Part shown: piece after piece, positions 1-52,997 of the stretch | Numbering within the stretch: position 1 is the first letter of the stretch | How the letters are laid out: each line of letters starts with the position of its first letter | Source: Balneolaceae bacterium | GTDB taxonomy: Bacteria; Bacteroidota; Rhodothermia; Balneolales; Balneolaceae | Length of the DNA: 52,997 nucleotides | Assembly (NCBI GenBank): GCA_020832285.1 | Contig: JAFIFB010000101.1 | Span: 1 to 52,997, forward strand | Direction: 5' to 3' | Program-made: the position numbers and the translations under genes | The notes under the pieces: model-generated | Told to the model about the DNA's origin: nothing | The model's input: the letters and a program-made list of their open reading frames with translations, nothing else | Database searches by the model: none

Positions 1-7
1 GAAAGCC

Positions 8-115
8 CCTCCTTGCGGCGTGCTTTTCGCCGGAGGGAGGGGTTGGGGTGGGTCCGCAATGATCGAAATTATGACTCTATATAAAAGTGGATTTCTGTCA
101 CTTCTGAAATAGTGT
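8..115. repeat. Left arm of inverted repeat flanking the M28 peptidase gene
   Basis: Two blocks here recur in reverse complement on the other side of the peptidase gene at about 2394-2500. One block spans the GCGGCGTGCTTTTCGCCGGA hairpin-like stretch near 14-33. The other spans GTCACTTCTGAAATAGTG near 96-113. The sequence between the blocks is less alike. The gene-side border is followed by a 42-base unit at 182-223 that is also found at 14884-14925. No transposase is associated, so these look like decayed dispersed repeats rather than an active mobile element. Confidence 0.6.
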
Positions 116-181
116 TGCCCCGCTTTTTGGGCAAGATTAGGGGCTCCCGGTGACAGTTTGTAAAAGAAAACTGAAACTGCA

Positions 182-223
182 ACGGTACACGATCAAATCC
201 ATGGAACACACCCCTCGCTAAAC
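182..223 (+). repeat. 42-bp dispersed repeat, copy 1
   Basis: A 42-base stretch ending in ACACACCCCTCGCTAAAC recurs in direct orientation at 14884-14925 with two differences by eye. Both copies lie between genes, close to other repeat blocks containing 'aaatagtgttg' and 'caaaattaggg'-like text, so they are probably parts of a larger eroded element. Confidence 0.65.
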
Positions 224-255
224 AGATACTCCTTCCTGAACCTATAAATCGTTTG

Positions 256-1884
256 TCAGTCATCCTTTCTTGGCAGTTTCTCATCCAGCATGGCTGTATG
301 GTACACAAATGCAGCTACAATGGTAGCAGTCCGTGCAAGGTCCTGTTCAACAAGGCGCTCGTAATAATCCATGTTGGAGTGATGAGTCATGGTGGAGTAT
401 TCAACCGGGTCCTGGATAAATTGAAAACCGGGCAGGCCCACTCTGTCGAAAGCCACATGATCGGTAGAACCGGTACTTTGATAGGTTACTGTGGTGGCAT
501 TCCACTCGCTAAACGGCTGAAGCCAGGTTCGGAATAGCAGCCTCAGCTCTTCATTTTCCTGCAAATAGATGCCACGAACCTGACCCGTGCCATTGTCTAT
601 GTTGTAGTAGGCCGAGAAATTTTCATAATCGGGTTTGATTTCCATGTTTTCGGTGGAACCCCAGGGCTGTTCTGTTTCGGCAAAATGGTCGGCAACGTAC
701 TCCCTTGATCCGATCAGCCCCTGCTCTTCACCGTCCCAAAGTGCAATCCGAATCGTTCGGCGCGGTTCGATATCAAGGGCTTTCAGAATTCGCATCACTT
801 CCATCATCACGGCGGAACCGGCAGCATTATCGGTAGCACCAGTGGCAGCGTGCCATGAATCGAGATGGGCACCGAGCATCACAATTTCATCTCCAAGTTC
901 GGGATCGGTTCCGGGAATTTCACCCACCACGTTGTAACCGTAGAGGTCATCGTCATAAAATTCGGTTTGCATCTCCAGTTCAATTTCAACAGAAATCTCT
1001 TTTTCAAGCAGCCGATAAATTCGCCCGTAATGTTCCCTCTTCAGTGAAATTTGTGTGACGATATCGGAAGTATCATCCACCTGATGAGGACGGACGGCTT
1101 CAGTCCAGGGTGTTCCCGGTGCATTCGGCATCAATGCTGAAGAAATGGCAATCTGTCCGTACCAACCGCGATATCCGTAATCGAGCAGGGCCAGGGGTTG
1201 TTCTTCCTGGAGAAAGGATAAAATTTCGTAGTTGAGGATTGCCCTTTCAATTGCTTCCTGACTGGGTCCGCCGGATGGGCTTTCCTCAATAGGAGCGGAT
1301 TCATTGGCAAGCTGAAGCAGGCGCTCGGCAGTAAGACGAGATGCGACTGGGTCCCACGAAGGCTCAGGTTCTTTCGGTAAATCAATCATCACGAATTTGT
1401 CGCTGATCTGCCCGCGATACTGCTCAAGGTCTTCGGCTGAATCGATCTGCATGAAAATGACTTCTCCTTTCACCGGCTCATCGTATCCGGGTGACCACGC
1501 TTTCGGGTAGGCAGTTATCGGAAAGTAGCTGTATGGAGTATTTGCATGCATAGCAAAGCGCTGAAGCTCCCAGCCCAGGCCAAACGGACCCCATTGATGC
1601 AGGTGTGCATTTTCCAGCCCAAGATCTTCATAGGCAGATTTTGTGTATTGATGGGCATTTCGCATCTGAGGTGAATTGGTGAGACGCGGCCCATAAACAT
1701 CTGTTAGCCAGCTTGCAAATTTCATTACGTTTGAGTTGTCGATCCCTTCCGATTTGATCTGTTCCACAATCTCCAGATCAACCGATGGAGAGTGGATGGA
1801 TTGAGCAACTGCAGGTTTGACTTGATGAAAGATGAATAGAAAAATGATAAACAGAGATGAAAAGAAAGGAACAATTCTTGGCAT
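256..1884 (-). CDS. Exported M28-family zinc metallopeptidase
   Basis: This 542-residue protein is probably a secreted aminopeptidase or carboxypeptidase of family M28 acting outside the inner membrane. Residues 1-28 form a signal peptide ending A-V-A-Q. A PA-like insert region (about 110-330) precedes the catalytic domain (about 325-530). The co-catalytic zinc ligands are recognisable in order: GAHLDS, then TDNAAG, then the catalytic DGEEQG, then NIDNGTG, then the late histidine in MTHHSNMDYYE. The length fits M28 members with a protease-associated domain. The start is supported by the signal peptide. It stands alone, with no gene close by on the same strand. Substrate specificity (for example glutamate carboxypeptidase-like) cannot be told from sequence alone. 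Confidence 0.9.
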   Translation of the reverse strand: MPRIVPFFSSLFIIFLFIFHQVKPAVAQSIHSPSVDLEIVEQIKSEGIDNSNVMKFASWLTDVYGPRLTNSPQMRNAHQYTKSAYEDLGLENAHLHQWGPFGLGWELQRFAMHANTPYSYFPITAYPKAWSPGYDEPVKGEVIFMQIDSAEDLEQYRGQISDKFVMIDLPKEPEPSWDPVASRLTAERLLQLANESAPIEESPSGGPSQEAIERAILNYEILSFLQEEQPLALLDYGYRGWYGQIAISSALMPNAPGTPWTEAVRPHQVDDTSDIVTQISLKREHYGRIYRLLEKEISVEIELEMQTEFYDDDLYGYNVVGEIPGTDPELGDEIVMLGAHLDSWHAATGATDNAAGSAVMMEVMRILKALDIEPRRTIRIALWDGEEQGLIGSREYVADHFAETEQPWGSTENMEIKPDYENFSAYYNIDNGTGQVRGIYLQENEELRLLFRTWLQPFSEWNATTVTYQSTGSTDHVAFDRVGLPGFQFIQDPVEYSTMTHHSNMDYYERLVEQDLARTATIVAAFVYHTAMLDEKLPRKDD

Positions 1885-2005
1885 GGATAGATTTTTTTAA
1901 ATGACGGTTTGATCGGGGGGTTGCAGAATATGGCAAGATTTTCTAAAAAATGGTAGTAGAGGATTCTGCATCTTTACTAATTTCAAAACTGCAAGAAAGA
2001 AGATA

Positions 2006-2082
2006 AGTCATCTGACAAGTTTTTCGAAAAGTCAGCAAATTCAGAAAAATGGGATAATCCAGGAACGACTCGTCTGATGACT
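2006..2082 (-). repeat. 77-bp element with inverted ends, copy A
   Basis: Read on the minus strand, this begins AGTCATCAGACGAGTCGTTC and ends with the imperfect complement, GTCAGATGACT. A second 77-bp copy lies at 11258-11334 in the opposite orientation with the same length and ends. The central 30 bases differ between copies while the ends are conserved, as expected of a MITE-like or structured intergenic repeat. No coding capacity. Confidence 0.7.
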
Positions 2083-2142
2083 CCCTTATTCCTTCTCTGA
2101 TGGTACGGCTGTAGTGTCGTATCAAGCTTTTAATATCGGGTG

Positions 2143-2209
2143 AGACCTGACAGGTTTTGTTCGATATTTCATATATAAGTAGCAAACTTTGTTGAAACCT
2201 GTCAAGTCT
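2143..2209 (+). repeat. 67-bp palindromic element, copy A
   Basis: The ends AGACCTGACAGGTTT and GAAACCTGTCAAGTCT are near-perfect inverted repeats. The copy at 14560-14626 has the same length and is in the opposite orientation. The flank TAGTGTCGTATCAA at 2114-2127 has relatives beside the other copies (TAGTATCGTGTCAA at 11228; complement near 14640), which shows that the repeat is wider than the palindrome. Confidence 0.7.
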
Positions 2210-2393
2210 TTATAGTTCCGTAAAATTTTCAGGGAGTAGAAAACCGAACGCTGTCAGGACCTGCCGGACGGTGACAGGTTCTCAGGTTCTATCCTGATTC
2301 ATCCACTGCCCACGATGTTATCATTTTGCTAAAATCTAAGCTTCAATCCACCCGTCAGTTTAAGCCCCCTAAATCTTACCAAAAATGCAGGGC

Positions 2394-2500
2394 ATCACTA
2401 TTTCAGAAGTGACAGAAGTACACTATCAAACCCACCCTTGCCAAAGGCATCCCGTTGGGGAAATCCCTCCCTCCGGCGAAAAGCACGCCGCAAGTTGAGT
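2394..2500. repeat. Right arm of inverted repeat flanking the M28 peptidase gene
   Basis: CACTATTTCAGAAGTGACAG near 2396-2415 and TCCGGCGAAAAGCACGCCGC near 2475-2494 are the reverse complements of blocks in the first 115 bases of the window. The segment between them carries the GCCAAAGGCATCCCG block that is also found at 28979. Confidence 0.6.
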
Positions 2501-2754
2501 GAGTTTCTAAACCCGACACTTCGGGTGAGGGACTTTTTTATTGAACAATTATCTTTGCTAAAGGTCACCCCTTCCCCCGAATGGTCGGGATTAGAAAAAC
2601 ACTAACTTGTGCCGTGCATTTGCGGCATAGGAGCCTGTCCGGCTGCCGACGGAAAGGGGCCGGGGGATGGGTCCGAGTGGATAGGGCTAAAACAATCTGT
2701 CAACTGTTGTACAGAGAACGGCGCGAACAAAGCCGAGAACCGGACACCGCGGGC

Positions 2755-4083
2755 CTAATAATTCGGTTGAATAATCGCTGCTTCAGAGGATACAACGGTG
2801 ATATAAATCAACGCGATGAAGATGAAAATGTTGATGCCGAGATTAATCCAGTTAATCACCGATTCGAGTTTATATTCGGTCTGTTTTTCGTAGTAATCGG
2901 CAAGCTGGCCCGAGTTTTCCTTGAGTGAACCCGATTCGGCTCCCAGCCGAAACCGGCTGAGTGCACTTTTTGGAAATACTTGCGTGGCTTCGAGTGATTC
3001 TATCAGCCCGGTTCCATCTTCAAGCATACTACGAATGGCTTCTTCCTTGATTTGATGTTCGATGTAGGTGTTACGGCACGCTTCTGCGGCAATGCGGATG
3101 ACCTCAATGTTTTGGCCCGAGCCGCTGTATAGTGTATGAAATACACGTGAAAAAATTTCGATACTGGTTTTATGCATCAGCTCGCCAATCAGCGGGATTC
3201 TGATGAGCAGTCGGTCGAGTATTAAACGGCCTTTTTTGTTTTTCCACATCATGGCCACGAGAACGACCGGTGCAACGTGTAAAATGGTGAGGATAACCCA
3301 GTGTGCCTGCAGCCAGTAGCTCCAGTTAAGTGCCTGGGCAGTGAGAGGAGGGAGCACAATGTCGAACTCTAAAAACATCTCGGCTGTTACGGGGAATACG
3401 TATCCAATAAAGAAAAGCAGTGTACCAATTACCGCCAGCACAGTAATGGAAGGCATAAAAAGGGAACGCCTCATATTCTTCTTGAAGTCGGCATCTCGCT
3501 CAATAAATTTTGCCGTGCTTTCGAACACTTGCGACATATTACCGCTCGTTGAGGCCACTCCCAGCATATAAGAGGCAAAACGCCCGAACACTTTTTCGTG
3601 TTTACCATATACTTCGGCTCCCTCTTTTCCATCACGAAGATCTTTCTGGATCTGACGGATAATCTCCTTCATCGATTTATTGGTGGTATCTTCGTAGAGG
3701 AGTGTAAGGATTTGATCATAGGGTAGTTTCTGGCGGAGAAGATCGGCCGACAGGCGGATAAAGGTGACCACTTCATCATTCGGCACCATGCCTTTAAAAT
3801 CGAACCACTTTTTCTTAACATATTCGACCTTGTAACCCATTTTACGGAGCGCGCGCTCCACCTCTTCGGGACTGTATGCCTCCTGCTCGCCCTCTACAGC
3901 CGTTCCGTTCTTTCGCACTTTGTAAAGAAAGGTCCGTTTTTCATCGATAGAGCGTACCTTTAATGAGCGGGTAGTTGCCAGTTTTTTAATCCGTTCGCCT
4001 GCTACTTTTTTGCTGGGCGCTTCGAATTCGCGCTGGAGCAATTTGCCGTTGGAAGTAATCGCTTGAAATCGAAAGTTTGGCAT
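2755..4083 (-). CDS. Type II secretion / type IV pilus inner-membrane platform protein (GspF/PilC family)
   Basis: This 442-residue polytopic protein has two T2SF domains, the usual architecture of the platform protein that couples the assembly ATPase to pilin extrusion. I place the start at the ATG beginning MPNFRFQAIT. It has GAAAGGA about 11 bases upstream and gives the usual GspF N-terminus. The frame stays open to an upstream ATG at 4146, but that start lies inside a perfect hairpin and has no ribosome site. Hydrophobic segments sit near residues 205-230, 250-275 and 405-430. The first T2SF half spans about 75-205 and the second about 300-420. The prepilin-like gene at 4284-4736 lies upstream on the same strand, separated by two hairpins. 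No GspE/PilB, GspD or peptidase is in the window, so this is a satellite locus. Confidence 0.88.
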   Translation of the reverse strand: MPNFRFQAITSNGKLLQREFEAPSKKVAGERIKKLATTRSLKVRSIDEKRTFLYKVRKNGTAVEGEQEAYSPEEVERALRKMGYKVEYVKKKWFDFKGMVPNDEVVTFIRLSADLLRQKLPYDQILTLLYEDTTNKSMKEIIRQIQKDLRDGKEGAEVYGKHEKVFGRFASYMLGVASTSGNMSQVFESTAKFIERDADFKKNMRRSLFMPSITVLAVIGTLLFFIGYVFPVTAEMFLEFDIVLPPLTAQALNWSYWLQAHWVILTILHVAPVVLVAMMWKNKKGRLILDRLLIRIPLIGELMHKTSIEIFSRVFHTLYSGSGQNIEVIRIAAEACRNTYIEHQIKEEAIRSMLEDGTGLIESLEATQVFPKSALSRFRLGAESGSLKENSGQLADYYEKQTEYKLESVINWINLGINIFIFIALIYITVVSSEAAIIQPNY

Positions 4084-4134
4084 ATCCTTTGTGATCCTTT
4101 CAGTTACAGGGAAAGATATATAAATAGCAGTGTG

Positions 4135-4180
4135 AGCTTTTTTCATGATCTGATATGATTAACAGATCATGAAAAAAGCT
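4135..4180. promoter_or_regulatory. Perfect 18-bp inverted repeat between prepilin and platform genes
   Basis: AGCTTTTTTCATGATCTG at 4135-4152 is exactly complementary to 4163-4180, with a 10-base loop. It lies in the leader of the GspF/PilC-like gene and encloses a competing upstream ATG (4144-4146). Depending on the strand and register it could be an operator dyad, an mRNA processing hairpin or a translation-controlling stem. It has A/T runs on both sides of the stem and could also help termination. Confidence 0.6.
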
Positions 4181-4206
4181 TGTTACTTTAAGATCAATTT
4201 GAAATA

Positions 4207-4231
4207 AAGACAGGGCATAAGGCCCTGTCTT
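4207..4231 (-). terminator. Intrinsic terminator or attenuator after the prepilin gene
   Basis: AAGACAGGGC and GCCCTGTCTT form a perfect 10-bp stem with a 5-base loop, followed on the minus strand by TATTTC. It lies about 50 bases after the stop of the prepilin-like gene and before the platform gene, so it probably lowers readthrough and keeps pilin mRNA more abundant than platform mRNA. The U-tract is short, so partial termination is more likely than full. Confidence 0.6.
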
Positions 4232-4283
4232 GAAATTATTGGATTAGAATTGAATAAGATAAAACTATAAAAATATAATTTTA

Positions 4284-4736
4284 TTAATCTTCAGTGCTTT
4301 CACCAGTTTGACCATCAACTGTGACTTGCCAATTTCCTTGTTCCGTTCTTGTTACCTGTAAAACAATATCAGGATCACCGCTCGATGGTGCTCCGGTAAT
4401 TTGAAGTCCATCACCGTCATTTATAACTGCTACAGTGTATGTGCCATTTTGATTTGTAAGGGGAGATGTACCATCCCAAGCAGAATCATGCGGAATATTT
4501 AGTCTTTGTAGCAATTGATCAGGACTGAAATTTCCAAAATCTCTATTAGCTCCATCCATCAAAGTTGGACGAGCCCATATGGCTTGTGCTTGAACACCTG
4601 CTCCCATCAAGTCCTGACGAACGGCATCACGGTTGGCCTGGTCAGATGCCTGGCCGAAGATATTAATAGCAACCACTGTGGCGATTCCCACAATGATGGT
4701 TACCAGAATTACGAGTAAGAGTTGTTGTTGACCCAT
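4284..4736 (-). CDS. Prepilin-like protein with MG-QQQLLL leader
   Basis: This 150-residue protein starts MGQQQLLLVILVTIIVG, a two-residue leader followed by one hydrophobic helix (about residues 6-27). A polar C-terminal domain has alternating beta-like segments and an acidic tail. A very short leader ending in glycine resembles type IV prepilin-like substrates. However, the residue after glycine is glutamine rather than phenylalanine or methionine, and the usual Glu5 is missing. AAGGTG lies 7 bases before the ATG and supports the start. The neighbouring GspF/PilC gene supports a pilus or pseudopilus role, and the terminator hairpin behind this gene fits a highly expressed subunit. It could instead be a membrane-anchored protein of unknown role. 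Confidence 0.65.
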   Translation of the reverse strand: MGQQQLLLVILVTIIVGIATVVAINIFGQASDQANRDAVRQDLMGAGVQAQAIWARPTLMDGANRDFGNFSPDQLLQRLNIPHDSAWDGTSPLTNQNGTYTVAVINDGDGLQITGAPSSGDPDIVLQVTRTEQGNWQVTVDGQTGESTED

Positions 4737-5292
4737 TTTAGTTCACCTTTGTTGTTTGTTATAGTTTGGTTGATTTGAGCTTTTCTTAGTTTAAGAAGTT
4801 TGACAGTATGGCTTACCATTCTGATAACAGTAGAGTTTTTTCACTAATTACCCTTTGTTGTACACCTTATTTTAATAGTGAGATAGTTTGCCAACATATC
4901 TTGATAGATAATATATTAAGTTTTTTTAATCTTTCAAATAAATATTAGAATATTTTAATAAATATCTTTTTACAATCGTATGATAGGCTATCAAAGTATC
5001 AAAAAATAGCAGGTTATTCCTGATACGCAATATAAAATATCAGTAAAAATACTGATGTGAACTACCCGTCAGTTCAAGCGCAAAGAGCGTAGCAAATATA
5101 GTCGAGAACTCGTTTTTGGTGGAAAAAATTTAATTTCGAATTTCCCTCTTCACCAACCAGCTTTCGCACTGACTTCAATCAACAATATTAATTATTTTTT
5201 CTGAAATCCAATACGCCAAAGATTTATCTGGTTTTTTATGGATTGTTTCATAAGATCCGAATGCTTTAATTTTTGGTAATAAATCAACGGAC
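4737..5292. other. AT-rich intergenic region
   Basis: This 556-base gap is very AT-rich at 4830-5060 and probably holds promoters for the divergent flanking genes. At 5178-5290 the minus strand has a protein-like open stretch (LLPKIKAFGSYETIHKK and onward to a stop) that runs into the start of the next gene. It may be the tail of a lost gene, but I do not recognise the family. No repeat of the other families was seen. Confidence 0.4.
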
Positions 5293-6126
5293 ATGAACGA
5301 TACTTTGGTCAACCGGATTTTTAACAAGCTCTCTTTGGTGTTGCTATTATTTTCCACAGCTTATATTTCTATAATACTAATTATTTCGTGGCTGGTGGAT
5401 ATCCAACAGGTGTATATATATGGAATAACCGAATGGACAGAGCAGTTTCCGGCTCCAATTTTCTGGCTCCACATTTTTAGGGAGGCATCGCTTACGGAAT
5501 ATTTTCAATGGTTGTTTCTCGGTATTTCGGTTATGGTCAGTGCCTGCTGCTGGTGGATGCATGACCGGAATTCCAGTGCAGTTTCCTGGGGCTGGGCCCT
5601 GCTCACGATCGGTGTACTAATTATGGTTCTAGAAGACAGTATTAACCTGCGCCATAAACTCTCATATTTCCTGTCTGAACATTTCTATAATGGGGTCGTC
5701 GGAACATATGAATGGAATAAAAGTTCCTTTAGAAGCATTATCGAAGTCTTTTTTTATGCTATTCTTGGTGGAGTTATGACAGCCGCTTTGTACCTTCTAT
5801 GGTTTTCTGATGTTTTGCCTTCAAAGGGTAAGTACTACCTCATTAGCGGATATATTATTTATGGAATTGCTGCAGCAGCATCTGCAACCAGGAATATTGG
5901 AGACTGGTATGCTAAAACAGGCGGGCATATTCTGGATACTATCATTGGGGAAAGAAATCTCGATTGGTCAGGTGAAAGCGTAGTATTTTTTCGTGATCCG
6001 CTTGGTTTCTGGTTTATGGATCATGTAGTTGAAGAGTCTCTCGAACTTCTCGGTGCAACTCTGCTACTTGGAGCACTGGTTATTCTTATTTCATTTCAAC
6101 GTCCACTCCATGAATCGGCCCACTGA
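5293..6126 (+). CDS. Multi-pass membrane protein of unknown function
   Basis: I do not recognise this 277-residue protein. It has about six hydrophobic segments, near residues 13-35, 66-86, 95-112, 150-172, 180-197 and 253-270. Short polar loops carry conserved-looking charged motifs (EDSINLRHK near 115, HVVEESLELLGA near 243). The acid residues inside or beside helices could bind ions or lipid headgroups. The N-terminus MNDTLVNRIFNKLSLVLLLF looks like a signal anchor. There is no partner gene: the upstream gene is on the other strand and a repeat array follows. Base composition resembles the surrounding chromosome. Confidence 0.55.
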   Translation: MNDTLVNRIFNKLSLVLLLFSTAYISIILIISWLVDIQQVYIYGITEWTEQFPAPIFWLHIFREASLTEYFQWLFLGISVMVSACCWWMHDRNSSAVSWGWALLTIGVLIMVLEDSINLRHKLSYFLSEHFYNGVVGTYEWNKSSFRSIIEVFFYAILGGVMTAALYLLWFSDVLPSKGKYYLISGYIIYGIAAAASATRNIGDWYAKTGGHILDTIIGERNLDWSGESVVFFRDPLGFWFMDHVVEESLELLGATLLLGALVILISFQRPLHESAH

Positions 6127-6181
6127 TCCCTTCCACTTTTTTTCTTGATGATTTGAGAAAGGAAAATAACTGCTTACAAAT

Positions 6182-6931
6182 ACAACGGGTCGCTGACCCG
6201 TTACTCATGGGCCTTGCAAACCACGGCGCTGGATGAAAGTAATGAGCAGCTTAGGTTAGATTCTTTAGAACGCTTGGTTGTTGAGCTTAACTCCCGAGTG
6301 CCGGACAAGCTGTCCGGCGTACAACGGGCAGCTTGCCCGTTACTCAGAAACCACTGCAAACCACGGAGCTGGATGAGAGGAAAGAACGCAGGTTCGAATC
6401 TTTAGAACACTTGGTTGTTGAGCTTAGTTTCCGAGTGCCGGGCAGGCTGCCCGGCGTACAACTCGCTGACCCGATAACTCGGAACCTTTCAAATATCCAT
6501 ACGAACTATTACTTCCAGAATTTTTAGCTGGACCTTCGATCATTTGGTTTTCAAAAGATCCCAAGCCTTCCGGTTCGGCGAACCGGGCTACATATCCCCG
6601 TACAACGGGTCGCTGACCCGTTACTCATAAGCCATACAAACCCCGGATCTGGATGAGAGGAAAGAACGTAGGTTCGAATCTTTAGAACGCTTGGTTGTTG
6701 AGCTTAGTTTCCGAGTGCCGGGCAGGCTGCCCGGCGTACAACTCGCTGACCCGATAACTCAGAACGTTGCAAATATCTAATCGAACTATTACTTCCAGAA
6801 TTTTTAGCTAAGACCTTCGATCATTAGGTTTTTAAAAGATCCCGATCCTTCCGGTTCAGCGAACCGGGCTACATGTTCCCGTACAACGGGCAGCTTGCCC
6901 GTTACTCAGAAACCACGCAAACCCCGGAGCT
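6182..6931. repeat. REP-like composite palindrome array, left part
   Basis: Three kinds of hairpin alternate with two kinds of spacer. Hairpin alpha is a 19-mer such as AACGGGTCGCTGACCCGTT (6184-6202, 6323-6341, 6885-6903, one more near 6604). Shortened copies near 6458 and 6738 have lost GGG from the left arm. Hairpin beta is GCCGGACAAGCTGTCCGGC or a variant (6300-6318, 6437-6455, 6717-6735). Hairpin gamma is CCGGTTCGGCGAACCGG (6570-6586, 6851-6867). Spacers are a ~55-base unit starting GGATGAGAGGAAAGAACG and a ~65-base unit holding ACTTCCAGAATTTTTAGCT. The segments 6371-6650 and 6651-6930 are tandem copies with a 280-base period. On the minus strand the stems are preceded by GTAG or GTAA, as in classic REP sequences. 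The array stops abruptly at about 6931, just before the hepT/mntA block. Confidence 0.85.
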
Positions 6932-7124
6932 TAATTATAAAAATGAACTTAGTTTATTATTCATAGTAAACTTGTTTGCTGTATCTGACCTTTATGAGGG
7001 TAGGATAGGACATAAGCGGGACGATTGTACGACAAAGGCCATAAAGTTTGGTTTATTTTGCAGGGCATGGATTCATTTATTATTCTAATATAGCAACGAA
7101 CGAAATGTAAGAATTCTATAAAAA

Positions 7125-7538
7125 ATGGCTAAAAAAGAGTTCAGATGGAAACAGAGGAGTGAAAATTATGAAAAAGCATTTCTTCGTCTGAAGGAGGCGA
7201 TTGAAATGGACGATTTGAACGAGCTGGAAAGAAATGGCCTGATTCAACGTTTTGAATTTAAGATTGATCTTGCATGGAAAGTGATGAAAGATTTTTTAGA
7301 GTATAAAGGTTTTGATTTCAAGCCTTCTCCGAAAGATACATTTCGCCTTGCTCAGCAAAGTGAATTTATTGATTATGCACAGGAACTCATAGACGGGCTG
7401 GATATGCGGAATGAACTGTCTCACGACTATAGTGGAGATAAGTTTGAATCTTGTGAAAAACAACTAAGAAAAGAGACTTTTCCTGCCCTTCAGAAGCTTT
7501 ATCAATTCTATGTAGCAGAAGCAAAAAAGAGTGTCTGA
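7125..7538 (+). CDS. hepT: HepT-like HEPN toxin (HI0074 family)
   Basis: This 137-residue all-helical HEPN protein pairs with the next gene, a minimal nucleotidyltransferase. HEPN toxins of this kind are RNases, and the catalytic RX4H motif is present as R95-N-E-L-S-H100 followed by Y102. The TIGR01987/HI0074-type features (W51-K-V-M-K and the long first helix) fit the 'nucleotidyltransferase substrate-binding' branch. In characterised HepT/MntA pairs the antitoxin adds AMP to a tyrosine near RX4H, and Y102 is the natural candidate. The coding region overlaps mntA by 8 bases, so the two are translationally coupled. It sits in a gap of the REP-like array, which suggests insertion as a unit. 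Confidence 0.88.
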   Translation: MAKKEFRWKQRSENYEKAFLRLKEAIEMDDLNELERNGLIQRFEFKIDLAWKVMKDFLEYKGFDFKPSPKDTFRLAQQSEFIDYAQELIDGLDMRNELSHDYSGDKFESCEKQLRKETFPALQKLYQFYVAEAKKSV

Positions 7539-7884
7539 TTCTATGAACCATAAAAACAGAAATCGATTTGGCCTGACTGACAGAGATATGAGAACCATTC
7601 AGGCAATATTTCAAACCTATCCAGCTGTTGAGTCAGTCCATATTTTTGGCAGCCGTGCAAAGGGGAATCACCGGATTGGGAGTGATCTGGATTTGGCTAT
7701 CATGAACAAGGGAGTTTCTTCAAAACAGATTGCATCAATTCGTGGAGATTTTGAGCAAAGCAGCCTGCCTTATAATGTTGATCTTGTAGATTTTAACCGA
7801 ATTGATAAAAAGGAATTTACCGATCATATCAAAAGGGTAGGAGTCCCATTTTTTAAACAAAACCGGGAAATTCCGACAGTTTAA
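7531..7884 (+). CDS. mntA: MntA-like minimal nucleotidyltransferase antitoxin
   Basis: This protein of 117 residues from GTG (113 from the in-frame ATG at 7543) is a MNT-type nucleotidyltransferase. The active-site pattern GSX10DXD is intact: G40-S41, then D52 and D54 in SDLDLAI, with a third carboxylate likely D84 in NVDLVDF. In related pairs it neutralises HepT by AMPylation. The GTG start overlaps the hepT stop region and gives 8 bases of overlap. The ATG 12 bases later, just past the hepT stop, is equally possible and would remove the overlap. Nothing in the active site looks broken, so the module is probably functional. Confidence 0.88.
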   Translation: MSDSMNHKNRNRFGLTDRDMRTIQAIFQTYPAVESVHIFGSRAKGNHRIGSDLDLAIMNKGVSSKQIASIRGDFEQSSLPYNVDLVDFNRIDKKEFTDHIKRVGVPFFKQNREIPTV

Positions 7885-7954
7885 AATAGATAATAAGCTA
7901 TTAGCATTTTCACAGAAGGAAAAACAGGACAACTACATTATCAGGGTTTCCCGC

Positions 7955-8376
7955 AGTACAACGGGTCGCTGACCCGTTACTCATGAGTCATGCAAACATC
8001 CACCCGAACTACGAATTACAATATTCTCAGATGGATCTTAAATTATTTAGTTTTTAAAAGATCCCAAGCCTTCCGGTTCGGCGAACCGGGCTACATGTCC
8101 CGTACAACGGGCAGCTTGCCCGTTACTCATGAGCCATTCAAATCCCGAATCTGGATGAGAGGAAAGATCGTAGTTTCGAATCTTTAGAACACTTGGTTGT
8201 TGAGTTTAACTCCCGAGTGCCGGACAAGCTGACCGGCGTACAACGGGCAGCTTGCCCGTTACTCAGAAACCATGCAAACCACGGAGCTGGATGAGAGGAA
8301 AGAACGCAGGTTCGAATCTTTAGAACGCTTGGTTGTTGAGCTTAGCTACCGGGTGCCGGACAAGCTGTCCGGCGTA
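7955..8376. repeat. REP-like composite palindrome array, right part
   Basis: The same modules continue after the toxin-antitoxin genes. They are hairpin alpha at 7960-7978, 8106-8124 and 8242-8260, gamma at 8073-8089, and beta at 8219-8237 (one mismatch in the stem) and 8355-8373. The ~55-base GGATGAGAGGAAAG spacer occurs near 8152 and 8288. The last beta unit ends 10-15 bases before the stop codon of the convergent serine hydrolase gene, so the array may form part of its mRNA 3' end. No CRISPR-like regular spacing or unique spacers are present. Confidence 0.85.
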
Positions 8377-8386
8377 CGCTTTGCAA

Positions 8387-9799
8387 CTATTCAACTTTCT
8401 GAAATTCCACATCCTGGGCGCGGCCGGTGGAGAGTAAAAAACCGGTGATCTGCCCGTTTTCGTCACGTTGAAATTTAAAATCCCATGATCCGGCCTGCCA
8501 GTGGTCGAATGATTCTTCGGTCATGGGTCCGTCGGGAGAGATGCGGCGGTTGAGGATGAGGTGGCCATCTTCTGCTGTTAGTTCATAATCGGTTTGCAGC
8601 TCTCTGCTGTGGTAGGTGCCGCTGTAGGGATTGAGGAATTCATCAAAAATATCTTCCAGAAAGAGTCTGGCCAGATCACGGTTTTTATCCGCAGGTTCTG
8701 CATCTTCGCGGTTGCAGAGCGTTAAAAATGAGAAGCCGTGTGCAGGATAGATTCTATAATCATTTTTGAATCCCATGAACGTTCCGCTGTGGCCGATCAC
8801 CTGCTCACCTTTCCATTCATTGATTTGCAGCCCCATCGCATAATTGAGAGGCTTTTGGTCGATGATCGCACGCACCAGCATCAGGGATTTCAGTTCAGTA
8901 AATTCAGAAGAGATTTCTTCATAATTCTGCCAGAATGCATCCCATTTTTGCCACTCTCCTGTAGTGGAGTAGAGTCCGCCCGGCCCCACTCCCTGGAAAT
9001 TGCTCAGATAAGTTTGCCTGAATCCATTCGGGCCGGGAGCGTAACTGATGACACGATTAGGAATCACCCGGTGCCGGTTGTCGTGAAAAAGAGTATTGTT
9101 CATCCCGAGCGGTTCCAGGATCTCTTTTTTTACAAATTCCGAAAATTCCATTCCGGAAATTTCCTGAACCAGTTTGGCAAGAGCTGTATATCCGCTATTG
9201 GTATATGAGTACTTTTCGCCCGGTGTGTATTTCAACGATTCACCGTTTTTGGTGATCTCCAGGTAGTCATCGATTGTCATCACATTGCTGAGTGAGATGC
9301 CAGCAATCGCCATCAGGTCGTACATATCGGGCAAACCGGATGTGTGGTTGAAGAGGTGACTGACCTGAACGGCACCGGCCCAATCCGGCCAGTCGTCCAG
9401 ATAATCGGAGACAGGAGCTTCTGGTGACAACTCCCCCCGGAGAACCAGCAGCCCTGCCGCGGCAGCAGTTACCTGCTTGGAAATAGATGCCATGTAAAAA
9501 GAGGAGCTGTCGCTGAGTGCGATTCCATAGTCGAGATTGGCCAGTCCGTATGAATTGTGAAAAATGGTTTGCCCATCCTGATAGACCGAAACCACACAGC
9601 CGGGTGCATCATCGGTATCGAAGGCTTCAAAAATATTGTTAATTTTTTCCCGGAGCTCTTCAGGAACCGGATCAGTCGAGACTGAAGAAGTGCCGGTAAA
9701 CAGGATTCCCGCAAAAAGGCAGAAGATTAATAGTACCGGAAGCAATGTATTCTTTCTTACGGAAGCTGATCGGGAATTTGGGTTTGCTGGGCTCATCAT
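8387..9799 (-). CDS. Exported serine hydrolase, class C beta-lactamase fold (second of tandem pair)
   Basis: This 470-residue protein has a positively charged N-terminus and a hydrophobic signal or anchor helix near residues 17-37. It has a class C beta-lactamase/penicillin-binding-like domain (about 50-370) and a small C-terminal beta domain. The catalytic set is visible: S-I-S-K (SxxK) in the segment FYMASISKQ, Y-T-N in YSYTNSGY, and H-S-G in GHSGTFMGF. Such proteins are D-aminopeptidases, esterases or peptidoglycan-related hydrolases, and the substrate cannot be fixed from sequence. The ATG overlaps the stop of the upstream paralog (TGATG), so it is translationally coupled to it. A REP-like array lies just after its stop. 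Confidence 0.85.
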   Translation of the reverse strand: MMSPANPNSRSASVRKNTLLPVLLIFCLFAGILFTGTSSVSTDPVPEELREKINNIFEAFDTDDAPGCVVSVYQDGQTIFHNSYGLANLDYGIALSDSSSFYMASISKQVTAAAAGLLVLRGELSPEAPVSDYLDDWPDWAGAVQVSHLFNHTSGLPDMYDLMAIAGISLSNVMTIDDYLEITKNGESLKYTPGEKYSYTNSGYTALAKLVQEISGMEFSEFVKKEILEPLGMNNTLFHDNRHRVIPNRVISYAPGPNGFRQTYLSNFQGVGPGGLYSTTGEWQKWDAFWQNYEEISSEFTELKSLMLVRAIIDQKPLNYAMGLQINEWKGEQVIGHSGTFMGFKNDYRIYPAHGFSFLTLCNREDAEPADKNRDLARLFLEDIFDEFLNPYSGTYHSRELQTDYELTAEDGHLILNRRISPDGPMTEESFDHWQAGSWDFKFQRDENGQITGFLLSTGRAQDVEFQKVE

Positions 9800-11133
9800 C
9801 AGTTGGTTTGGCGGGTGAAGGTTAGTGTACCGGTTCGGGGCGCTTCAATGGTGAAAGCTTTTATGGCACCTTCATCATCACGCAGAAATCTCAGGTTCCA
9901 TTGGCCCGCTGTAAAACGGTCATCATCGGACCAGGAGAGTTCGCGAGGCTCTTCAAATGCACGCTTCAGATAGAGATTATCCTCTTTTGCCTGAACTGAA
10001 AATTGTGAGTTCAGCCCGTTGTTTCGGTATGTGCCGGTGTATTCATCGAAGAGCTCATCAAAAATATCTTTCAGATAAAGATCGGCAACTTCCAGCGTAT
10101 AATCTGCCGGGTTGATGTTGCTCATATTGCAGAAAACAAAAATTCCAAGATCATGGCCGGGGAAGCGCATGTAGTGAGAACGAAAACCCATATAATTGCC
10201 TCCATGACCAAGGGTGTAGAGCGATTTATACTTTCCGAGCCGGAGTCCGCTCGCGTAGTTAATGGAATCGGTTTCGGTTGTGTAACCTGGTTGAATCATT
10301 TTCGAAGTGAAGTTTTCCAGGTTTGACCGGTTTTCGTTGAAATTGAGATCCCATTTTGCAAAATCAGAAATGGTTGTAAATAACCCGCGGGCACCCACCC
10401 TGTCCATGTTGCCGCGATAAAACATTCCCGGCCCGTCATTCGTGGACAGATAGCTGATCACCCGGCCGGATACAATCTCTTCTGTATCGTCATGCCAGTG
10501 GGTCGCGTCCATCCCGATCGGTTCAAAAAAGTGTTTATGGGAGTATTCCCTCAAACTTAACCCGGAAAATTTTTCGACAATGACCGAAATCAAAAAGTAG
10601 GCCATATTACTGTAGAGATGTTGTGTGCCGGGATCGAAGTTCAGTTTTTGCTGATGTGAGAGGAGTTCGAGAGCCTGTTGAGATGTGGTGGTGTTGTCCA
10701 GACCGATATCTGCAATGATCAGCAGATTGTATATATCGCGGATTCCGGAGGTGTGATGAATAAGCTGACGCGCTGTAATTGGATGATCGAATTGGGATAT
10801 TTCAGGAATATGGGAGCGGAGATCTTCGTCAAGGTCCAGATTCCCTTCTTGTTCAAGCATCAGCAGGGCAGCGGCGGCAAACTGCTTGGAAATGGAAGCG
10901 ATCATGAATCGCGAGTCAGGCGTGATGGGAATGCCGTAGTCCAGGTTTGCGGTTCCGTACCCTTTTTTAAAAATCGTTTCCCCGTTTTGATTGATTCCGA
11001 CAGCACAACCCGGAGTTTGAGGCTGATCAAATTCTTCAAAAATCTCATCGATCTGCTCCGTTGATATCTCCTGGGCAAGAAGAGCGGGAGTCAGCAGCAT
11101 CAGTAAAAACAATATAAAGCAGGTTGTTTTCAT
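9799..11133 (-). CDS. Exported serine hydrolase, class C beta-lactamase fold (first of tandem pair)
   Basis: This 444-residue paralog of the downstream gene has the same domain order: signal peptide (MKTTCFILFLLMLLTPALLAQ region), beta-lactamase-fold domain and short beta-rich tail. Motifs are SISK in MIASISKQF, Y-S-N in HLYSNMAYF, and H-G-G in LGHGGNYMGF. I prefer the ATG at 11133, because it begins a standard signal peptide. The frame is open 13 codons further upstream (11172), but that extension would put polar residues before the signal. The two genes form a two-gene operon that probably arose by tandem duplication and has since diverged widely. The target may be a peptide or ester in the envelope. 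Confidence 0.85.
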   Translation of the reverse strand: MKTTCFILFLLMLLTPALLAQEISTEQIDEIFEEFDQPQTPGCAVGINQNGETIFKKGYGTANLDYGIPITPDSRFMIASISKQFAAAALLMLEQEGNLDLDEDLRSHIPEISQFDHPITARQLIHHTSGIRDIYNLLIIADIGLDNTTTSQQALELLSHQQKLNFDPGTQHLYSNMAYFLISVIVEKFSGLSLREYSHKHFFEPIGMDATHWHDDTEEIVSGRVISYLSTNDGPGMFYRGNMDRVGARGLFTTISDFAKWDLNFNENRSNLENFTSKMIQPGYTTETDSINYASGLRLGKYKSLYTLGHGGNYMGFRSHYMRFPGHDLGIFVFCNMSNINPADYTLEVADLYLKDIFDELFDEYTGTYRNNGLNSQFSVQAKEDNLYLKRAFEEPRELSWSDDDRFTAGQWNLRFLRDDEGAIKAFTIEAPRTGTLTFTRQTN

Positions 11134-11609
11134 AAACGGTGATTGTATGAATATGCCGTGAGAGCGATGCAATATATCAAAACAGAGGGAAAATGGTAGT
11201 AGGATTCATTTCACAAAAATATGCATCTAGTATCGTGTCAACTGTAAAGTGTGAGAGAGTCATCAGACGAGTCGTTCCGGGATCATCCCAATCATCTACA
11301 TTGGTATATTTTTTAAAAAACTCGTCTGATGACTTACGAAACTTCAACCGATGGTTCATATTTGACTTAACAACAAAAGAAAAAAATCATCAGATAAGTT
11401 TATATAAAACAGTCCGGATTGAAGAAGATCTCATCAAATGGATTCATCTTATAATTGATCCGTTATTTTCTTATTTGCGGTGCTATAAGAATTATTCTGG
11501 ATAGATTGAAATGGTGGCTGTACAATCCCCTCTTGAGAGGGGACTTTCTGTGTTTCAAAATATCCTAAATACAATAATCCCTGTAAGACCATTTTATCAA
11601 TTACATGTG
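11134..11609. other. Intergenic region with a 77-bp element
   Basis: The gap between the serine hydrolase start and the purK stop holds the 77-bp element at 11258-11334 with its flanks TAGTATCGTGTCAA (11228) and TTACGAAACTTC (11335). A small palindrome, ATCCCCTCTTGAGAGGGGA, lies near 11525 and resembles text at 14784. Overlapping short open frames on both strands follow the repeat and are not convincing genes. Confidence 0.5.
11258..11334 (+). repeat. 77-bp element with inverted ends, copy B
   Basis: AGTCATCAGACGAGT at the left and ACTCGTCTGATGACT at the right form perfect 15-bp inverted terminal repeats. The middle includes GGATCATCCCAATCATC and a run of T then A. The copy at 2006-2082 has the same length in the opposite direction but with weaker ends, so this is the better preserved one. 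It is too short to encode a transposase. Confidence 0.75.
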
Positions 11610-12767
11610 CTAAATCTCGATACCCTTCGTGAGTTTTACTGCTTTATTGTAGATTGCTTCAGTGTCGTCTCCAAGAAGCGTGTAATGAGCCATTTTTCTA
11701 CCCGTTTTACTTTGAAGTTTTCCGTAGGAGTGGAGGTGTCCGCCTGGTTGGGCGATGGCTTCTTCTGCATTTTCAATAACGGCAGTCCGCTTTTGGGTGC
11801 CAAGCAGGTTGATCATGACGGCAGACGGTTTAATCAGTGATGGATCACCCGGGTGAAGGCCGCATACGGTTCGTACATGATTCTCGAACTGTGAAGTGAC
11901 GCAGCCCTCGATGGAGTAGTGGCCTGAATTGTGGGGGCGGGGTGCTGATTCGTTGAGGAGTACTTCGCCGCTGGACGTGAGAAAAAATTCATAGGCAAAG
12001 ATCCCTTTACCGTCGATGGTTTCGGTGGCTTTTATTGCAAGTTCCTGTGCTTTTTTCTGGATCTTTGATGAGACTGGTGCAGGCGTTTTAACCGCAACAC
12101 AAATGTGATTTTTCTGTACAGTTTCACAGCAGGGATAGACCACAATCCCTTTTTCATTACGGGCAACCTGAACGGCCAGTTCGTGAGTAAAATCCACGAA
12201 AGCTTCTGCGAGAATATCGTGTCTCTCCTGTCCGCCCAGCTTTTTAAATGCAGAACCGGCTTCCTCTTCGTTTTGAACAGTTTTGTTACCGTACCCGTCG
12301 TATCCTCCTTTGGATGATTTAAGAAGGTAAGGCCATCCATATTTATCTCCGAAATTTTTAAGTCCGTCCTCATCCTGAATCAGTGAGTATGGTGTGACCG
12401 GAATTCCTGCATTCTCAAACGTCTGTTTTTCGATGAGTTTATTTTCGATGAGGGCAAAGCTTTCGGGTGAGGGGTAGATCGGCGTGCCCGAACGGTCACG
12501 CAGTTCGCGAAGGACTTTCGAGTCAATAAATTCATTTTCGAGAGTGATTACATCGCAACATTCGGCAAATTCCATCATGGAATTTACATCATCGAAAGAG
12601 CCGCTATAGGAGTGCGGAGTCATAAATTTTACGGGTTCATCTTCGGGGCGGTCGGAAAAAACGGCTACCTGCATCCCGTAGCGAAATGCCTGCACGGCTG
12701 ACATCCGTGCCAGTTGCCCGGCTCCGAGAAAACCGATTGTAAAATCAGAAGTAAGAGGGTTTTTCAT
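11610..12767 (-). CDS. purK: N5-carboxyaminoimidazole ribonucleotide synthase
   Basis: This ATP-grasp enzyme makes N5-CAIR from AIR, bicarbonate and ATP in purine synthesis, in the cytoplasm. From the chosen ATG (MKNPLTSDF) it is 385 residues, the usual PurK length. The frame also stays open 42 codons upstream to 12893, but that extension is hydrophobic and unlike any PurK. Visible features are the N-terminal GFLGAGQLARM phosphate loop, KSSKGGYDGYGN, AEAFVDFTHELAV, and the metal-binding region LLNESAPRPHNSGHY near residue 260. The usual partner purE is not adjacent. The DASS transporter upstream on the same strand is 258 bases away, so co-transcription is uncertain. Confidence 0.93.
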   Translation of the reverse strand: MKNPLTSDFTIGFLGAGQLARMSAVQAFRYGMQVAVFSDRPEDEPVKFMTPHSYSGSFDDVNSMMEFAECCDVITLENEFIDSKVLRELRDRSGTPIYPSPESFALIENKLIEKQTFENAGIPVTPYSLIQDEDGLKNFGDKYGWPYLLKSSKGGYDGYGNKTVQNEEEAGSAFKKLGGQERHDILAEAFVDFTHELAVQVARNEKGIVVYPCCETVQKNHICVAVKTPAPVSSKIQKKAQELAIKATETIDGKGIFAYEFFLTSSGEVLLNESAPRPHNSGHYSIEGCVTSQFENHVRTVCGLHPGDPSLIKPSAVMINLLGTQKRTAVIENAEEAIAQPGGHLHSYGKLQSKTGRKMAHYTLLGDDTEAIYNKAVKLTKGIEI

Positions 12768-13025
12768 CGTCTGGTTTGATTGATCAAAAATGGTGCGATA
12801 AGGTATTAAATAATTGATTGAAAATGTAGGTGGTGGTAGGGCTGACATTACCCATGTAATAATATCATTTAAAACAAAAATGTTGTAGCTCAATGATTTA
12901 AATCGTTAAGTAAATATGTTGTTCATTTTGGCCCCACGCCGCTCAAGGCTTTGAGGGGCTGGCTTGATCCAAAACGAACTAAAAGATCTAAGGCGGTGAA
13001 TCAATACGCGGCGGGTGCTAAAATT

Positions 13026-14492
13026 TTAATCTACCCAGTCGGGGACCGTTCCCAAATCTATTCCAAATACGTAGGCGAAGAGGGTGTATGCGGCCAGAGA
13101 CAAGAGTATCGAAAAGAGAATGTTAAGCCAGAGACCGGCTTTGGCCATTTGGGGGATGGTGACTTTGCCGCTTCCGTAAATGATGGCATTGGGCGGAGTG
13201 GCTACGGGTAGCATGAAAGCACAACTTGCCGCGATGGCTGCCGGAAGCACAAAAAACATCGGGTCTTGCCCCATTCCGATAGCTGTAGAGGCGAGAATGG
13301 GTAAAAAAGCCGCAGTCGTGGCTGTATTACTGGTAATTTCAGTTAGAAATACAACGATAAGAATAACCAGTAAGATAATAAGCAGCATCGGCAGAATTCC
13401 GAACTGTTCAACGCTCTGTCCAATCCAGTCGGCCAGGCCGGAACGGCTGATACCCATCGCCAGGCTTAAACCTCCGCCAAACAGAATCAATATGCCCCAT
13501 GGGAGGCCCCGCAGGTTTTCCCAGTTAAGAATTTTTTGGCCGGGCTGATTGCCTGAAGGAATCAAAAAGAGCAGGATTGCAGAAAAAATAGCAATACCTG
13601 CATCAGATAGTCCGGGGAGCAGATCGGTCATTAGCGGGCGAAAGATCCAGAGAGCTGCTGTAATACCAAAAACCAGTGCTACACGCTGTTCGGGTTTGGT
13701 GATAGGGCCGATCTCTTTTAACTGTTGGTTGATCACTTCACTTCCGCCGGGTAATTCTTTCAGTTTTACCGGGAAAACCAACTTAGTGAGGATAATGTAC
13801 ATCAGAGGGAGCATCACCAGAACAAGCGGTATACCGACGGCCATCCATTTTGCAAAACTGATCTCCACATCATAATTATCGAGCATAAATCCGGCCAGGA
13901 GTGCATTGGGCGGTGTGCCGATCAGCGTGGCGATCCCCCCGATATTACAGGCGTATGCGATGGAGAGCATCAGCACAATCTCAAAGTTGGTAATGGAAAT
14001 ATTGGTGTCTTTATCACTTGCTACCTGCAGTACGGAAAGTGCAATCGGGAGCATCATCAGGGCAGTGGCGGTGTTACTGACCCACATACTCAGAAAAGCC
14101 GACGCGATAATAAAACCGATAATAATGGAGGAGGGTCGGGTTCCTACAAAATGAATGATTCGAAGAGCAATTCGCCGGTGAAGATTCCAGGTTTGCATGG
14201 CAATGGCGATGATAAATCCGCCAAGAAATAAAAAGATTAGTGGATTTGCATAGGGAGCCGTTGCATCACCAATCGGTGCGATACCCAAAAGCGGCAAAAA
14301 TACGATCGGAAGCAGAGAAGTGGCGGCAATGGGAATGGCTTCGGTGATCCACCAGGAAGCCATCAGCAGGGCCAGAGCTGTGGTTTTCCAGGCATCGGGG
14401 TTCATTCCCTCCGGTTCCGGAAGGAACAGAACGGTTATAAATAAGATAATACCCAGATAAAATCCGGCGGCCGGAAGATTTTGGCTTTGCAC
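13026..14492 (-). CDS. DASS (SLC13) family sodium-coupled anion transporter
   Basis: This 488-residue inner-membrane protein has about eleven to twelve hydrophobic helices. It is a divalent anion:sodium symporter, which takes up dicarboxylates such as succinate or, in relatives, sulfate. The two inverted halves each carry the sodium/substrate S-N-T signature: VSNTATALMML near residue 135 and ITSNTATTAAF near 390. The family motif ATPPNAIIYGSG lies near 430, just before the final helices. There is no SLC13-associated TrkA-C insert, so it is closer to the VcINDY type than to the long sulfate permease type. Exact substrate unknown. The region upstream carries no visible regulator. Confidence 0.9.
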   Translation of the reverse strand: MQSQNLPAAGFYLGIILFITVLFLPEPEGMNPDAWKTTALALLMASWWITEAIPIAATSLLPIVFLPLLGIAPIGDATAPYANPLIFLFLGGFIIAIAMQTWNLHRRIALRIIHFVGTRPSSIIIGFIIASAFLSMWVSNTATALMMLPIALSVLQVASDKDTNISITNFEIVLMLSIAYACNIGGIATLIGTPPNALLAGFMLDNYDVEISFAKWMAVGIPLVLVMLPLMYIILTKLVFPVKLKELPGGSEVINQQLKEIGPITKPEQRVALVFGITAALWIFRPLMTDLLPGLSDAGIAIFSAILLFLIPSGNQPGQKILNWENLRGLPWGILILFGGGLSLAMGISRSGLADWIGQSVEQFGILPMLLIILLVILIVVFLTEITSNTATTAAFLPILASTAIGMGQDPMFFVLPAAIAASCAFMLPVATPPNAIIYGSGKVTIPQMAKAGLWLNILFSILLSLAAYTLFAYVFGIDLGTVPDWVD

Positions 14493-14559
14493 GTGGTTTT
14501 TTTTGGTTTAAAGCATCAAAATGATATGAAAGTATATCTAAAATTTAAAATGAAACTTC

Positions 14560-14626
14560 AGACCTGACAGGTTTCAACAAAGTATGTTAATACTGTATGA
14601 AATATCGAATAAAACCTGTCAGGTCT
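14560..14626 (-). repeat. 67-bp palindromic element, copy B
   Basis: AGACCTGACAGGTTT and AAACCTGTCAGGTCT form perfect 15-bp inverted ends, better conserved than in the copy at 2143-2209. The right flank continues with ACCCGATTTTATAAGTTTGA and CACGACAGTA. This is the complement of the flank left of copy A, so similarity runs over about 105 bases. Confidence 0.75.
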
Positions 14627-14883
14627 TACCCGATTTTATAAGTTTGACACGACAGTAAAGTACTTTGATTTGTTGGAGGTCAGCATTTCGCCTTCAATTA
14701 TCGGAATTACTTGTCATTGTGATACCAATGACAGATTTAAAAAAGATGTGTATTTGGGCTTTAATCAACGATTTTTGCATTTCTAAATCCCCTATTGAGA
14801 GGGGACAGATTTGAGTAAGATCGCGAAGCGAGCCTTTCGAAAATCAGGGGTGTGTTTGCGTGGCCAAGGAGCCTGATACGGCT

Positions 14884-14925
14884 ACGGTTCACGATCAAAG
14901 CCATGGAACACACCCCTCGCTAAAC
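14884..14925 (+). repeat. 42-bp dispersed repeat, copy 2
   Basis: This matches 182-223 in direct orientation with two differences (TTC for TAC, AAAGCC for AAATCC). It is surrounded by further weak similarity to the left end of the window. Confidence 0.65.
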
Positions 14926-15191
14926 TCACCCGGCTATCGCTGTTTCGTTTACACCTTTCCCCTTTTCCCAAGGGATCCCTCGGGCGAGAGGGGATTATAT
15001 AGCCTGTCACACCTATTAAATAGTGTTGTCCGCTCGACTAATATATTAAAACTTCGAAGAGCAGAATTTTGAGCAAAATTAGGGATTCGATGTGACATAA
15101 AAATCTAATTTTTTGATTGATCCGTCATTAAAAAACACGGTGTGGGTGAGGAAAAATACAGATTCAGATCCATTTTTAACGCAGTTCTCTT

Positions 15192-15226
15192 AAAAATAAC
15201 TCCGGAATTTTCAGAAATCCCGGAGC
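15192..15226 (-). terminator. Intrinsic terminator of the amidohydrolase gene
   Basis: On the minus strand GCTCCGG and CCGGAGT pair around a 14-base loop, followed by TATTTTTAAG. It starts about 10 bases after the stop of the amidohydrolase gene. Confidence 0.65.
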
Positions 15227-15234
15227 CTTAAAAA

Positions 15235-18200
15235 TTAATGTTTAGTACCGCAGACGCACTGGTTGTTGCTGTCGGAGCCGATAATGGCGTGCCAGTCGAA
15301 CTGCTCATCGTAACCCAGCCGTTCCCACCAGAAGGGGAGACGCTCTCGCGGATGATTGCCGATCTCATTCATCGTGGAGGCATCGAAAAGGCGGCCGTTT
15401 AACATCGTGTAGACTACATTTTCGGTATCATAAAGATCTTCCAGCGGGTTACCATCAATCACTATTAAATCTGCCAGTTTACCTTCTTCTAGGGAGCCTA
15501 TGTGCTCGCCCAATCCGATATATTCTGCCGGATTGATAGTGGCCGTGCGGAGGGCATCGTGATTGCTCATTCCGCCCTGGCCAAACATCCAGGTTTCCCA
15601 GTGGGCTGCCAGTCCCTGAAGCTGTCCGTGTGCACCGATATTAACGGTTACACCCCGGTCGTGCAGCTCTTTGGCGGCTGCAGCACTTGCAATGTGTCCG
15701 ATCCCATACTCTTCTTCGGGAATCATGGTTCTGTGGCGTGAACGGGAATCTACAATTCCGCGAGGGGTAAACGTAAGCAGACGCTCTTTTTCCCAGACAT
15801 TAGTGTGCTGATACCAGTAATATTCACCGCTGATACTCCCGTAATTTACTACCAGTGTGGGGGTGTAGCCGGTTTCGGAATGTTCCCAAAGTGTGAGTAC
15901 ATCTTCATAGAGTGGATAGATCGGTACATTATGTTCAATGCCGGTGTGGCCATCCAGAATCATACTCATATTGTGTGTAAACGTCGAGCCGCCTTCGGGA
16001 ACCACGTTTACGCCCAGTTCACGGGCCGCTTCGAGCACCTGCTGGCGCTGATCCCGCCGGGGTTGATTGTAACTTTTCACCGAGGTGGCGCCAAATGCTT
16101 TGGTTCTGCGAATGGCGGAACGGGCATCATCAAGATTGTTGATGACAGTTTTCTGGACATTTTCGGCTCCGTACAGAATACGGCCGGTAGAAAAGATTCT
16201 CGGCCCGATCATGTTGCCTGTACGGACCATTTCCGATTGTGAGAAGATCATCTCGGTATTTGAGGACGGGTCATGAGCCGTAGTCACTCCATAAGCCAGA
16301 TTTGCAAAATATTCCCACTGCTGATTGGGGCTCAAACCGTGGCGAAAGTTCCCAATGTGTGCATGGGCATCCACCAGGCCGGGCATAATCGTTTTTCCTT
16401 CCACATCTTTTACATAGACATTGTCGGGGATGGAGACGTCAGCTGATGCTCCCACGGCCTCAATCCGGTTTTCGCGGATGAGAATCGTACCGTTTTCGAT
16501 GACTTCATCACCATTCATCGTGATAATGTGTGCATTGGTGAAAGCTATCGTGCCAGATGGTTTGTCGGTCTCCAGTTCAAGCCCGATGTTGATTCCCTGG
16601 CTGTCGCCCAGCGGGAGCGCTTCACTAATCTCTCCATTCAGAAAATCAAAAGCTTCGCTCAGTTCTACGGTGAAATACTCTTCACCAAGTGTCCAGTGAA
16701 GTTTCTGTCCGTCTTCAGACCAGTGCAGGCTGTATCCAGCATCTTTGGCAACGTGGGTTACCGGAATGGCTCGCGTGCTGGCATGCAGGTCGATATCGGA
16801 GCCTACCTGCGGCATCGGAGCTACATACACTTTGTAAAGCTCATGAAACGCTACCCACTGATTATCGGGGCTGGGAGTGAATTCAAGTGCGTACTGTGAA
16901 CGGAAATGGTGCTTCTCATCCTGTCCGTTCAGGTCCACACTGCGAAAATTGGTACCCTGCAGGAAATAAATGCGGTTGCCATCCGAATTATATATGGGCC
17001 TGCTGCCACCATCTCTGATCAGCGTTTTCTCACCCCCTCCGGATGGAATGGTGTATATACCGGGATTCTGTGTATGCGCGTGACCCTGGTGGTTATTACC
17101 GGATTCCCTTCGAAATACAATGGTTTCTCCATCAGGGGAAAAGGAAGGTTCACGGTAGATTCCTTTCTGTTTGGTGATCGATTGGGGCGTGGCATTCCGC
17201 TGATTCAAATTCAGTGTTTTAATCGTGCCGAGATCATTATCACTCCAGGTTACATAGGCCAGTCTGTTTCCATCTGGAGAAAAAGCAGGTTCAAACTCAA
17301 GGTTGGCATCGCTTGTGAGCCGCTCCGGGGTTCCGTTCGGGAGACTTTTTTTCCAGAGATAACCGGCTGCGTTGAAGATCAGGGTGTTCCCGTCAGGTGA
17401 AGTTATGGCGTTTCGAATCGCTTTGGCTGTGAAGGTTTCCGGGGCAGGATCAAACTCAAAGTGAACCGCATCGGCGATCTGATGATTTACAGTTACGCTG
17501 AACGGTATTTCCTCTACATCCAGCGTCTCCACATTTAGTTTGTGGATACCGCCCTGTGCCCAAAAAATGAGGTGTTCGCCATCTGGTGTCCAGTTAAAAT
17601 TGGTGTAGGGGCCGAAAATTGCCCAGGCTTCCTGCTGATCTTTGCTCAGTCTGTCAAAAACGGGACGTTCGATTCCGGTATTCAGATCGCGGATATAGAG
17701 TACTGATTTTTCTCGTACGCGTTTGACGAACGCCATCTGTTCTCCATCCGGTGAAATTGTGGGTGAGATAGCACCGCCCGGCCCTCCGGTAATACGTTCT
17801 ACCTCTCCTTCTTCACGGTCGTACCTGTTGATCACATAAATCTGGCTGTTGGGATCTTTGTTGTACTGGAACATACCACCGGGATAGACATCCTGGCTGT
17901 AATAAACGTAGCGGCCCTCGGGCGAAACAAACGGCTGTCCTTTGTCCTGCTGATCGTTAGGCCGTTCGGTAAGCTGAATACCGGAACCACCCGTAATGTG
18001 ATACATCCAGATTTCACCGGCTCCGAGCGACCGGGCTGACGTGAAATGTTTTCGTGCTACCAGGTAATTGCCGTCCGGTGTCCAGAATGCGTTATTTAGC
18101 AGCCTGAAATCCTCATCCGTGATCTGTCGTGCATCAGAGCCGTCACGGTTCATTATCCAGACATTATCACCGCCGCCGGCATCGCTTGTGAATGAAATTT

Positions 18201-18495
18201 TTAAGCCGTCGGGGCTGAAGCGGGGCTGAATTTCATAGGCAAGGCCTTCACGCAGCGGTTCTGCTTCACCGCCTTCAATCGGCATGATGTAGATATTTCC
18301 GAGCAGATCGAATATAATCTCTTCACCGTCGGGACTGACGTCGAGGTTCATCCAGGTGCCCTCAGTGGTTTCAAAACTGATTTCGGTGTAATTCGCCCGG
18401 TGCTGGTTTACATCCCAGGCTTCATTATTGTTGTCCTGAGCAAATGAGATAGCTGTTAGTAAAAAACAAAAAGGAAGTAGCAACAGTTTTTTCAT
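15235..18495 (-). CDS. Exported beta-propeller / amidohydrolase fusion protein
   Basis: This 1086-residue exported protein has a signal peptide (MKKLLLLPFCFLLTAISFAQ). A TolB/PD40-type beta-propeller with repeated 'SPDG' motifs follows (about 40-600; for example FSPDGLKISF, FSPDGNRLAY, FSPDGETIVF). The C-terminal part is an amidohydrolase domain of the imidazolonepropionase/prolidase type (about 650-1060). The domain is marked by GLVDAHAHIG (metal-binding HxH), VKSYNQ with a candidate carboxylated lysine, FTHNMSMILDGHTGIEHN, NIGAHGQ and the closing GKLADLIVIDGNPL. It probably hydrolyses a cyclic amide or peptide-like substrate in the periplasm, with the propeller as a binding or gating unit. 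It is monocistronic, with a terminator right after it. The substrate is unknown. Confidence 0.88.
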   Translation of the reverse strand: MKKLLLLPFCFLLTAISFAQDNNNEAWDVNQHRANYTEISFETTEGTWMNLDVSPDGEEIIFDLLGNIYIMPIEGGEAEPLREGLAYEIQPRFSPDGLKISFTSDAGGGDNVWIMNRDGSDARQITDEDFRLLNNAFWTPDGNYLVARKHFTSARSLGAGEIWMYHITGGSGIQLTERPNDQQDKGQPFVSPEGRYVYYSQDVYPGGMFQYNKDPNSQIYVINRYDREEGEVERITGGPGGAISPTISPDGEQMAFVKRVREKSVLYIRDLNTGIERPVFDRLSKDQQEAWAIFGPYTNFNWTPDGEHLIFWAQGGIHKLNVETLDVEEIPFSVTVNHQIADAVHFEFDPAPETFTAKAIRNAITSPDGNTLIFNAAGYLWKKSLPNGTPERLTSDANLEFEPAFSPDGNRLAYVTWSDNDLGTIKTLNLNQRNATPQSITKQKGIYREPSFSPDGETIVFRRESGNNHQGHAHTQNPGIYTIPSGGGEKTLIRDGGSRPIYNSDGNRIYFLQGTNFRSVDLNGQDEKHHFRSQYALEFTPSPDNQWVAFHELYKVYVAPMPQVGSDIDLHASTRAIPVTHVAKDAGYSLHWSEDGQKLHWTLGEEYFTVELSEAFDFLNGEISEALPLGDSQGINIGLELETDKPSGTIAFTNAHIITMNGDEVIENGTILIRENRIEAVGASADVSIPDNVYVKDVEGKTIMPGLVDAHAHIGNFRHGLSPNQQWEYFANLAYGVTTAHDPSSNTEMIFSQSEMVRTGNMIGPRIFSTGRILYGAENVQKTVINNLDDARSAIRRTKAFGATSVKSYNQPRRDQRQQVLEAARELGVNVVPEGGSTFTHNMSMILDGHTGIEHNVPIYPLYEDVLTLWEHSETGYTPTLVVNYGSISGEYYWYQHTNVWEKERLLTFTPRGIVDSRSRHRTMIPEEEYGIGHIASAAAAKELHDRGVTVNIGAHGQLQGLAAHWETWMFGQGGMSNHDALRTATINPAEYIGLGEHIGSLEEGKLADLIVIDGNPLEDLYDTENVVYTMLNGRLFDASTMNEIGNHPRERLPFWWERLGYDEQFDWHAIIGSDSNNQCVCGTKH

Positions 18496-18925
18496 AGAAT
18501 AAAGAGGTTGGTTGTTTTTCGGTTAGATATTACCAAATCCTGATGAGAAACGTTGCTCAAAATTGTAAGAAAATATAAAGCAGCAGAAGAGAAGTTATAA
18601 GAGAAAATATCAACCCTTGAATTGTGAATAAATCCTGCGATTCCATTCATTCTGCCAGTCAGTTATGCAATACATATAAAACTTAATGTGTTGGTTATAC
18701 ACAATATTTCCAGGCAGCTTGTCTCGACAAAACCGACTGAATATAACCAGTTATGAATAAAAGATTATTATATTTAACCATTGTAAAAATATTGATAAAC
18801 CTATTAAATAATTTGAAGTCCTGCATGTTATGCAACATTTTAAATTGTTTTTGGTTGTAAATATATACGATAAAATATATTTATATCTGCAAGCATAATA
18901 AAAACAGAGGATCAAACAGTAAATA
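18496..18925. other. AT-rich promoter region between divergent genes
   Basis: This 430-base gap separates the divergent amidohydrolase and TPR genes and should hold both promoters. It is very AT-rich from 18740 to 18900. I cannot assign -33/-7 boxes with confidence. No repeat or RNA was recognised. Confidence 0.4.
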
Positions 18926-20260
18926 ATGATGAAAAGAATAGTATTAGCAGTAATATTTTTAATGGGTTTTTCGGTATTCGCGTTTGCCCAAAGTGAAAGC
19001 GAAGAGCCTCCTTTTGGCATGGGTGAGCTGGAAGCTTATTCGGTTTTTGTAGATGCCTACCGTTCAGATGATTTCGAACTGGCTATGGATTATGGGCAAT
19101 GGATGCTGGAAGCGGCTCCAAGGGAAATTTCCGGGCACGATGGATTTAATCTCGAGACTCAATTTGTTCGCATGATTAACATCTATATAGGCGCGGCAGA
19201 ACAGGAAAGCGATCCGGGAGCTATTTCAGAATATATGTCGAAGGCCGAAACGGTATTTGACAGAGCTTATGAGGTTTTTTCAGAAGACGAAATTAATCTT
19301 TTTGACTGGTACCTGAGGCAAGGGCGCTTTTATCATGAAAACGAAGATCATCTGGATGCTGATATGAGCGATGCTGTTCGTTATTATGAAAAAGTTTATG
19401 AGATAGATAAAGAACGATTTGCCGAATTAGATGATGGATTCTATGCACGTGTTCTGCTTACACAATATGCAACGGGTGGAGAGAGAGATAAAGCTCTTGC
19501 AATGATCGACGAAATAGAACAGTTTGCCGCATTTGATTTGCTGGATACGATAGATCAGGTTCGTGAATCGCTTTTCGAAAGTCCGGAAGAACGAATTGAG
19601 TTTATCGAATCCAGAATTGCAGAAGCAGATGAAGCCGAGCGGGAAGAAATGCTTGAAAACCTTGTGAATCTGTATAACGAAACAGGTCAGTCTGACAGGG
19701 CAACAGAAACTGCACATGAACTTTATGAACTAAACCCAAGCTTTTCAAATACAAGAAATATTGCAGAAATCTATCTTTCAGATGGGAATTATCAAGAAGG
19801 TATTGAATATCTGAAAGAAGCACTTGAGATAGCAGACGATGAACAGGACATTCGTGAGCTTACCCTTGAAATTGCTGAAACATATCAACAGTTAAATAAT
19901 CTTCAGGCAGCCAGAGATTATACTCGCGACGCTCTTAATTTGGACAGTGATTGGGGAGAAGCATATATGAGAATGGCTTCCATTTATGCCGCAGCAGTTT
20001 CTGAATGTACAGGCGGCGATACTCTCGACAGGGAAGACCGAACGGTATACTGGCTTGTACTCGATTATCTTGACAGGGCCGCAGCAGCTGACCCATCGCT
20101 TGCATCAACCGCACAAAGCCGGGCGGACTCTTATGAAGAGGCCATGCCAAGCTCTGAAGACAAATTTTTTAGTGACTGGGAAGAGGGTACCAGCTTTGAA
20201 ATAGATGGGGAACTAAGTGAATGTTACACCTGGATTAATGAAACAACCACAGTGAGATAA
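18926..20260 (+). CDS. Exported TPR-repeat protein
   Basis: This 444-residue protein has a signal peptide (MMKRIVLAVIFLMGFSVFAFAQ) and a long acidic alpha-helical body with tetratricopeptide-like repeats (clearest near residues 245-345: a helix pair around ELYELNPSFSNTRNIAEIYL and another around DALNLDSDWGEAYMRMASIY). TPR proteins are scaffolds, here periplasmic or outer-membrane associated. Two cysteines flank the C-terminal segment (ECTGGD and ECYTW) and may form a disulfide. Either of the first two ATG codons could be the start. It is a single-gene unit ended by a strong terminator. I cannot assign a partner. A related exported TPR protein is at 43546-44577. Confidence 0.75.
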   Translation: MMKRIVLAVIFLMGFSVFAFAQSESEEPPFGMGELEAYSVFVDAYRSDDFELAMDYGQWMLEAAPREISGHDGFNLETQFVRMINIYIGAAEQESDPGAISEYMSKAETVFDRAYEVFSEDEINLFDWYLRQGRFYHENEDHLDADMSDAVRYYEKVYEIDKERFAELDDGFYARVLLTQYATGGERDKALAMIDEIEQFAAFDLLDTIDQVRESLFESPEERIEFIESRIAEADEAEREEMLENLVNLYNETGQSDRATETAHELYELNPSFSNTRNIAEIYLSDGNYQEGIEYLKEALEIADDEQDIRELTLEIAETYQQLNNLQAARDYTRDALNLDSDWGEAYMRMASIYAAAVSECTGGDTLDREDRTVYWLVLDYLDRAAAADPSLASTAQSRADSYEEAMPSSEDKFFSDWEEGTSFEIDGELSECYTWINETTTVR

Positions 20261-20282
20261 GCTTCTATTTAAAAAATTAAAA

Positions 20283-20317
20283 AGCCACTGCGAATTTTTT
20301 CACAGTGGCTTTTTTTG
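20283..20317. terminator. Strong bidirectional intrinsic terminator
   Basis: AGCCACTG and CAGTGGCT form a stem with a 12-base A/T-rich loop, followed by TTTTTTTG on the plus strand and preceded by A-rich sequence. It ends the TPR gene and, read the other way, could serve the convergent lipoprotein gene. Confidence 0.85.
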
Positions 20318-20341
20318 TTCAGAATCAATTTTTATCCTTAT

Positions 20342-20884
20342 TCACTTCTTGCCAAGTTGTTTGATTTCCTGGCCCAGAAACAGTTCAAGTTCATCAAAAG
20401 TTTCTACATCATAAACAGACTTCGAGTGAGCTGTTTTGGCCATGTAGTTAGCCGGAACGTGCACACCACGTATAAGAACAGCTTCATAGCCATCATTTTG
20501 GCCAAGTGCATAATTTGCATTTAAAAACAATCGAATATCAATAAGGGTGAAGTCGTAATCAAAAAGGACAGTGCCCCTGGAATTGAATTCCGTTATAGGA
20601 AGCTTTCGCCATACATCCAGATCATCTTCTTCAATGTAATCCTCAAGAACAAAAACCAGTACGAAGTCTGAGTTGAATACCTCTATTTCTCCGGGAATTG
20701 CCTGGATGAACTCAAAATTGTTCGCCTGATTAACAGTGGCTTCAAAATCGAATGCAATCGGTAGAATTTCAGGTCCGGGAGGTCCCTCTGGCCCTTCGGG
20801 ACCGGTTGGGCCGCGTTCGGTACATGCTGATAATGTCAAAAAGAAGAATAGAAGACTCGATATTGCTGCTACTGTTTTTTTCAT
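20342..20884 (-). CDS. Lipoprotein with collagen-like linker, function unknown
   Basis: This 180-residue protein has a lipoprotein signal ending L-S-A-C, then a collagen-like stretch GPTGPEGPEGPPGPE (five G-x-y triplets) that would form a stiff spacer on the membrane surface. The rest is a beta-rich, acidic domain (about 45-165) with YIEEDDLDVWRKLP and an 'EVFNSDFVLVFVLED' strand pair. In Bacteroidota relatives, such short G-x-y linkers follow the lipobox of many surface lipoproteins. The globular domain matches no family I can name. It is monocistronic and convergent with the TPR gene. Confidence 0.7.
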   Translation of the reverse strand: MKKTVAAISSLLFFFLTLSACTERGPTGPEGPEGPPGPEILPIAFDFEATVNQANNFEFIQAIPGEIEVFNSDFVLVFVLEDYIEEDDLDVWRKLPITEFNSRGTVLFDYDFTLIDIRLFLNANYALGQNDGYEAVLIRGVHVPANYMAKTAHSKSVYDVETFDELELFLGQEIKQLGKK

Positions 20885-21524
20885 GATAAAGTGGATTTTG
20901 TTTGATGACGGTTACCTTTTTGAAGCCTGGTTCACTGGCTATGTTCCGAAACCGGAGAGCCTTAGTGATTTTTGTTATCCTTTTGAAAAAAATAGGTTTA
21001 AACCGTCACAACCTAAATCGCATTTTGATGTTAGATGCAGGTTGTAAGGTTAAATTCTGAGAATAAAATTCTGCATTCCAACCCGGTTATCTTGATTTTC
21101 CTTAGAAGGTCCTGCTTTCCACCCAATCGCCCTTGTCATTTCTAAAAGACCGGAGGCCTGCTTTTTGGGCCGGAGTTGAGCTCATCTTTTTCCCTCGAAG
21201 CGAAGCGGAGTGAAATCTCCCTGATATGGGAGGGAGCGTGTCGGGGCGTTGTTTAAGTTAGTCCCCATTACAAGGAGATCTCTCCATGCACTCGCTCCGC
21301 TCGTTTAGTCGAAATGACAGGGCGGCTTTTATTGAGATAGGCGGCGTTTCAGTACCCCAATTATGCACCATTCAGAGTAACGCCGCTTCATAAATATGTA
21401 GCTCGGGATAAATAAGATTTTGGAATTGTGGATAATAATAAAAAATCTATTATGTCACCCAGCAGTTTAAGTTAGTTCAGTTCGCAAGTCGATTTGTACT
21501 GATCTGTGCATTTGCTCCGGACAA
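20885..21524. other. Intergenic region holding copy 1 of a 285-bp repeat
   Basis: About 290 bases of ordinary intergenic sequence, probably including the lipoprotein promoter, are followed by the repeat at 21172-21456. Nothing else was recognised. Confidence 0.55.
21172..21456 (+). repeat. ~285-bp dispersed intergenic repeat, copy 1
   Basis: The block from GGAGTTGAGCTCATC to TTATGTCACCC matches 52633-52915 over its whole length, with scattered substitutions and 1-2 base indels. It contains complementary arms, GCGAAGCGGAGTGAAATCTC and GGAGATCTCTCCATGCACTC, which can form a long stem. It also has a second module around ATAGGCGGCGTTTCAGTACC. It encodes no protein. The style (ATCTCC...GGAGAT and 'CGAAATGACA') resembles intergenic palindromes known in many Bacteroidota-like genomes. 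Confidence 0.8.
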
Positions 21525-23642
21525 TCAGGGTAGAGACACAGAACGGCGAATAAGCCATTCGGCAGAAAGAAGTACTATTACAACGATAAACCAAAAAACC
21601 GATCGGTAGAGATAGAAAAAGTCTTCCCGGATCTCTTCATCAGGCTGTTCAAGAAGCAGTTCTGCCATAAACTCGTTAAAGCGATTAAAGTCAAAGTCAT
21701 CAAGAAAAATACCATCAGTGATTTCTGCGAGGCTATGAAGCATATCATCATCGCGTTTGGTGTTCAGAAATTCGATGGATGACTGACTCACATTCACACG
21801 GGCTTCGGCAGTTCCGATATTCCTGCCATTTTTGGTCGCCTCGGCCCGTACCCGATACATGCCCTGAGGGTAATTTCCAAGCTCTGCTGTATAAACTTCA
21901 TTTTGCTGATGATTCATCCGGAATACATTGAGCGATTCCTCATCATCACCTGAAAAAATTTCCAGCTCGATAAAACCTTCCGGTTCGGGGTCGCCTCGCT
22001 CGTTAAAAAGATTGGCCCGCACTTCCACCGATTCGTTTTCTGTGAAGGAAGACTTGGCAGGTTCAAGAGTAAGCATCTGGCGGTCGGGCGGGGTTGCCGA
22101 CCATGAAACCAGATTGGTAAAAAATTCAGTAAAGAAATTTCGTACCTCTTCCTGGCTGTTCTGTTCAAATCGGTACCATCCGAATGCATTGACCGAAGCG
22201 ATTCTGCGTGCAGTGGCATCTTCGGCAATCAGAACGGGAATATCGGTTTCATTTCTCTGAAAAAGGGCACTGGTCAGTTGCTGTGCAATCGCGGAAAGGC
22301 GATAATCACCCCGGTACGTTTGAAGTGAAGGGAAACGCTGAAAATTAGCCATACTCACTTCAAGGAGCGGATGAGAAATTCCACCCGTAAAATTTTCGAG
22401 CTGAATGTCGATCACTTCACCGGGGGACTGAATGTAGTAACTGGTCAGATCAGTAACATCATTGTCAGTTAGATACTGAAATGAGCCTGGAGTTGCTACA
22501 AATAGGATGGGTGTTTGCTGATCGTAAATCCATTCAAAAAGATCAGACTGAACCGGAGGAAGCCCGTGTAAAACGATAAGGTCTGGCTCTTCATCCAATT
22601 GACGCGGATCGCCGCCGGTAAATCGGTTATTTCCCAGGTAGGTTGAGCTGATCAGTTCGTTCTGCTGATCAGTGGCAATCAGACGGCGGATGGTGCTTAC
22701 GTCGGGGTGTACTTCAAATGCGAAGGAGAGAATCCGGGTTTTATCATCCAGCACTTCGATGGTGAAAGCTGCACGATTGTTCTGGTCAGTGAACTCATCA
22801 GGTTTGGGAGGTACATTGATTTCAAAATCGTAAAAGCCCGGCTCTTCAAATTCCTGGGAGAATTCTACTGTTTGGCTGGTAGGGGATGTGGTAAACTCCA
22901 GGGTTTCAGTTTCAATCACTTCACCATCCCGGATAAACTGCACGGTGGCATCCTCTCCTTCAAATCCCTGCTGCTGAATTTCAGCCCGGATGGTTTGCCG
23001 TGTATAGGTATAAATCTGCTGAATATAGTCTACATTGGCTACGGCAATATCACGCACTTCGGTGGTATCTCCAATCGGAACGGTGATAATGGGTGTGGAG
23101 AGGTTCTGAGCACTAAAAATGGGGTTTCTTCCCTGAGTTACTATACCGTCAGAGAAAAACAAAGATGCACGATACCGGTTTTCATTTTCGCGAATGTACT
23201 CCATCACCTCGTTGATGTTGGTTCTGACACCCGTTGCATCCAGTTCATCGGATGCGGTCACCGTTTCATCGAACAGAAAATAGTCGTAGTCCAGATCATC
23301 ATTACGTTCCGATTCAAACCGGCTGATGATCTCCCGGAATGTATTTAACCCTTCATAATCACCCCGCTCTACAGAAATACTCTGGCTGTTGTCGAGATAT
23401 ACAGCCACTGCCGGGCGTTCGGAAATAATTTCCTGAATAGAGAGAAATGGGTTTAAAAGCAGCAAGAGCAGAATCAGCAGTGTGCTTCCGCGAAGAAGAA
23501 TCAACGCGTTTTTCCTGAGTGAAGGAATTGAATCGAGATAGTAATATGTCCACCAGGCCACAAAAAAGCTGATTGAAGAAAGCAGTACAATCACAATGAT
23601 CGGCACTACCGGATTGATACCCTGTATAAATGCGCTGATCAT
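21525..23642 (-). CDS. Membrane-anchored VWA-like protein of a MoxR operon
   Basis: This 705-residue protein has two N-terminal membrane helices (about 10-33 and 45-63) and a von Willebrand A-like domain starting near residue 75 with the incomplete MIDAS motif DNSQS and later FSDGIVTQG. Ig-like beta domains follow, with a class 1 glutamine-amidotransferase-like or Rossmann region near 300-420 (DEEPDLIVLHGLPP). One C-terminal membrane helix lies near 680-698, before the terminal RRS. This is the layout of Bat/aerotolerance-like proteins that partner MoxR ATPases and are thought to act in metal insertion or assembly of periplasmic complexes. The MoxR gene is 11 bases upstream on the same strand. 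The MIDAS is not fully canonical. Confidence 0.7.
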   Translation of the reverse strand: MISAFIQGINPVVPIIVIVLLSSISFFVAWWTYYYLDSIPSLRKNALILLRGSTLLILLLLLLNPFLSIQEIISERPAVAVYLDNSQSISVERGDYEGLNTFREIISRFESERNDDLDYDYFLFDETVTASDELDATGVRTNINEVMEYIRENENRYRASLFFSDGIVTQGRNPIFSAQNLSTPIITVPIGDTTEVRDIAVANVDYIQQIYTYTRQTIRAEIQQQGFEGEDATVQFIRDGEVIETETLEFTTSPTSQTVEFSQEFEEPGFYDFEINVPPKPDEFTDQNNRAAFTIEVLDDKTRILSFAFEVHPDVSTIRRLIATDQQNELISSTYLGNNRFTGGDPRQLDEEPDLIVLHGLPPVQSDLFEWIYDQQTPILFVATPGSFQYLTDNDVTDLTSYYIQSPGEVIDIQLENFTGGISHPLLEVSMANFQRFPSLQTYRGDYRLSAIAQQLTSALFQRNETDIPVLIAEDATARRIASVNAFGWYRFEQNSQEEVRNFFTEFFTNLVSWSATPPDRQMLTLEPAKSSFTENESVEVRANLFNERGDPEPEGFIELEIFSGDDEESLNVFRMNHQQNEVYTAELGNYPQGMYRVRAEATKNGRNIGTAEARVNVSQSSIEFLNTKRDDDMLHSLAEITDGIFLDDFDFNRFNEFMAELLLEQPDEEIREDFFYLYRSVFWFIVVIVLLSAEWLIRRSVSLP

Positions 23643-23653
23643 TGCCCCGGTTT

Positions 23654-24649
23654 TTAGAGATTCTTCAAAAGTCTGTTGATGATATCAACGGTAGTCAATC
23701 CTTCGGCTTCGGCGGCATAATTGGTAACAATTCTGTGACGAAGAACCGGGACGGCCAGTGCTTTAATGTCGTCCATATCCACATTGAAACGTCCCTGTGA
23801 AAGAGCTCTTGTTTTGGCTCCAAGTGCGAGGTATTGGGAAGCTCTTGGCCCGGCTCCCCAGCTTAAATACTTGTTCACATAATCAGGAGCTATTTCGGTT
23901 TTGGGACGGGTTTGATTTACCAGTTTTACAGTTTTGTGAAGTACATTTTCCGGCAGCGGAACTTCCCGGACCATCTCCTGAATCTCCAGAATCTGCTCTT
24001 TTTCAAGCATCGACCTGATTTCCACTTTTCTTGGAGAAGTGGTTTGATTAACGATAGTTTTTTCCTCTTCAAGTGTTGGATAATCGAGCCAGAGGTTAAA
24101 CATAAAACGGTCGAGCTGGGCTTCGGGCAGGGGATAGGTCCCTTCCTGTTCGATAGGGTTCTGGGTAGCCAGAACAAAAAACGGTTTTTCAAGATGAAAG
24201 GTCTGGCCGGATGCCGTTACATTGTATTCCTGCATTCCTTCGAGAAGAGCTGCCTGGGTTTTGGGAGGTGTCCGGTTGATTTCATCAGCAAGAACAATAT
24301 TGGCAAAAAGCGGCCCGCGAATAAATTTAAAATGTTTGCGGCCGGTCTCTTTGTCATCTTCAATTACCTCGGTTCCGGTGATATCACCGGGCATCAGATC
24401 GGGGGTGAATTGAATACGGCTGAATGAAAGATTCAGCGTTTTAGCGAGTGTCTGGATCAGCAGGGTTTTGGCAAGTCCCGGTACTCCCACCAAGACACAA
24501 TGCCCCCGGGAAAAAAGAGAAATCAACAGCTGGTCAATCACATCTTTCTGCCCAACAACGGTTTTACCGATTTCATCTTTAATATTTTGAAAGGAGGTAC
24601 TGAAAAATTCTGCTGCTTTTTCGGGTGCTTCAGGAATAGGCTGATTCAT
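23654..24649 (-). CDS. MoxR-family AAA+ ATPase
   Basis: This 331-residue AAA+ ATPase has Walker A GVPGLAKT (55-62), Walker B with D122-E123 in IVLADEINR, and the sensor and arginine-finger region around EAQLDRFMF. The C-terminal lid domain includes the AAA_lid_2 type helices ([10 protein letters not shown] to the end). MoxR ATPases remodel or load metal into VWA-containing partners, and the gene just downstream encodes a VWA-like membrane protein, which fits. The upstream surA-like gene is 8 bases away, so it belongs to the same transcription unit. The length matches typical MoxR proteins. Confidence 0.93.
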
Positions 24650-24657
24650 GGAATTTC

Positions 24658-26076
24658 TTAAAGTGATGCAGGTAATTCTTCTTCAATCGGCATTTCATAC
24701 TCAATATCGTCGGGCATAGAAATTTTGAATTCGATATAAACTTCATCCCGGATTTCATCGATCCATTTGGCCATTCTTTCCTGTCGTTTTTGGTTGAGTG
24801 CTATCTCACGTATCCGATCATAATCATCTTTCAGGTTAGCACGATGTTCGGGGATGTGTCTGTCGAGACGTACAATTCGGTAAGCGCGGCGATCGCTGCT
24901 GCGACCTCTCGGGGTGTATGAACGAGGTTCGGAAATTTGACCTTCTTCATCCAGTAAAAGTACAATTCTGTAGAGAGCGGGATCCAGGTTGCTCATCTGC
25001 ATCATTCGTTCACCGGTTTGAGGGTTTACAATCCGGCCGCCGGTCATTCTTGTTTCTTCATCATCGGAGTGACGTCGTGCCATATCTGCAAAACTTTTTC
25101 CGTGGTTCATCACACTGTCGCGAATGGCTTCCAGTTTATCAATAGCGGCCTGCTCATCAATCTGTCCCTGATCGATGCGGATAAGTATGTGATTGGTTTC
25201 AATACTGTCTCCCGAACGCCGGTTCAGGCGAATCACGTGGTAACCAAACTCAGTACGGACCACTTCACTGATGCCACCCGGTTCAAGTGCTGATGCAGCA
25301 GCTGAATAGTTAGAGACAAGGTCATCCAGAGGCATCATGGGAATCAATCCGCCCCGCTGTGAGGTCGCATCGTCACTGTAAAGGCGTGCCATCTCTTCAA
25401 AATCTTTTCCGTATGTGGTAATGGAATCCCGCAGAGCCTGTGCTTTTGCGAATGCTTCTTCCCGGGCGTCTTCAAGCGGATCGGGAATTACCACAATTTG
25501 AGATACAGTAACCTGTTCCGGTATCACCGGGCGGGAATCTTCTGGTATCTGATTGAAAAATTCTTCCACTTCAGGCCTTGTGATAGAAATTTTCGACATT
25601 TTTTGTTGCTGCACCATTTGTGCAACCAATTGTTCGCGAAATTGTTCTCTGAAATCAGCCCTGATTTGTATAAGGCTCTGTCCGAACGCCTCTTCCAAAG
25701 CCTGTTCGCTCCCGGCCTGCCGGATTAATTGATTTATTCGTTCATCCATCTGGCGGCTTACCATATCATCACTCACAACTACGGAGTCAATCTCAGCTTT
25801 TTCGAGGAGTACGTAGTTATCCACCATGCTCTGCAGGGCACTATACCAAAGGTCCTCAGAGAAAGTGAGATCGGATCCTTCAATTTCAGCCTGACGGAGA
25901 AAATTGGCTACCTCATTGTCAACATCAGATTTCAGTACAATCCGGTCGTTTACAATGGCAACAATTCTGTCGGAAACCTGCCCTGTGCTGCTACTACTGC
26001 TTTGAGCCATCATTACAGATGAGTAGGATAGAAATATTAAAGTGGATAAAAATAGTTTGGAAAAGAATTTCATCAA
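24658..26076 (-). CDS. SurA-like periplasmic peptidyl-prolyl isomerase
   Basis: This 472-residue periplasmic chaperone has a signal peptide ([20 protein letters not shown], then V-M-M-A-Q). A SurA N-terminal helical domain spans about 30-185. Two parvulin (PpiC) domains follow, at about 190-285 and 290-390. Each has the parvulin signature: [11 protein letters not shown] with EFGYHVIRL in the first, [12 protein letters not shown] in the second. The second domain looks shortened at its end. SurA-type proteins carry outer-membrane beta-barrel precursors. This is the third of three tandem foldase genes. It follows the lipoprotein foldase by 18 bases and precedes moxR by 8. Confidence 0.9.
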
Positions 26077-26094
26077 GCCGTATTAGGTTTGTTT

Positions 26095-26976
26095 TTATTG
26101 ATCAGTAAGAAAATCTTCGATCTCACTAACGTTCGATAATTGAATTTCATTATTTGATTCTGCCTGAAGATAAAGATTTCGTAAATAAGCATTTGTAATT
26201 CTTCGGGCCTTTTCAAGTTTTAACCACTCGGTGATTTGAGGGATCAGCCAATCAAGGCCGGGATTCTCACCTTCGGTTTTTATATCAATCAGTTGAGCAA
26301 AATGATACTGGCCTCTGAAAAAATATATCGATGATCGCTCGCTGGGCCCCATGTTTTTTAACTGGTCATGAAGGGGAGGAATATCAGCCAGCGCCATTGA
26401 AATGGGGTAATACTGTGTTGATTTTCTAAGCTGATATTCAGGATCTACACTGTACTCTTCCACAATTTCTTCCCAGTCTCGCCCACTGGCAAGATCACGA
26501 TTTGCATTTTCCGCTTCTGTTCGTGTTTGTGTGGTTAAATACCGAAAACGGATGTAATTTTCATCAAAAGTAAATTGGTCTCTGTAGGTTTGATAATATT
26601 CTTGCGCTTCTTGTCGGGTTATTTCAATTTCATCAGCATGCTCCTTAAGAACATAATCTTTTAGCATGTTTTGCAAGAGCTGCTCCTGGTAACGGTTCAT
26701 TTTTTCCTGAAAATCGGAGGTTTGGTCTATTCCGATTTGCCGGGCGTGATCAACTGCAATCTGTTTTTCAACCCATTGGTTTGCAAAAGAATAAACTGCA
26801 CTGAGTGTATCCTGATTTAATACAAAAGCAGGTATTTCATTCATTGCCTGACCCAGTGTTAGCTGTTTTCCAGCTGCTACAGCAATTACTTCATGATCAG
26901 AACTTCGGTCCGGTCCTGTACAAGAGTGCAAAAGAAAGGCGGGGAAAATGATAAATAAGAGAAATAGTCTGCTCAT
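26095..26976 (-). CDS. Lipoprotein of the SurA/PpiC foldase group
   Basis: This 293-residue lipoprotein has the lipobox L-H-S-C and a SurA_N-like helical region (about 45-130, ALNQDTLSAVYSFANQWVEK-like text). The C-terminal region has a vestigial parvulin fold (YSVDPEYQLRKSTQYYP) but lacks a clear isomerase active site. It is probably a chaperone without isomerase activity, tethered to the membrane, analogous to a PrsA or PpiD accessory. The ATG overlaps the stop of the upstream foldase gene by 4 bases (ATGA), so it is translationally coupled. The next foldase gene starts 18 bases after its stop. Confidence 0.75.
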   Translation of the reverse strand: MSRLFLLFIIFPAFLLHSCTGPDRSSDHEVIAVAAGKQLTLGQAMNEIPAFVLNQDTLSAVYSFANQWVEKQIAVDHARQIGIDQTSDFQEKMNRYQEQLLQNMLKDYVLKEHADEIEITRQEAQEYYQTYRDQFTFDENYIRFRYLTTQTRTEAENANRDLASGRDWEEIVEEYSVDPEYQLRKSTQYYPISMALADIPPLHDQLKNMGPSERSSIYFFRGQYHFAQLIDIKTEGENPGLDWLIPQITEWLKLEKARRITNAYLRNLYLQAESNNEIQLSNVSEIEDFLTDQ

Positions 26977-28922
26977 TCTATAAAAGTAATGTTTTCCGGA
27001 TAGGTTTTTACGGGGTATTTTTCTTTTAAATAGTTTATAAACTTTTTTTCACGCAAAGGAAGATAATCACTGAACACTCTGTTGAATGCATCTTCAAATG
27101 TCATGAATCGTGGTTCAGAAATATGTTTCAAAAAATATGCGTTGTGGACAGAACCGTGCTTTATAACGTCAGAAAACTCCCCTTCGTTTAATTCGGAGAG
27201 AAGTTCAAACTGGCTGGAATTCAGGTTTGATGTGGAGTCTGCTGTTATAGTAACATTTTCAAAATATCCTTCAATCTGGCCGGGTTGAAGCTCTCCAGTC
27301 CGGATTAGCTCTTGAAGTTCAGCAGCCGTCGAATCAGACACCGTGCGGATACTGTAGTAATGGTAGTGTTGATCCAACTGGTACTCATCACGATTCTGCT
27401 GGAAGTAATTGTATAGTTCATCCCTGTCTGCAGTTTCATAATTCCAAATATTCTGCTCACTGACCCTGAAAACCACAAGACCATCTAAATAATTCTGCAC
27501 TTCCTGCTCAAATTGAGGAAACAGCTCTTTTGTAACCCCAATGATTTCAGTTTTGATAATCTTATCGGTAAAATCATCCAGAATAGTTTCCTGATCGGAT
27601 AAGAATGATGAAATAATACCTTGTTCAAGCAAATAGTCGAGAAAGTAGCCGATCGTATGTGTTCTGTTCTTAAAGTTAATGAGGGGGAGGCCTGTCAGTT
27701 CATCCAACGAAGCAAATCGTTCGGCAGATTCAGAATGAGAGTTTTTTAGTATTTTGTGCAATTTATCAAGATGATCGCGATGAAGCTGGAAGCCATGTTT
27801 TTCTTTCATCTGCCTGTGAACATGATCCCGGCCTGGAGTGAGACGCTGAAGCTGCTCTAATTCCGCGATGATCTGCTCACGGTACTTTTCTTCAGAAGGA
27901 AATGTACGAACCGAATCCACACGAACAATGTGATATCCGTAACTCATTTCAATCGGTTCGGAAAAAGGTTCGTCGCGGGATAGCTTCATGGCTGCATCCA
28001 CAAAATCTTCCGGGTACTTCATTGCATAACCAACCCAGCCGATCTGTCCGCTGCGATTGCGGGTTGAGTGATCATCGGTGTGGTTCTGGACCATATTATT
28101 CCAGTCGGCACCTGCTGTGAGGGAGTCGTAAACCTGAAGTGCGACTTCACCGGGGTCATGGCCTTCTAGTTTCTGGAAAAAAATATGTCTAAGCTGCCTG
28201 TCTGAGGTACGAGGTCTTTTTTCTTGCAGATAAATAATATGATAACCAAATTGTGTGCGTACAGGTAGAGAAACTTCACCGGTATCCAGTGCAAACAGAA
28301 CATCTTCAAACGGCTCTACAGTCCGTCCCGCTGTGATCCACGGCAAATCACCTCCTAAAAGCTGACCGTTTCGCTCCGATGAATAGGTTTGATTAACCTG
28401 TTCGGTAGTAATACCTTCGAGCAGTTTTTCACGGGCTTCAAGTAATTGGTTGTAAACAAGGAGTGTATCTTCCGGGGAAGCAGTTTCAGGCAGTTCTCTG
28501 AGAATATGAAAAGCTTTTAATTCGATTTGATATCGTTCTGAATAGGTCTCAATAATCGATTCTTTAATTTCGTTTTCAAGCCAGTATCGATAGGCGCTTT
28601 CACGGCCAAATTCCTCAAACTCACGGAGTATTTCCGGATCTTCAAAGAGTCCGTTTTCCTTTGCATATCGTAGTTTCAGACGGTATTCCACGAAATTGGG
28701 CAAAAATTTGCGAAGCTCACCGAGATCAGTTTCGTCTGCTTCATGGTTGTTTCTGTAGATATTAAGCAGTTCACCAAGAGTCAGGTCATTTTCGTCAATC
28801 GTTGCAATAACTGCATCGGGGTTCAGATTACCGGAGCTCTGGCCATAATGAGTATCTGCATATAGAATCACCGACAGAATGATGAAAATTATTTTAAAAC
28901 GATATTTTATGAATATCAACAA
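26973..28922 (-). CDS. Large exported parvulin-type peptidyl-prolyl isomerase
   Basis: This 649-residue protein has a weak signal peptide or anchor at residues 7-27 (IIFIILSVILYADTHYG). SurA/PpiD-like helices (about 35-130) are followed by two parvulin domains (about 135-230 and 235-340). FGYHIIYLQ and SYGYHIVRVDS mark the ends of the domains. The long C-terminal region (340-649) is helical and acidic, with another PpiC-like segment near 500-600 (YYSIRTVSDSTAAELQELI). It is probably a folding factor for outer-membrane proteins. It is the first gene of the unit foldase x3 - moxR - VWA. Confidence 0.85.
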   Translation of the reverse strand: MLIFIKYRFKIIFIILSVILYADTHYGQSSGNLNPDAVIATIDENDLTLGELLNIYRNNHEADETDLGELRKFLPNFVEYRLKLRYAKENGLFEDPEILREFEEFGRESAYRYWLENEIKESIIETYSERYQIELKAFHILRELPETASPEDTLLVYNQLLEAREKLLEGITTEQVNQTYSSERNGQLLGGDLPWITAGRTVEPFEDVLFALDTGEVSLPVRTQFGYHIIYLQEKRPRTSDRQLRHIFFQKLEGHDPGEVALQVYDSLTAGADWNNMVQNHTDDHSTRNRSGQIGWVGYAMKYPEDFVDAAMKLSRDEPFSEPIEMSYGYHIVRVDSVRTFPSEEKYREQIIAELEQLQRLTPGRDHVHRQMKEKHGFQLHRDHLDKLHKILKNSHSESAERFASLDELTGLPLINFKNRTHTIGYFLDYLLEQGIISSFLSDQETILDDFTDKIIKTEIIGVTKELFPQFEQEVQNYLDGLVVFRVSEQNIWNYETADRDELYNYFQQNRDEYQLDQHYHYYSIRTVSDSTAAELQELIRTGELQPGQIEGYFENVTITADSTSNLNSSQFELLSELNEGEFSDVIKHGSVHNAYFLKHISEPRFMTFEDAFNRVFSDYLPLREKKFINYLKEKYPVKTYPENITFIE

Positions 28923-28934
28923 GTTGTTTTAATT

Positions 28935-29100
28935 AAGATTAGTATCATGTCAATGATAAAACATCGGTTAAAACCCGTGCCAAAGGCATCCCGCTGGGGC
29001 AAAGTTTCCTTTCTGTATTTCTCATTTTTTTCATAATTGGAATATTTTAAATAAAAAAACTTTGCGGGTTTCTTACGAAACTTCAGACTTGATACGAGAT
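28935..29100. repeat. Mosaic repeat sharing the flanks of the 67/77-bp families
   Basis: The left end TTAGTATCATGTCAATG and right end TTACGAAACTTCAGACTTGA match the flanks of the 77-bp element near 11228 and 11335 and those of the 67-bp element. The core is different. It holds GCCAAAGGCATCCCG (also at 2439) and complementary arms GCAAAGTTT and AAACTTTGC. It lies between the foldase operon and the nucleoside transporter, just after the transporter stop. Confidence 0.5.
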
Positions 29101-30431
29101 TAGTAGAGCATTCCGGCAATGGTTGCTGTCATTAAATTTGCAAGAGATCCCGCAAGAACGGCAAGCAACCCGAAGCTGGCCAGTTCCGATTTGCGGCTTG
29201 GAGCCAGCCCGCCTATACCGCCGATCTGTATGGCGATGGACGAGAAATTGGCAAAACCGCAAAGAGCAAATGTAGCCATTGTGATGGTTTTGGATGTAAG
29301 AATTCCTTCCTGAACCATATCGGCCATCTGCAGATATGCAACAAACTCATTCAAAACCACTTTCGTGCCCAAAAGCGAACCCATGTTGACGGCATCCTGC
29401 CAGGGCACACCTATTATAAATGCAATAGGTGCTATGAGCCAGCCCAAAAGAGATTCTATGGTCAGTTCAAATTCCGGGAATGCAGCGTTCAGGCCGGTGA
29501 TTTCTCCGATTTCATATAAAAAATAATTACCCATTGCCAGCAGCGCAATAAACGCAAGCAGCATGGCACCTACATTGGCAGCGAGTTTCAGGCCGACACC
29601 GGCTCCGGTTGCCGCCGCATCTATTCCGTTGGCATCGGTTTTCACTACACTCATTTTTACATCACCTTTGGTAACCGGCTCAGAGGTTTCCGGGAAAATA
29701 ATTTTGGCAATAACCAGGGCTGCAGGTGCGGCCATCAGGCTTGCTCCCAGAAGCTGTTCGGCAAACATCAGCCTGCCCACATCCAGCGGTACTTCATTTG
29801 CAATAGCGTAGGAGTTGCCAAGCATTTGCACGTAAGCTGCCATCACACCTCCCGCAATCGTAGCCATTCCTCCGGTCATAATGGTTAGGATCTCTGATTT
29901 GGTCATTTTTTCTATGTAAGGTTTTATGACCAGCGGCGATTCAGTTTGTCCCACAAAAATATTAGCCACAACCGAAAGTGACTCCGCCCCGGATGTTCCC
30001 ATAATTTTCTGCATCCCTCTCGACATAACACTTACCACCTTCTGTAAAATACCGTAGTGGTAAAAAATAGCTGTCAGGGAGGCAAAGAAAACAATTGTCG
30101 GCAATACCTGAAATGCAAAAAAGTGTCCCATACTGTCTTCCATTCCGGGACTTCTGGCCAAATCACCGAAAATGAATTCGGCACCAGCTGTTGTAAAATC
30201 GAGAACGACTACGAAAAAGCTCGATACCCAGCTAAAAAACGCTTTTGGCCAGCCGAGAGGTGACCAATAGCCGGCCATAACGGCACCTTTCAAAATAAAA
30301 ATGGCGAGAATAAACTGTATACCAAGTCCGGTGCCCACAAGCTTCCAGTTGACGGCCTTTCTGTTATTGCTAAATGCCAGGGCAATGCCCACAATCGCAG
30401 CCATTCCGATAATGCCTCTGATAATTTCCAT
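29100..30431 (-). CDS. Concentrative nucleoside transporter (CNT/NupC family)
   Basis: This 443-residue inner-membrane protein is a cation-coupled nucleoside importer. About ten hydrophobic segments match the family order: N-terminal Nucleos_tra2_N, a Gate motif and C-terminal Nucleos_tra2_C. Conserved signatures are GQTESPLVIKPYIEKMTKSE near residue 165, GGMATIAGG near 190, and GFANFSSIAIQIGGIGGLAP near 395. It immediately follows thymidine kinase: the tdk stop TAA is directly followed by this ATG with no gap. Import and phosphorylation of nucleosides are thus encoded together. Specificity, perhaps thymidine/uridine, is inferred from that neighbour. Confidence 0.93.
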   Translation of the reverse strand: MEIIRGIIGMAAIVGIALAFSNNRKAVNWKLVGTGLGIQFILAIFILKGAVMAGYWSPLGWPKAFFSWVSSFFVVVLDFTTAGAEFIFGDLARSPGMEDSMGHFFAFQVLPTIVFFASLTAIFYHYGILQKVVSVMSRGMQKIMGTSGAESLSVVANIFVGQTESPLVIKPYIEKMTKSEILTIMTGGMATIAGGVMAAYVQMLGNSYAIANEVPLDVGRLMFAEQLLGASLMAAPAALVIAKIIFPETSEPVTKGDVKMSVVKTDANGIDAAATGAGVGLKLAANVGAMLLAFIALLAMGNYFLYEIGEITGLNAAFPEFELTIESLLGWLIAPIAFIIGVPWQDAVNMGSLLGTKVVLNEFVAYLQMADMVQEGILTSKTITMATFALCGFANFSSIAIQIGGIGGLAPSRKSELASFGLLAVLAGSLANLMTATIAGMLY

Positions 30432-31073
30432 TTAGTCGTCTTGTTTGGTATGGGATTGTGGATTCAGTTTCTGAATGGGAGGGAGAGGCTTGCCCCGTTT
30501 GATGTCAACAGGAGGGCGGAAGCAGTGGCGGGCACGGGGTTCATAAGAATCTTTTTCTCCAACGAGAACTTTTTCATCATTTTCAACAATTCGCTGGGAG
30601 AAGTTGGCCATCATTCCACTTTCGGCACAGACGGCGTGGAGTTTGGTAACATATTCGGCAATTGCTAAAAGCTGGGGCATAGGTTCAAATGGTTTACCGA
30701 GATAGTCCATGTCCAGTCCGGCGATAATCACTCTTTTGCCGTCATTGGCAAGAGTATTGACGACTTCCACAATTCGGTCATCAAAAAACTGAGCCTCATC
30801 AATGCATACTACTTTGGCAGATGATGTTAACAATATAATCTGGTCGGCAGTATTCACCGTTATTCCCGGAAGGGAACTTTCATCGTGTGAAACCACTTCT
30901 GTTTCACTGTAGCGTTTATCAAAGGCCGGTTTTACAATCACCACTTTTTGCCCGGCAATGTAAGCGCGTCTCGCTCTGCGAATCAATTCTTCCGTTTTTC
31001 CACTGAACATGCCCCCGCACACAACTTCAATCCAACCGGCCTGGTTGGCTAAAAAAGAAGGTTCGTTAATCAT
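30432..31073 (-). CDS. tdk: Thymidine kinase
   Basis: This 213-residue cytosolic enzyme phosphorylates thymidine with ATP for the dTMP salvage route. P-loop GGMFSGKT (20-27), VIVKPAFDKRY, VCIDEAQFFDD (90-99) and the lasso region are intact. The structural zinc site is not. TK1-type enzymes have two CxxC pairs, but here only one cysteine of each pair remains: C149-A-E-S152 and A181-R-H-C184. The core fold should survive, but zinc binding may be altered or replaced by the nearby histidine. It is the first gene of a salvage operon with the nucleoside transporter. Upstream is a 400-base gap with no regulator. Confidence 0.93.
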   Translation of the reverse strand: MINEPSFLANQAGWIEVVCGGMFSGKTEELIRRARRAYIAGQKVVIVKPAFDKRYSETEVVSHDESSLPGITVNTADQIILLTSSAKVVCIDEAQFFDDRIVEVVNTLANDGKRVIIAGLDMDYLGKPFEPMPQLLAIAEYVTKLHAVCAESGMMANFSQRIVENDEKVLVGEKDSYEPRARHCFRPPVDIKRGKPLPPIQKLNPQSHTKQDD

Positions 31074-31471
31074 ATAATTGATCGGATTTTCAAAATCTTT
31101 TTAAGCAGGGAATATATCCTGTGTTCGTGAAAACAAAAAGGAAAGATTCTTCAGTAATCTGTCTGCCCGGCATTTATTACCAGGAAGCCTGGTTGTGGCC
31201 AATCCTGTGCGGCCGGGTGAAATGGTGGTTCAGATTTACAATATGAACGATGAGATAACAATTTCCGGACAAAGCTGACGGAATAATTCAATGTTTGGGA
31301 TATACTTACTTAAAAACTTACAAGCATATACAGAAGGAAAAAAAGTTTAAGGTTAATATATACTACACTTAAAATTAAGTTTTAAATCACCAATAGGCTT
31401 AAATCGAATTTATTTTGATCTATTTGGATATTAATGTCGTATATAGTGTATAATATTAATATTAAAATTAT
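31074..31471. other. Intergenic region, possible orphan C-terminal fragment
   Basis: Between the divergent tdk and lipoprotein genes. On the plus strand, 31105-31278 is open and translates to a protein-like stretch ending ANPVRPGEMVVQIYNM and a stop. Its style recalls the end of a secreted-protein tail, but no ATG precedes it. The AT-rich rest (31290-31471) should carry the lipoprotein promoter. Confidence 0.35.
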
Positions 31472-32014
31472 ATGATGATAAAAATTAACAGTATATCAAT
31501 AATAGTCTTGTTAGTCGTACTTATCTCTTGTTCGGACGATTCAACAGGGCCAGAAGCTAACGATTTGGGAGAAGCCTCATTTGTAATATCAGGAGCAGTT
31601 GAGGGCCAAAAAGAAGGATTTGCAAATTTCAGGGCATTCGAAATGTCGGGAGTTCACACATGGGATATTTTAATTATTGATGCACAGCCCAGGTCTTTCG
31701 AGATAAGTATCAGTGCATTTTCCAATGAACCGTTATCACGCCCGTCAACTGGTACTTATCAGCTTGGTTTAACTCAAGATTCTGATTATGCGGCTTCATA
31801 TAGTGAAGGTTCACTTGCACAACCCGATTCCTATACTACTACTTTCAATGAAAATACAGGAACTCTTGTGATAACCAGTTCGAGTGATGATGAAATTGAG
31901 GGGACATTCGAATTTACGGCCGTAAATATTGATGAGGAGGATACTGAACAGATTTCGATCTCCAATGGCCAGTTCCGGGCTGTTCCCCGTGTTGGTGGAA
32001 TTGCACAAGATTAA
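31472..32014 (+). CDS. Small lipoprotein, function unknown
   Basis: This 180-residue protein has a lipobox L-I-S-C at residues 17-20, then a serine/aspartate-rich linker (SDDSTGPEAND). The beta-rich domain has regularly spaced strands (DEIEGTFEFTAVNIDEED and SNEPLSRPSTGTYQLGL). The pattern resembles the DUF-type beta-sandwich lipoproteins common in Bacteroidota-like genomes; I cannot name the family. The ATG follows a second possible ATG (ATGATG) and lies in AT-rich sequence without a Shine-Dalgarno site. It is a single gene with a strong hairpin after its stop. Confidence 0.65.
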   Translation: MMIKINSISIIVLLVVLISCSDDSTGPEANDLGEASFVISGAVEGQKEGFANFRAFEMSGVHTWDILIIDAQPRSFEISISAFSNEPLSRPSTGTYQLGLTQDSDYAASYSEGSLAQPDSYTTTFNENTGTLVITSSSDDEIEGTFEFTAVNIDEEDTEQISISNGQFRAVPRVGGIAQD

Positions 32015-32017
32015 TTC

Positions 32018-32053
32018 ATTTGATCCCGCAGATGTAAAACTGCGGGATCAAAT
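32018..32053. terminator. 14-bp perfect hairpin between convergent genes
   Basis: ATTTGATCCCGCAG pairs exactly with CTGCGGGATCAAAT around the loop ATGTAAAA. There is no U-tract after it on either strand, so it may be a factor-assisted or structure-only terminator, or a 3' mRNA stabiliser for both convergent genes. Confidence 0.55.
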
Positions 32054-32079
32054 CTGCATACCGGGTAAACTGATGTTTC

Positions 32080-33537
32080 TTAAACTTCAAACCCTTCTCT
32101 GTAGGTGCGTCCGACAAATTGGTTCGCCTCCTCGAGATTGGTAATTTCCATCTTTTCACCGTCCCAAAGCAACTTCTTACGGCCATAAAATTCCATCTGT
32201 CCCTGGCTGTTTTCGCGCCGAAGCATATAGGAGCGGATTGCAAGGTTGCCCATTAGCACGGCTTCAGTCATCGGACCGGCATAATCGAAAGAGGATGTTA
32301 AAGCCCGGTGTTCAGGGCTGCCATATCCGGCTTTGCACGCATCAATCCACTTTCTGTGATGGCCGTATTCAGGTTCATCGAAATCTTCAGATTCCGGACC
32401 AAACTCAGTGGTTCCGTCGTTCAGGTAAAGCTTAGGCATTAGCGGGGAACTGTCGTTAATGTTGGTGGTGATTACGCCGTTTTCTCCGATGATAATGACA
32501 CCATTGGCACTGTTCGGTCCGCCCATGTCGTGATCAGCCGGAATCACATCGGGGCGGGGCGGGCGAATACCGCCATCACTCCAGGTCATCTGAATGGGGG
32601 AGTTTGTCTTATCTGTAGCCTCAAAATGGAGTGTGATAAACGAGGATGCCGGTGCACCTTCCGGATGATATTCGGGTGTCCACATCTGTGTAAAAATGGT
32701 TCCAACGCTGCATTCGGCATCCGTCGGGTGACCCAGGTTCAGCACTCGGTATGGAATATCTATCAGGTGACAGCCAACATCACCCAGTGCTCCTGTACCA
32801 AAATCCCACCAGCCTCTCCAGTTGAACGGATGAAGTTCCGGTGTGTATGGGCGATGATCGGCTGGGCCCAGCCACAAGTCCCAGTGCAGATCATCAGGCT
32901 GCTGACTCTCGTCCGGTTCAGGCATCGGAAAGCCCTGGGGCCAAACAGGGCGGTTGGTCCAGACATTTACCTCAGAAATTGTTCCGAGTACTCCGGAATC
33001 GATCCAGTTGTGAACCATACCCAGGTATTCATTGGAAGCACCCTGATTACCCATTTGTGTTACGATTTGATTCTCCTCAGCCATCTCTGTCAGTAACCGG
33101 GATTCTCGAATATTGTGTGAGAGCGGTTTTTGCACATACACATGAATGCCTCTATCCATGGCCATTTTTGCAGGCTGGGCGTGAGTATGATCCGGCGTGG
33201 AAATAGTTATTGCATCCAGGTCGGTTTCCTGATCGAGCATCTCCCTGAAATCATGGTAACGATTTGCATTGGGGAACTCTTCAACAGCTCTGGAGGCTGA
33301 ACCTGAAAATTGAACATCACAAAGTGCGACCACACGTTCACGGCCATTTACTGAAGCATTGGAAATATCACTTGTACCTTTTCCTCCTGCACCAATAGCC
33401 GCTAAGTTTAATTGATCACTCGGTGCGGTATAACCTGCTCCGCCCAGCACATGCCTTGGTACAAAAAAGAAAGATGAAATAGCAGCACTTTTTTTGAGAA
33501 AATCTTTACGAGAAATAGAATAATCTTTTTTTTCCAT
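32080..33537 (-). CDS. Gfo/Idh/MocA-family oxidoreductase with Tat-like leader
   Basis: This 485-residue protein is probably an NAD(P)-dependent sugar or inositol dehydrogenase exported in folded form. The leader holds SRKDFLKKSAAISSFFF, a Tat-like motif with R-K instead of R-R, followed by a hydrophobic stretch (about 18-35). The Rossmann fold has GAGGKGT near 47-53. The family signature EKP is changed to V-Q-K-P-L-S-H, as in the exported group of Gfo/Idh/MocA proteins. The GFO_IDH_MocA_C domain spans about 180-440, with HPFNWRGWWDFGTGALGDVG near 245. The substrate is unknown. It is monocistronic and convergent with the lipoprotein gene. Confidence 0.88.
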   Translation of the reverse strand: MEKKDYSISRKDFLKKSAAISSFFFVPRHVLGGAGYTAPSDQLNLAAIGAGGKGTSDISNASVNGRERVVALCDVQFSGSASRAVEEFPNANRYHDFREMLDQETDLDAITISTPDHTHAQPAKMAMDRGIHVYVQKPLSHNIRESRLLTEMAEENQIVTQMGNQGASNEYLGMVHNWIDSGVLGTISEVNVWTNRPVWPQGFPMPEPDESQQPDDLHWDLWLGPADHRPYTPELHPFNWRGWWDFGTGALGDVGCHLIDIPYRVLNLGHPTDAECSVGTIFTQMWTPEYHPEGAPASSFITLHFEATDKTNSPIQMTWSDGGIRPPRPDVIPADHDMGGPNSANGVIIIGENGVITTNINDSSPLMPKLYLNDGTTEFGPESEDFDEPEYGHHRKWIDACKAGYGSPEHRALTSSFDYAGPMTEAVLMGNLAIRSYMLRRENSQGQMEFYGRKKLLWDGEKMEITNLEEANQFVGRTYREGFEV

Positions 33538-33908
33538 GATGAGAAGTTATTGTGAGTTAGTTGGTGGAATACATAGTTCGAGGGGGAAGATCAGAAAATT
33601 TTCCCGTTCAATATTCAGCATTTTAAAGGATGATGTCAAAAAAGATGGTCGTATTTTGGGATAACTGCTGTATTATGTTTGGAAGATGCTGAAATGCTGA
33701 ACATTCACTACGTGTTGATTAATACACAACTTTTTTATGATTCCCGTTGCATTAGATGGCTATGAGTTGAATATTTTAATGACTGAGATTTATCTGATTT
33801 GGAAATCCAGATATCCCTTTCGTTGTATGGTATTCACCAGAAAGAATTCATTCAGATGAAACGAGCCATGATTCCTGAAACAGAAACAAAAACTTCACCC
33901 TTCTCATC
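33538..33908. other. Intergenic region between divergent genes
   Basis: This 370-base spacer upstream of both the oxidoreductase and thiolase genes presumably contains their promoters. I recognise no motif, repeat or RNA in it. Confidence 0.4.
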
Positions 33909-35126
33909 ATGACCAGGAAATCCAGAACAAACAGTCCAGATTTAGAAATCGTTATTGTTGCCGCAAAACGAACGGCCTGCGGTAAGGCCAATAAAGGATC
34001 ACTGAGGTTCACACGGCCCGATTCCCTGATGGGAGTGATCATCAAAGACCTTTTAAAGTCGGCTCCTGCCGTGGAACCGGAAATGGTGGATGATGTAATC
34101 GTTGGCTGTGCCTTCCCGGAGGGTTCTCAGGGTATGAATATGGCGCGTCAGGCGGTTTTTTTGGGAGGACTCCCCGATTCGGTACCCGGAATGACGATAA
34201 ACCGGTTTTGCTCATCGGGATTACAAACAATAGCCATGGCTGCTGAGAGAATAATGGCCGGAGGAGCAGAAATTATCATCGCCGGCGGTGCAGAGAGTAT
34301 GAGCCAGGTGCCAATGGGAGGAATTTCGTTTCAGCCTAACCCTGAGTTGACGAAAAATCGGCCGGAAGTTTTTATCAATATGGGCCTTACGGCCGAGAAA
34401 GTGGCAGAGAAGTATGAAGTAAGCCGTGAGGATCAGGATGAATTTGCACTGAAAAGTCATCAGAAAGCGGTCAAAGCCTGGGAAAATGGAACCTTTATAG
34501 AGCAAATCACTCCTGTTGAAGTAGTTCACAGGTATGTGACGGCCGATGGAGAGATGGATGAAGAAAAATTTAATTTTAAACAGGATGAAGGTCCGCGGAA
34601 AGATACCAATCTGGACGCATTAAACGGATTAAAACCAGTCTTTAAACAGGGTGGCAGTGTTACTGCCGGGAATTCCTCGCAAATGAACGATGCTGCTGCA
34701 GGTGTACTGGTAATGAGCCGCAAAAAAGCAGATAAACTGGGCTTAAAACCGATAGCGAGGTATCTTGGTTTTACGGTGGCAGGTGTTGCTCCGGAAATTA
34801 TGGGAATCGGACCGGTTGAAGCGATACCGAAAGTACTGAAACAGACCGGACTAAAGATGGATGACCTTGATTTGATTGAACTGAATGAAGCATTTGCAGC
34901 CCAGGCCCTGGCTGTGATCCGCGAAACGGGTCTCGACCCTGAGAAAGTGAATATTAATGGAGGGGCAATTGCAATGGGCCATCCGTTGGGCTGCACAGGG
35001 GCAAAGTTAACTACACAAATTCTCCACGACATGGCACGTCTGAATAAACACTACGGCATGGTTACGATGTGTATCGGCGGTGGAATGGGTGCTGCAGGGA
35101 TTTTTGAGAATTTGATGGATGGATAG
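33909..35126 (+). CDS. Acetyl-CoA C-acyltransferase (thiolase)
   Basis: This 405-residue cytosolic enzyme joins or splits acyl-CoA units (beta-oxidation or acetoacetyl-CoA formation). The nucleophile is C101 in INRFCSSGLQT. The second signature GHPLGCTGAK near residue 358 holds the histidine, and the last motif CIGGGMGAAGIFE near 388 holds the acid/base cysteine. ELNEAFAAQ lies near 332. Length and motifs are standard. The gene ends in ATGGATGGATAG, where the second ATG is the start of the overlapping FkbM-type gene. No hydratase/dehydrogenase gene adjoins it, so the exact role (FadA- or AtoB-like) is open. Confidence 0.93.
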   Translation: MTRKSRTNSPDLEIVIVAAKRTACGKANKGSLRFTRPDSLMGVIIKDLLKSAPAVEPEMVDDVIVGCAFPEGSQGMNMARQAVFLGGLPDSVPGMTINRFCSSGLQTIAMAAERIMAGGAEIIIAGGAESMSQVPMGGISFQPNPELTKNRPEVFINMGLTAEKVAEKYEVSREDQDEFALKSHQKAVKAWENGTFIEQITPVEVVHRYVTADGEMDEEKFNFKQDEGPRKDTNLDALNGLKPVFKQGGSVTAGNSSQMNDAAAGVLVMSRKKADKLGLKPIARYLGFTVAGVAPEIMGIGPVEAIPKVLKQTGLKMDDLDLIELNEAFAAQALAVIRETGLDPEKVNINGGAIAMGHPLGCTGAKLTTQILHDMARLNKHYGMVTMCIGGGMGAAGIFENLMDG

Positions 35127-35895
35127 ATTCTTTAAAAAACATAAACTAATAATCTTGAAATATTTTAAAAAGCTACTCAGGCAAGCAGTAGGCAAATTTA
35201 ATAGTACTTCCAGATGGAAAATAAACCGTGCAGGTTATAGTCATAATTTTTTCCATAATCTTTTGGATGATTACTTTTTGTCCAAAAAGAACATAGTCTT
35301 TATACAAATAGGTGGTTGTGATGGTAAAAGTTTTGACCCGATATATCCATACTTAAAAAGATACCGAAACAGAGTAAGTGGTGTTATTGTTGAGCCTGTA
35401 CATGAATATTGCAATGAATTAAGGAGTATGTATTCAGATCAACCTGGAATAAAAGTGTTCCAGGGTGCAATTCATAATTCAAAAGATAATATGCCATTTT
35501 ACAGGCCTGATTTAGATCATTTAGTAAACATGCAGGGCTTTGAGAAGGGAATAGCTTCATTCAATAAACATCATATCACAAAATATGGTATTACAGAAAA
35601 CGAGATTATAGAAGAGACAGTTGAGTGTATAACTCTTCCCGAACTTATTGAGCAATACAGTTTAACAGATGTTGATATTTTACAGATTGATACGGAAGGA
35701 TACGACGGCCAGATTATTTTGAATATTGATTTCAGCAGATTTAAACCGTCAATTATACATTTTGAACACGGATTGGGCGATGAAATCATGACATCTGAGG
35801 AGCTGGCTGAAATAATAAAGCTTTTGAACTCAGAAGGTTATGATATTCAGATAGATGTTTTTGATGCAACTGCATATGAACGTAATCTTTTTTGA
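35119..35895 (+). CDS. FkbM-family methyltransferase
   Basis: This 258-residue SAM-dependent O-methyltransferase of the FkbM type usually modifies sugars or polyketide/glycan groups. The glycine-rich SAM motif is VFIQIGGCDG near residue 55, and the post-motif DILQIDTEGYDGQIIL near 188 includes the FkbM D-T-E-G-Y-D box. It is visibly more A/T-rich and lysine/isoleucine-rich than the overlapping thiolase, which suggests separate origin. It overlaps the thiolase by 8 bases (the ATG sits inside the thiolase end), so translation is probably coupled. No glycosyltransferase or polysaccharide gene is nearby, so the substrate is unknown. Confidence 0.85.
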   Translation: MDRFFKKHKLIILKYFKKLLRQAVGKFNSTSRWKINRAGYSHNFFHNLLDDYFLSKKNIVFIQIGGCDGKSFDPIYPYLKRYRNRVSGVIVEPVHEYCNELRSMYSDQPGIKVFQGAIHNSKDNMPFYRPDLDHLVNMQGFEKGIASFNKHHITKYGITENEIIEETVECITLPELIEQYSLTDVDILQIDTEGYDGQIILNIDFSRFKPSIIHFEHGLGDEIMTSEELAEIIKLLNSEGYDIQIDVFDATAYERNLF

Positions 35896-35990
35896 AAGCT
35901 GATGCTCTCAGAGGAAAAGTAAAAAAAGCATCAGGATAAGGTTGATTCAGGATTTTTTGGCCCGAAATACTGCTTTTATCTATGGTAAAC

Positions 35991-36674
35991 TTAATGCTTA
36001 AATAACTGCCAGGGGTTTTCCCGGGGTAAACCGGCTGTAAATGTAATTTCCTTTTTATGTGTTGGATGCTCTATACTCATCTTCCAGGCATGCAGTGCGA
36101 TGGTAGGGTGGCTTCCGGAACCGTATTTCCGGTCACCCCAGACCGGGTAACCTTCATTTGCAAATTGCACACGGATTTGATGTGCACGCCCGGTAATCAG
36201 GTTTACAGAAAGTAAAGCTAAATCATTTTTTTGTTCCAAAACTTTAAAAGTCAACTCTGCTTGCTTAGCACCTTTCGTACCGGCGTTCACTGCTCTTACA
36301 ATATTTGATGACTGCTCTTTCAGCAAGTGGTGTGTCAAAAAGCCGGTTTCGGGCGGTTTCCCCTCAACCACAGCAAGGTAGGTTTTCCGAACTGTTCGTC
36401 GCCGGATCTGTTCACTGATACGGGAAGCCGCTTTGGATGTTTTTGCAAAGAGCATGACGCCGCTAACCGGTTTATCAAGACGGTGAAGCAGGCCAAGAAA
36501 AACATTCCCCGGTTTGTTGTACTCTTTTTTGATGTAATCCTTGCAAAGGTTTAACAGGTCGGGCTTACCGGTATGATCTTCCTGAGACAAGAGGCCTTTT
36601 GGTTTGTCAACTGTAAGCAGGTGATTATCTTCGTATATAATTTCGATATCAGGTTTTGTGCCAGTTGTTTTCAT
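35991..36674 (-). CDS. RluA-type pseudouridine synthase
   Basis: This 227-residue enzyme isomerises uridine in RNA. The catalytic aspartate is D67 in LHRLDKPVSG. Also present are KTYLAVVEG and GRAHQIRVQFANEG with the following GDRKYG near residues 160-195. It lacks an N-terminal S4 domain, so it is closer to the short RluA/TruC-like enzymes than to RluC/RluD. The target (23S rRNA or tRNA) cannot be fixed. It reads away from uvrC, with a ~145-base gap between them holding both promoters. Confidence 0.9.
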   Translation of the reverse strand: MKTTGTKPDIEIIYEDNHLLTVDKPKGLLSQEDHTGKPDLLNLCKDYIKKEYNKPGNVFLGLLHRLDKPVSGVMLFAKTSKAASRISEQIRRRTVRKTYLAVVEGKPPETGFLTHHLLKEQSSNIVRAVNAGTKGAKQAELTFKVLEQKNDLALLSVNLITGRAHQIRVQFANEGYPVWGDRKYGSGSHPTIALHAWKMSIEHPTHKKEITFTAGLPRENPWQLFKH

Positions 36675-36818
36675 CTTGAGCCGGTCTTTTGTTTATCTTT
36701 AGACGACAATAAGGATCAAATTTCCCTGTGAAAGATACAGGTAAAAAAAGTTGTATTTCATAATGTGTGCATAACCGGTTCATAATATGAACTATGCGGT
36801 AGAACATAACAAAGATTC

Positions 36819-38657
36819 ATGTCCATTACTTTAGACGAAAAAGTTGCTCATTTACCACTTAGTCCGGGTGTTTACCGGTTCACAGACAGCCGTGGGAGTT
36901 CGCTCTATGTGGGTAAAGCGAAACGGCTCAGAAACCGGGTCCGATCCTATTTTCAGGAGTCAAAAAATCAGGATGGCCGGATCCGTGTGATGGTAAAGAA
37001 AATAACCGATGTAGAAGTTTTTGTAACTGACTCTGAAGCTGAAGCCCTGATACTTGAAAATCATCTCATCAAACGCCATCAGCCCAGGTACAACATTATG
37101 TACCGTGATGATAAATCTTATCCCTACATTTGCATCACGAACGATGATAAGCCGAGAGTATATCCTACAAGGACGGTGATTAAAGATGGAAGTAAATATT
37201 TTGGCCCTTACGATCATGTGGGGCACATGCGGCGGATGCTGGAAACCATTCGAAAAACCTTTGACCTGTGTACTTGTGCTGTTTCTCCAAAAATGGTTGA
37301 TAAATCACGCGGAGTTCCAAAATGGCATTCCTGTTTTGATGATTACCTGCAAAACTGTTCGGGTGACTGGGATCCGGAGAAGTATTCCATCACAATGGAA
37401 AAGGTGATCCGCCTGCTGTCCGGTAAAACAGATAAACTAATCAGGGAAGTGAAAGAAGAGATGGAGATCGCTTCGCAGGCACTGGAGTTTGAACAGGCTG
37501 CAAGTTTACGCGACAGCTTGCTGTCACTTCAGAAGTACAATCAAAAAATGAAAATTGTAGACAGTAAAAAGAATAATCGCGACCTATTTGCGATAGAGGC
37601 TGATTACGACCTGGGTGAAGCTTGCGGGGTATTATTTAAAATAAGAGAAGGGAAACTGATTGGTAAATTTCAGCGATTTCTGAAAAATATTGATGGGGTT
37701 GGCCGAAGTGAAATGATCCAGTCGTTCGTGGAAGATTACTATACAGGCCCGGCCGAATATGGAGGTGAAGCAATACCCGATGAAGTGTACCTTAGTGATG
37801 AAATGGAAGATGAAACTCCCCTGAGCCAGTATCTGTGGGAAAAGCACGGAAAAAAAGTGCCTATCCATGTTCCGAAAATTGGAGAAAAGAAACACCTTGT
37901 TGAAATGGCACTTTCTAACGCCAAATTAAAACTGGGAGAAAGGAGTCTTGAAAAAGAGAAAGCCGATCGCGACAGAATACCCAAAGCTGTGAAAGATTTA
38001 AAAGAATACCTTCATCTCCAGAGGCTGCCCCGCAGAATTGAGTGTTTTGATAATTCCAATATACAGGGAAGTGATCCTGTGGCTTCGATGGTCTGTTTCG
38101 TGGACGGGAAACCTAAAAAAAGTGAATACAAAAAGTTTAAAATAAAAACGGTCACCGGGCCTGATGATTTTGCATCCATGAAAGAAGTTCTTATTCGGAG
38201 ATATTTAAGGGTAAAAAATGAAAAACAGCAGCCACCTGACCTTATTTTAGTAGATGGTGGAAAGGGTCAGCTGAACGTATCTGTTGAGGCATTGAAAGAG
38301 ATTGGGTTTCTTGAACAGTGCGAAATTGCCGGGCTGGCAAAAAGGCTTGAAGAAGTTTTTATCCCCGGTAAGGCTGATCCGGTCATGATCCCGAAAACTT
38401 CTCCTTCCCTCAAATTATTACAAATGGCCCGTGATGAAGCACACCGTTTCGCAATTACGTTTCATCGGAAAAAAAGATCAGACCGAACTATTAAAACCGA
38501 ACTTACCGACATACCGGGAATTGGAGAAACCAAGGCGAAAGTGTTGTTAAAAGAGTTTGGATCAGTAAAGAAAATTAAAGCGTGCAGTCTGGAAACTCTT
38601 CAGCAGTTTTTAGGTAGAAACACCGGAGAGGTAGTGTATCATCATTTTCGAAAATAA
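36819..38657 (+). CDS. uvrC: UvrABC excinuclease subunit C
   Basis: This 612-residue protein makes the incisions in nucleotide excision repair. The N-terminal GIY-YIG nuclease is seen as PGVYRFTDSRGSSLYVGKAK (residues about 16-35). The UvrB-binding UVR motif is near 205-240 (EMEIASQALEFEQAASLRDS), followed by an RNase H-like domain (about 380-540) with DNSNIQGSDPVASMV and LILVDGGKGQL. Two C-terminal helix-hairpin-helix motifs include LTDIPGIGETKAKVL. All expected parts are present and full length. It is monocistronic and the first of a long plus-strand run of housekeeping genes. Confidence 0.97.
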   Translation: MSITLDEKVAHLPLSPGVYRFTDSRGSSLYVGKAKRLRNRVRSYFQESKNQDGRIRVMVKKITDVEVFVTDSEAEALILENHLIKRHQPRYNIMYRDDKSYPYICITNDDKPRVYPTRTVIKDGSKYFGPYDHVGHMRRMLETIRKTFDLCTCAVSPKMVDKSRGVPKWHSCFDDYLQNCSGDWDPEKYSITMEKVIRLLSGKTDKLIREVKEEMEIASQALEFEQAASLRDSLLSLQKYNQKMKIVDSKKNNRDLFAIEADYDLGEACGVLFKIREGKLIGKFQRFLKNIDGVGRSEMIQSFVEDYYTGPAEYGGEAIPDEVYLSDEMEDETPLSQYLWEKHGKKVPIHVPKIGEKKHLVEMALSNAKLKLGERSLEKEKADRDRIPKAVKDLKEYLHLQRLPRRIECFDNSNIQGSDPVASMVCFVDGKPKKSEYKKFKIKTVTGPDDFASMKEVLIRRYLRVKNEKQQPPDLILVDGGKGQLNVSVEALKEIGFLEQCEIAGLAKRLEEVFIPGKADPVMIPKTSPSLKLLQMARDEAHRFAITFHRKKRSDRTIKTELTDIPGIGETKAKVLLKEFGSVKKIKACSLETLQQFLGRNTGEVVYHHFRK

Positions 38658-38850
38658 ACTTCTGTGAATATAATAGCATGAAAATGTGATAGAAAAAATG
38701 ACATTTAAATGCTAACCTTAAAAAGTTGATAGAGTACATGCATTCTGAAAAAACGTCAGAATTCGTTACTTGGCATCATATATGCGGTATTAATCATAAA
38801 AGTGACTACTTCATTACCTGAATGTTATCATCAGGAAAGATGTTTTGAAA

Positions 38851-39519
38851 ATGAGGAAAGGCTTACTTATAATAGATAGAACTATGAGACTCAATAACTC
38901 AGACCACATACCGAAAAATTACGAGAAGATGAAAGACGAGGAATTGGTTCATCTTTTCAGAAAGGAAGACGATCAACTCGCTTTCAGGGAGCTGATGAAC
39001 CGTCATCAGGCCAAAGTGTATTCATACATCTTTAGTATGATCCAGAATCGCGAAGTGGCCAATGATATCTTCCAGGAGACGTTTACAAAGGTCATCACCA
39101 AGATGGACGATACGTACAATGAGCAGGGGAAATGGATTGCCTGGGTGATGAGGATCGCTCACAACGCAACAATCGATCATATCAGAAAACAAAAACGATT
39201 TGTAGACGTTACAAGTTCATATGACGAAGAGTCGAAAACCGACTTTTACGAAAGATTACCTGATGAAGATTCGATCGGCCAGCATGAAAAGCTTGAGCTT
39301 GATGAATCTACTTCAAGTCTTTTAAAGCATATATCGAATTTGCCGGAAGAGCAGCGAACTGTGGTAATGTTGCGGCACTACTACGAAATGCCTTTTAAGG
39401 AGATAGCTGAACTTACTGATGTGTCTATTAATACCGCACTTGGGCGAATGAGATATGCTTTGATAAATCTTCGTAAAATGTTCGACGAGGAACATGAGAA
39501 GGAATCAAAGAACATATGA
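38851..39519 (+). CDS. ECF-type RNA polymerase sigma factor
   Basis: This ~222-residue alternative sigma factor has region 2 at about 40-110 (LMNRHQAKVYSYIFSMI, then DIFQETFTKV) and a region 4 helix-turn-helix near 150-210 (LPEEQRTVVMLRHYYEMPFK and VSINTALGRMRYAL). The ATG at 38851 is preceded by AGGAAAG; an in-frame ATG at 38884 is also possible. It overlaps the downstream gene by 4 bases (ATGA), forming a two-gene unit with a likely anti-sigma factor. Target promoters are unknown. The next housekeeping cluster (parAB) begins about 180 bases after the pair. Confidence 0.88.
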   Translation: MRKGLLIIDRTMRLNNSDHIPKNYEKMKDEELVHLFRKEDDQLAFRELMNRHQAKVYSYIFSMIQNREVANDIFQETFTKVITKMDDTYNEQGKWIAWVMRIAHNATIDHIRKQKRFVDVTSSYDEESKTDFYERLPDEDSIGQHEKLELDESTSSLLKHISNLPEEQRTVVMLRHYYEMPFKEIAELTDVSINTALGRMRYALINLRKMFDEEHEKESKNI

Positions 39520-40181
39520 GTAAGAAAGATAATCGAAGTATAGCCTTTATATATGATGAGATGGATCCCTCTGAAAAACTTGAATTTGAGAGGGATCTTG
39601 AAATTGACAACAATCTTCTCATCGAAGTAGAATCATTAAAAAATGTATCTGAAAATCTTAACAATCTCAAGGAAATAGCTCCCCCTCAAGATATTGTTGA
39701 GATTATTTGTAAATCTGCTGTGAAACATAAAAGTCGCACGGGAGGCTCATATAAACGTTCTGCGTTCTACGCGGCTGCAGCAATTTTACTTCTGGGTATG
39801 ACGTCTGGCTTCTTTCTGCTAGATGGTTATCAGAAAAATACAGAAAGTAATTCATCTGCAGACGCCGCGTCAGCAGGAAGCAGTTCACCTGTACTGACAG
39901 AATTTGTTCATCCAAGAGCTACATCTCAAAATAATAACATCACCACTTCCAGTATTACCTCTGGCAGTGCTGCTACGATAAGTACAGCCAGTACAAATCG
40001 TGTTTCGCCCTGGGTAGATCACAATGAAGTCATTCATTTTCATGATCGCTTTGGTGCAGGGGAATCCGCTGCTATCGATTCCATTTTCAGGAACAGCATG
40101 CAAAAATTAACCCCTGTTACTGATCCGGCTCAGTCCAAACATTTTCAACGCAATTTGCACCTGACAGGCAGCAGAAGATAA
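39516..40181 (+). CDS. Probable anti-sigma factor, single-pass membrane protein
   Basis: This 221-residue protein has an N-terminal segment KDNRSIAFIYDEMDPSEKLE that resembles the sigma-binding end of Bacteroidota-type anti-sigma factors. It has no zinc-binding HxxxCxxC motif. One transmembrane helix lies near residues 86-107 (SAFYAAAAILLLGMTSGFFL). The periplasmic tail is serine/threonine-rich and low in structure (SSADAASAGSSSPVLTEF). The ATG overlaps the sigma factor stop, which supports a regulatory pair. With no zinc site and a low-complexity tail, how a signal is sensed is unclear. It could alternatively be an unrelated membrane protein co-transcribed with the sigma gene. Confidence 0.65.
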   Translation: MSKKDNRSIAFIYDEMDPSEKLEFERDLEIDNNLLIEVESLKNVSENLNNLKEIAPPQDIVEIICKSAVKHKSRTGGSYKRSAFYAAAAILLLGMTSGFFLLDGYQKNTESNSSADAASAGSSSPVLTEFVHPRATSQNNNITTSSITSGSAATISTASTNRVSPWVDHNEVIHFHDRFGAGESAAIDSIFRNSMQKLTPVTDPAQSKHFQRNLHLTGSRR

Positions 40182-40360
40182 ATCCTGGCTCTTCTTTTTA
40201 ATAATTTGCAGGTTGCTTACCCGGAAGATCAATGGTTTCAGTAACAAAGAACCTTTTCCAAGAGTTTTCCACCACGCACTGTGAATAACTTCTTTTGGTT
40301 CACGGTGAGGTGAGGGTTATATTGGCTATGAGTAAAAAACCATAAGTTTTTATTTTAAGA

Positions 40361-41161
40361 ATGGGAAAGATTTTATCCATTGCAAATCAAAAAGGGGGGG
40401 TTGGCAAAACAACCACCGCCATAAATCTTGCCGCAAGTCTCGCGGTAATTGAACATTCGACACTCATAATCGATGTTGACCCTCAAAGTAATACAACAAG
40501 TGGACTGGGAATTGAGCCAAGGTCGGTAACGAATTCTATTTATGAGGTGATGATTGGGGGAACTGATATTAACGAGACTATTATGGAAACAGAGATGCCT
40601 CATCTCGATTTAATTCCTTCGCACATTAATCTTGTAGGTGCAGAAATTGAAATGGTCGAACGCAACGAGCGCGAAAGGATATTACTGAAATCAATAGAAG
40701 GCTTAAAAGATAAGTATGATTTTATTATTATAGATTGTCCTCCATCTCTTGGCCTGCTTACAATCAACTCGTTAACCGCATCTGACTCGGTACTAATTCC
40801 GGTTCAGTGTGAATATTATGCACTTGAAGGACTTGGCCAGCTTCTGAATACCATTAAAATTGTGCGTCAGCATCTCAACCGCAATTTGGAAATTGAAGGC
40901 GTTCTGCTCACAATGTACGACACACGAACCCGGCTCTCTAACCAGGTGGCTGATGAAGTGAAACGTTATTTTGACGACCGGGTCTTTTCTACAATTATCG
41001 CCCGGAATATTCGCCTGGCTGAAGCACCCAGTTTTGGGAAACCAGCTATTTTGTATGATGCGACAAGTGCAGGCTCAAAAAATTATCTGTCGCTTGCAAG
41101 AGAAATTATTCAAAACAATAAAAAAATGTTTAAATCGAGCCCGCTGCTGTCTAAATCGTGA
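40361..41161 (+). CDS. parA: Chromosome-partitioning ATPase ParA/Soj
   Basis: This 266-residue deviant-Walker ATPase drives segregation of the ParB-bound origin region. The signature K11-G-G-V-G-K-T-T and the Walker [14 protein letters not shown] region are intact. [12 protein letters not shown] lies near residue 125 and [15 protein letters not shown] near 225, as in chromosomal ParA proteins. The start is supported by the motif position (residues 11-18). parB begins 6 bases after its stop, so the genes form an operon with DUF5683 and a LOG-type gene. I did not find a parS site in the window. Confidence 0.96.
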
Positions 41162-41167
41162 GATAAT

Positions 41168-42094
41168 ATGTCGAAAAAAGTTTTAGGTAGGGGACTTGGC
41201 GCCTTTTTTCCTGATTATGAAGATGATTCGGAAAAAGAGGGGAGTAATACTGCAACACCAAAAAAATCAAGTCCAAAGTCTGCTATCGATCCGGCTGAAC
41301 GCGTGAATATTGTATTAAATATTCCAGTAGGTCACATCCGGCCAAACCCCCACCAGCCAAGAACCGATTTTAAAGAAGAAGCACTCGAAGAACTTGCTTC
41401 ATCTATCGAAAAACATGGTCTCATTCAGCCGATAACGGTTCGTTATCTTGGACAGAAGAGGTTCGAACTGATCAGTGGTGAGCGCAGGTTGAGAGCCACA
41501 AAACTTGCAGGGATTGACGAAATTCCCGCATACATCCGCGAGGCGAACGACGAGGAGATCATCGCGTTTGCACTGATTGAAAATATCCAGAGAGAGGAAC
41601 TAAACCCGCTCGAAATAGCTCTCGGTTACCAGCGACTGATAGAAGAGTGTAAATACACGCAAAGCCAGGCTGCAGAGCGAGTGGGCAAAAACAGAACAAC
41701 AGTGACGAATATGCTGCGGCTGCTGCAACTACCTGATTTTATCCAGGCAGCACTGAGAGATGAAAGTATAACAACCGGCCATGCAAGAGCGTTAATAAAT
41801 CTCAAAAATGAAAGTGATCAGCGAAAGCTTCTTAAAAATATTGTAAAAAAATCACTTTCAGTCAGGCAGACGGAAGACCTTGTTCGCTCTTATGATAAAA
41901 AGAGTGAACAGAAAACATCGAAGGCTAAACCCGAACGAAACCCTTTTCTTGAGGACCTTTCAAAACGGCTGAGAAACCGGTTAGGTACCAAAGTTAACAT
42001 CAAACAAAAAGGAAAAGGCGGAGAAATTCGGATTGAGTATTATTCCAATGATGATTTAGAACGATTGATTCAACTTTTGGATGAAATGGATTAG
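41168..42094 (+). CDS. parB: Chromosome-partitioning protein ParB
   Basis: This 308-residue CTP-dependent DNA clamp binds parS and recruits ParA and SMC. Domain order: a basic N-terminus (VLGRGLGAFFPD, the ParA-interacting end), then the CTPase domain with HIRPNPHQPRTDF near 60 and SGERRLRATKLAG near 100. A helix-turn-helix lies near 150-195 (QSQAAERVGKNRTTVTNML), and a C-terminal dimerisation segment spans about 235-305. It overlaps the next gene by 14 bases. A complete protein. Confidence 0.96.
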   Translation: MSKKVLGRGLGAFFPDYEDDSEKEGSNTATPKKSSPKSAIDPAERVNIVLNIPVGHIRPNPHQPRTDFKEEALEELASSIEKHGLIQPITVRYLGQKRFELISGERRLRATKLAGIDEIPAYIREANDEEIIAFALIENIQREELNPLEIALGYQRLIEECKYTQSQAAERVGKNRTTVTNMLRLLQLPDFIQAALRDESITTGHARALINLKNESDQRKLLKNIVKKSLSVRQTEDLVRSYDKKSEQKTSKAKPERNPFLEDLSKRLRNRLGTKVNIKQKGKGGEIRIEYYSNDDLERLIQLLDEMD

Positions 42095-42710
42095 CATCAT
42101 CACTTTTTTTGCTGTTTTTTTTACCACCCAGCTCCATGGTCAAAACAGTATCCTTGAAAAAGATTATACATTACTTGAAAGCCGTCTGTATCAAACATAT
42201 TCGGCAGAACAAGAAGATGATAATGGAGAAAACGAAGAGTACCCAAGCCCGCGTTCGGTTTTATATAAGTCGTTAATGATTCCCGGCTGGGGGCAGATTG
42301 AGAATCGGCAAATCTGGAAAGTGCCGATTATTTACGGGTTATTTACAGGTATTGGATTTTACACCTATTTTCTTCACGAACAGTATAACGACTACAGGGC
42401 AGCTTATTACAACGCAGTTCAAGGCCCTGATAGCGATTTTAAATTTGGACCAACACCCGAATATCTCGAAGGTGTAAATCAGAACCAGCTTCAGGCCAAT
42501 CGTAACAACTTGCGCAATCAAAGGGATTTTATGTTTGTTGTGATGGGGCTTGCTTATGGGCTAAATGCCCTGGATGCTTACGTTTTTGCCCACATGCGCA
42601 GCTTTGATGTCTCGGATGATCTTTCAGCCAGAACGGAAGTAGGCCCTGTAATTATGGCAGAGGGATTTCCCGGGGTTCGGGTATCATTATCATTATATAA
42701 AAACAGATAA
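42081..42710 (+). CDS. DUF5683 membrane protein
   Basis: This 209-residue protein has a signal or anchor helix (MKWISIITFFAVFFTTQLHG), a polar acidic stretch, then the DUF5683 motif SPRSVLYKSLMIPGWGQIEN (residues about 57-76). Two more hydrophobic segments lie near 80-100 and 145-165. The family is known in Bacteroidota-like genomes next to ParA/ParB; its role is not characterised. It overlaps parB by 14 bases and precedes the LOG gene by 2 bases, so it is part of one operon and is expressed with the segregation proteins. Confidence 0.85.
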   Translation: MKWISIITFFAVFFTTQLHGQNSILEKDYTLLESRLYQTYSAEQEDDNGENEEYPSPRSVLYKSLMIPGWGQIENRQIWKVPIIYGLFTGIGFYTYFLHEQYNDYRAAYYNAVQGPDSDFKFGPTPEYLEGVNQNQLQANRNNLRNQRDFMFVVMGLAYGLNALDAYVFAHMRSFDVSDDLSARTEVGPVIMAEGFPGVRVSLSLYKNR

Positions 42711-42712
42711 AC

Positions 42713-43426
42713 ATGACAGCAACAAAATTTTTCTCAGATAATAATAAACCAACCGACCGGTTTGATGCCGAAAGCAATAAAGACCTCTGGAGTATCTTTA
42801 AAATTATGGGCGAATTTGTAGATGGCTACGATTCGTTATTAAAAATTGGTCCATGCATTTCCATTTTTGGTTCAGCTCGCCTGAAACCGGGTACCGAGTA
42901 TTACGAAATGGCTGTGGAAACCGCTATTTCAATTGCAGAAAACGGGTTTGGCGTTATTACCGGGGGTGGACCGGGAATTATGGAAGCAGCAAACAAAGGT
43001 GCCTATAAGAAAAATGGCAAATCTGTAGGCCTTGGAATTGACCTTCCGCAGGAGCAGGGTGTGAACCGTTTTGTAACTCCGGATTATGAGATCAATTTCA
43101 AATATTTTTTTGTACGAAAAGTAATGTTCGTAAAATATGCTCAGGGATTTATCGTTTTTCCCGGCGGTTTTGGAACACTTGATGAGTTATTTGAAACACT
43201 AACACTAATTCAGACTCAGAAAATAGACCGTATACCTATTGTTTTGGTAGGAATTGAATACTGGAAGGGCCTTACAGACTGGCTTCAGGATAAACTGGTA
43301 GCCGACGGGTATATCAGCGAAAGTGACTTGGAACTTTTTTTCCTGACTGATGATGCTGAAGAAGCCGTTCGTTTTGTATGCGATTTCCATAAAAACAAGA
43401 AGCTTGAACCCAACTTTTCTTACTAA
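42713..43426 (+). CDS. LOG-family nucleotide hydrolase (TIGR00730)
   Basis: This 237-residue Rossmann-like protein has the LOG signatures GGGPGIMEAANKGAY near residue 83 and PGGFGTLDELFE near 151. This family cleaves nucleoside monophosphates to bases and is related to cytokinin-activating enzymes; many bacterial members are annotated only as 'lysine decarboxylase-like', which is misleading. It starts 2 bases after the DUF5683 stop. The acidic C-terminus (LFFLTDDAEEAVRFV) is complete. It is a moderately conserved chromosomal gene in this operon. Confidence 0.9.
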   Translation: MTATKFFSDNNKPTDRFDAESNKDLWSIFKIMGEFVDGYDSLLKIGPCISIFGSARLKPGTEYYEMAVETAISIAENGFGVITGGGPGIMEAANKGAYKKNGKSVGLGIDLPQEQGVNRFVTPDYEINFKYFFVRKVMFVKYAQGFIVFPGGFGTLDELFETLTLIQTQKIDRIPIVLVGIEYWKGLTDWLQDKLVADGYISESDLELFFLTDDAEEAVRFVCDFHKNKKLEPNFSY

Positions 43427-43545
43427 GAAACTTTTTATGATGAATAAGGTTTAAAAAATTGAGCGTTCTTTAATGAATTTATTTATAAAATTTCATTATG
43501 TTTAGCACGTTTATCCAGATAGAATCGAAATAAATAAGGACAGGC

Positions 43546-44577
43546 ATGAAATCACTGAAAATAATATTATCGTATTGCTTAACTCTTTTCTTGGTTTTTG
43601 GAGTGGCAGAAATTTCTACAGCACAGGATGATCCGCGTGCTGAAGCAGTACAACTCTACAATAGTGCACAAGAGCTGGCAGGGGATAACCAATTTCTCGA
43701 TGCCATCGACGTATATCGCGAAGCACTTGAAATTGCCCGTGATAACGACTTGGATGATATTGTTGAACTCGTTGAGGAACGCTTGCCCAGGGTATACGCA
43801 AGCAGAGCCTCTAATGCATACAGACAGTTCCAAAGTGAACGAAATGTAGAAAATGTAAACAGGGCATTAGAATACTTTAAGGATTCTCAAGCTGCAGCTG
43901 AAGAGTTTAATGACCAGCAAGTTGCGCAACAGGCTATGGGAGCGGTACCCCAGTTATACTATGTGCGTTCTGTAATCCATTACAGAGAAGATAACTACAG
44001 CGACGCAATGGCAGACCTTGATACTGCTATCGAAATGAATGAGAACTATGCAGTTGCATATTATCAGAAAGGTATCGTTCAAAAAGCAATGGATCCTGAA
44101 AATGTAGAAGAGTTTATACAATGGTACGACAGGGCAATTGATATAGCTCAGCAAACCAACGACGACAGAACTCTTCAAAATGCTCGAAATGGTGCCAGAG
44201 ATGAACTGATTTACAGAGCAGTTAATCTGGCAGAAGAAAGAAGTTTTAGCCGTGCAGTTGAACTTCTTGAGCGTGTTGAACAGTACGACCCTAATTCATA
44301 TGAAGCCAAATACAGGCTTGCTGAAATTGCAAATGAAAGAGGTAACTGGTCTACAGCTGAACAAAATGCAAGACGTGCACTTGATCTTCACACCGGTGGT
44401 GTTGCCGATAAAGCCAAAATTTTCTTTGAGCTTGGAACTGCACTGAAAGGACAAGGTAACTATGAAGGTGCATGCTCCGCCTTTGAAGATGCAAGATATG
44501 GCGACTTTACTGAGCCTGCCAATCACGAACTTCAGTTCGAACTTGAATGTGAAGGGCATTCTCCCGCAGGCAGATAA
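43546..44577 (+). CDS. Exported TPR-repeat protein
   Basis: This 343-residue protein has a signal peptide (ending A-E-I-S-T-A-Q) and five to six TPR-like helix pairs. Examples are AVQLYNSAQELAGDNQFLDA near 34 and DAMADLDTAIEMNENYAVAY near 155. A third is NWSTAEQNARRALDLH, near 265. The C-terminus holds two cysteines (GACSAFE and FELECEG) that may form a disulfide. It is probably a periplasmic or outer-membrane scaffold, related in style to the protein at 18926. Its own promoter is likely, since 119 bases separate it from the LOG gene. A terminator follows it. Confidence 0.8.
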   Translation: MKSLKIILSYCLTLFLVFGVAEISTAQDDPRAEAVQLYNSAQELAGDNQFLDAIDVYREALEIARDNDLDDIVELVEERLPRVYASRASNAYRQFQSERNVENVNRALEYFKDSQAAAEEFNDQQVAQQAMGAVPQLYYVRSVIHYREDNYSDAMADLDTAIEMNENYAVAYYQKGIVQKAMDPENVEEFIQWYDRAIDIAQQTNDDRTLQNARNGARDELIYRAVNLAEERSFSRAVELLERVEQYDPNSYEAKYRLAEIANERGNWSTAEQNARRALDLHTGGVADKAKIFFELGTALKGQGNYEGACSAFEDARYGDFTEPANHELQFELECEGHSPAGR

Positions 44578-44602
44578 GATTTTTATCGCAGACGGTTTTT
44601 GC

Positions 44603-44640
44603 AAAAGCCAGCTCCTGATTAAAGGAGTTGGCTTTTTTTT
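44603..44640 (+). terminator. Intrinsic terminator after the TPR gene
   Basis: AAAAGCCAGCTCC pairs with GGAGTTGGCTTTT (one G-U pair) around the loop TGATTAAA, followed by a T run that overlaps the last bases of the stem. It lies between the TPR gene and transketolase. Confidence 0.85.
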
Positions 44641-44717
44641 TGGAATGGCTTTTGCCTTGTAAGGAACTTGACTATCTTTTTGCCCTGAAATTAAAATAAT
44701 ACTCCATAACCTGTTCG

Positions 44718-46721
44718 ATGTCACAAAAACAAGATTTAGCAAAAAACTGTGTAAATACAATCCGGTCACTTTCTATGGACGCTGTCCAGGCAGCAAATTC
44801 AGGCCATCCGGGTATGCCGATGGGAATGGCCGATGCTGCTTATGTTCTTTGGACCAAGTTTTTGAAACATAATCCCCGAAATCCCCGCTGGTATAATCGC
44901 GACAGGTTTATTTTATCGGCCGGTCACGGCTCCATGCTGCTCTACTCAATTTTGCACCTTAGCGGGTATGAAGTCTCACTCGACGAAATCAAAAAATTCC
45001 GTCAACTCGGTAGTATCACTCCTGGACACCCGGAGTTTGGCCTCACACCTGGAGTTGAAACCACAACAGGTCCCTTGGGCCAAGGATTCGGAACCGGCGT
45101 AGGCATGGCCATAGCAGAGGCTTTCATGGCCGAAACATTTAACAAAGATGATTTCAACCTGGTTGATCACTACATCTACGCCATCGTAAGTGATGGCGAT
45201 CTGATGGAGGGTATTTCTCATGAAGCAGCTTCCCTCGCAGGTCATCTGAAACTCGGTAAACTGATCTATCTATACGATTCCAATAAAATTTCAATAGACG
45301 GTTCAACTGATCTGGCTTTCACTGATGATACTGCCAAACGTTTTGAAGCTTACGGCTGGGACGTTCAGATTATTGACGGGCACAATCACGAAGAAATCGA
45401 AACCGCCATCAAAAAAGCACAGTCTGCGGATAGGCCATCTTTGATTGAGTGTAAAACACACATAGGTTTTGGCAGCCCGAATAAACAGGGCACAGCCGCA
45501 TCACATGGCGCTCCGCTGGGTGACGAAGAAATCAGGCTGACCAAGAAAAATCTGGGAATAGATCCGGACAAAACTTTCCATGTTCCGAAGGATGTGAAAC
45601 AGGAAATGCGCAAAGCAATAGAATTAGGAAACGAATGGGAAGAACAATGGAAAGCACTTCTTGCTGATTACGAAAAGGTGCATCCGGTAGACGGAGTTGC
45701 TTTTAAAAAATTCGTGAGCCGAACACTTCCTGAAAACTGGGATGAAGTATTGCCAGAATTTGAAACCAATGCCAAAGGAATGGCTACGCGGAAATCTTCA
45801 GGCGAGGTACTAAATCACATAAGTAAACATATTTTCAACCTCGTAGGTGGCTCTGCCGATTTAACCGGAAGTAATAATACCGAGCTTACAGAGGAAAGTA
45901 TATTTTCTTCGACAAACCGAACCGGAAGAAATCTGCACTACGGAGTTCGCGAACATGCAATGGCAGCCGCGCTAAACGGAATGGCTCTTGATGGTGCAAT
46001 TATTCCGTATGGAGGTACCTTCCTGGTCTTTTCCGACTACAACAAACCGGCTATTCGTATTGCCGCACTTTCTGAAATTCCATCTATTTTTGTATTCACA
46101 CACGATAGTATCGGGCTGGGAGAGGATGGGCCTACGCATCAGCCAGTAGAACATCTTGCAGCACTTCGTGCTATTCCTAATCTGAATGTACTACGCCCGG
46201 CGGACGCCAACGAAACCGCCTTCTGCTGGAAAGCTGCTATCGAAAAACATGATGGCCCTTCAACATTGATTCTTACCCGTCAGGCACAGCCTACTTTAGA
46301 TCGAACTGTCTATGCTTCGGCTAAAGGAGCTGAGAAGGGAGCATATATCCTCAAAAAAGAGAAAGGAGAACAGCCAGGACTGATTCTGATAGCCACCGGA
46401 TCTGAAGTTCACCTGGCACTCGAAGCATCTGAATTACTGGAGTCTGAGGGAATTTCTGTGCGTGTGGTGAGTATGCCTTGCGTCGAACTTTTTGAACAAC
46501 AAGATGATGACTACAAAAAAAGTGTCCTACCGCCATTCGTCAAAAAACGTATATCAATCGAAGCGGGAAGTACACTTGGCTGGCACAAGTGGGTGGGCAG
46601 TGAAGGCTTGGCAATAGGACTGGACCGGTTCGGCGTATCTGCACCATATAAAGACGCATTCGGGCAGCTTGGATTTACAAAAGAAAATATTGCAGCGAAA
46701 GCGAAAGAGCTTCTCAGTTAA
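44718..46721 (+). CDS. tkt: Transketolase
   Basis: This 667-residue thiamine-diphosphate enzyme of the pentose phosphate pathway transfers two-carbon units between sugar phosphates. The ThDP motif [18 protein letters not shown] lies near residues 155-172. The catalytic histidines and loop are visible: SGHPGMPMG near 28, [12 protein letters not shown] near 98, and [12 protein letters not shown] near 470. Domain order is N-terminal PP, pyrimidine (from about 350) and C-terminal (from about 540, [19 protein letters not shown]). Full length. It has its own promoter region after the terminator, and ends only 4 bases from the convergent phosphatase gene. Confidence 0.97.
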
Positions 46722-46725
46722 GTTG

Positions 46726-47871
46726 TCAAATCGGGTCGTTTTTATGGATGGTGGTAAAGGTGATGTCATCTATCGGTTTTTCGTCTCCGATGAACTGTTC
46801 AATGGATGACTGAATTTTCTGAGTGATGGTTTTTGCGTGAAGCGACCCGTATATAGAAAGAATTCCATCGAGACGATCTTCTCCATACTCTTCATTTCTG
46901 TTATTTCGGGCCTCTATCAAACCGTCGGTATAGAGCAGAAGACTGTCACCGGGTTCAAACTGATATTTTTTTTCCTGCAGTTCTCTTGCCAGGGCTTTAT
47001 TTGAGGTCATTCCCAATGCAAAACCATTGGTTTTCAAATTGAAAGTGCTGTCATGATTTTTATTATAAATGATAGGAATATTATGGCCCGCTCTTGAAAA
47101 GATGAAATGATCTTCACCATTCGGGAAAAAAGCGACACAGGCAGTTACAAATGTACGGTCGCGCTTGTTCGACTTAACATAGTTATTGAGTTCTAAAAAA
47201 AGCTCTTTCGGGCTTGGGTTAAGTTTTTTAATCAACAAATGTACAAGTGCCTGTATTCGTACCATGTATAGAGCTGCACTCAGCCCTTTTCCAGAGACAT
47301 CTGCTATAATCACATACGTTCCCTTTTCTGTTCGGATGATATCAACATAATCTCCTCCAACCTCCTGGGCAGTGGCTGCAAATGAATATACCTCAAGCTG
47401 ATCTATTTTCATGCTGGATGGCGGAAGAAGACTTAACTGGATTTCACGGGCAAAATCGAGCTCTTTTTGTACGTCCGATTTTTCAAGGAGTTCAATCAAA
47501 AGAATAACGAGCATACCGCCAAAAGCAACAGGAAGAAATAATGGATGAATTATATAGCCTGTTAAACCGACGAGTATAAAAATATAGTGCAGAAAAAAAC
47601 TGACCAGCGACACCCCAAAAACCAACCTTCTAACAGGGTTCAGTCGTTTAGTAAGTGCCGAGAGTACACTCAGAGTACGATGATAAATTGGAATTTCATC
47701 AGCCGGTGTTTCTGGATTGATCTCCTGAACGGCATCAAAGTAGAGCTGCTTCAGCCTTTTTGAATCGGACTGAAGCTCCTTTCCAAGTTGTTTGGAGCTC
47801 ATCCCGGTAACGTACTCTTCGTAAAAAGCCTTTGTTGAAAATGAAGATTTGGTTTCGTTTTTTAATGCCAT
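46726..47871 (-). CDS. Membrane-anchored SpoIIE/RsbU-type serine phosphatase
   Basis: This 381-residue PPM phosphatase is likely part of partner-switching regulation (it would act on an anti-sigma-factor antagonist). An N-terminal cytosolic segment (1-80) is followed by two membrane helices (about 83-103 and 110-130). The linker LEKSDVQKELDFAREIQLSL leads into the phosphatase domain (from about 165). The metal-binding aspartates are in EVGGDYVDI and VIIADVSGKG, then LLLYTDGLIEARN, with a late DDIT near the end. No anti-sigma antagonist gene or kinase is nearby. Convergent with tkt and with no terminator between them. Confidence 0.9.
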   Translation of the reverse strand: MALKNETKSSFSTKAFYEEYVTGMSSKQLGKELQSDSKRLKQLYFDAVQEINPETPADEIPIYHRTLSVLSALTKRLNPVRRLVFGVSLVSFFLHYIFILVGLTGYIIHPLFLPVAFGGMLVILLIELLEKSDVQKELDFAREIQLSLLPPSSMKIDQLEVYSFAATAQEVGGDYVDIIRTEKGTYVIIADVSGKGLSAALYMVRIQALVHLLIKKLNPSPKELFLELNNYVKSNKRDRTFVTACVAFFPNGEDHFIFSRAGHNIPIIYNKNHDSTFNLKTNGFALGMTSNKALARELQEKKYQFEPGDSLLLYTDGLIEARNNRNEEYGEDRLDGILSIYGSLHAKTITQKIQSSIEQFIGDEKPIDDITFTTIHKNDPI

Positions 47872-48749
47872 TCTGGGTCATTTTTTCTGTGATGGATATA
47901 AATACAATACGGTGAAACCTGAAAAAAGTTAATAGTATTCTGGCTTTAAGGTATCTAATTCGGATTGGAATCTGATAACAGATAAAACAACACTCAGTTT
48001 GGCAACAAGTTCTCCTTTTTGATTGGTGACATCAAACCTGGCTGCCACAGTTTTAGAACAGATGTAAATTCATTTCTCATCGTCGATCAGTTCACCATTT
48101 TTCGCTATTTTTAATGAAACAGATGGGTTGATTGATCTTATTTTCCGCTTTTCCAGATGATGAAACAAATACCAATGCATATTCACCCGATGAAAAGACT
48201 TGACTATGACCCCGCAGTGAACAGTTCCGTTGCTATTAAGCCCTGTTCCCAGGTAAATTTTACTTTTAAGAATCGTTACCGTCCTGATTTTTTTTGTTGA
48301 AATGCGGAAATTATTATTTCAAATTTGATTGATGCATTTTTCTGAAATACTTCACGATAAATCCATTCAATAATTATTTGTGAATAATGCAAGATAAATT
48401 TGAATACTTCTTCCCCTGTAAACTATACCGTTAATTACAATTTGTTTCCGGGTTTATTAAGATGAGAGGGTGTACTGGTTAAGTTAAATTTTCAATTAAA
48501 AATTATCGAATATTCCGGTTTGATTTTTTAAGATTTTTTGCAAAGTTTAAAGTATTAGTTCTGCAGAAATCTTATTATGGCAATCTTAAAAAATTAACTT
48601 TCTAAAGGCTGGTGCTGGGATAAATTGTTAGGTGGGTTATACTTCTTCAAATTAAGTATTCAGCTTTTTTAGATTTAAATAATCAATTTATTTGATTTTC
48701 TGATGCCTTAGGCTGCAGTCCTTTAATAAAATACAGGGTTAAATAATAT
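47872..48749. other. Long intergenic region with a pseudogene and an AT-rich promoter region
   Basis: 47929-48318 holds a decayed coding region (separate entry). The rest (48320-48749) is very AT-rich and leads into the ROK gene, so it should contain its promoter. I saw no repeat of the other families and no RNA gene in it. Confidence 0.5.
47929..48318 (-). pseudogene. Hotdog-fold (thioesterase-like) pseudogene with in-frame TGA
   Basis: The minus strand is open for about 82 codons to a TGA at 48070-48072, then in the same frame for 46 more codons to TAA at 47929-47931. The translation before the stop includes SKIYLGTGLNSNGTVHCG and SLKIAKNGELIDDEK. After it comes CSKTVAARFDVTNQKGELVA and LSVVLSVI, the strand pattern of a hotdog-fold thioesterase C-terminus. 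A TGG-to-TGA change (Trp to stop) explains the break with one base. There is no credible start codon at the upstream end (a stop lies at 48319-48321), so the N-terminus is also damaged. Stop-codon readthrough or selenocysteine insertion is possible in principle, but I see no supporting element. Confidence 0.55.
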
Positions 48750-49988
48750 ATGCTTACAGGGTCAAACCTTAAATATGCAAATTCGTATAATCTCCGGTTG
48801 GTACTTGAGATAATTCGTCTTTATGGGCCGCTTTCCAGGATTGATATTGCCCGCAACACACAACTGACGGCTCAAACGGTCACAAATATTACAAAAAAAC
48901 TCCTGAAATCCGGATTGATCTATGAATCGTCAAGGCACCAAGAGGGTAGAGGGGCGCCATCAATCATGCTGAAAGTGGATCCTAATGCGGCCTACTCTGT
49001 AGGAGTAGATTTTGATAAAGACAATCTCACTTGCGTACTGGTAGACCTTGATGGTAATATTACTCAGCGACTAGATTTACAACTGGACCACCCCTCACCG
49101 GATGAAGCTATAGATTTGATTACCTGTAAGGTAGAAGAACTGATTCATATAGCCGATGTTGAAAAAAAGGATATTTGGGGTTTGGGAGTTGGTTTCCCCG
49201 GCCCAATGGCGATTATGAATGGCAGTATTCAGGTAAATGCGGTAAATCCAATATTTCCGGGATGGAACCGTGTACCGGTTGTGAAAAAGCTTGAGGAAAA
49301 ACTTAATCTTCCTGTTTTTCTCGAAAACAATGCCGCTGCTGCTGCAATCGGTGAGCGTTGGTATGGGGCCGGTAAATATGTAGACACTTTTTTTTATATT
49401 TTTTTTGGCGCTGGTCTTGGTGGCGGTTTAGTTATGAACGGACAACTTTTTCCGGGATTTACAGGGAATGCCGGTGAATTAGGATATTTTCCTATTGTAA
49501 ATGAAAAAGTTCAAAACATCGCTGATAATCCATTTCCGCATCTGGGCATGTATTTTGATTTGATTTCTCTGTTTAAAAAATTGCATATAGAAGGATTTTC
49601 AATTTCCTCAATTGATCAACTGGAGAAACTTTTTTACATGAATAATCCGGTTTTAAACGAGTGGATTAATCGGGGAACGGATCAATTGGTCTACTCTATA
49701 TTGGCAATAGAATATATCATTGATCCTGACGCAATATTCTTTGGTGGGCGCTTGCCAAGTGCAATCGTAACACGAATTATTGAACTGATAAATAAAAACC
49801 TGGAGAAGTTAAGACTGCCTGATTTAAAAGAAGTTCCCGAACTGAAAATTGCCACAGCAGGTAAGGACTCGGCAGCTCTTGGTTCGGCTACACTGCCATT
49901 CTATACCACATTTTCTCCCCATCCTGGCCTGATGATGAAAAAAGCTAAAACAGATGAAAATACCAGGTACGAAAACTTTTTCTCCTGA
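48750..49988 (+). CDS. ROK-family transcriptional repressor
   Basis: This 412-residue protein has an N-terminal winged helix-turn-helix (residues about 15-75, GPLSRIDIARNTQLTAQTVT) and a C-terminal ROK sugar-kinase-like domain (about 80-390). It looks like a non-kinase regulator. The catalytic Asp of the ENDxN motif is replaced by N194 (LENNAAAA). The zinc motif CxCGxxGC is absent, and the GELGH histidine is Y246 (AGELGYF). The phosphate-binding GVDFDKDNLT also departs from DxGxT. GAGLGGGLVMNGQLFPGFTG is conserved. It probably senses a sugar and controls a nearby utilisation locus, but its immediate downstream neighbour is only the SusD remnant. Confidence 0.88.
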   Translation: MLTGSNLKYANSYNLRLVLEIIRLYGPLSRIDIARNTQLTAQTVTNITKKLLKSGLIYESSRHQEGRGAPSIMLKVDPNAAYSVGVDFDKDNLTCVLVDLDGNITQRLDLQLDHPSPDEAIDLITCKVEELIHIADVEKKDIWGLGVGFPGPMAIMNGSIQVNAVNPIFPGWNRVPVVKKLEEKLNLPVFLENNAAAAAIGERWYGAGKYVDTFFYIFFGAGLGGGLVMNGQLFPGFTGNAGELGYFPIVNEKVQNIADNPFPHLGMYFDLISLFKKLHIEGFSISSIDQLEKLFYMNNPVLNEWINRGTDQLVYSILAIEYIIDPDAIFFGGRLPSAIVTRIIELINKNLEKLRLPDLKEVPELKIATAGKDSAALGSATLPFYTTFSPHPGLMMKKAKTDENTRYENFFS

Positions 49989-50118
49989 AAAAATATCAAA
50001 TTTTTTCTGTCAGTTCGTTGTAATTTATGTAATAAATCCAGAATTGTAAAACTGTTTAATGCCGCCAAATATTGATTGATAATTTAAGAGGGTACTGCAG
50101 TTCTGACCGGAACACTGA

Positions 50119-50349
50119 GGTAGTAACCAACGATCAGGGTGTTTCAACAGGTTCTTTGATTTTGCCCGATGGGGAATCGCTGACCAGGAATTGAACTCCT
50201 ACTTTGAGTGGGAAAGCAGCTCTGAGAGCGGAAGTCAGGGCGGATATCTGAGCGGAAGCTCTTTTCAGTCAGGACAGAATGAATACTTTCCGGTGCCTCA
50301 GCGCCAGATAGACCTGAGTGAGGGAGTACTTGAACAGCCTTTGTACTGA
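50119..50349 (+). pseudogene. C-terminal remnant of a SusD/RagB outer-membrane lipoprotein
   Basis: An open frame without a start codon translates from 50149 as RFFDFARWGIADQEL and ends YFPVPQRQIDLSEG, then VLEQPLY and a stop. These are the conserved C-terminal SusD segments: the RFFDLARWG motif and the YFPIPxxEID ending. Only about 66 codons remain of roughly 500. Upstream the sequence degenerates, with a stop at 50116-50118, and no SusC is present. It is a leftover of a lost polysaccharide- or sugar-uptake locus and lies directly after the ROK repressor. Terminators follow it as if they once ended the operon. Confidence 0.8.
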
Positions 50350-50372
50350 TTATTCTTAACTGATAACCTAAT

Positions 50373-50409
50373 ACCGGGTTTGAAATCCGGTTTCGGGTTT
50401 TATTTTTTT
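50373..50409 (+). terminator. Intrinsic terminator after the SusD remnant
   Basis: CCGGGTTTGAAATCCGG forms a short imperfect stem, followed by TTTCGGG and then TTTTATTTTTTT. The T-run suggests an old operon end that has been retained. Confidence 0.5.
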
Positions 50410-50426
50410 GTGTATGCTATAACAGT

Positions 50427-50458
50427 AAAAGGTGTGGTGTAAAAGCCGCACCTTTTTT
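50427..50458. terminator. Bidirectional terminator between SusD remnant and desaturase
   Basis: AAAAGGTGTGG pairs with CCGCACCTTTT (one G-U pair) around an 8-base loop, followed by T's on the plus strand. It overlaps the stop of the minus-strand desaturase gene (TAA at 50457-50459), so it may serve both directions. Confidence 0.7.
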
Positions 50459-51932
50459 ATGAATACCGATCAAGAATTTCAACAGCATTAAGCGCAGACT
50501 GTATTACCAAAGGAATACCGCCGCCGGGATGTGTGCTCCCGCCAACAAGGTATACATTTTTCATTTGTCCGAATTTATTGCGGGGCCTTGCGAAAGCAGC
50601 AGTTTTATTGTTTGAAGATGTTCCGTAAATGCTTCCGCGATTAGAATTGTAAAGTTTAAAAAAGTCGGTGGGTGTAATCGTTTTAGTAAATTCAATGGAG
50701 TCACCAAGTCCCTCAAGGCCTTTACTCTCAAGTATATTTATGATTTTTTCTTTGTAATTGGGTACCATTTCACTCCAGTTTTGCGATTCGTGTAAGTAGG
50801 GAGCGTTAACCAGGACAAAAAGGTTGGAAGAACCCGGAGGTGCATGATCCGGTTCGGTGACCGATGTATTTGCCACATATATTGTTGGATCACTTGGCAG
50901 CATATAGTGTTCAAAAATCTCATTGAACTCTATTCTGTAATCATCCGAAAAAAAGATGTTGTGGTGTTTTAGATGCGGCCACTTTTTCCGGCACCCAAGT
51001 AATAAAACAAATCCGGAACATGAAGGCTCAATTTGTTTTTGCTTTTCTTTCCGGCTTTTCGATACAGATCGTTCCGGCAGCAGGTTTAACAGAGTTTCAG
51101 ACGCATCTGCATTGGAAAACAGAATATCACAGGAAACTTCGGTGCCGGTTTCGAGTAATACACCGGTAGCCCGTTTTTTTCGTGTGATGACTGACTGAAC
51201 GCCTTTGTTAAAATGAAATGTGACACCCATTCTTTCTGCAAGAATACGCATGGCCCTTGCAATGTTATACATTCCGCCGTTAACATAATACCCACCCTGA
51301 TTAATTTCGATATGTGGAATCACATTCAGCGTGGCCGGTGCCTGGTAAGGAGAGGAACCGTTGTATGTGGCAAATCGCTTAAAAAACTTCCGAAGATAAT
51401 CGGAGGAAACAAATTCGTCAACTTTATCCGAAACGGTTGTAAAAGCATCAATATCAAGGAATTCTCTTACATTCAGACGAGCAATATCACGGATGCCATA
51501 GAGAGGGTTATAAATAAAGGCATCAGAAGTATGGTTATAGATCTCTTCTGAACGTTTCAAAAAACGGATGTAAGCGTCAGCATCTTCTGGTGCAAAAGAT
51601 TTAATCTGTTCAAGAGCTTTTTCACGTTCGGAAAAACTGTCAAAAATTACTCCGTCTGAATAAAAATAACGACAGAGTGGATTCAAACTATTGTATTCCA
51701 GATACTCATTCAGGCTATAGCCACACTTAGAAAATAACTTTTCAAGAAGGTAGGGCATGGTAAACAGTGTTGGCCCGGTGTCGAAACGATATCCGTCAGA
51801 CCAAATCTGCTGCATTTTCCCTCCTTCAGAACTGTTTTTTTCAAAGACAGAGACACGGTATCCACGTTTTGCAAGAAGCGAAGCTGAGGCAAGCCCGCCA
51901 AGCCCTGCCCCGATAACGATGGCTTGTTTCAT
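50457..51932 (-). CDS. Carotenoid desaturase (CrtI/CrtD family)
   Basis: This 491-residue FAD-dependent enzyme introduces double bonds into a carotenoid. The dinucleotide-binding motif GAGLGGLASASLLAKRGYRV is at residues 8-27, and the C-terminal FAD segment is VYLVGGSTHPGGGIPLVIQS. The middle motif FATYNGSSPYQAPATLNVIP resembles the hydroxycarotenoid 3,4-desaturase (CrtD) branch more than phytoene desaturase, but this is judged by eye. Other carotenoid genes (crtB, crtY) are not in the window. The start has no Shine-Dalgarno site, and it seems monocistronic. A carotenoid fits a pigmented marine bacterium. Confidence 0.85.
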   Translation of the reverse strand: MKQAIVIGAGLGGLASASLLAKRGYRVSVFEKNSSEGGKMQQIWSDGYRFDTGPTLFTMPYLLEKLFSKCGYSLNEYLEYNSLNPLCRYFYSDGVIFDSFSEREKALEQIKSFAPEDADAYIRFLKRSEEIYNHTSDAFIYNPLYGIRDIARLNVREFLDIDAFTTVSDKVDEFVSSDYLRKFFKRFATYNGSSPYQAPATLNVIPHIEINQGGYYVNGGMYNIARAMRILAERMGVTFHFNKGVQSVITRKKRATGVLLETGTEVSCDILFSNADASETLLNLLPERSVSKSRKEKQKQIEPSCSGFVLLLGCRKKWPHLKHHNIFFSDDYRIEFNEIFEHYMLPSDPTIYVANTSVTEPDHAPPGSSNLFVLVNAPYLHESQNWSEMVPNYKEKIINILESKGLEGLGDSIEFTKTITPTDFFKLYNSNRGSIYGTSSNNKTAAFARPRNKFGQMKNVYLVGGSTHPGGGIPLVIQSALNAVEILDRYS

Positions 51933-51974
51933 TCAGTCATGTAATTGAAGTATTGAGAGGCCAACTCCTTCTGT

Positions 51975-52136
51975 TTAACCTGCATTATTCACAATAAATA
52001 ATTGATTGGTTTTATCGGAAAGTTCGTCAGTAAGATACATCAAGCAAAGATTTAAATTATATTCATCGAAGTGAAATTTGCCTCTGGCTGTATAGCAGGT
52101 CTTGATCAAAACAAATTTTCTTGGTGAATAATCCAA
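51975..52136 (-). CDS. Possible small open frame or gene remnant, unknown
   Basis: A 53-codon open stretch with a possible TTG start translates to protein-like sequence (DYSPRKFVLIKTCYTARGK, then FHFDEYNLNLCLMYLTDELS). It lies just upstream of the desaturase gene on the same strand. An overlapping second frame upstream also looks protein-like, so a frameshifted pseudogene is possible. No Shine-Dalgarno site or family match supports it, and it may be chance. Confidence 0.2.
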   Translation of the reverse strand: MDYSPRKFVLIKTCYTARGKFHFDEYNLNLCLMYLTDELSDKTNQLFIVNNAG

Positions 52137-52463
52137 TTAATTGTATCAGTATTTTGCAAAGTAAATATCAGATCTTTCAGGTAACATTCCGAAGAACCTG
52201 TTACAATGAAACGGTGCAAGATAGCTGATCTCACTTCAAAGATAAACAGTCAGATTTCGAATCCTGCAAAACTGGCTCAATTCGGGTGAATTAATTCGGG
52301 CAGGTATATCAGACGTATTAAAAAACCATGATTGTTATGGTGAAATATAAAATGATGATAACGTCATCATACAATTCAAGCAGTGAGATGGGTCCCTTTT
52401 TTGGCCAAAGCATTTGTTTCTAACTCAAATTCCGAAAAATCTTAAAAATCAACATCTATTTTT

Positions 52464-52607
52464 TTAAACAACTCTTTGTAGAACTACATCAATTATTTTA
52501 AAATGTGTCAAGCTTTCTGTTCTTCCATCCCGCCAGCGGATGGTATTTTCGGTTTCTATGGTTATTAAAAAGTAATGATTTTTAAGTGGCTCAAATAATG
52601 ACAGCAC
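52464..52607 (-). CDS. Possible small open frame or gene remnant, unknown
   Basis: A 47-codon open stretch from a GTG translates to FEPLKNHYFLITIETENTI, then RWRDGRTESLTHFKIID and VVLQRVV before a stop. The amino-acid pattern looks like a protein tail rather than random text, but I recognise no family and there is no ribosome site. The 285-bp repeat begins about 25 bases upstream. Confidence 0.2.
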   Translation of the reverse strand: MLSLFEPLKNHYFLITIETENTIRWRDGRTESLTHFKIIDVVLQRVV

Positions 52608-52632
52608 CAGTGGAATGCGGTGTTTTTTTCAT

Positions 52633-52915
52633 GGAGTCGAGCTCATCTATTTCCCACGCAGCGAAGCGGAGTGAAATCTCCCTGGTATTGAAAGGAGCGT
52701 GTTTAGGCGTTGTTTAGGTTAGTTCCCATCGCAGGGAGATCTCTCCATGAACTCGCTCCGCACGTTTAGTCGAGATGACAGGTCAGCTTTTATTATGATA
52801 GGCGGCATTTCAGTATCCCAATCATGCGTCATTCAGATTTACGCCGCTGTATAATAATATGGCTCGGGATGAAGAATATTTTAGATTTGTGGATTGAATT
52901 GTAAAATTTATTATA
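52633..52915 (+). repeat. ~285-bp dispersed intergenic repeat, copy 2
   Basis: This matches 21172-21456 in the same orientation from GGAGTCGAGCTCATC to the TTATAC end. The complementary arms GCGAAGCGGAGTGAAATCTC and GGAGATCTCTCCATGAACTC are conserved. The loop part between them varies more than the arms, which suggests that the structure is maintained. Confidence 0.8.
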
Positions 52916-52957
52916 CCCGCAACCCGCAACCCGCAACCCGCAACCCGCAACCCGAAA
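52916..52957 (+). repeat. Six 7-bp tandem repeats (CCCGCAA)
   Basis: Five exact copies of CCCGCAA are followed by one CCCGAAA, in a head-to-tail row directly after the 285-bp repeat. A microsatellite of this kind can expand or contract and has no coding role here. Confidence 0.9.
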
Positions 52958-52997
52958 CACCAAACCCCCAACAAGTAAAAAGACCGAACAAATTGAA

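Follow-up and report, generated by a model that had tools for sequence, protein, structure and literature searches.

Why does a toxin–antitoxin module lie within an array of small palindromes? The question is raised by a stretch of 52,997 nucleotides from a Balneolaceae bacterium, called the window here, which is a whole contig (C10) of an assembly of 5.33 Mb in 130 contigs that is 99% complete. In this window a hepT/mntA gene pair has palindromic repeats on both sides. An earlier note on this DNA had seen a REP-like array interrupted by the module, the latter having been inserted into or assembled within the array, unless the array had grown around it.

Organization of the array

The repeats and the hepT/mntA genes lie together between two convergent genes, an ORF of 277 aa without a Pfam match on the left (5293–6126, plus strand) and an ORF of the beta-lactamase family on the right (8387–9799, minus strand). 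A hairpin scan detected 22 strong hairpins in the whole window, 14 of which are found at 6184–8373, nine on the left side (6184–6903) and five on the right (7960–8373). They are organized in nine units of ~140–150 nt, six on the left (6180–6981) and three on the right (7956–8377), each unit being an inverted pair of REP-like hairpins that flank one of two spacers, S1 or S2. The three hairpin types and two spacer types described earlier do recur on both sides of the module, but hairpins A and B turned out to be one element (GTAC, an 8-bp stem, a 3-nt loop and the stem again), B being A reversed, and hence there are two kinds of unit, A-S1-B of 140–143 nt and A-S2-C of 148–150 nt. The A/B hairpin is often followed by ACTC or ACCTC. 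Hairpin C, read on the minus strand, consists of GTAG, one base (C) and then the hairpin.

All units are given on the plus strand. The first, u1 (A-S1-B, 6180–6322, hairpins 6184–6202 and 6300–6318), differs in the first base of its tail (ATAC) and has the GTAC at 6319–6322 in common with u2 (A-S1-B, 6319–6459, hairpins 6323–6341 and 6437–6455). Unit u3 (6456–6603) is composed of a degenerate A, S2 and C (6570–6586, with the minus-strand GTAG-C-hairpin order), u4 (6600–6739, hairpins 6604–6622 and 6717–6735) is again A-S1-B, and u5 (6736–6884) repeats the degenerate A, S2 and C (6851–6867). The last unit on this side, u6 (6881–6981), has an intact A (6885–6903), the start of S1 and a decayed S1 from 6932 to ~6981, with no recognisable B. 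On the right side r1 (A-S2-C, 7956–8105, hairpins 7960–7978 and 8073–8089) is followed by r2 (A-S1-B, 8102–8241, hairpin 8106–8124, the B partner having one stem mismatch) and r3 (A-S1-B, 8238–8377, hairpins 8242–8260 and 8355–8373). The spacers follow each other as S1 S1 S2 S1 S2 S1 (decayed) on the left and S2 S1 S1 on the right, which is not strictly the cyclic order proposed before. Where A/B hairpins meet tail to tail, a single GTAC is shared at all 12 junctions in the loci read of this genome, and the sister genome G005 has GTACGTAC at 6 of 11 such junctions in the loci read. An Rfam search of positions 5000–9000 with E up to 1 gave nothing convincing; the sole match, to SAM-II with E 0.86 and 21.5 bits where the gathering score is 44, was taken as chance.

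Identity to S1 drops at 6931, where the left array had been thought to stop abruptly. However, the array does not end there, and a decayed sixth unit extends to ~6981. Positions 6932–6981 agree with the S1 units at 29–31 of 50 bases, in register (the best of eight offsets), while the best shuffles gave 25–29 and 0 or 1 of 2000 shuffles reached the observed value; in addition, an S1 profile aligns 6881–6981 at 57.9 bits. When the sequence from 6932 onward was scored alone, local alignments with the five units were equalled by 1, 4, 5, 15 and 91 of 1000 shuffles, and the profile gave −2.2 and −2.3 bits, scores that 12 and 7 shuffles in 1000 also attained; scored in this way, the evidence for a decayed u6 is weak. 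Past 6981 hairpin B is unrecognisable and no further similarity to a unit was seen, and a comparison of 7885–7955 with the array units revealed no homology clearly above shuffles. The sharp fall in identity at 6931 resembles the border of a homogenised segment, such as gene conversion might leave, more than an insertion joint. The right array starts with the GTAC at 7956 (~7955 in the earlier note). Left and right units are intermingled in sequence (u2 and r3 are 95% identical, u2 and u1 81%, r3 and r2 88%), a pattern that favours insertion into a pre-existing array by a small margin. Recombination between left and right units would, however, also lead to such intermingling. The exact gene junction of this locus was found in no other genome searched.

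Distribution of the repeats in the genome

The earlier note had suggested counting the copies genome-wide, and had remarked that arrays of this kind beside many unrelated genes would remove the link to the module. With the 23-nt pattern GTACRNCGGRYMGCYKRYCCGNY and up to one mismatch the genome contains 79 sites (39 forward, 40 reverse), 60 of them exact, compared to 0 for the reversed-pattern control; the repeats are real and far beyond chance. The sites fall into 31 clusters, of which 16 consist of a single pattern site and 15 of at least two, the largest being the window array (12 of the 79 sites), followed by those of C70 (8) and C16 (7). A profile search (E below 1e-6) placed full-length units of the S1 type at eleven further positions in this genome, distributed over nine contigs, and such units were also detected in the sister genomes G005, G007, G011, G013 and G016; S2-C units are present on contigs C33, C46 and C115 and in G017. 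Like the REP elements associated with REPINs and RAYTs, the hairpins are short, multi-copy, extragenic palindromes, and like the REPs of a REPIN they are inverted around a spacer and dispersed as a unit.

Palindromes recurring between genes are also what a chromosomal integron-like cassette array would present, with attC-type palindromes and hepT/mntA as a gene cassette, and toxin–antitoxin pairs are common in integron cassettes. The core of attC sites has the form GTTRRRY. By eye no such core is present at the feet of the hairpins, where the sequence reads GTTACTC, and the hairpins themselves are 8+3+8 palindromes with a GTAC foot. Moreover, in 26 of the 31 clusters the DNA between the sites lacks any ORF of 100 aa or longer, and in relatives the same stems flank RAYT genes. 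Judged by the palindromes and the genes around them, a cassette array is very unlikely. Elsewhere, the ORF between the sites of C69 is a gene overlapped at its 3′ end by the unit, and ORFs of at least 100 aa between the hairpins of C33, C70 and C125 were rejected as hidden genes, since they look spurious by eye. Only the window cluster, among the 31, encloses a clear gene pair.

According to mechanical picks of the longest ORFs, 10 of the 31 clusters lie between convergent and 17 between co-directional ORFs, with 3 in a divergent context and 1 undetermined. Many clusters start 3–30 bp from the 3′ end of an ORF, and the 3′ ends of predicted ORFs are overlapped by 28 nt in C69 and by 14 nt in both C16 and C115. 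This proximity to 3′ ends, together with 10 convergent against 3 divergent contexts, could indicate that selection keeps the hairpins at gene ends as terminators or functional RNA elements, and that recombination, not a transposase, has multiplied them; effects of REPs on termination and mRNA stability are hypothesised according to the survey PMC3733652. However, the fixed orientation of the loop, the RAYT genes between the same stems and the spacer units in several species point to mobility, and we consider this reading as a whole unlikely. The terminator and mobility views need not conflict, as a REP may take on a role of this kind once it has inserted.

The genes beside the 14 other multi-site clusters were characterized from the closest ORFs of 140 aa or more, one to the left and one to the right of each cluster. 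Of these 28 proteins, 24 match a Pfam family (E up to 1e-5) and 4 do not; the families include class I glutamyl/glutaminyl tRNA synthetase, spermidine synthase, DnaB, UvrD helicase, thiamine monophosphate synthase and peptidases, while 0 of the 28 belong to a HEPN, MNT or other toxin–antitoxin family. Arrays of such hairpins thus adjoin many unrelated genes, and by the criterion of the earlier note a special link to the toxin–antitoxin module finds no support. The counts alone would leave room for a link specific to this locus, because the window array is the largest and the sole one with a gene pair.

Repeats and RAYT genes in related genomes

As a DNA query the left array gave matches in 11 of 58 genomes (its own included), all of one genus. 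The pattern GTACRNCGGRYMGCYKRYCCGNY, again with up to one mismatch, matched 20 of the 58 (its own included), among others with 127 sites in G005, 58 in G016, 40 in G013, 37 in G007, 23 in G017 and 13 in G011. Outside the genus, 3 of 30 genomes have 1–2 sites, and the reversed-pattern control produced 5 hits in total over the 58 genomes.

In G007 these hairpins are found on both sides of a gene for a RAYT-like protein of 217 aa. A search of the genus with this protein yielded six close members including the query (54–100% identity), in G003, G005, G007, G011, G021 and G023. The RAYTs of G005, G007 and G011 (~213–217 aa, 62–63% identical to the G007 query) are flanked by the same stems, which carry GTAG or GTAA tails in G011, and that of G005 sits within a large array of the same repeats; those of G003, G021 and G023 (54–57%) lie between hairpins that are related but differ in stem or tail. 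All six have an NHVH motif and a YT(I/L)xNPVK motif, and the NCBIfam model NF047646 (REP-associated tyrosine transposase) matches the proteins of G007 and G011 with E values of 5e-22 and 3e-20, the scores of 78.3 and 72.7 being just under the cut-off of 80. The part matched by the model is preceded by an N-terminal stretch of ~80 aa. A probable cognate RAYT flanked by the same REP was thus found in G005, G007 and G011 but not in the genome of the window. The description of the array as REP-like was right, and the RAYT-flanking stems sharpen it to the REPIN/RAYT type.

In the genome of the window, 99% complete, no RAYT of this clade was found, the best matches (28–30% identity) being other RAYT types; this search covers the assembled contigs, and a RAYT might be buried in an unassembled array. 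With tblastn of the G007 RAYT, the best candidate for a remnant in the window had only E 0.11. Seven Y1-transposase loci of the same genome adjoin hairpins of other types. None of the other Y1-transposase loci scanned (L106–L134 except L129), many of which are from repeat-poor genomes, shows such a hairpin; L107 has one chance match of another sequence. Because the RAYT of the clade was not found, the family is probably non-autonomous in this genome now. That the window array, being the largest, was formerly the home of the RAYT and that the toxin–antitoxin pair replaced the transposase seems very improbable to us.

The hepT/mntA module

The gene hepT (7125–7538, plus strand) encodes a HEPN toxin of 137 aa that matches PF08780 (E 4e-28) and carries the RX4HXY motif as RNELSHDY. 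The adjacent mntA (7546–7884, plus strand) encodes an MNT adenylyltransferase antitoxin of 112 aa that matches PF18765 and PF01909 and has the GSX10DXD motif GSRAKGNHRIGSDLD; its start was placed at the ATG at 7546, a longer ORF being possible from the GTG at 7531. Both motifs were identified by eye from the translations, with the definitions given in PMC7641770. The proteins match solved HEPN/MNT chains such as 8xdj and 8xeh. A HEPN protein with RX4HXY beside an MNT protein with GSX10DXD characterizes class I HepT/MntA, and this combination is present here. The HepT/MntA (HEPN/MNT) system as described in PMC7641770 agrees in that its genes are adjacent, one for a PF08780 protein with RX4HXY and the other for an MNT protein that carries GSX10DXD; against that description nothing unusual was seen in the proteins of the window, MntA being below its NCBIfam cut-off (score 45 versus 60). 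To judge from the motifs, hepT/mntA is an ordinary, apparently intact type VII toxin–antitoxin pair.

Array and module might still form one unit, hepT/mntA being cargo or a passenger that the hairpin elements move or maintain, for instance if the hairpins were the ends of a composite element or if the toxin–antitoxin pair guarded the array against deletion. The module is enclosed by two unit-bearing stretches, the right one starting exactly at a GTAC tag, and the RAYT genes of the sister genomes likewise lie between hairpins, with gaps of 769–954 bp compared to 1056 bp here. The HepT genes of other genomes speak against such a unit. Relatives of HepT are present in 7 of 28 genomes of the genus, its own included, which leaves six others, and none of these six sister loci showed such a hairpin in the 6–13 kb read of each, in a scan that required an exact GTAC and with one side unread in G018, G013 and G017, whose contigs end ~0.5, 0.3 and 1.4 kb from the HepT gene. 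The G005 locus has one chance GTAC match of another sequence. In the complete site lists (up to one mismatch), the HepT contigs of G007, G013, G017 and G018 contain no site. DNA similarity to the nearest pairs, those of G007 and G018 (74–75% protein identity), spans about the two genes and not the flanks. Four of the six genomes (G005, G007, G013 and G017) carry repeats in 23–127 copies each, and therefore the pairing had a chance to recur, which was not seen. Together with the lack of toxin–antitoxin families among the 28 proteins beside the 14 other multi-site clusters, these results make a common unit of array and module improbable. The interruption described earlier thus holds as geography, while a special link finds no support in view of the 31 places beside unrelated genes and the six HepT loci without such a hairpin in the stretches read.

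Neighbouring genes and search for an empty site

Among the 58 genomes (its own included), relatives of the 277-aa gene exist only in G039 and G015, where they adjoin pilin-like genes; one further relative comes from a MAG titled Alkalimonas. A beta-lactamase-like gene pair is conserved in many sister genomes. The 11 stretches around this pair contain no such hairpin, two chance matches of other sequence apart. Ten of them cover 0.5–8 kb on the array side, and this null result says little since only G024, G021 and G009 of those ten genomes have at least 8 repeat copies. In G017, the nearest relative on the beta-lactamase side, the contig ends within the gene, and a search of that genome revealed no T2SSF match. 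As neither an empty site nor a transposition event was seen, we infer the mobility of the elements.

Tag, loop and cutting site

With the loop left free, the loci read of this genome contain 75 GTAC-tagged 8+3+8 hairpins, the loop being GCT in 52, GCC in 19 and another triplet in 4; ten other tetranucleotides at the same position gave 2 hairpins altogether. The loop is fixed relative to the tag, which fits recognition of one strand. The A/B tag is GTAC in 60 exact cases and GTAG in 0, so that these elements stand apart from the canonical tag, taken to be GTAG or GTGG in the survey PMC6006769. Hairpin C does carry GTAG. On the same hairpin pattern GTAG was counted 8 times in G011, 7 in G009, 4 in G016 and 2 each in G005, G021 and G024, and the tag variants GTAG, GTAT and GTCC occur beside sister RAYTs. 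Within 6 nt after the hairpin, the 77 copies of this genome have CT in 67 cases, CA in 26, GA in 8 and GT in 4; in the sister genomes CT is less constant, being present in 23 of 27 copies in G005, 6/7 in G007, 4/7 in G011, 4/9 in G013, 3/11 in G016 and 5/7 in G017. In these tabulations of tails and CT the loci were picked by the GTAC pattern and the copies of an array are not independent, while the genome-wide counts of GTAC versus GTAG are independent of the choice of loci and use one hairpin core.

The closest known system by form is REPtron Sm (REPSm and TnpA-Sm) of Stenotrophomonas maltophilia as presented in PMC8266576. REPSm, of 23 nt, has a tetranucleotide directly before a perfect stem of 8 bp, which is closed by a 3-nt GCT loop, and its cutting site is a CT dinucleotide; the tag position, the 8-bp stem, the GCT loop and CT are common to both. 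Loop orientation matters in REPtron Sm, and it is fixed in the window family. In contrast, the tag of REPtron Sm is GTAG and that of the window family GTAC, and the sister RAYTs have the ~80-aa N-terminal stretch, as judged against NF047646. According to the same text, the S. maltophilia enzyme still bound a substrate with a GTAC tag but no longer cut it, and with this tag the Marinomonas enzyme was directed to GA or GT instead; under the guide-to-cut-site rule proposed for these transposases, GTAC should select GT or GA.

The REPINs of Pseudomonas fluorescens SBW25 (Bertels and Rainey 2011, PMC3116915) are described as inverted REP doublets that form tandem clusters, as in the window, and each REPIN type clusters beside its own RAYT. 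The doublet spacings reported there are 71 and 110 bp and the largest tandem cluster has four REPINs, whereas nine units of 140–150 nt are found here; the window array also differs in mixing two kinds of unit and in having no cognate RAYT found in its genome. The GTAG-tagged REP superfamily (Di Nocera et al. 2013, PMC3733652) likewise comprises small extragenic palindromes, head-to-head dimers and large tandem clusters, with conserved spacers of 20–100 bp in most, and is located mostly between co-directional or convergent genes. Hairpin C shares the tag of this superfamily. The tag degeneracy of the survey concerns positions 2 and 3 and GTAC is absent from its main text, whereas hairpins A and B of the window carry GTAC. 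PMC3116915 and PMC3733652 already describe clusters of REPINs, dimers arranged head to head around conserved spacers, RAYTs located among REPs, and RAYT loss. In a full-text literature with incomplete journal coverage, GTAC in connection with REPs or TnpAREP and RAYTs appeared only in PMC8266576, as part of an engineered substrate in the text available there, and no REP work on Balneolaceae or Balneola turned up; for REPs together with RAYTs and toxin–antitoxin systems one paper, PMC3390384, came up. What appears to be new is the natural GTAC tag of RAYT-type REPINs, the REPIN/RAYT arrangement being known.

For the natural GTAC family, then, either the choice of CT would follow a different rule or the cut would fall at another place, which might be GTAC. 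We would tentatively consider, as a possibility that is still rather doubtful, that in a lineage of natural REPs and RAYTs the guide has changed from GTAG to GTAC while CT was retained, in which case the guide-to-cut-site rule would fail here or the self-complementary GTAC would have become the cutting and joining site. A cutting and joining site at GTAC would explain the single GTAC common to tandem units.

A model for the locus

Taken together, the array is very probably a RAYT-type REPIN cluster and hepT/mntA an incidental neighbour, for which no functional link is needed. The units of ~140–150 nt, with two inverted hairpins and a conserved spacer, would be cut and pasted in single-stranded form by a RAYT (TnpA-REP) transposase, whose probable representative is the sister-species enzyme flanked by the same stems. 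As to the direction in which the array grew, a unit may have inserted beside the GTAC tag of another, or copies may have undergone unequal recombination, with later exchange between left and right units. In the history of insertion, hepT/mntA would have entered, or been retained in, the stretch between the two convergent genes.

With the link to the toxin–antitoxin module dissolved, effort is saved that would have gone into explaining it. The genus offers a natural experiment, in which one clade of RAYTs is accompanied by near-identical hairpins with GTAC (G005 and G007) or GTAG (G011). A comparison of these natural enzymes, which are 62–63% identical, would test the guide rule for the cutting site of REP transposases directly.

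Results and Discussion

On the left of the window's hairpin array, a 277-aa ORF (5293-6126), for which no Pfam match was found, has relatives in genome G015 and in G039, which belongs to a different family of the same order, and none in the others of the 58 genomes; in G015 and G039 too, its neighbours are pilin-like genes. The two tandem beta-lactamase-family genes at 8387-11172 are conserved together in many of the genomes from this genus.

The second-largest hairpin cluster in the window's own genome (locus L022, about 4079-5449; contig C70:56078-57448) consists of unit pairs separated by gaps of 605 and 410 nt, in neither of which a convincing gene was seen by eye. On contig C69, a hairpin unit (L019, about 4072-4210; C69:59071-59209) overlaps the final 28 nt of a 1198-aa UvrD/PD-(D/E)XK ORF, so that the repeat appears to supply the end of this gene.

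The same genome carries further Y1 transposases, two RAYTs and two of the IS200 type, above their respective NCBIfam cut-offs, on contigs C18 (L144/L015, near 29.9 kb), C24 (L014), C41 (L010) and C97 (L009). The hairpins adjoining them belong to other types than those of the array; the foot of those at L009 resembles the foot of hairpin C.

Beside RAYTs of a single clade, the tail letters of the hairpins, read by eye, differ between genomes: GTAC in G005 (L136) and G007, GTAG/GTAA in G011 (L137), GTAC/GTAT in G021 (L138) and G023 (L139), and GTCC in G003 (L140). It is possible that this variation within one clade is a record of guide co-evolution.
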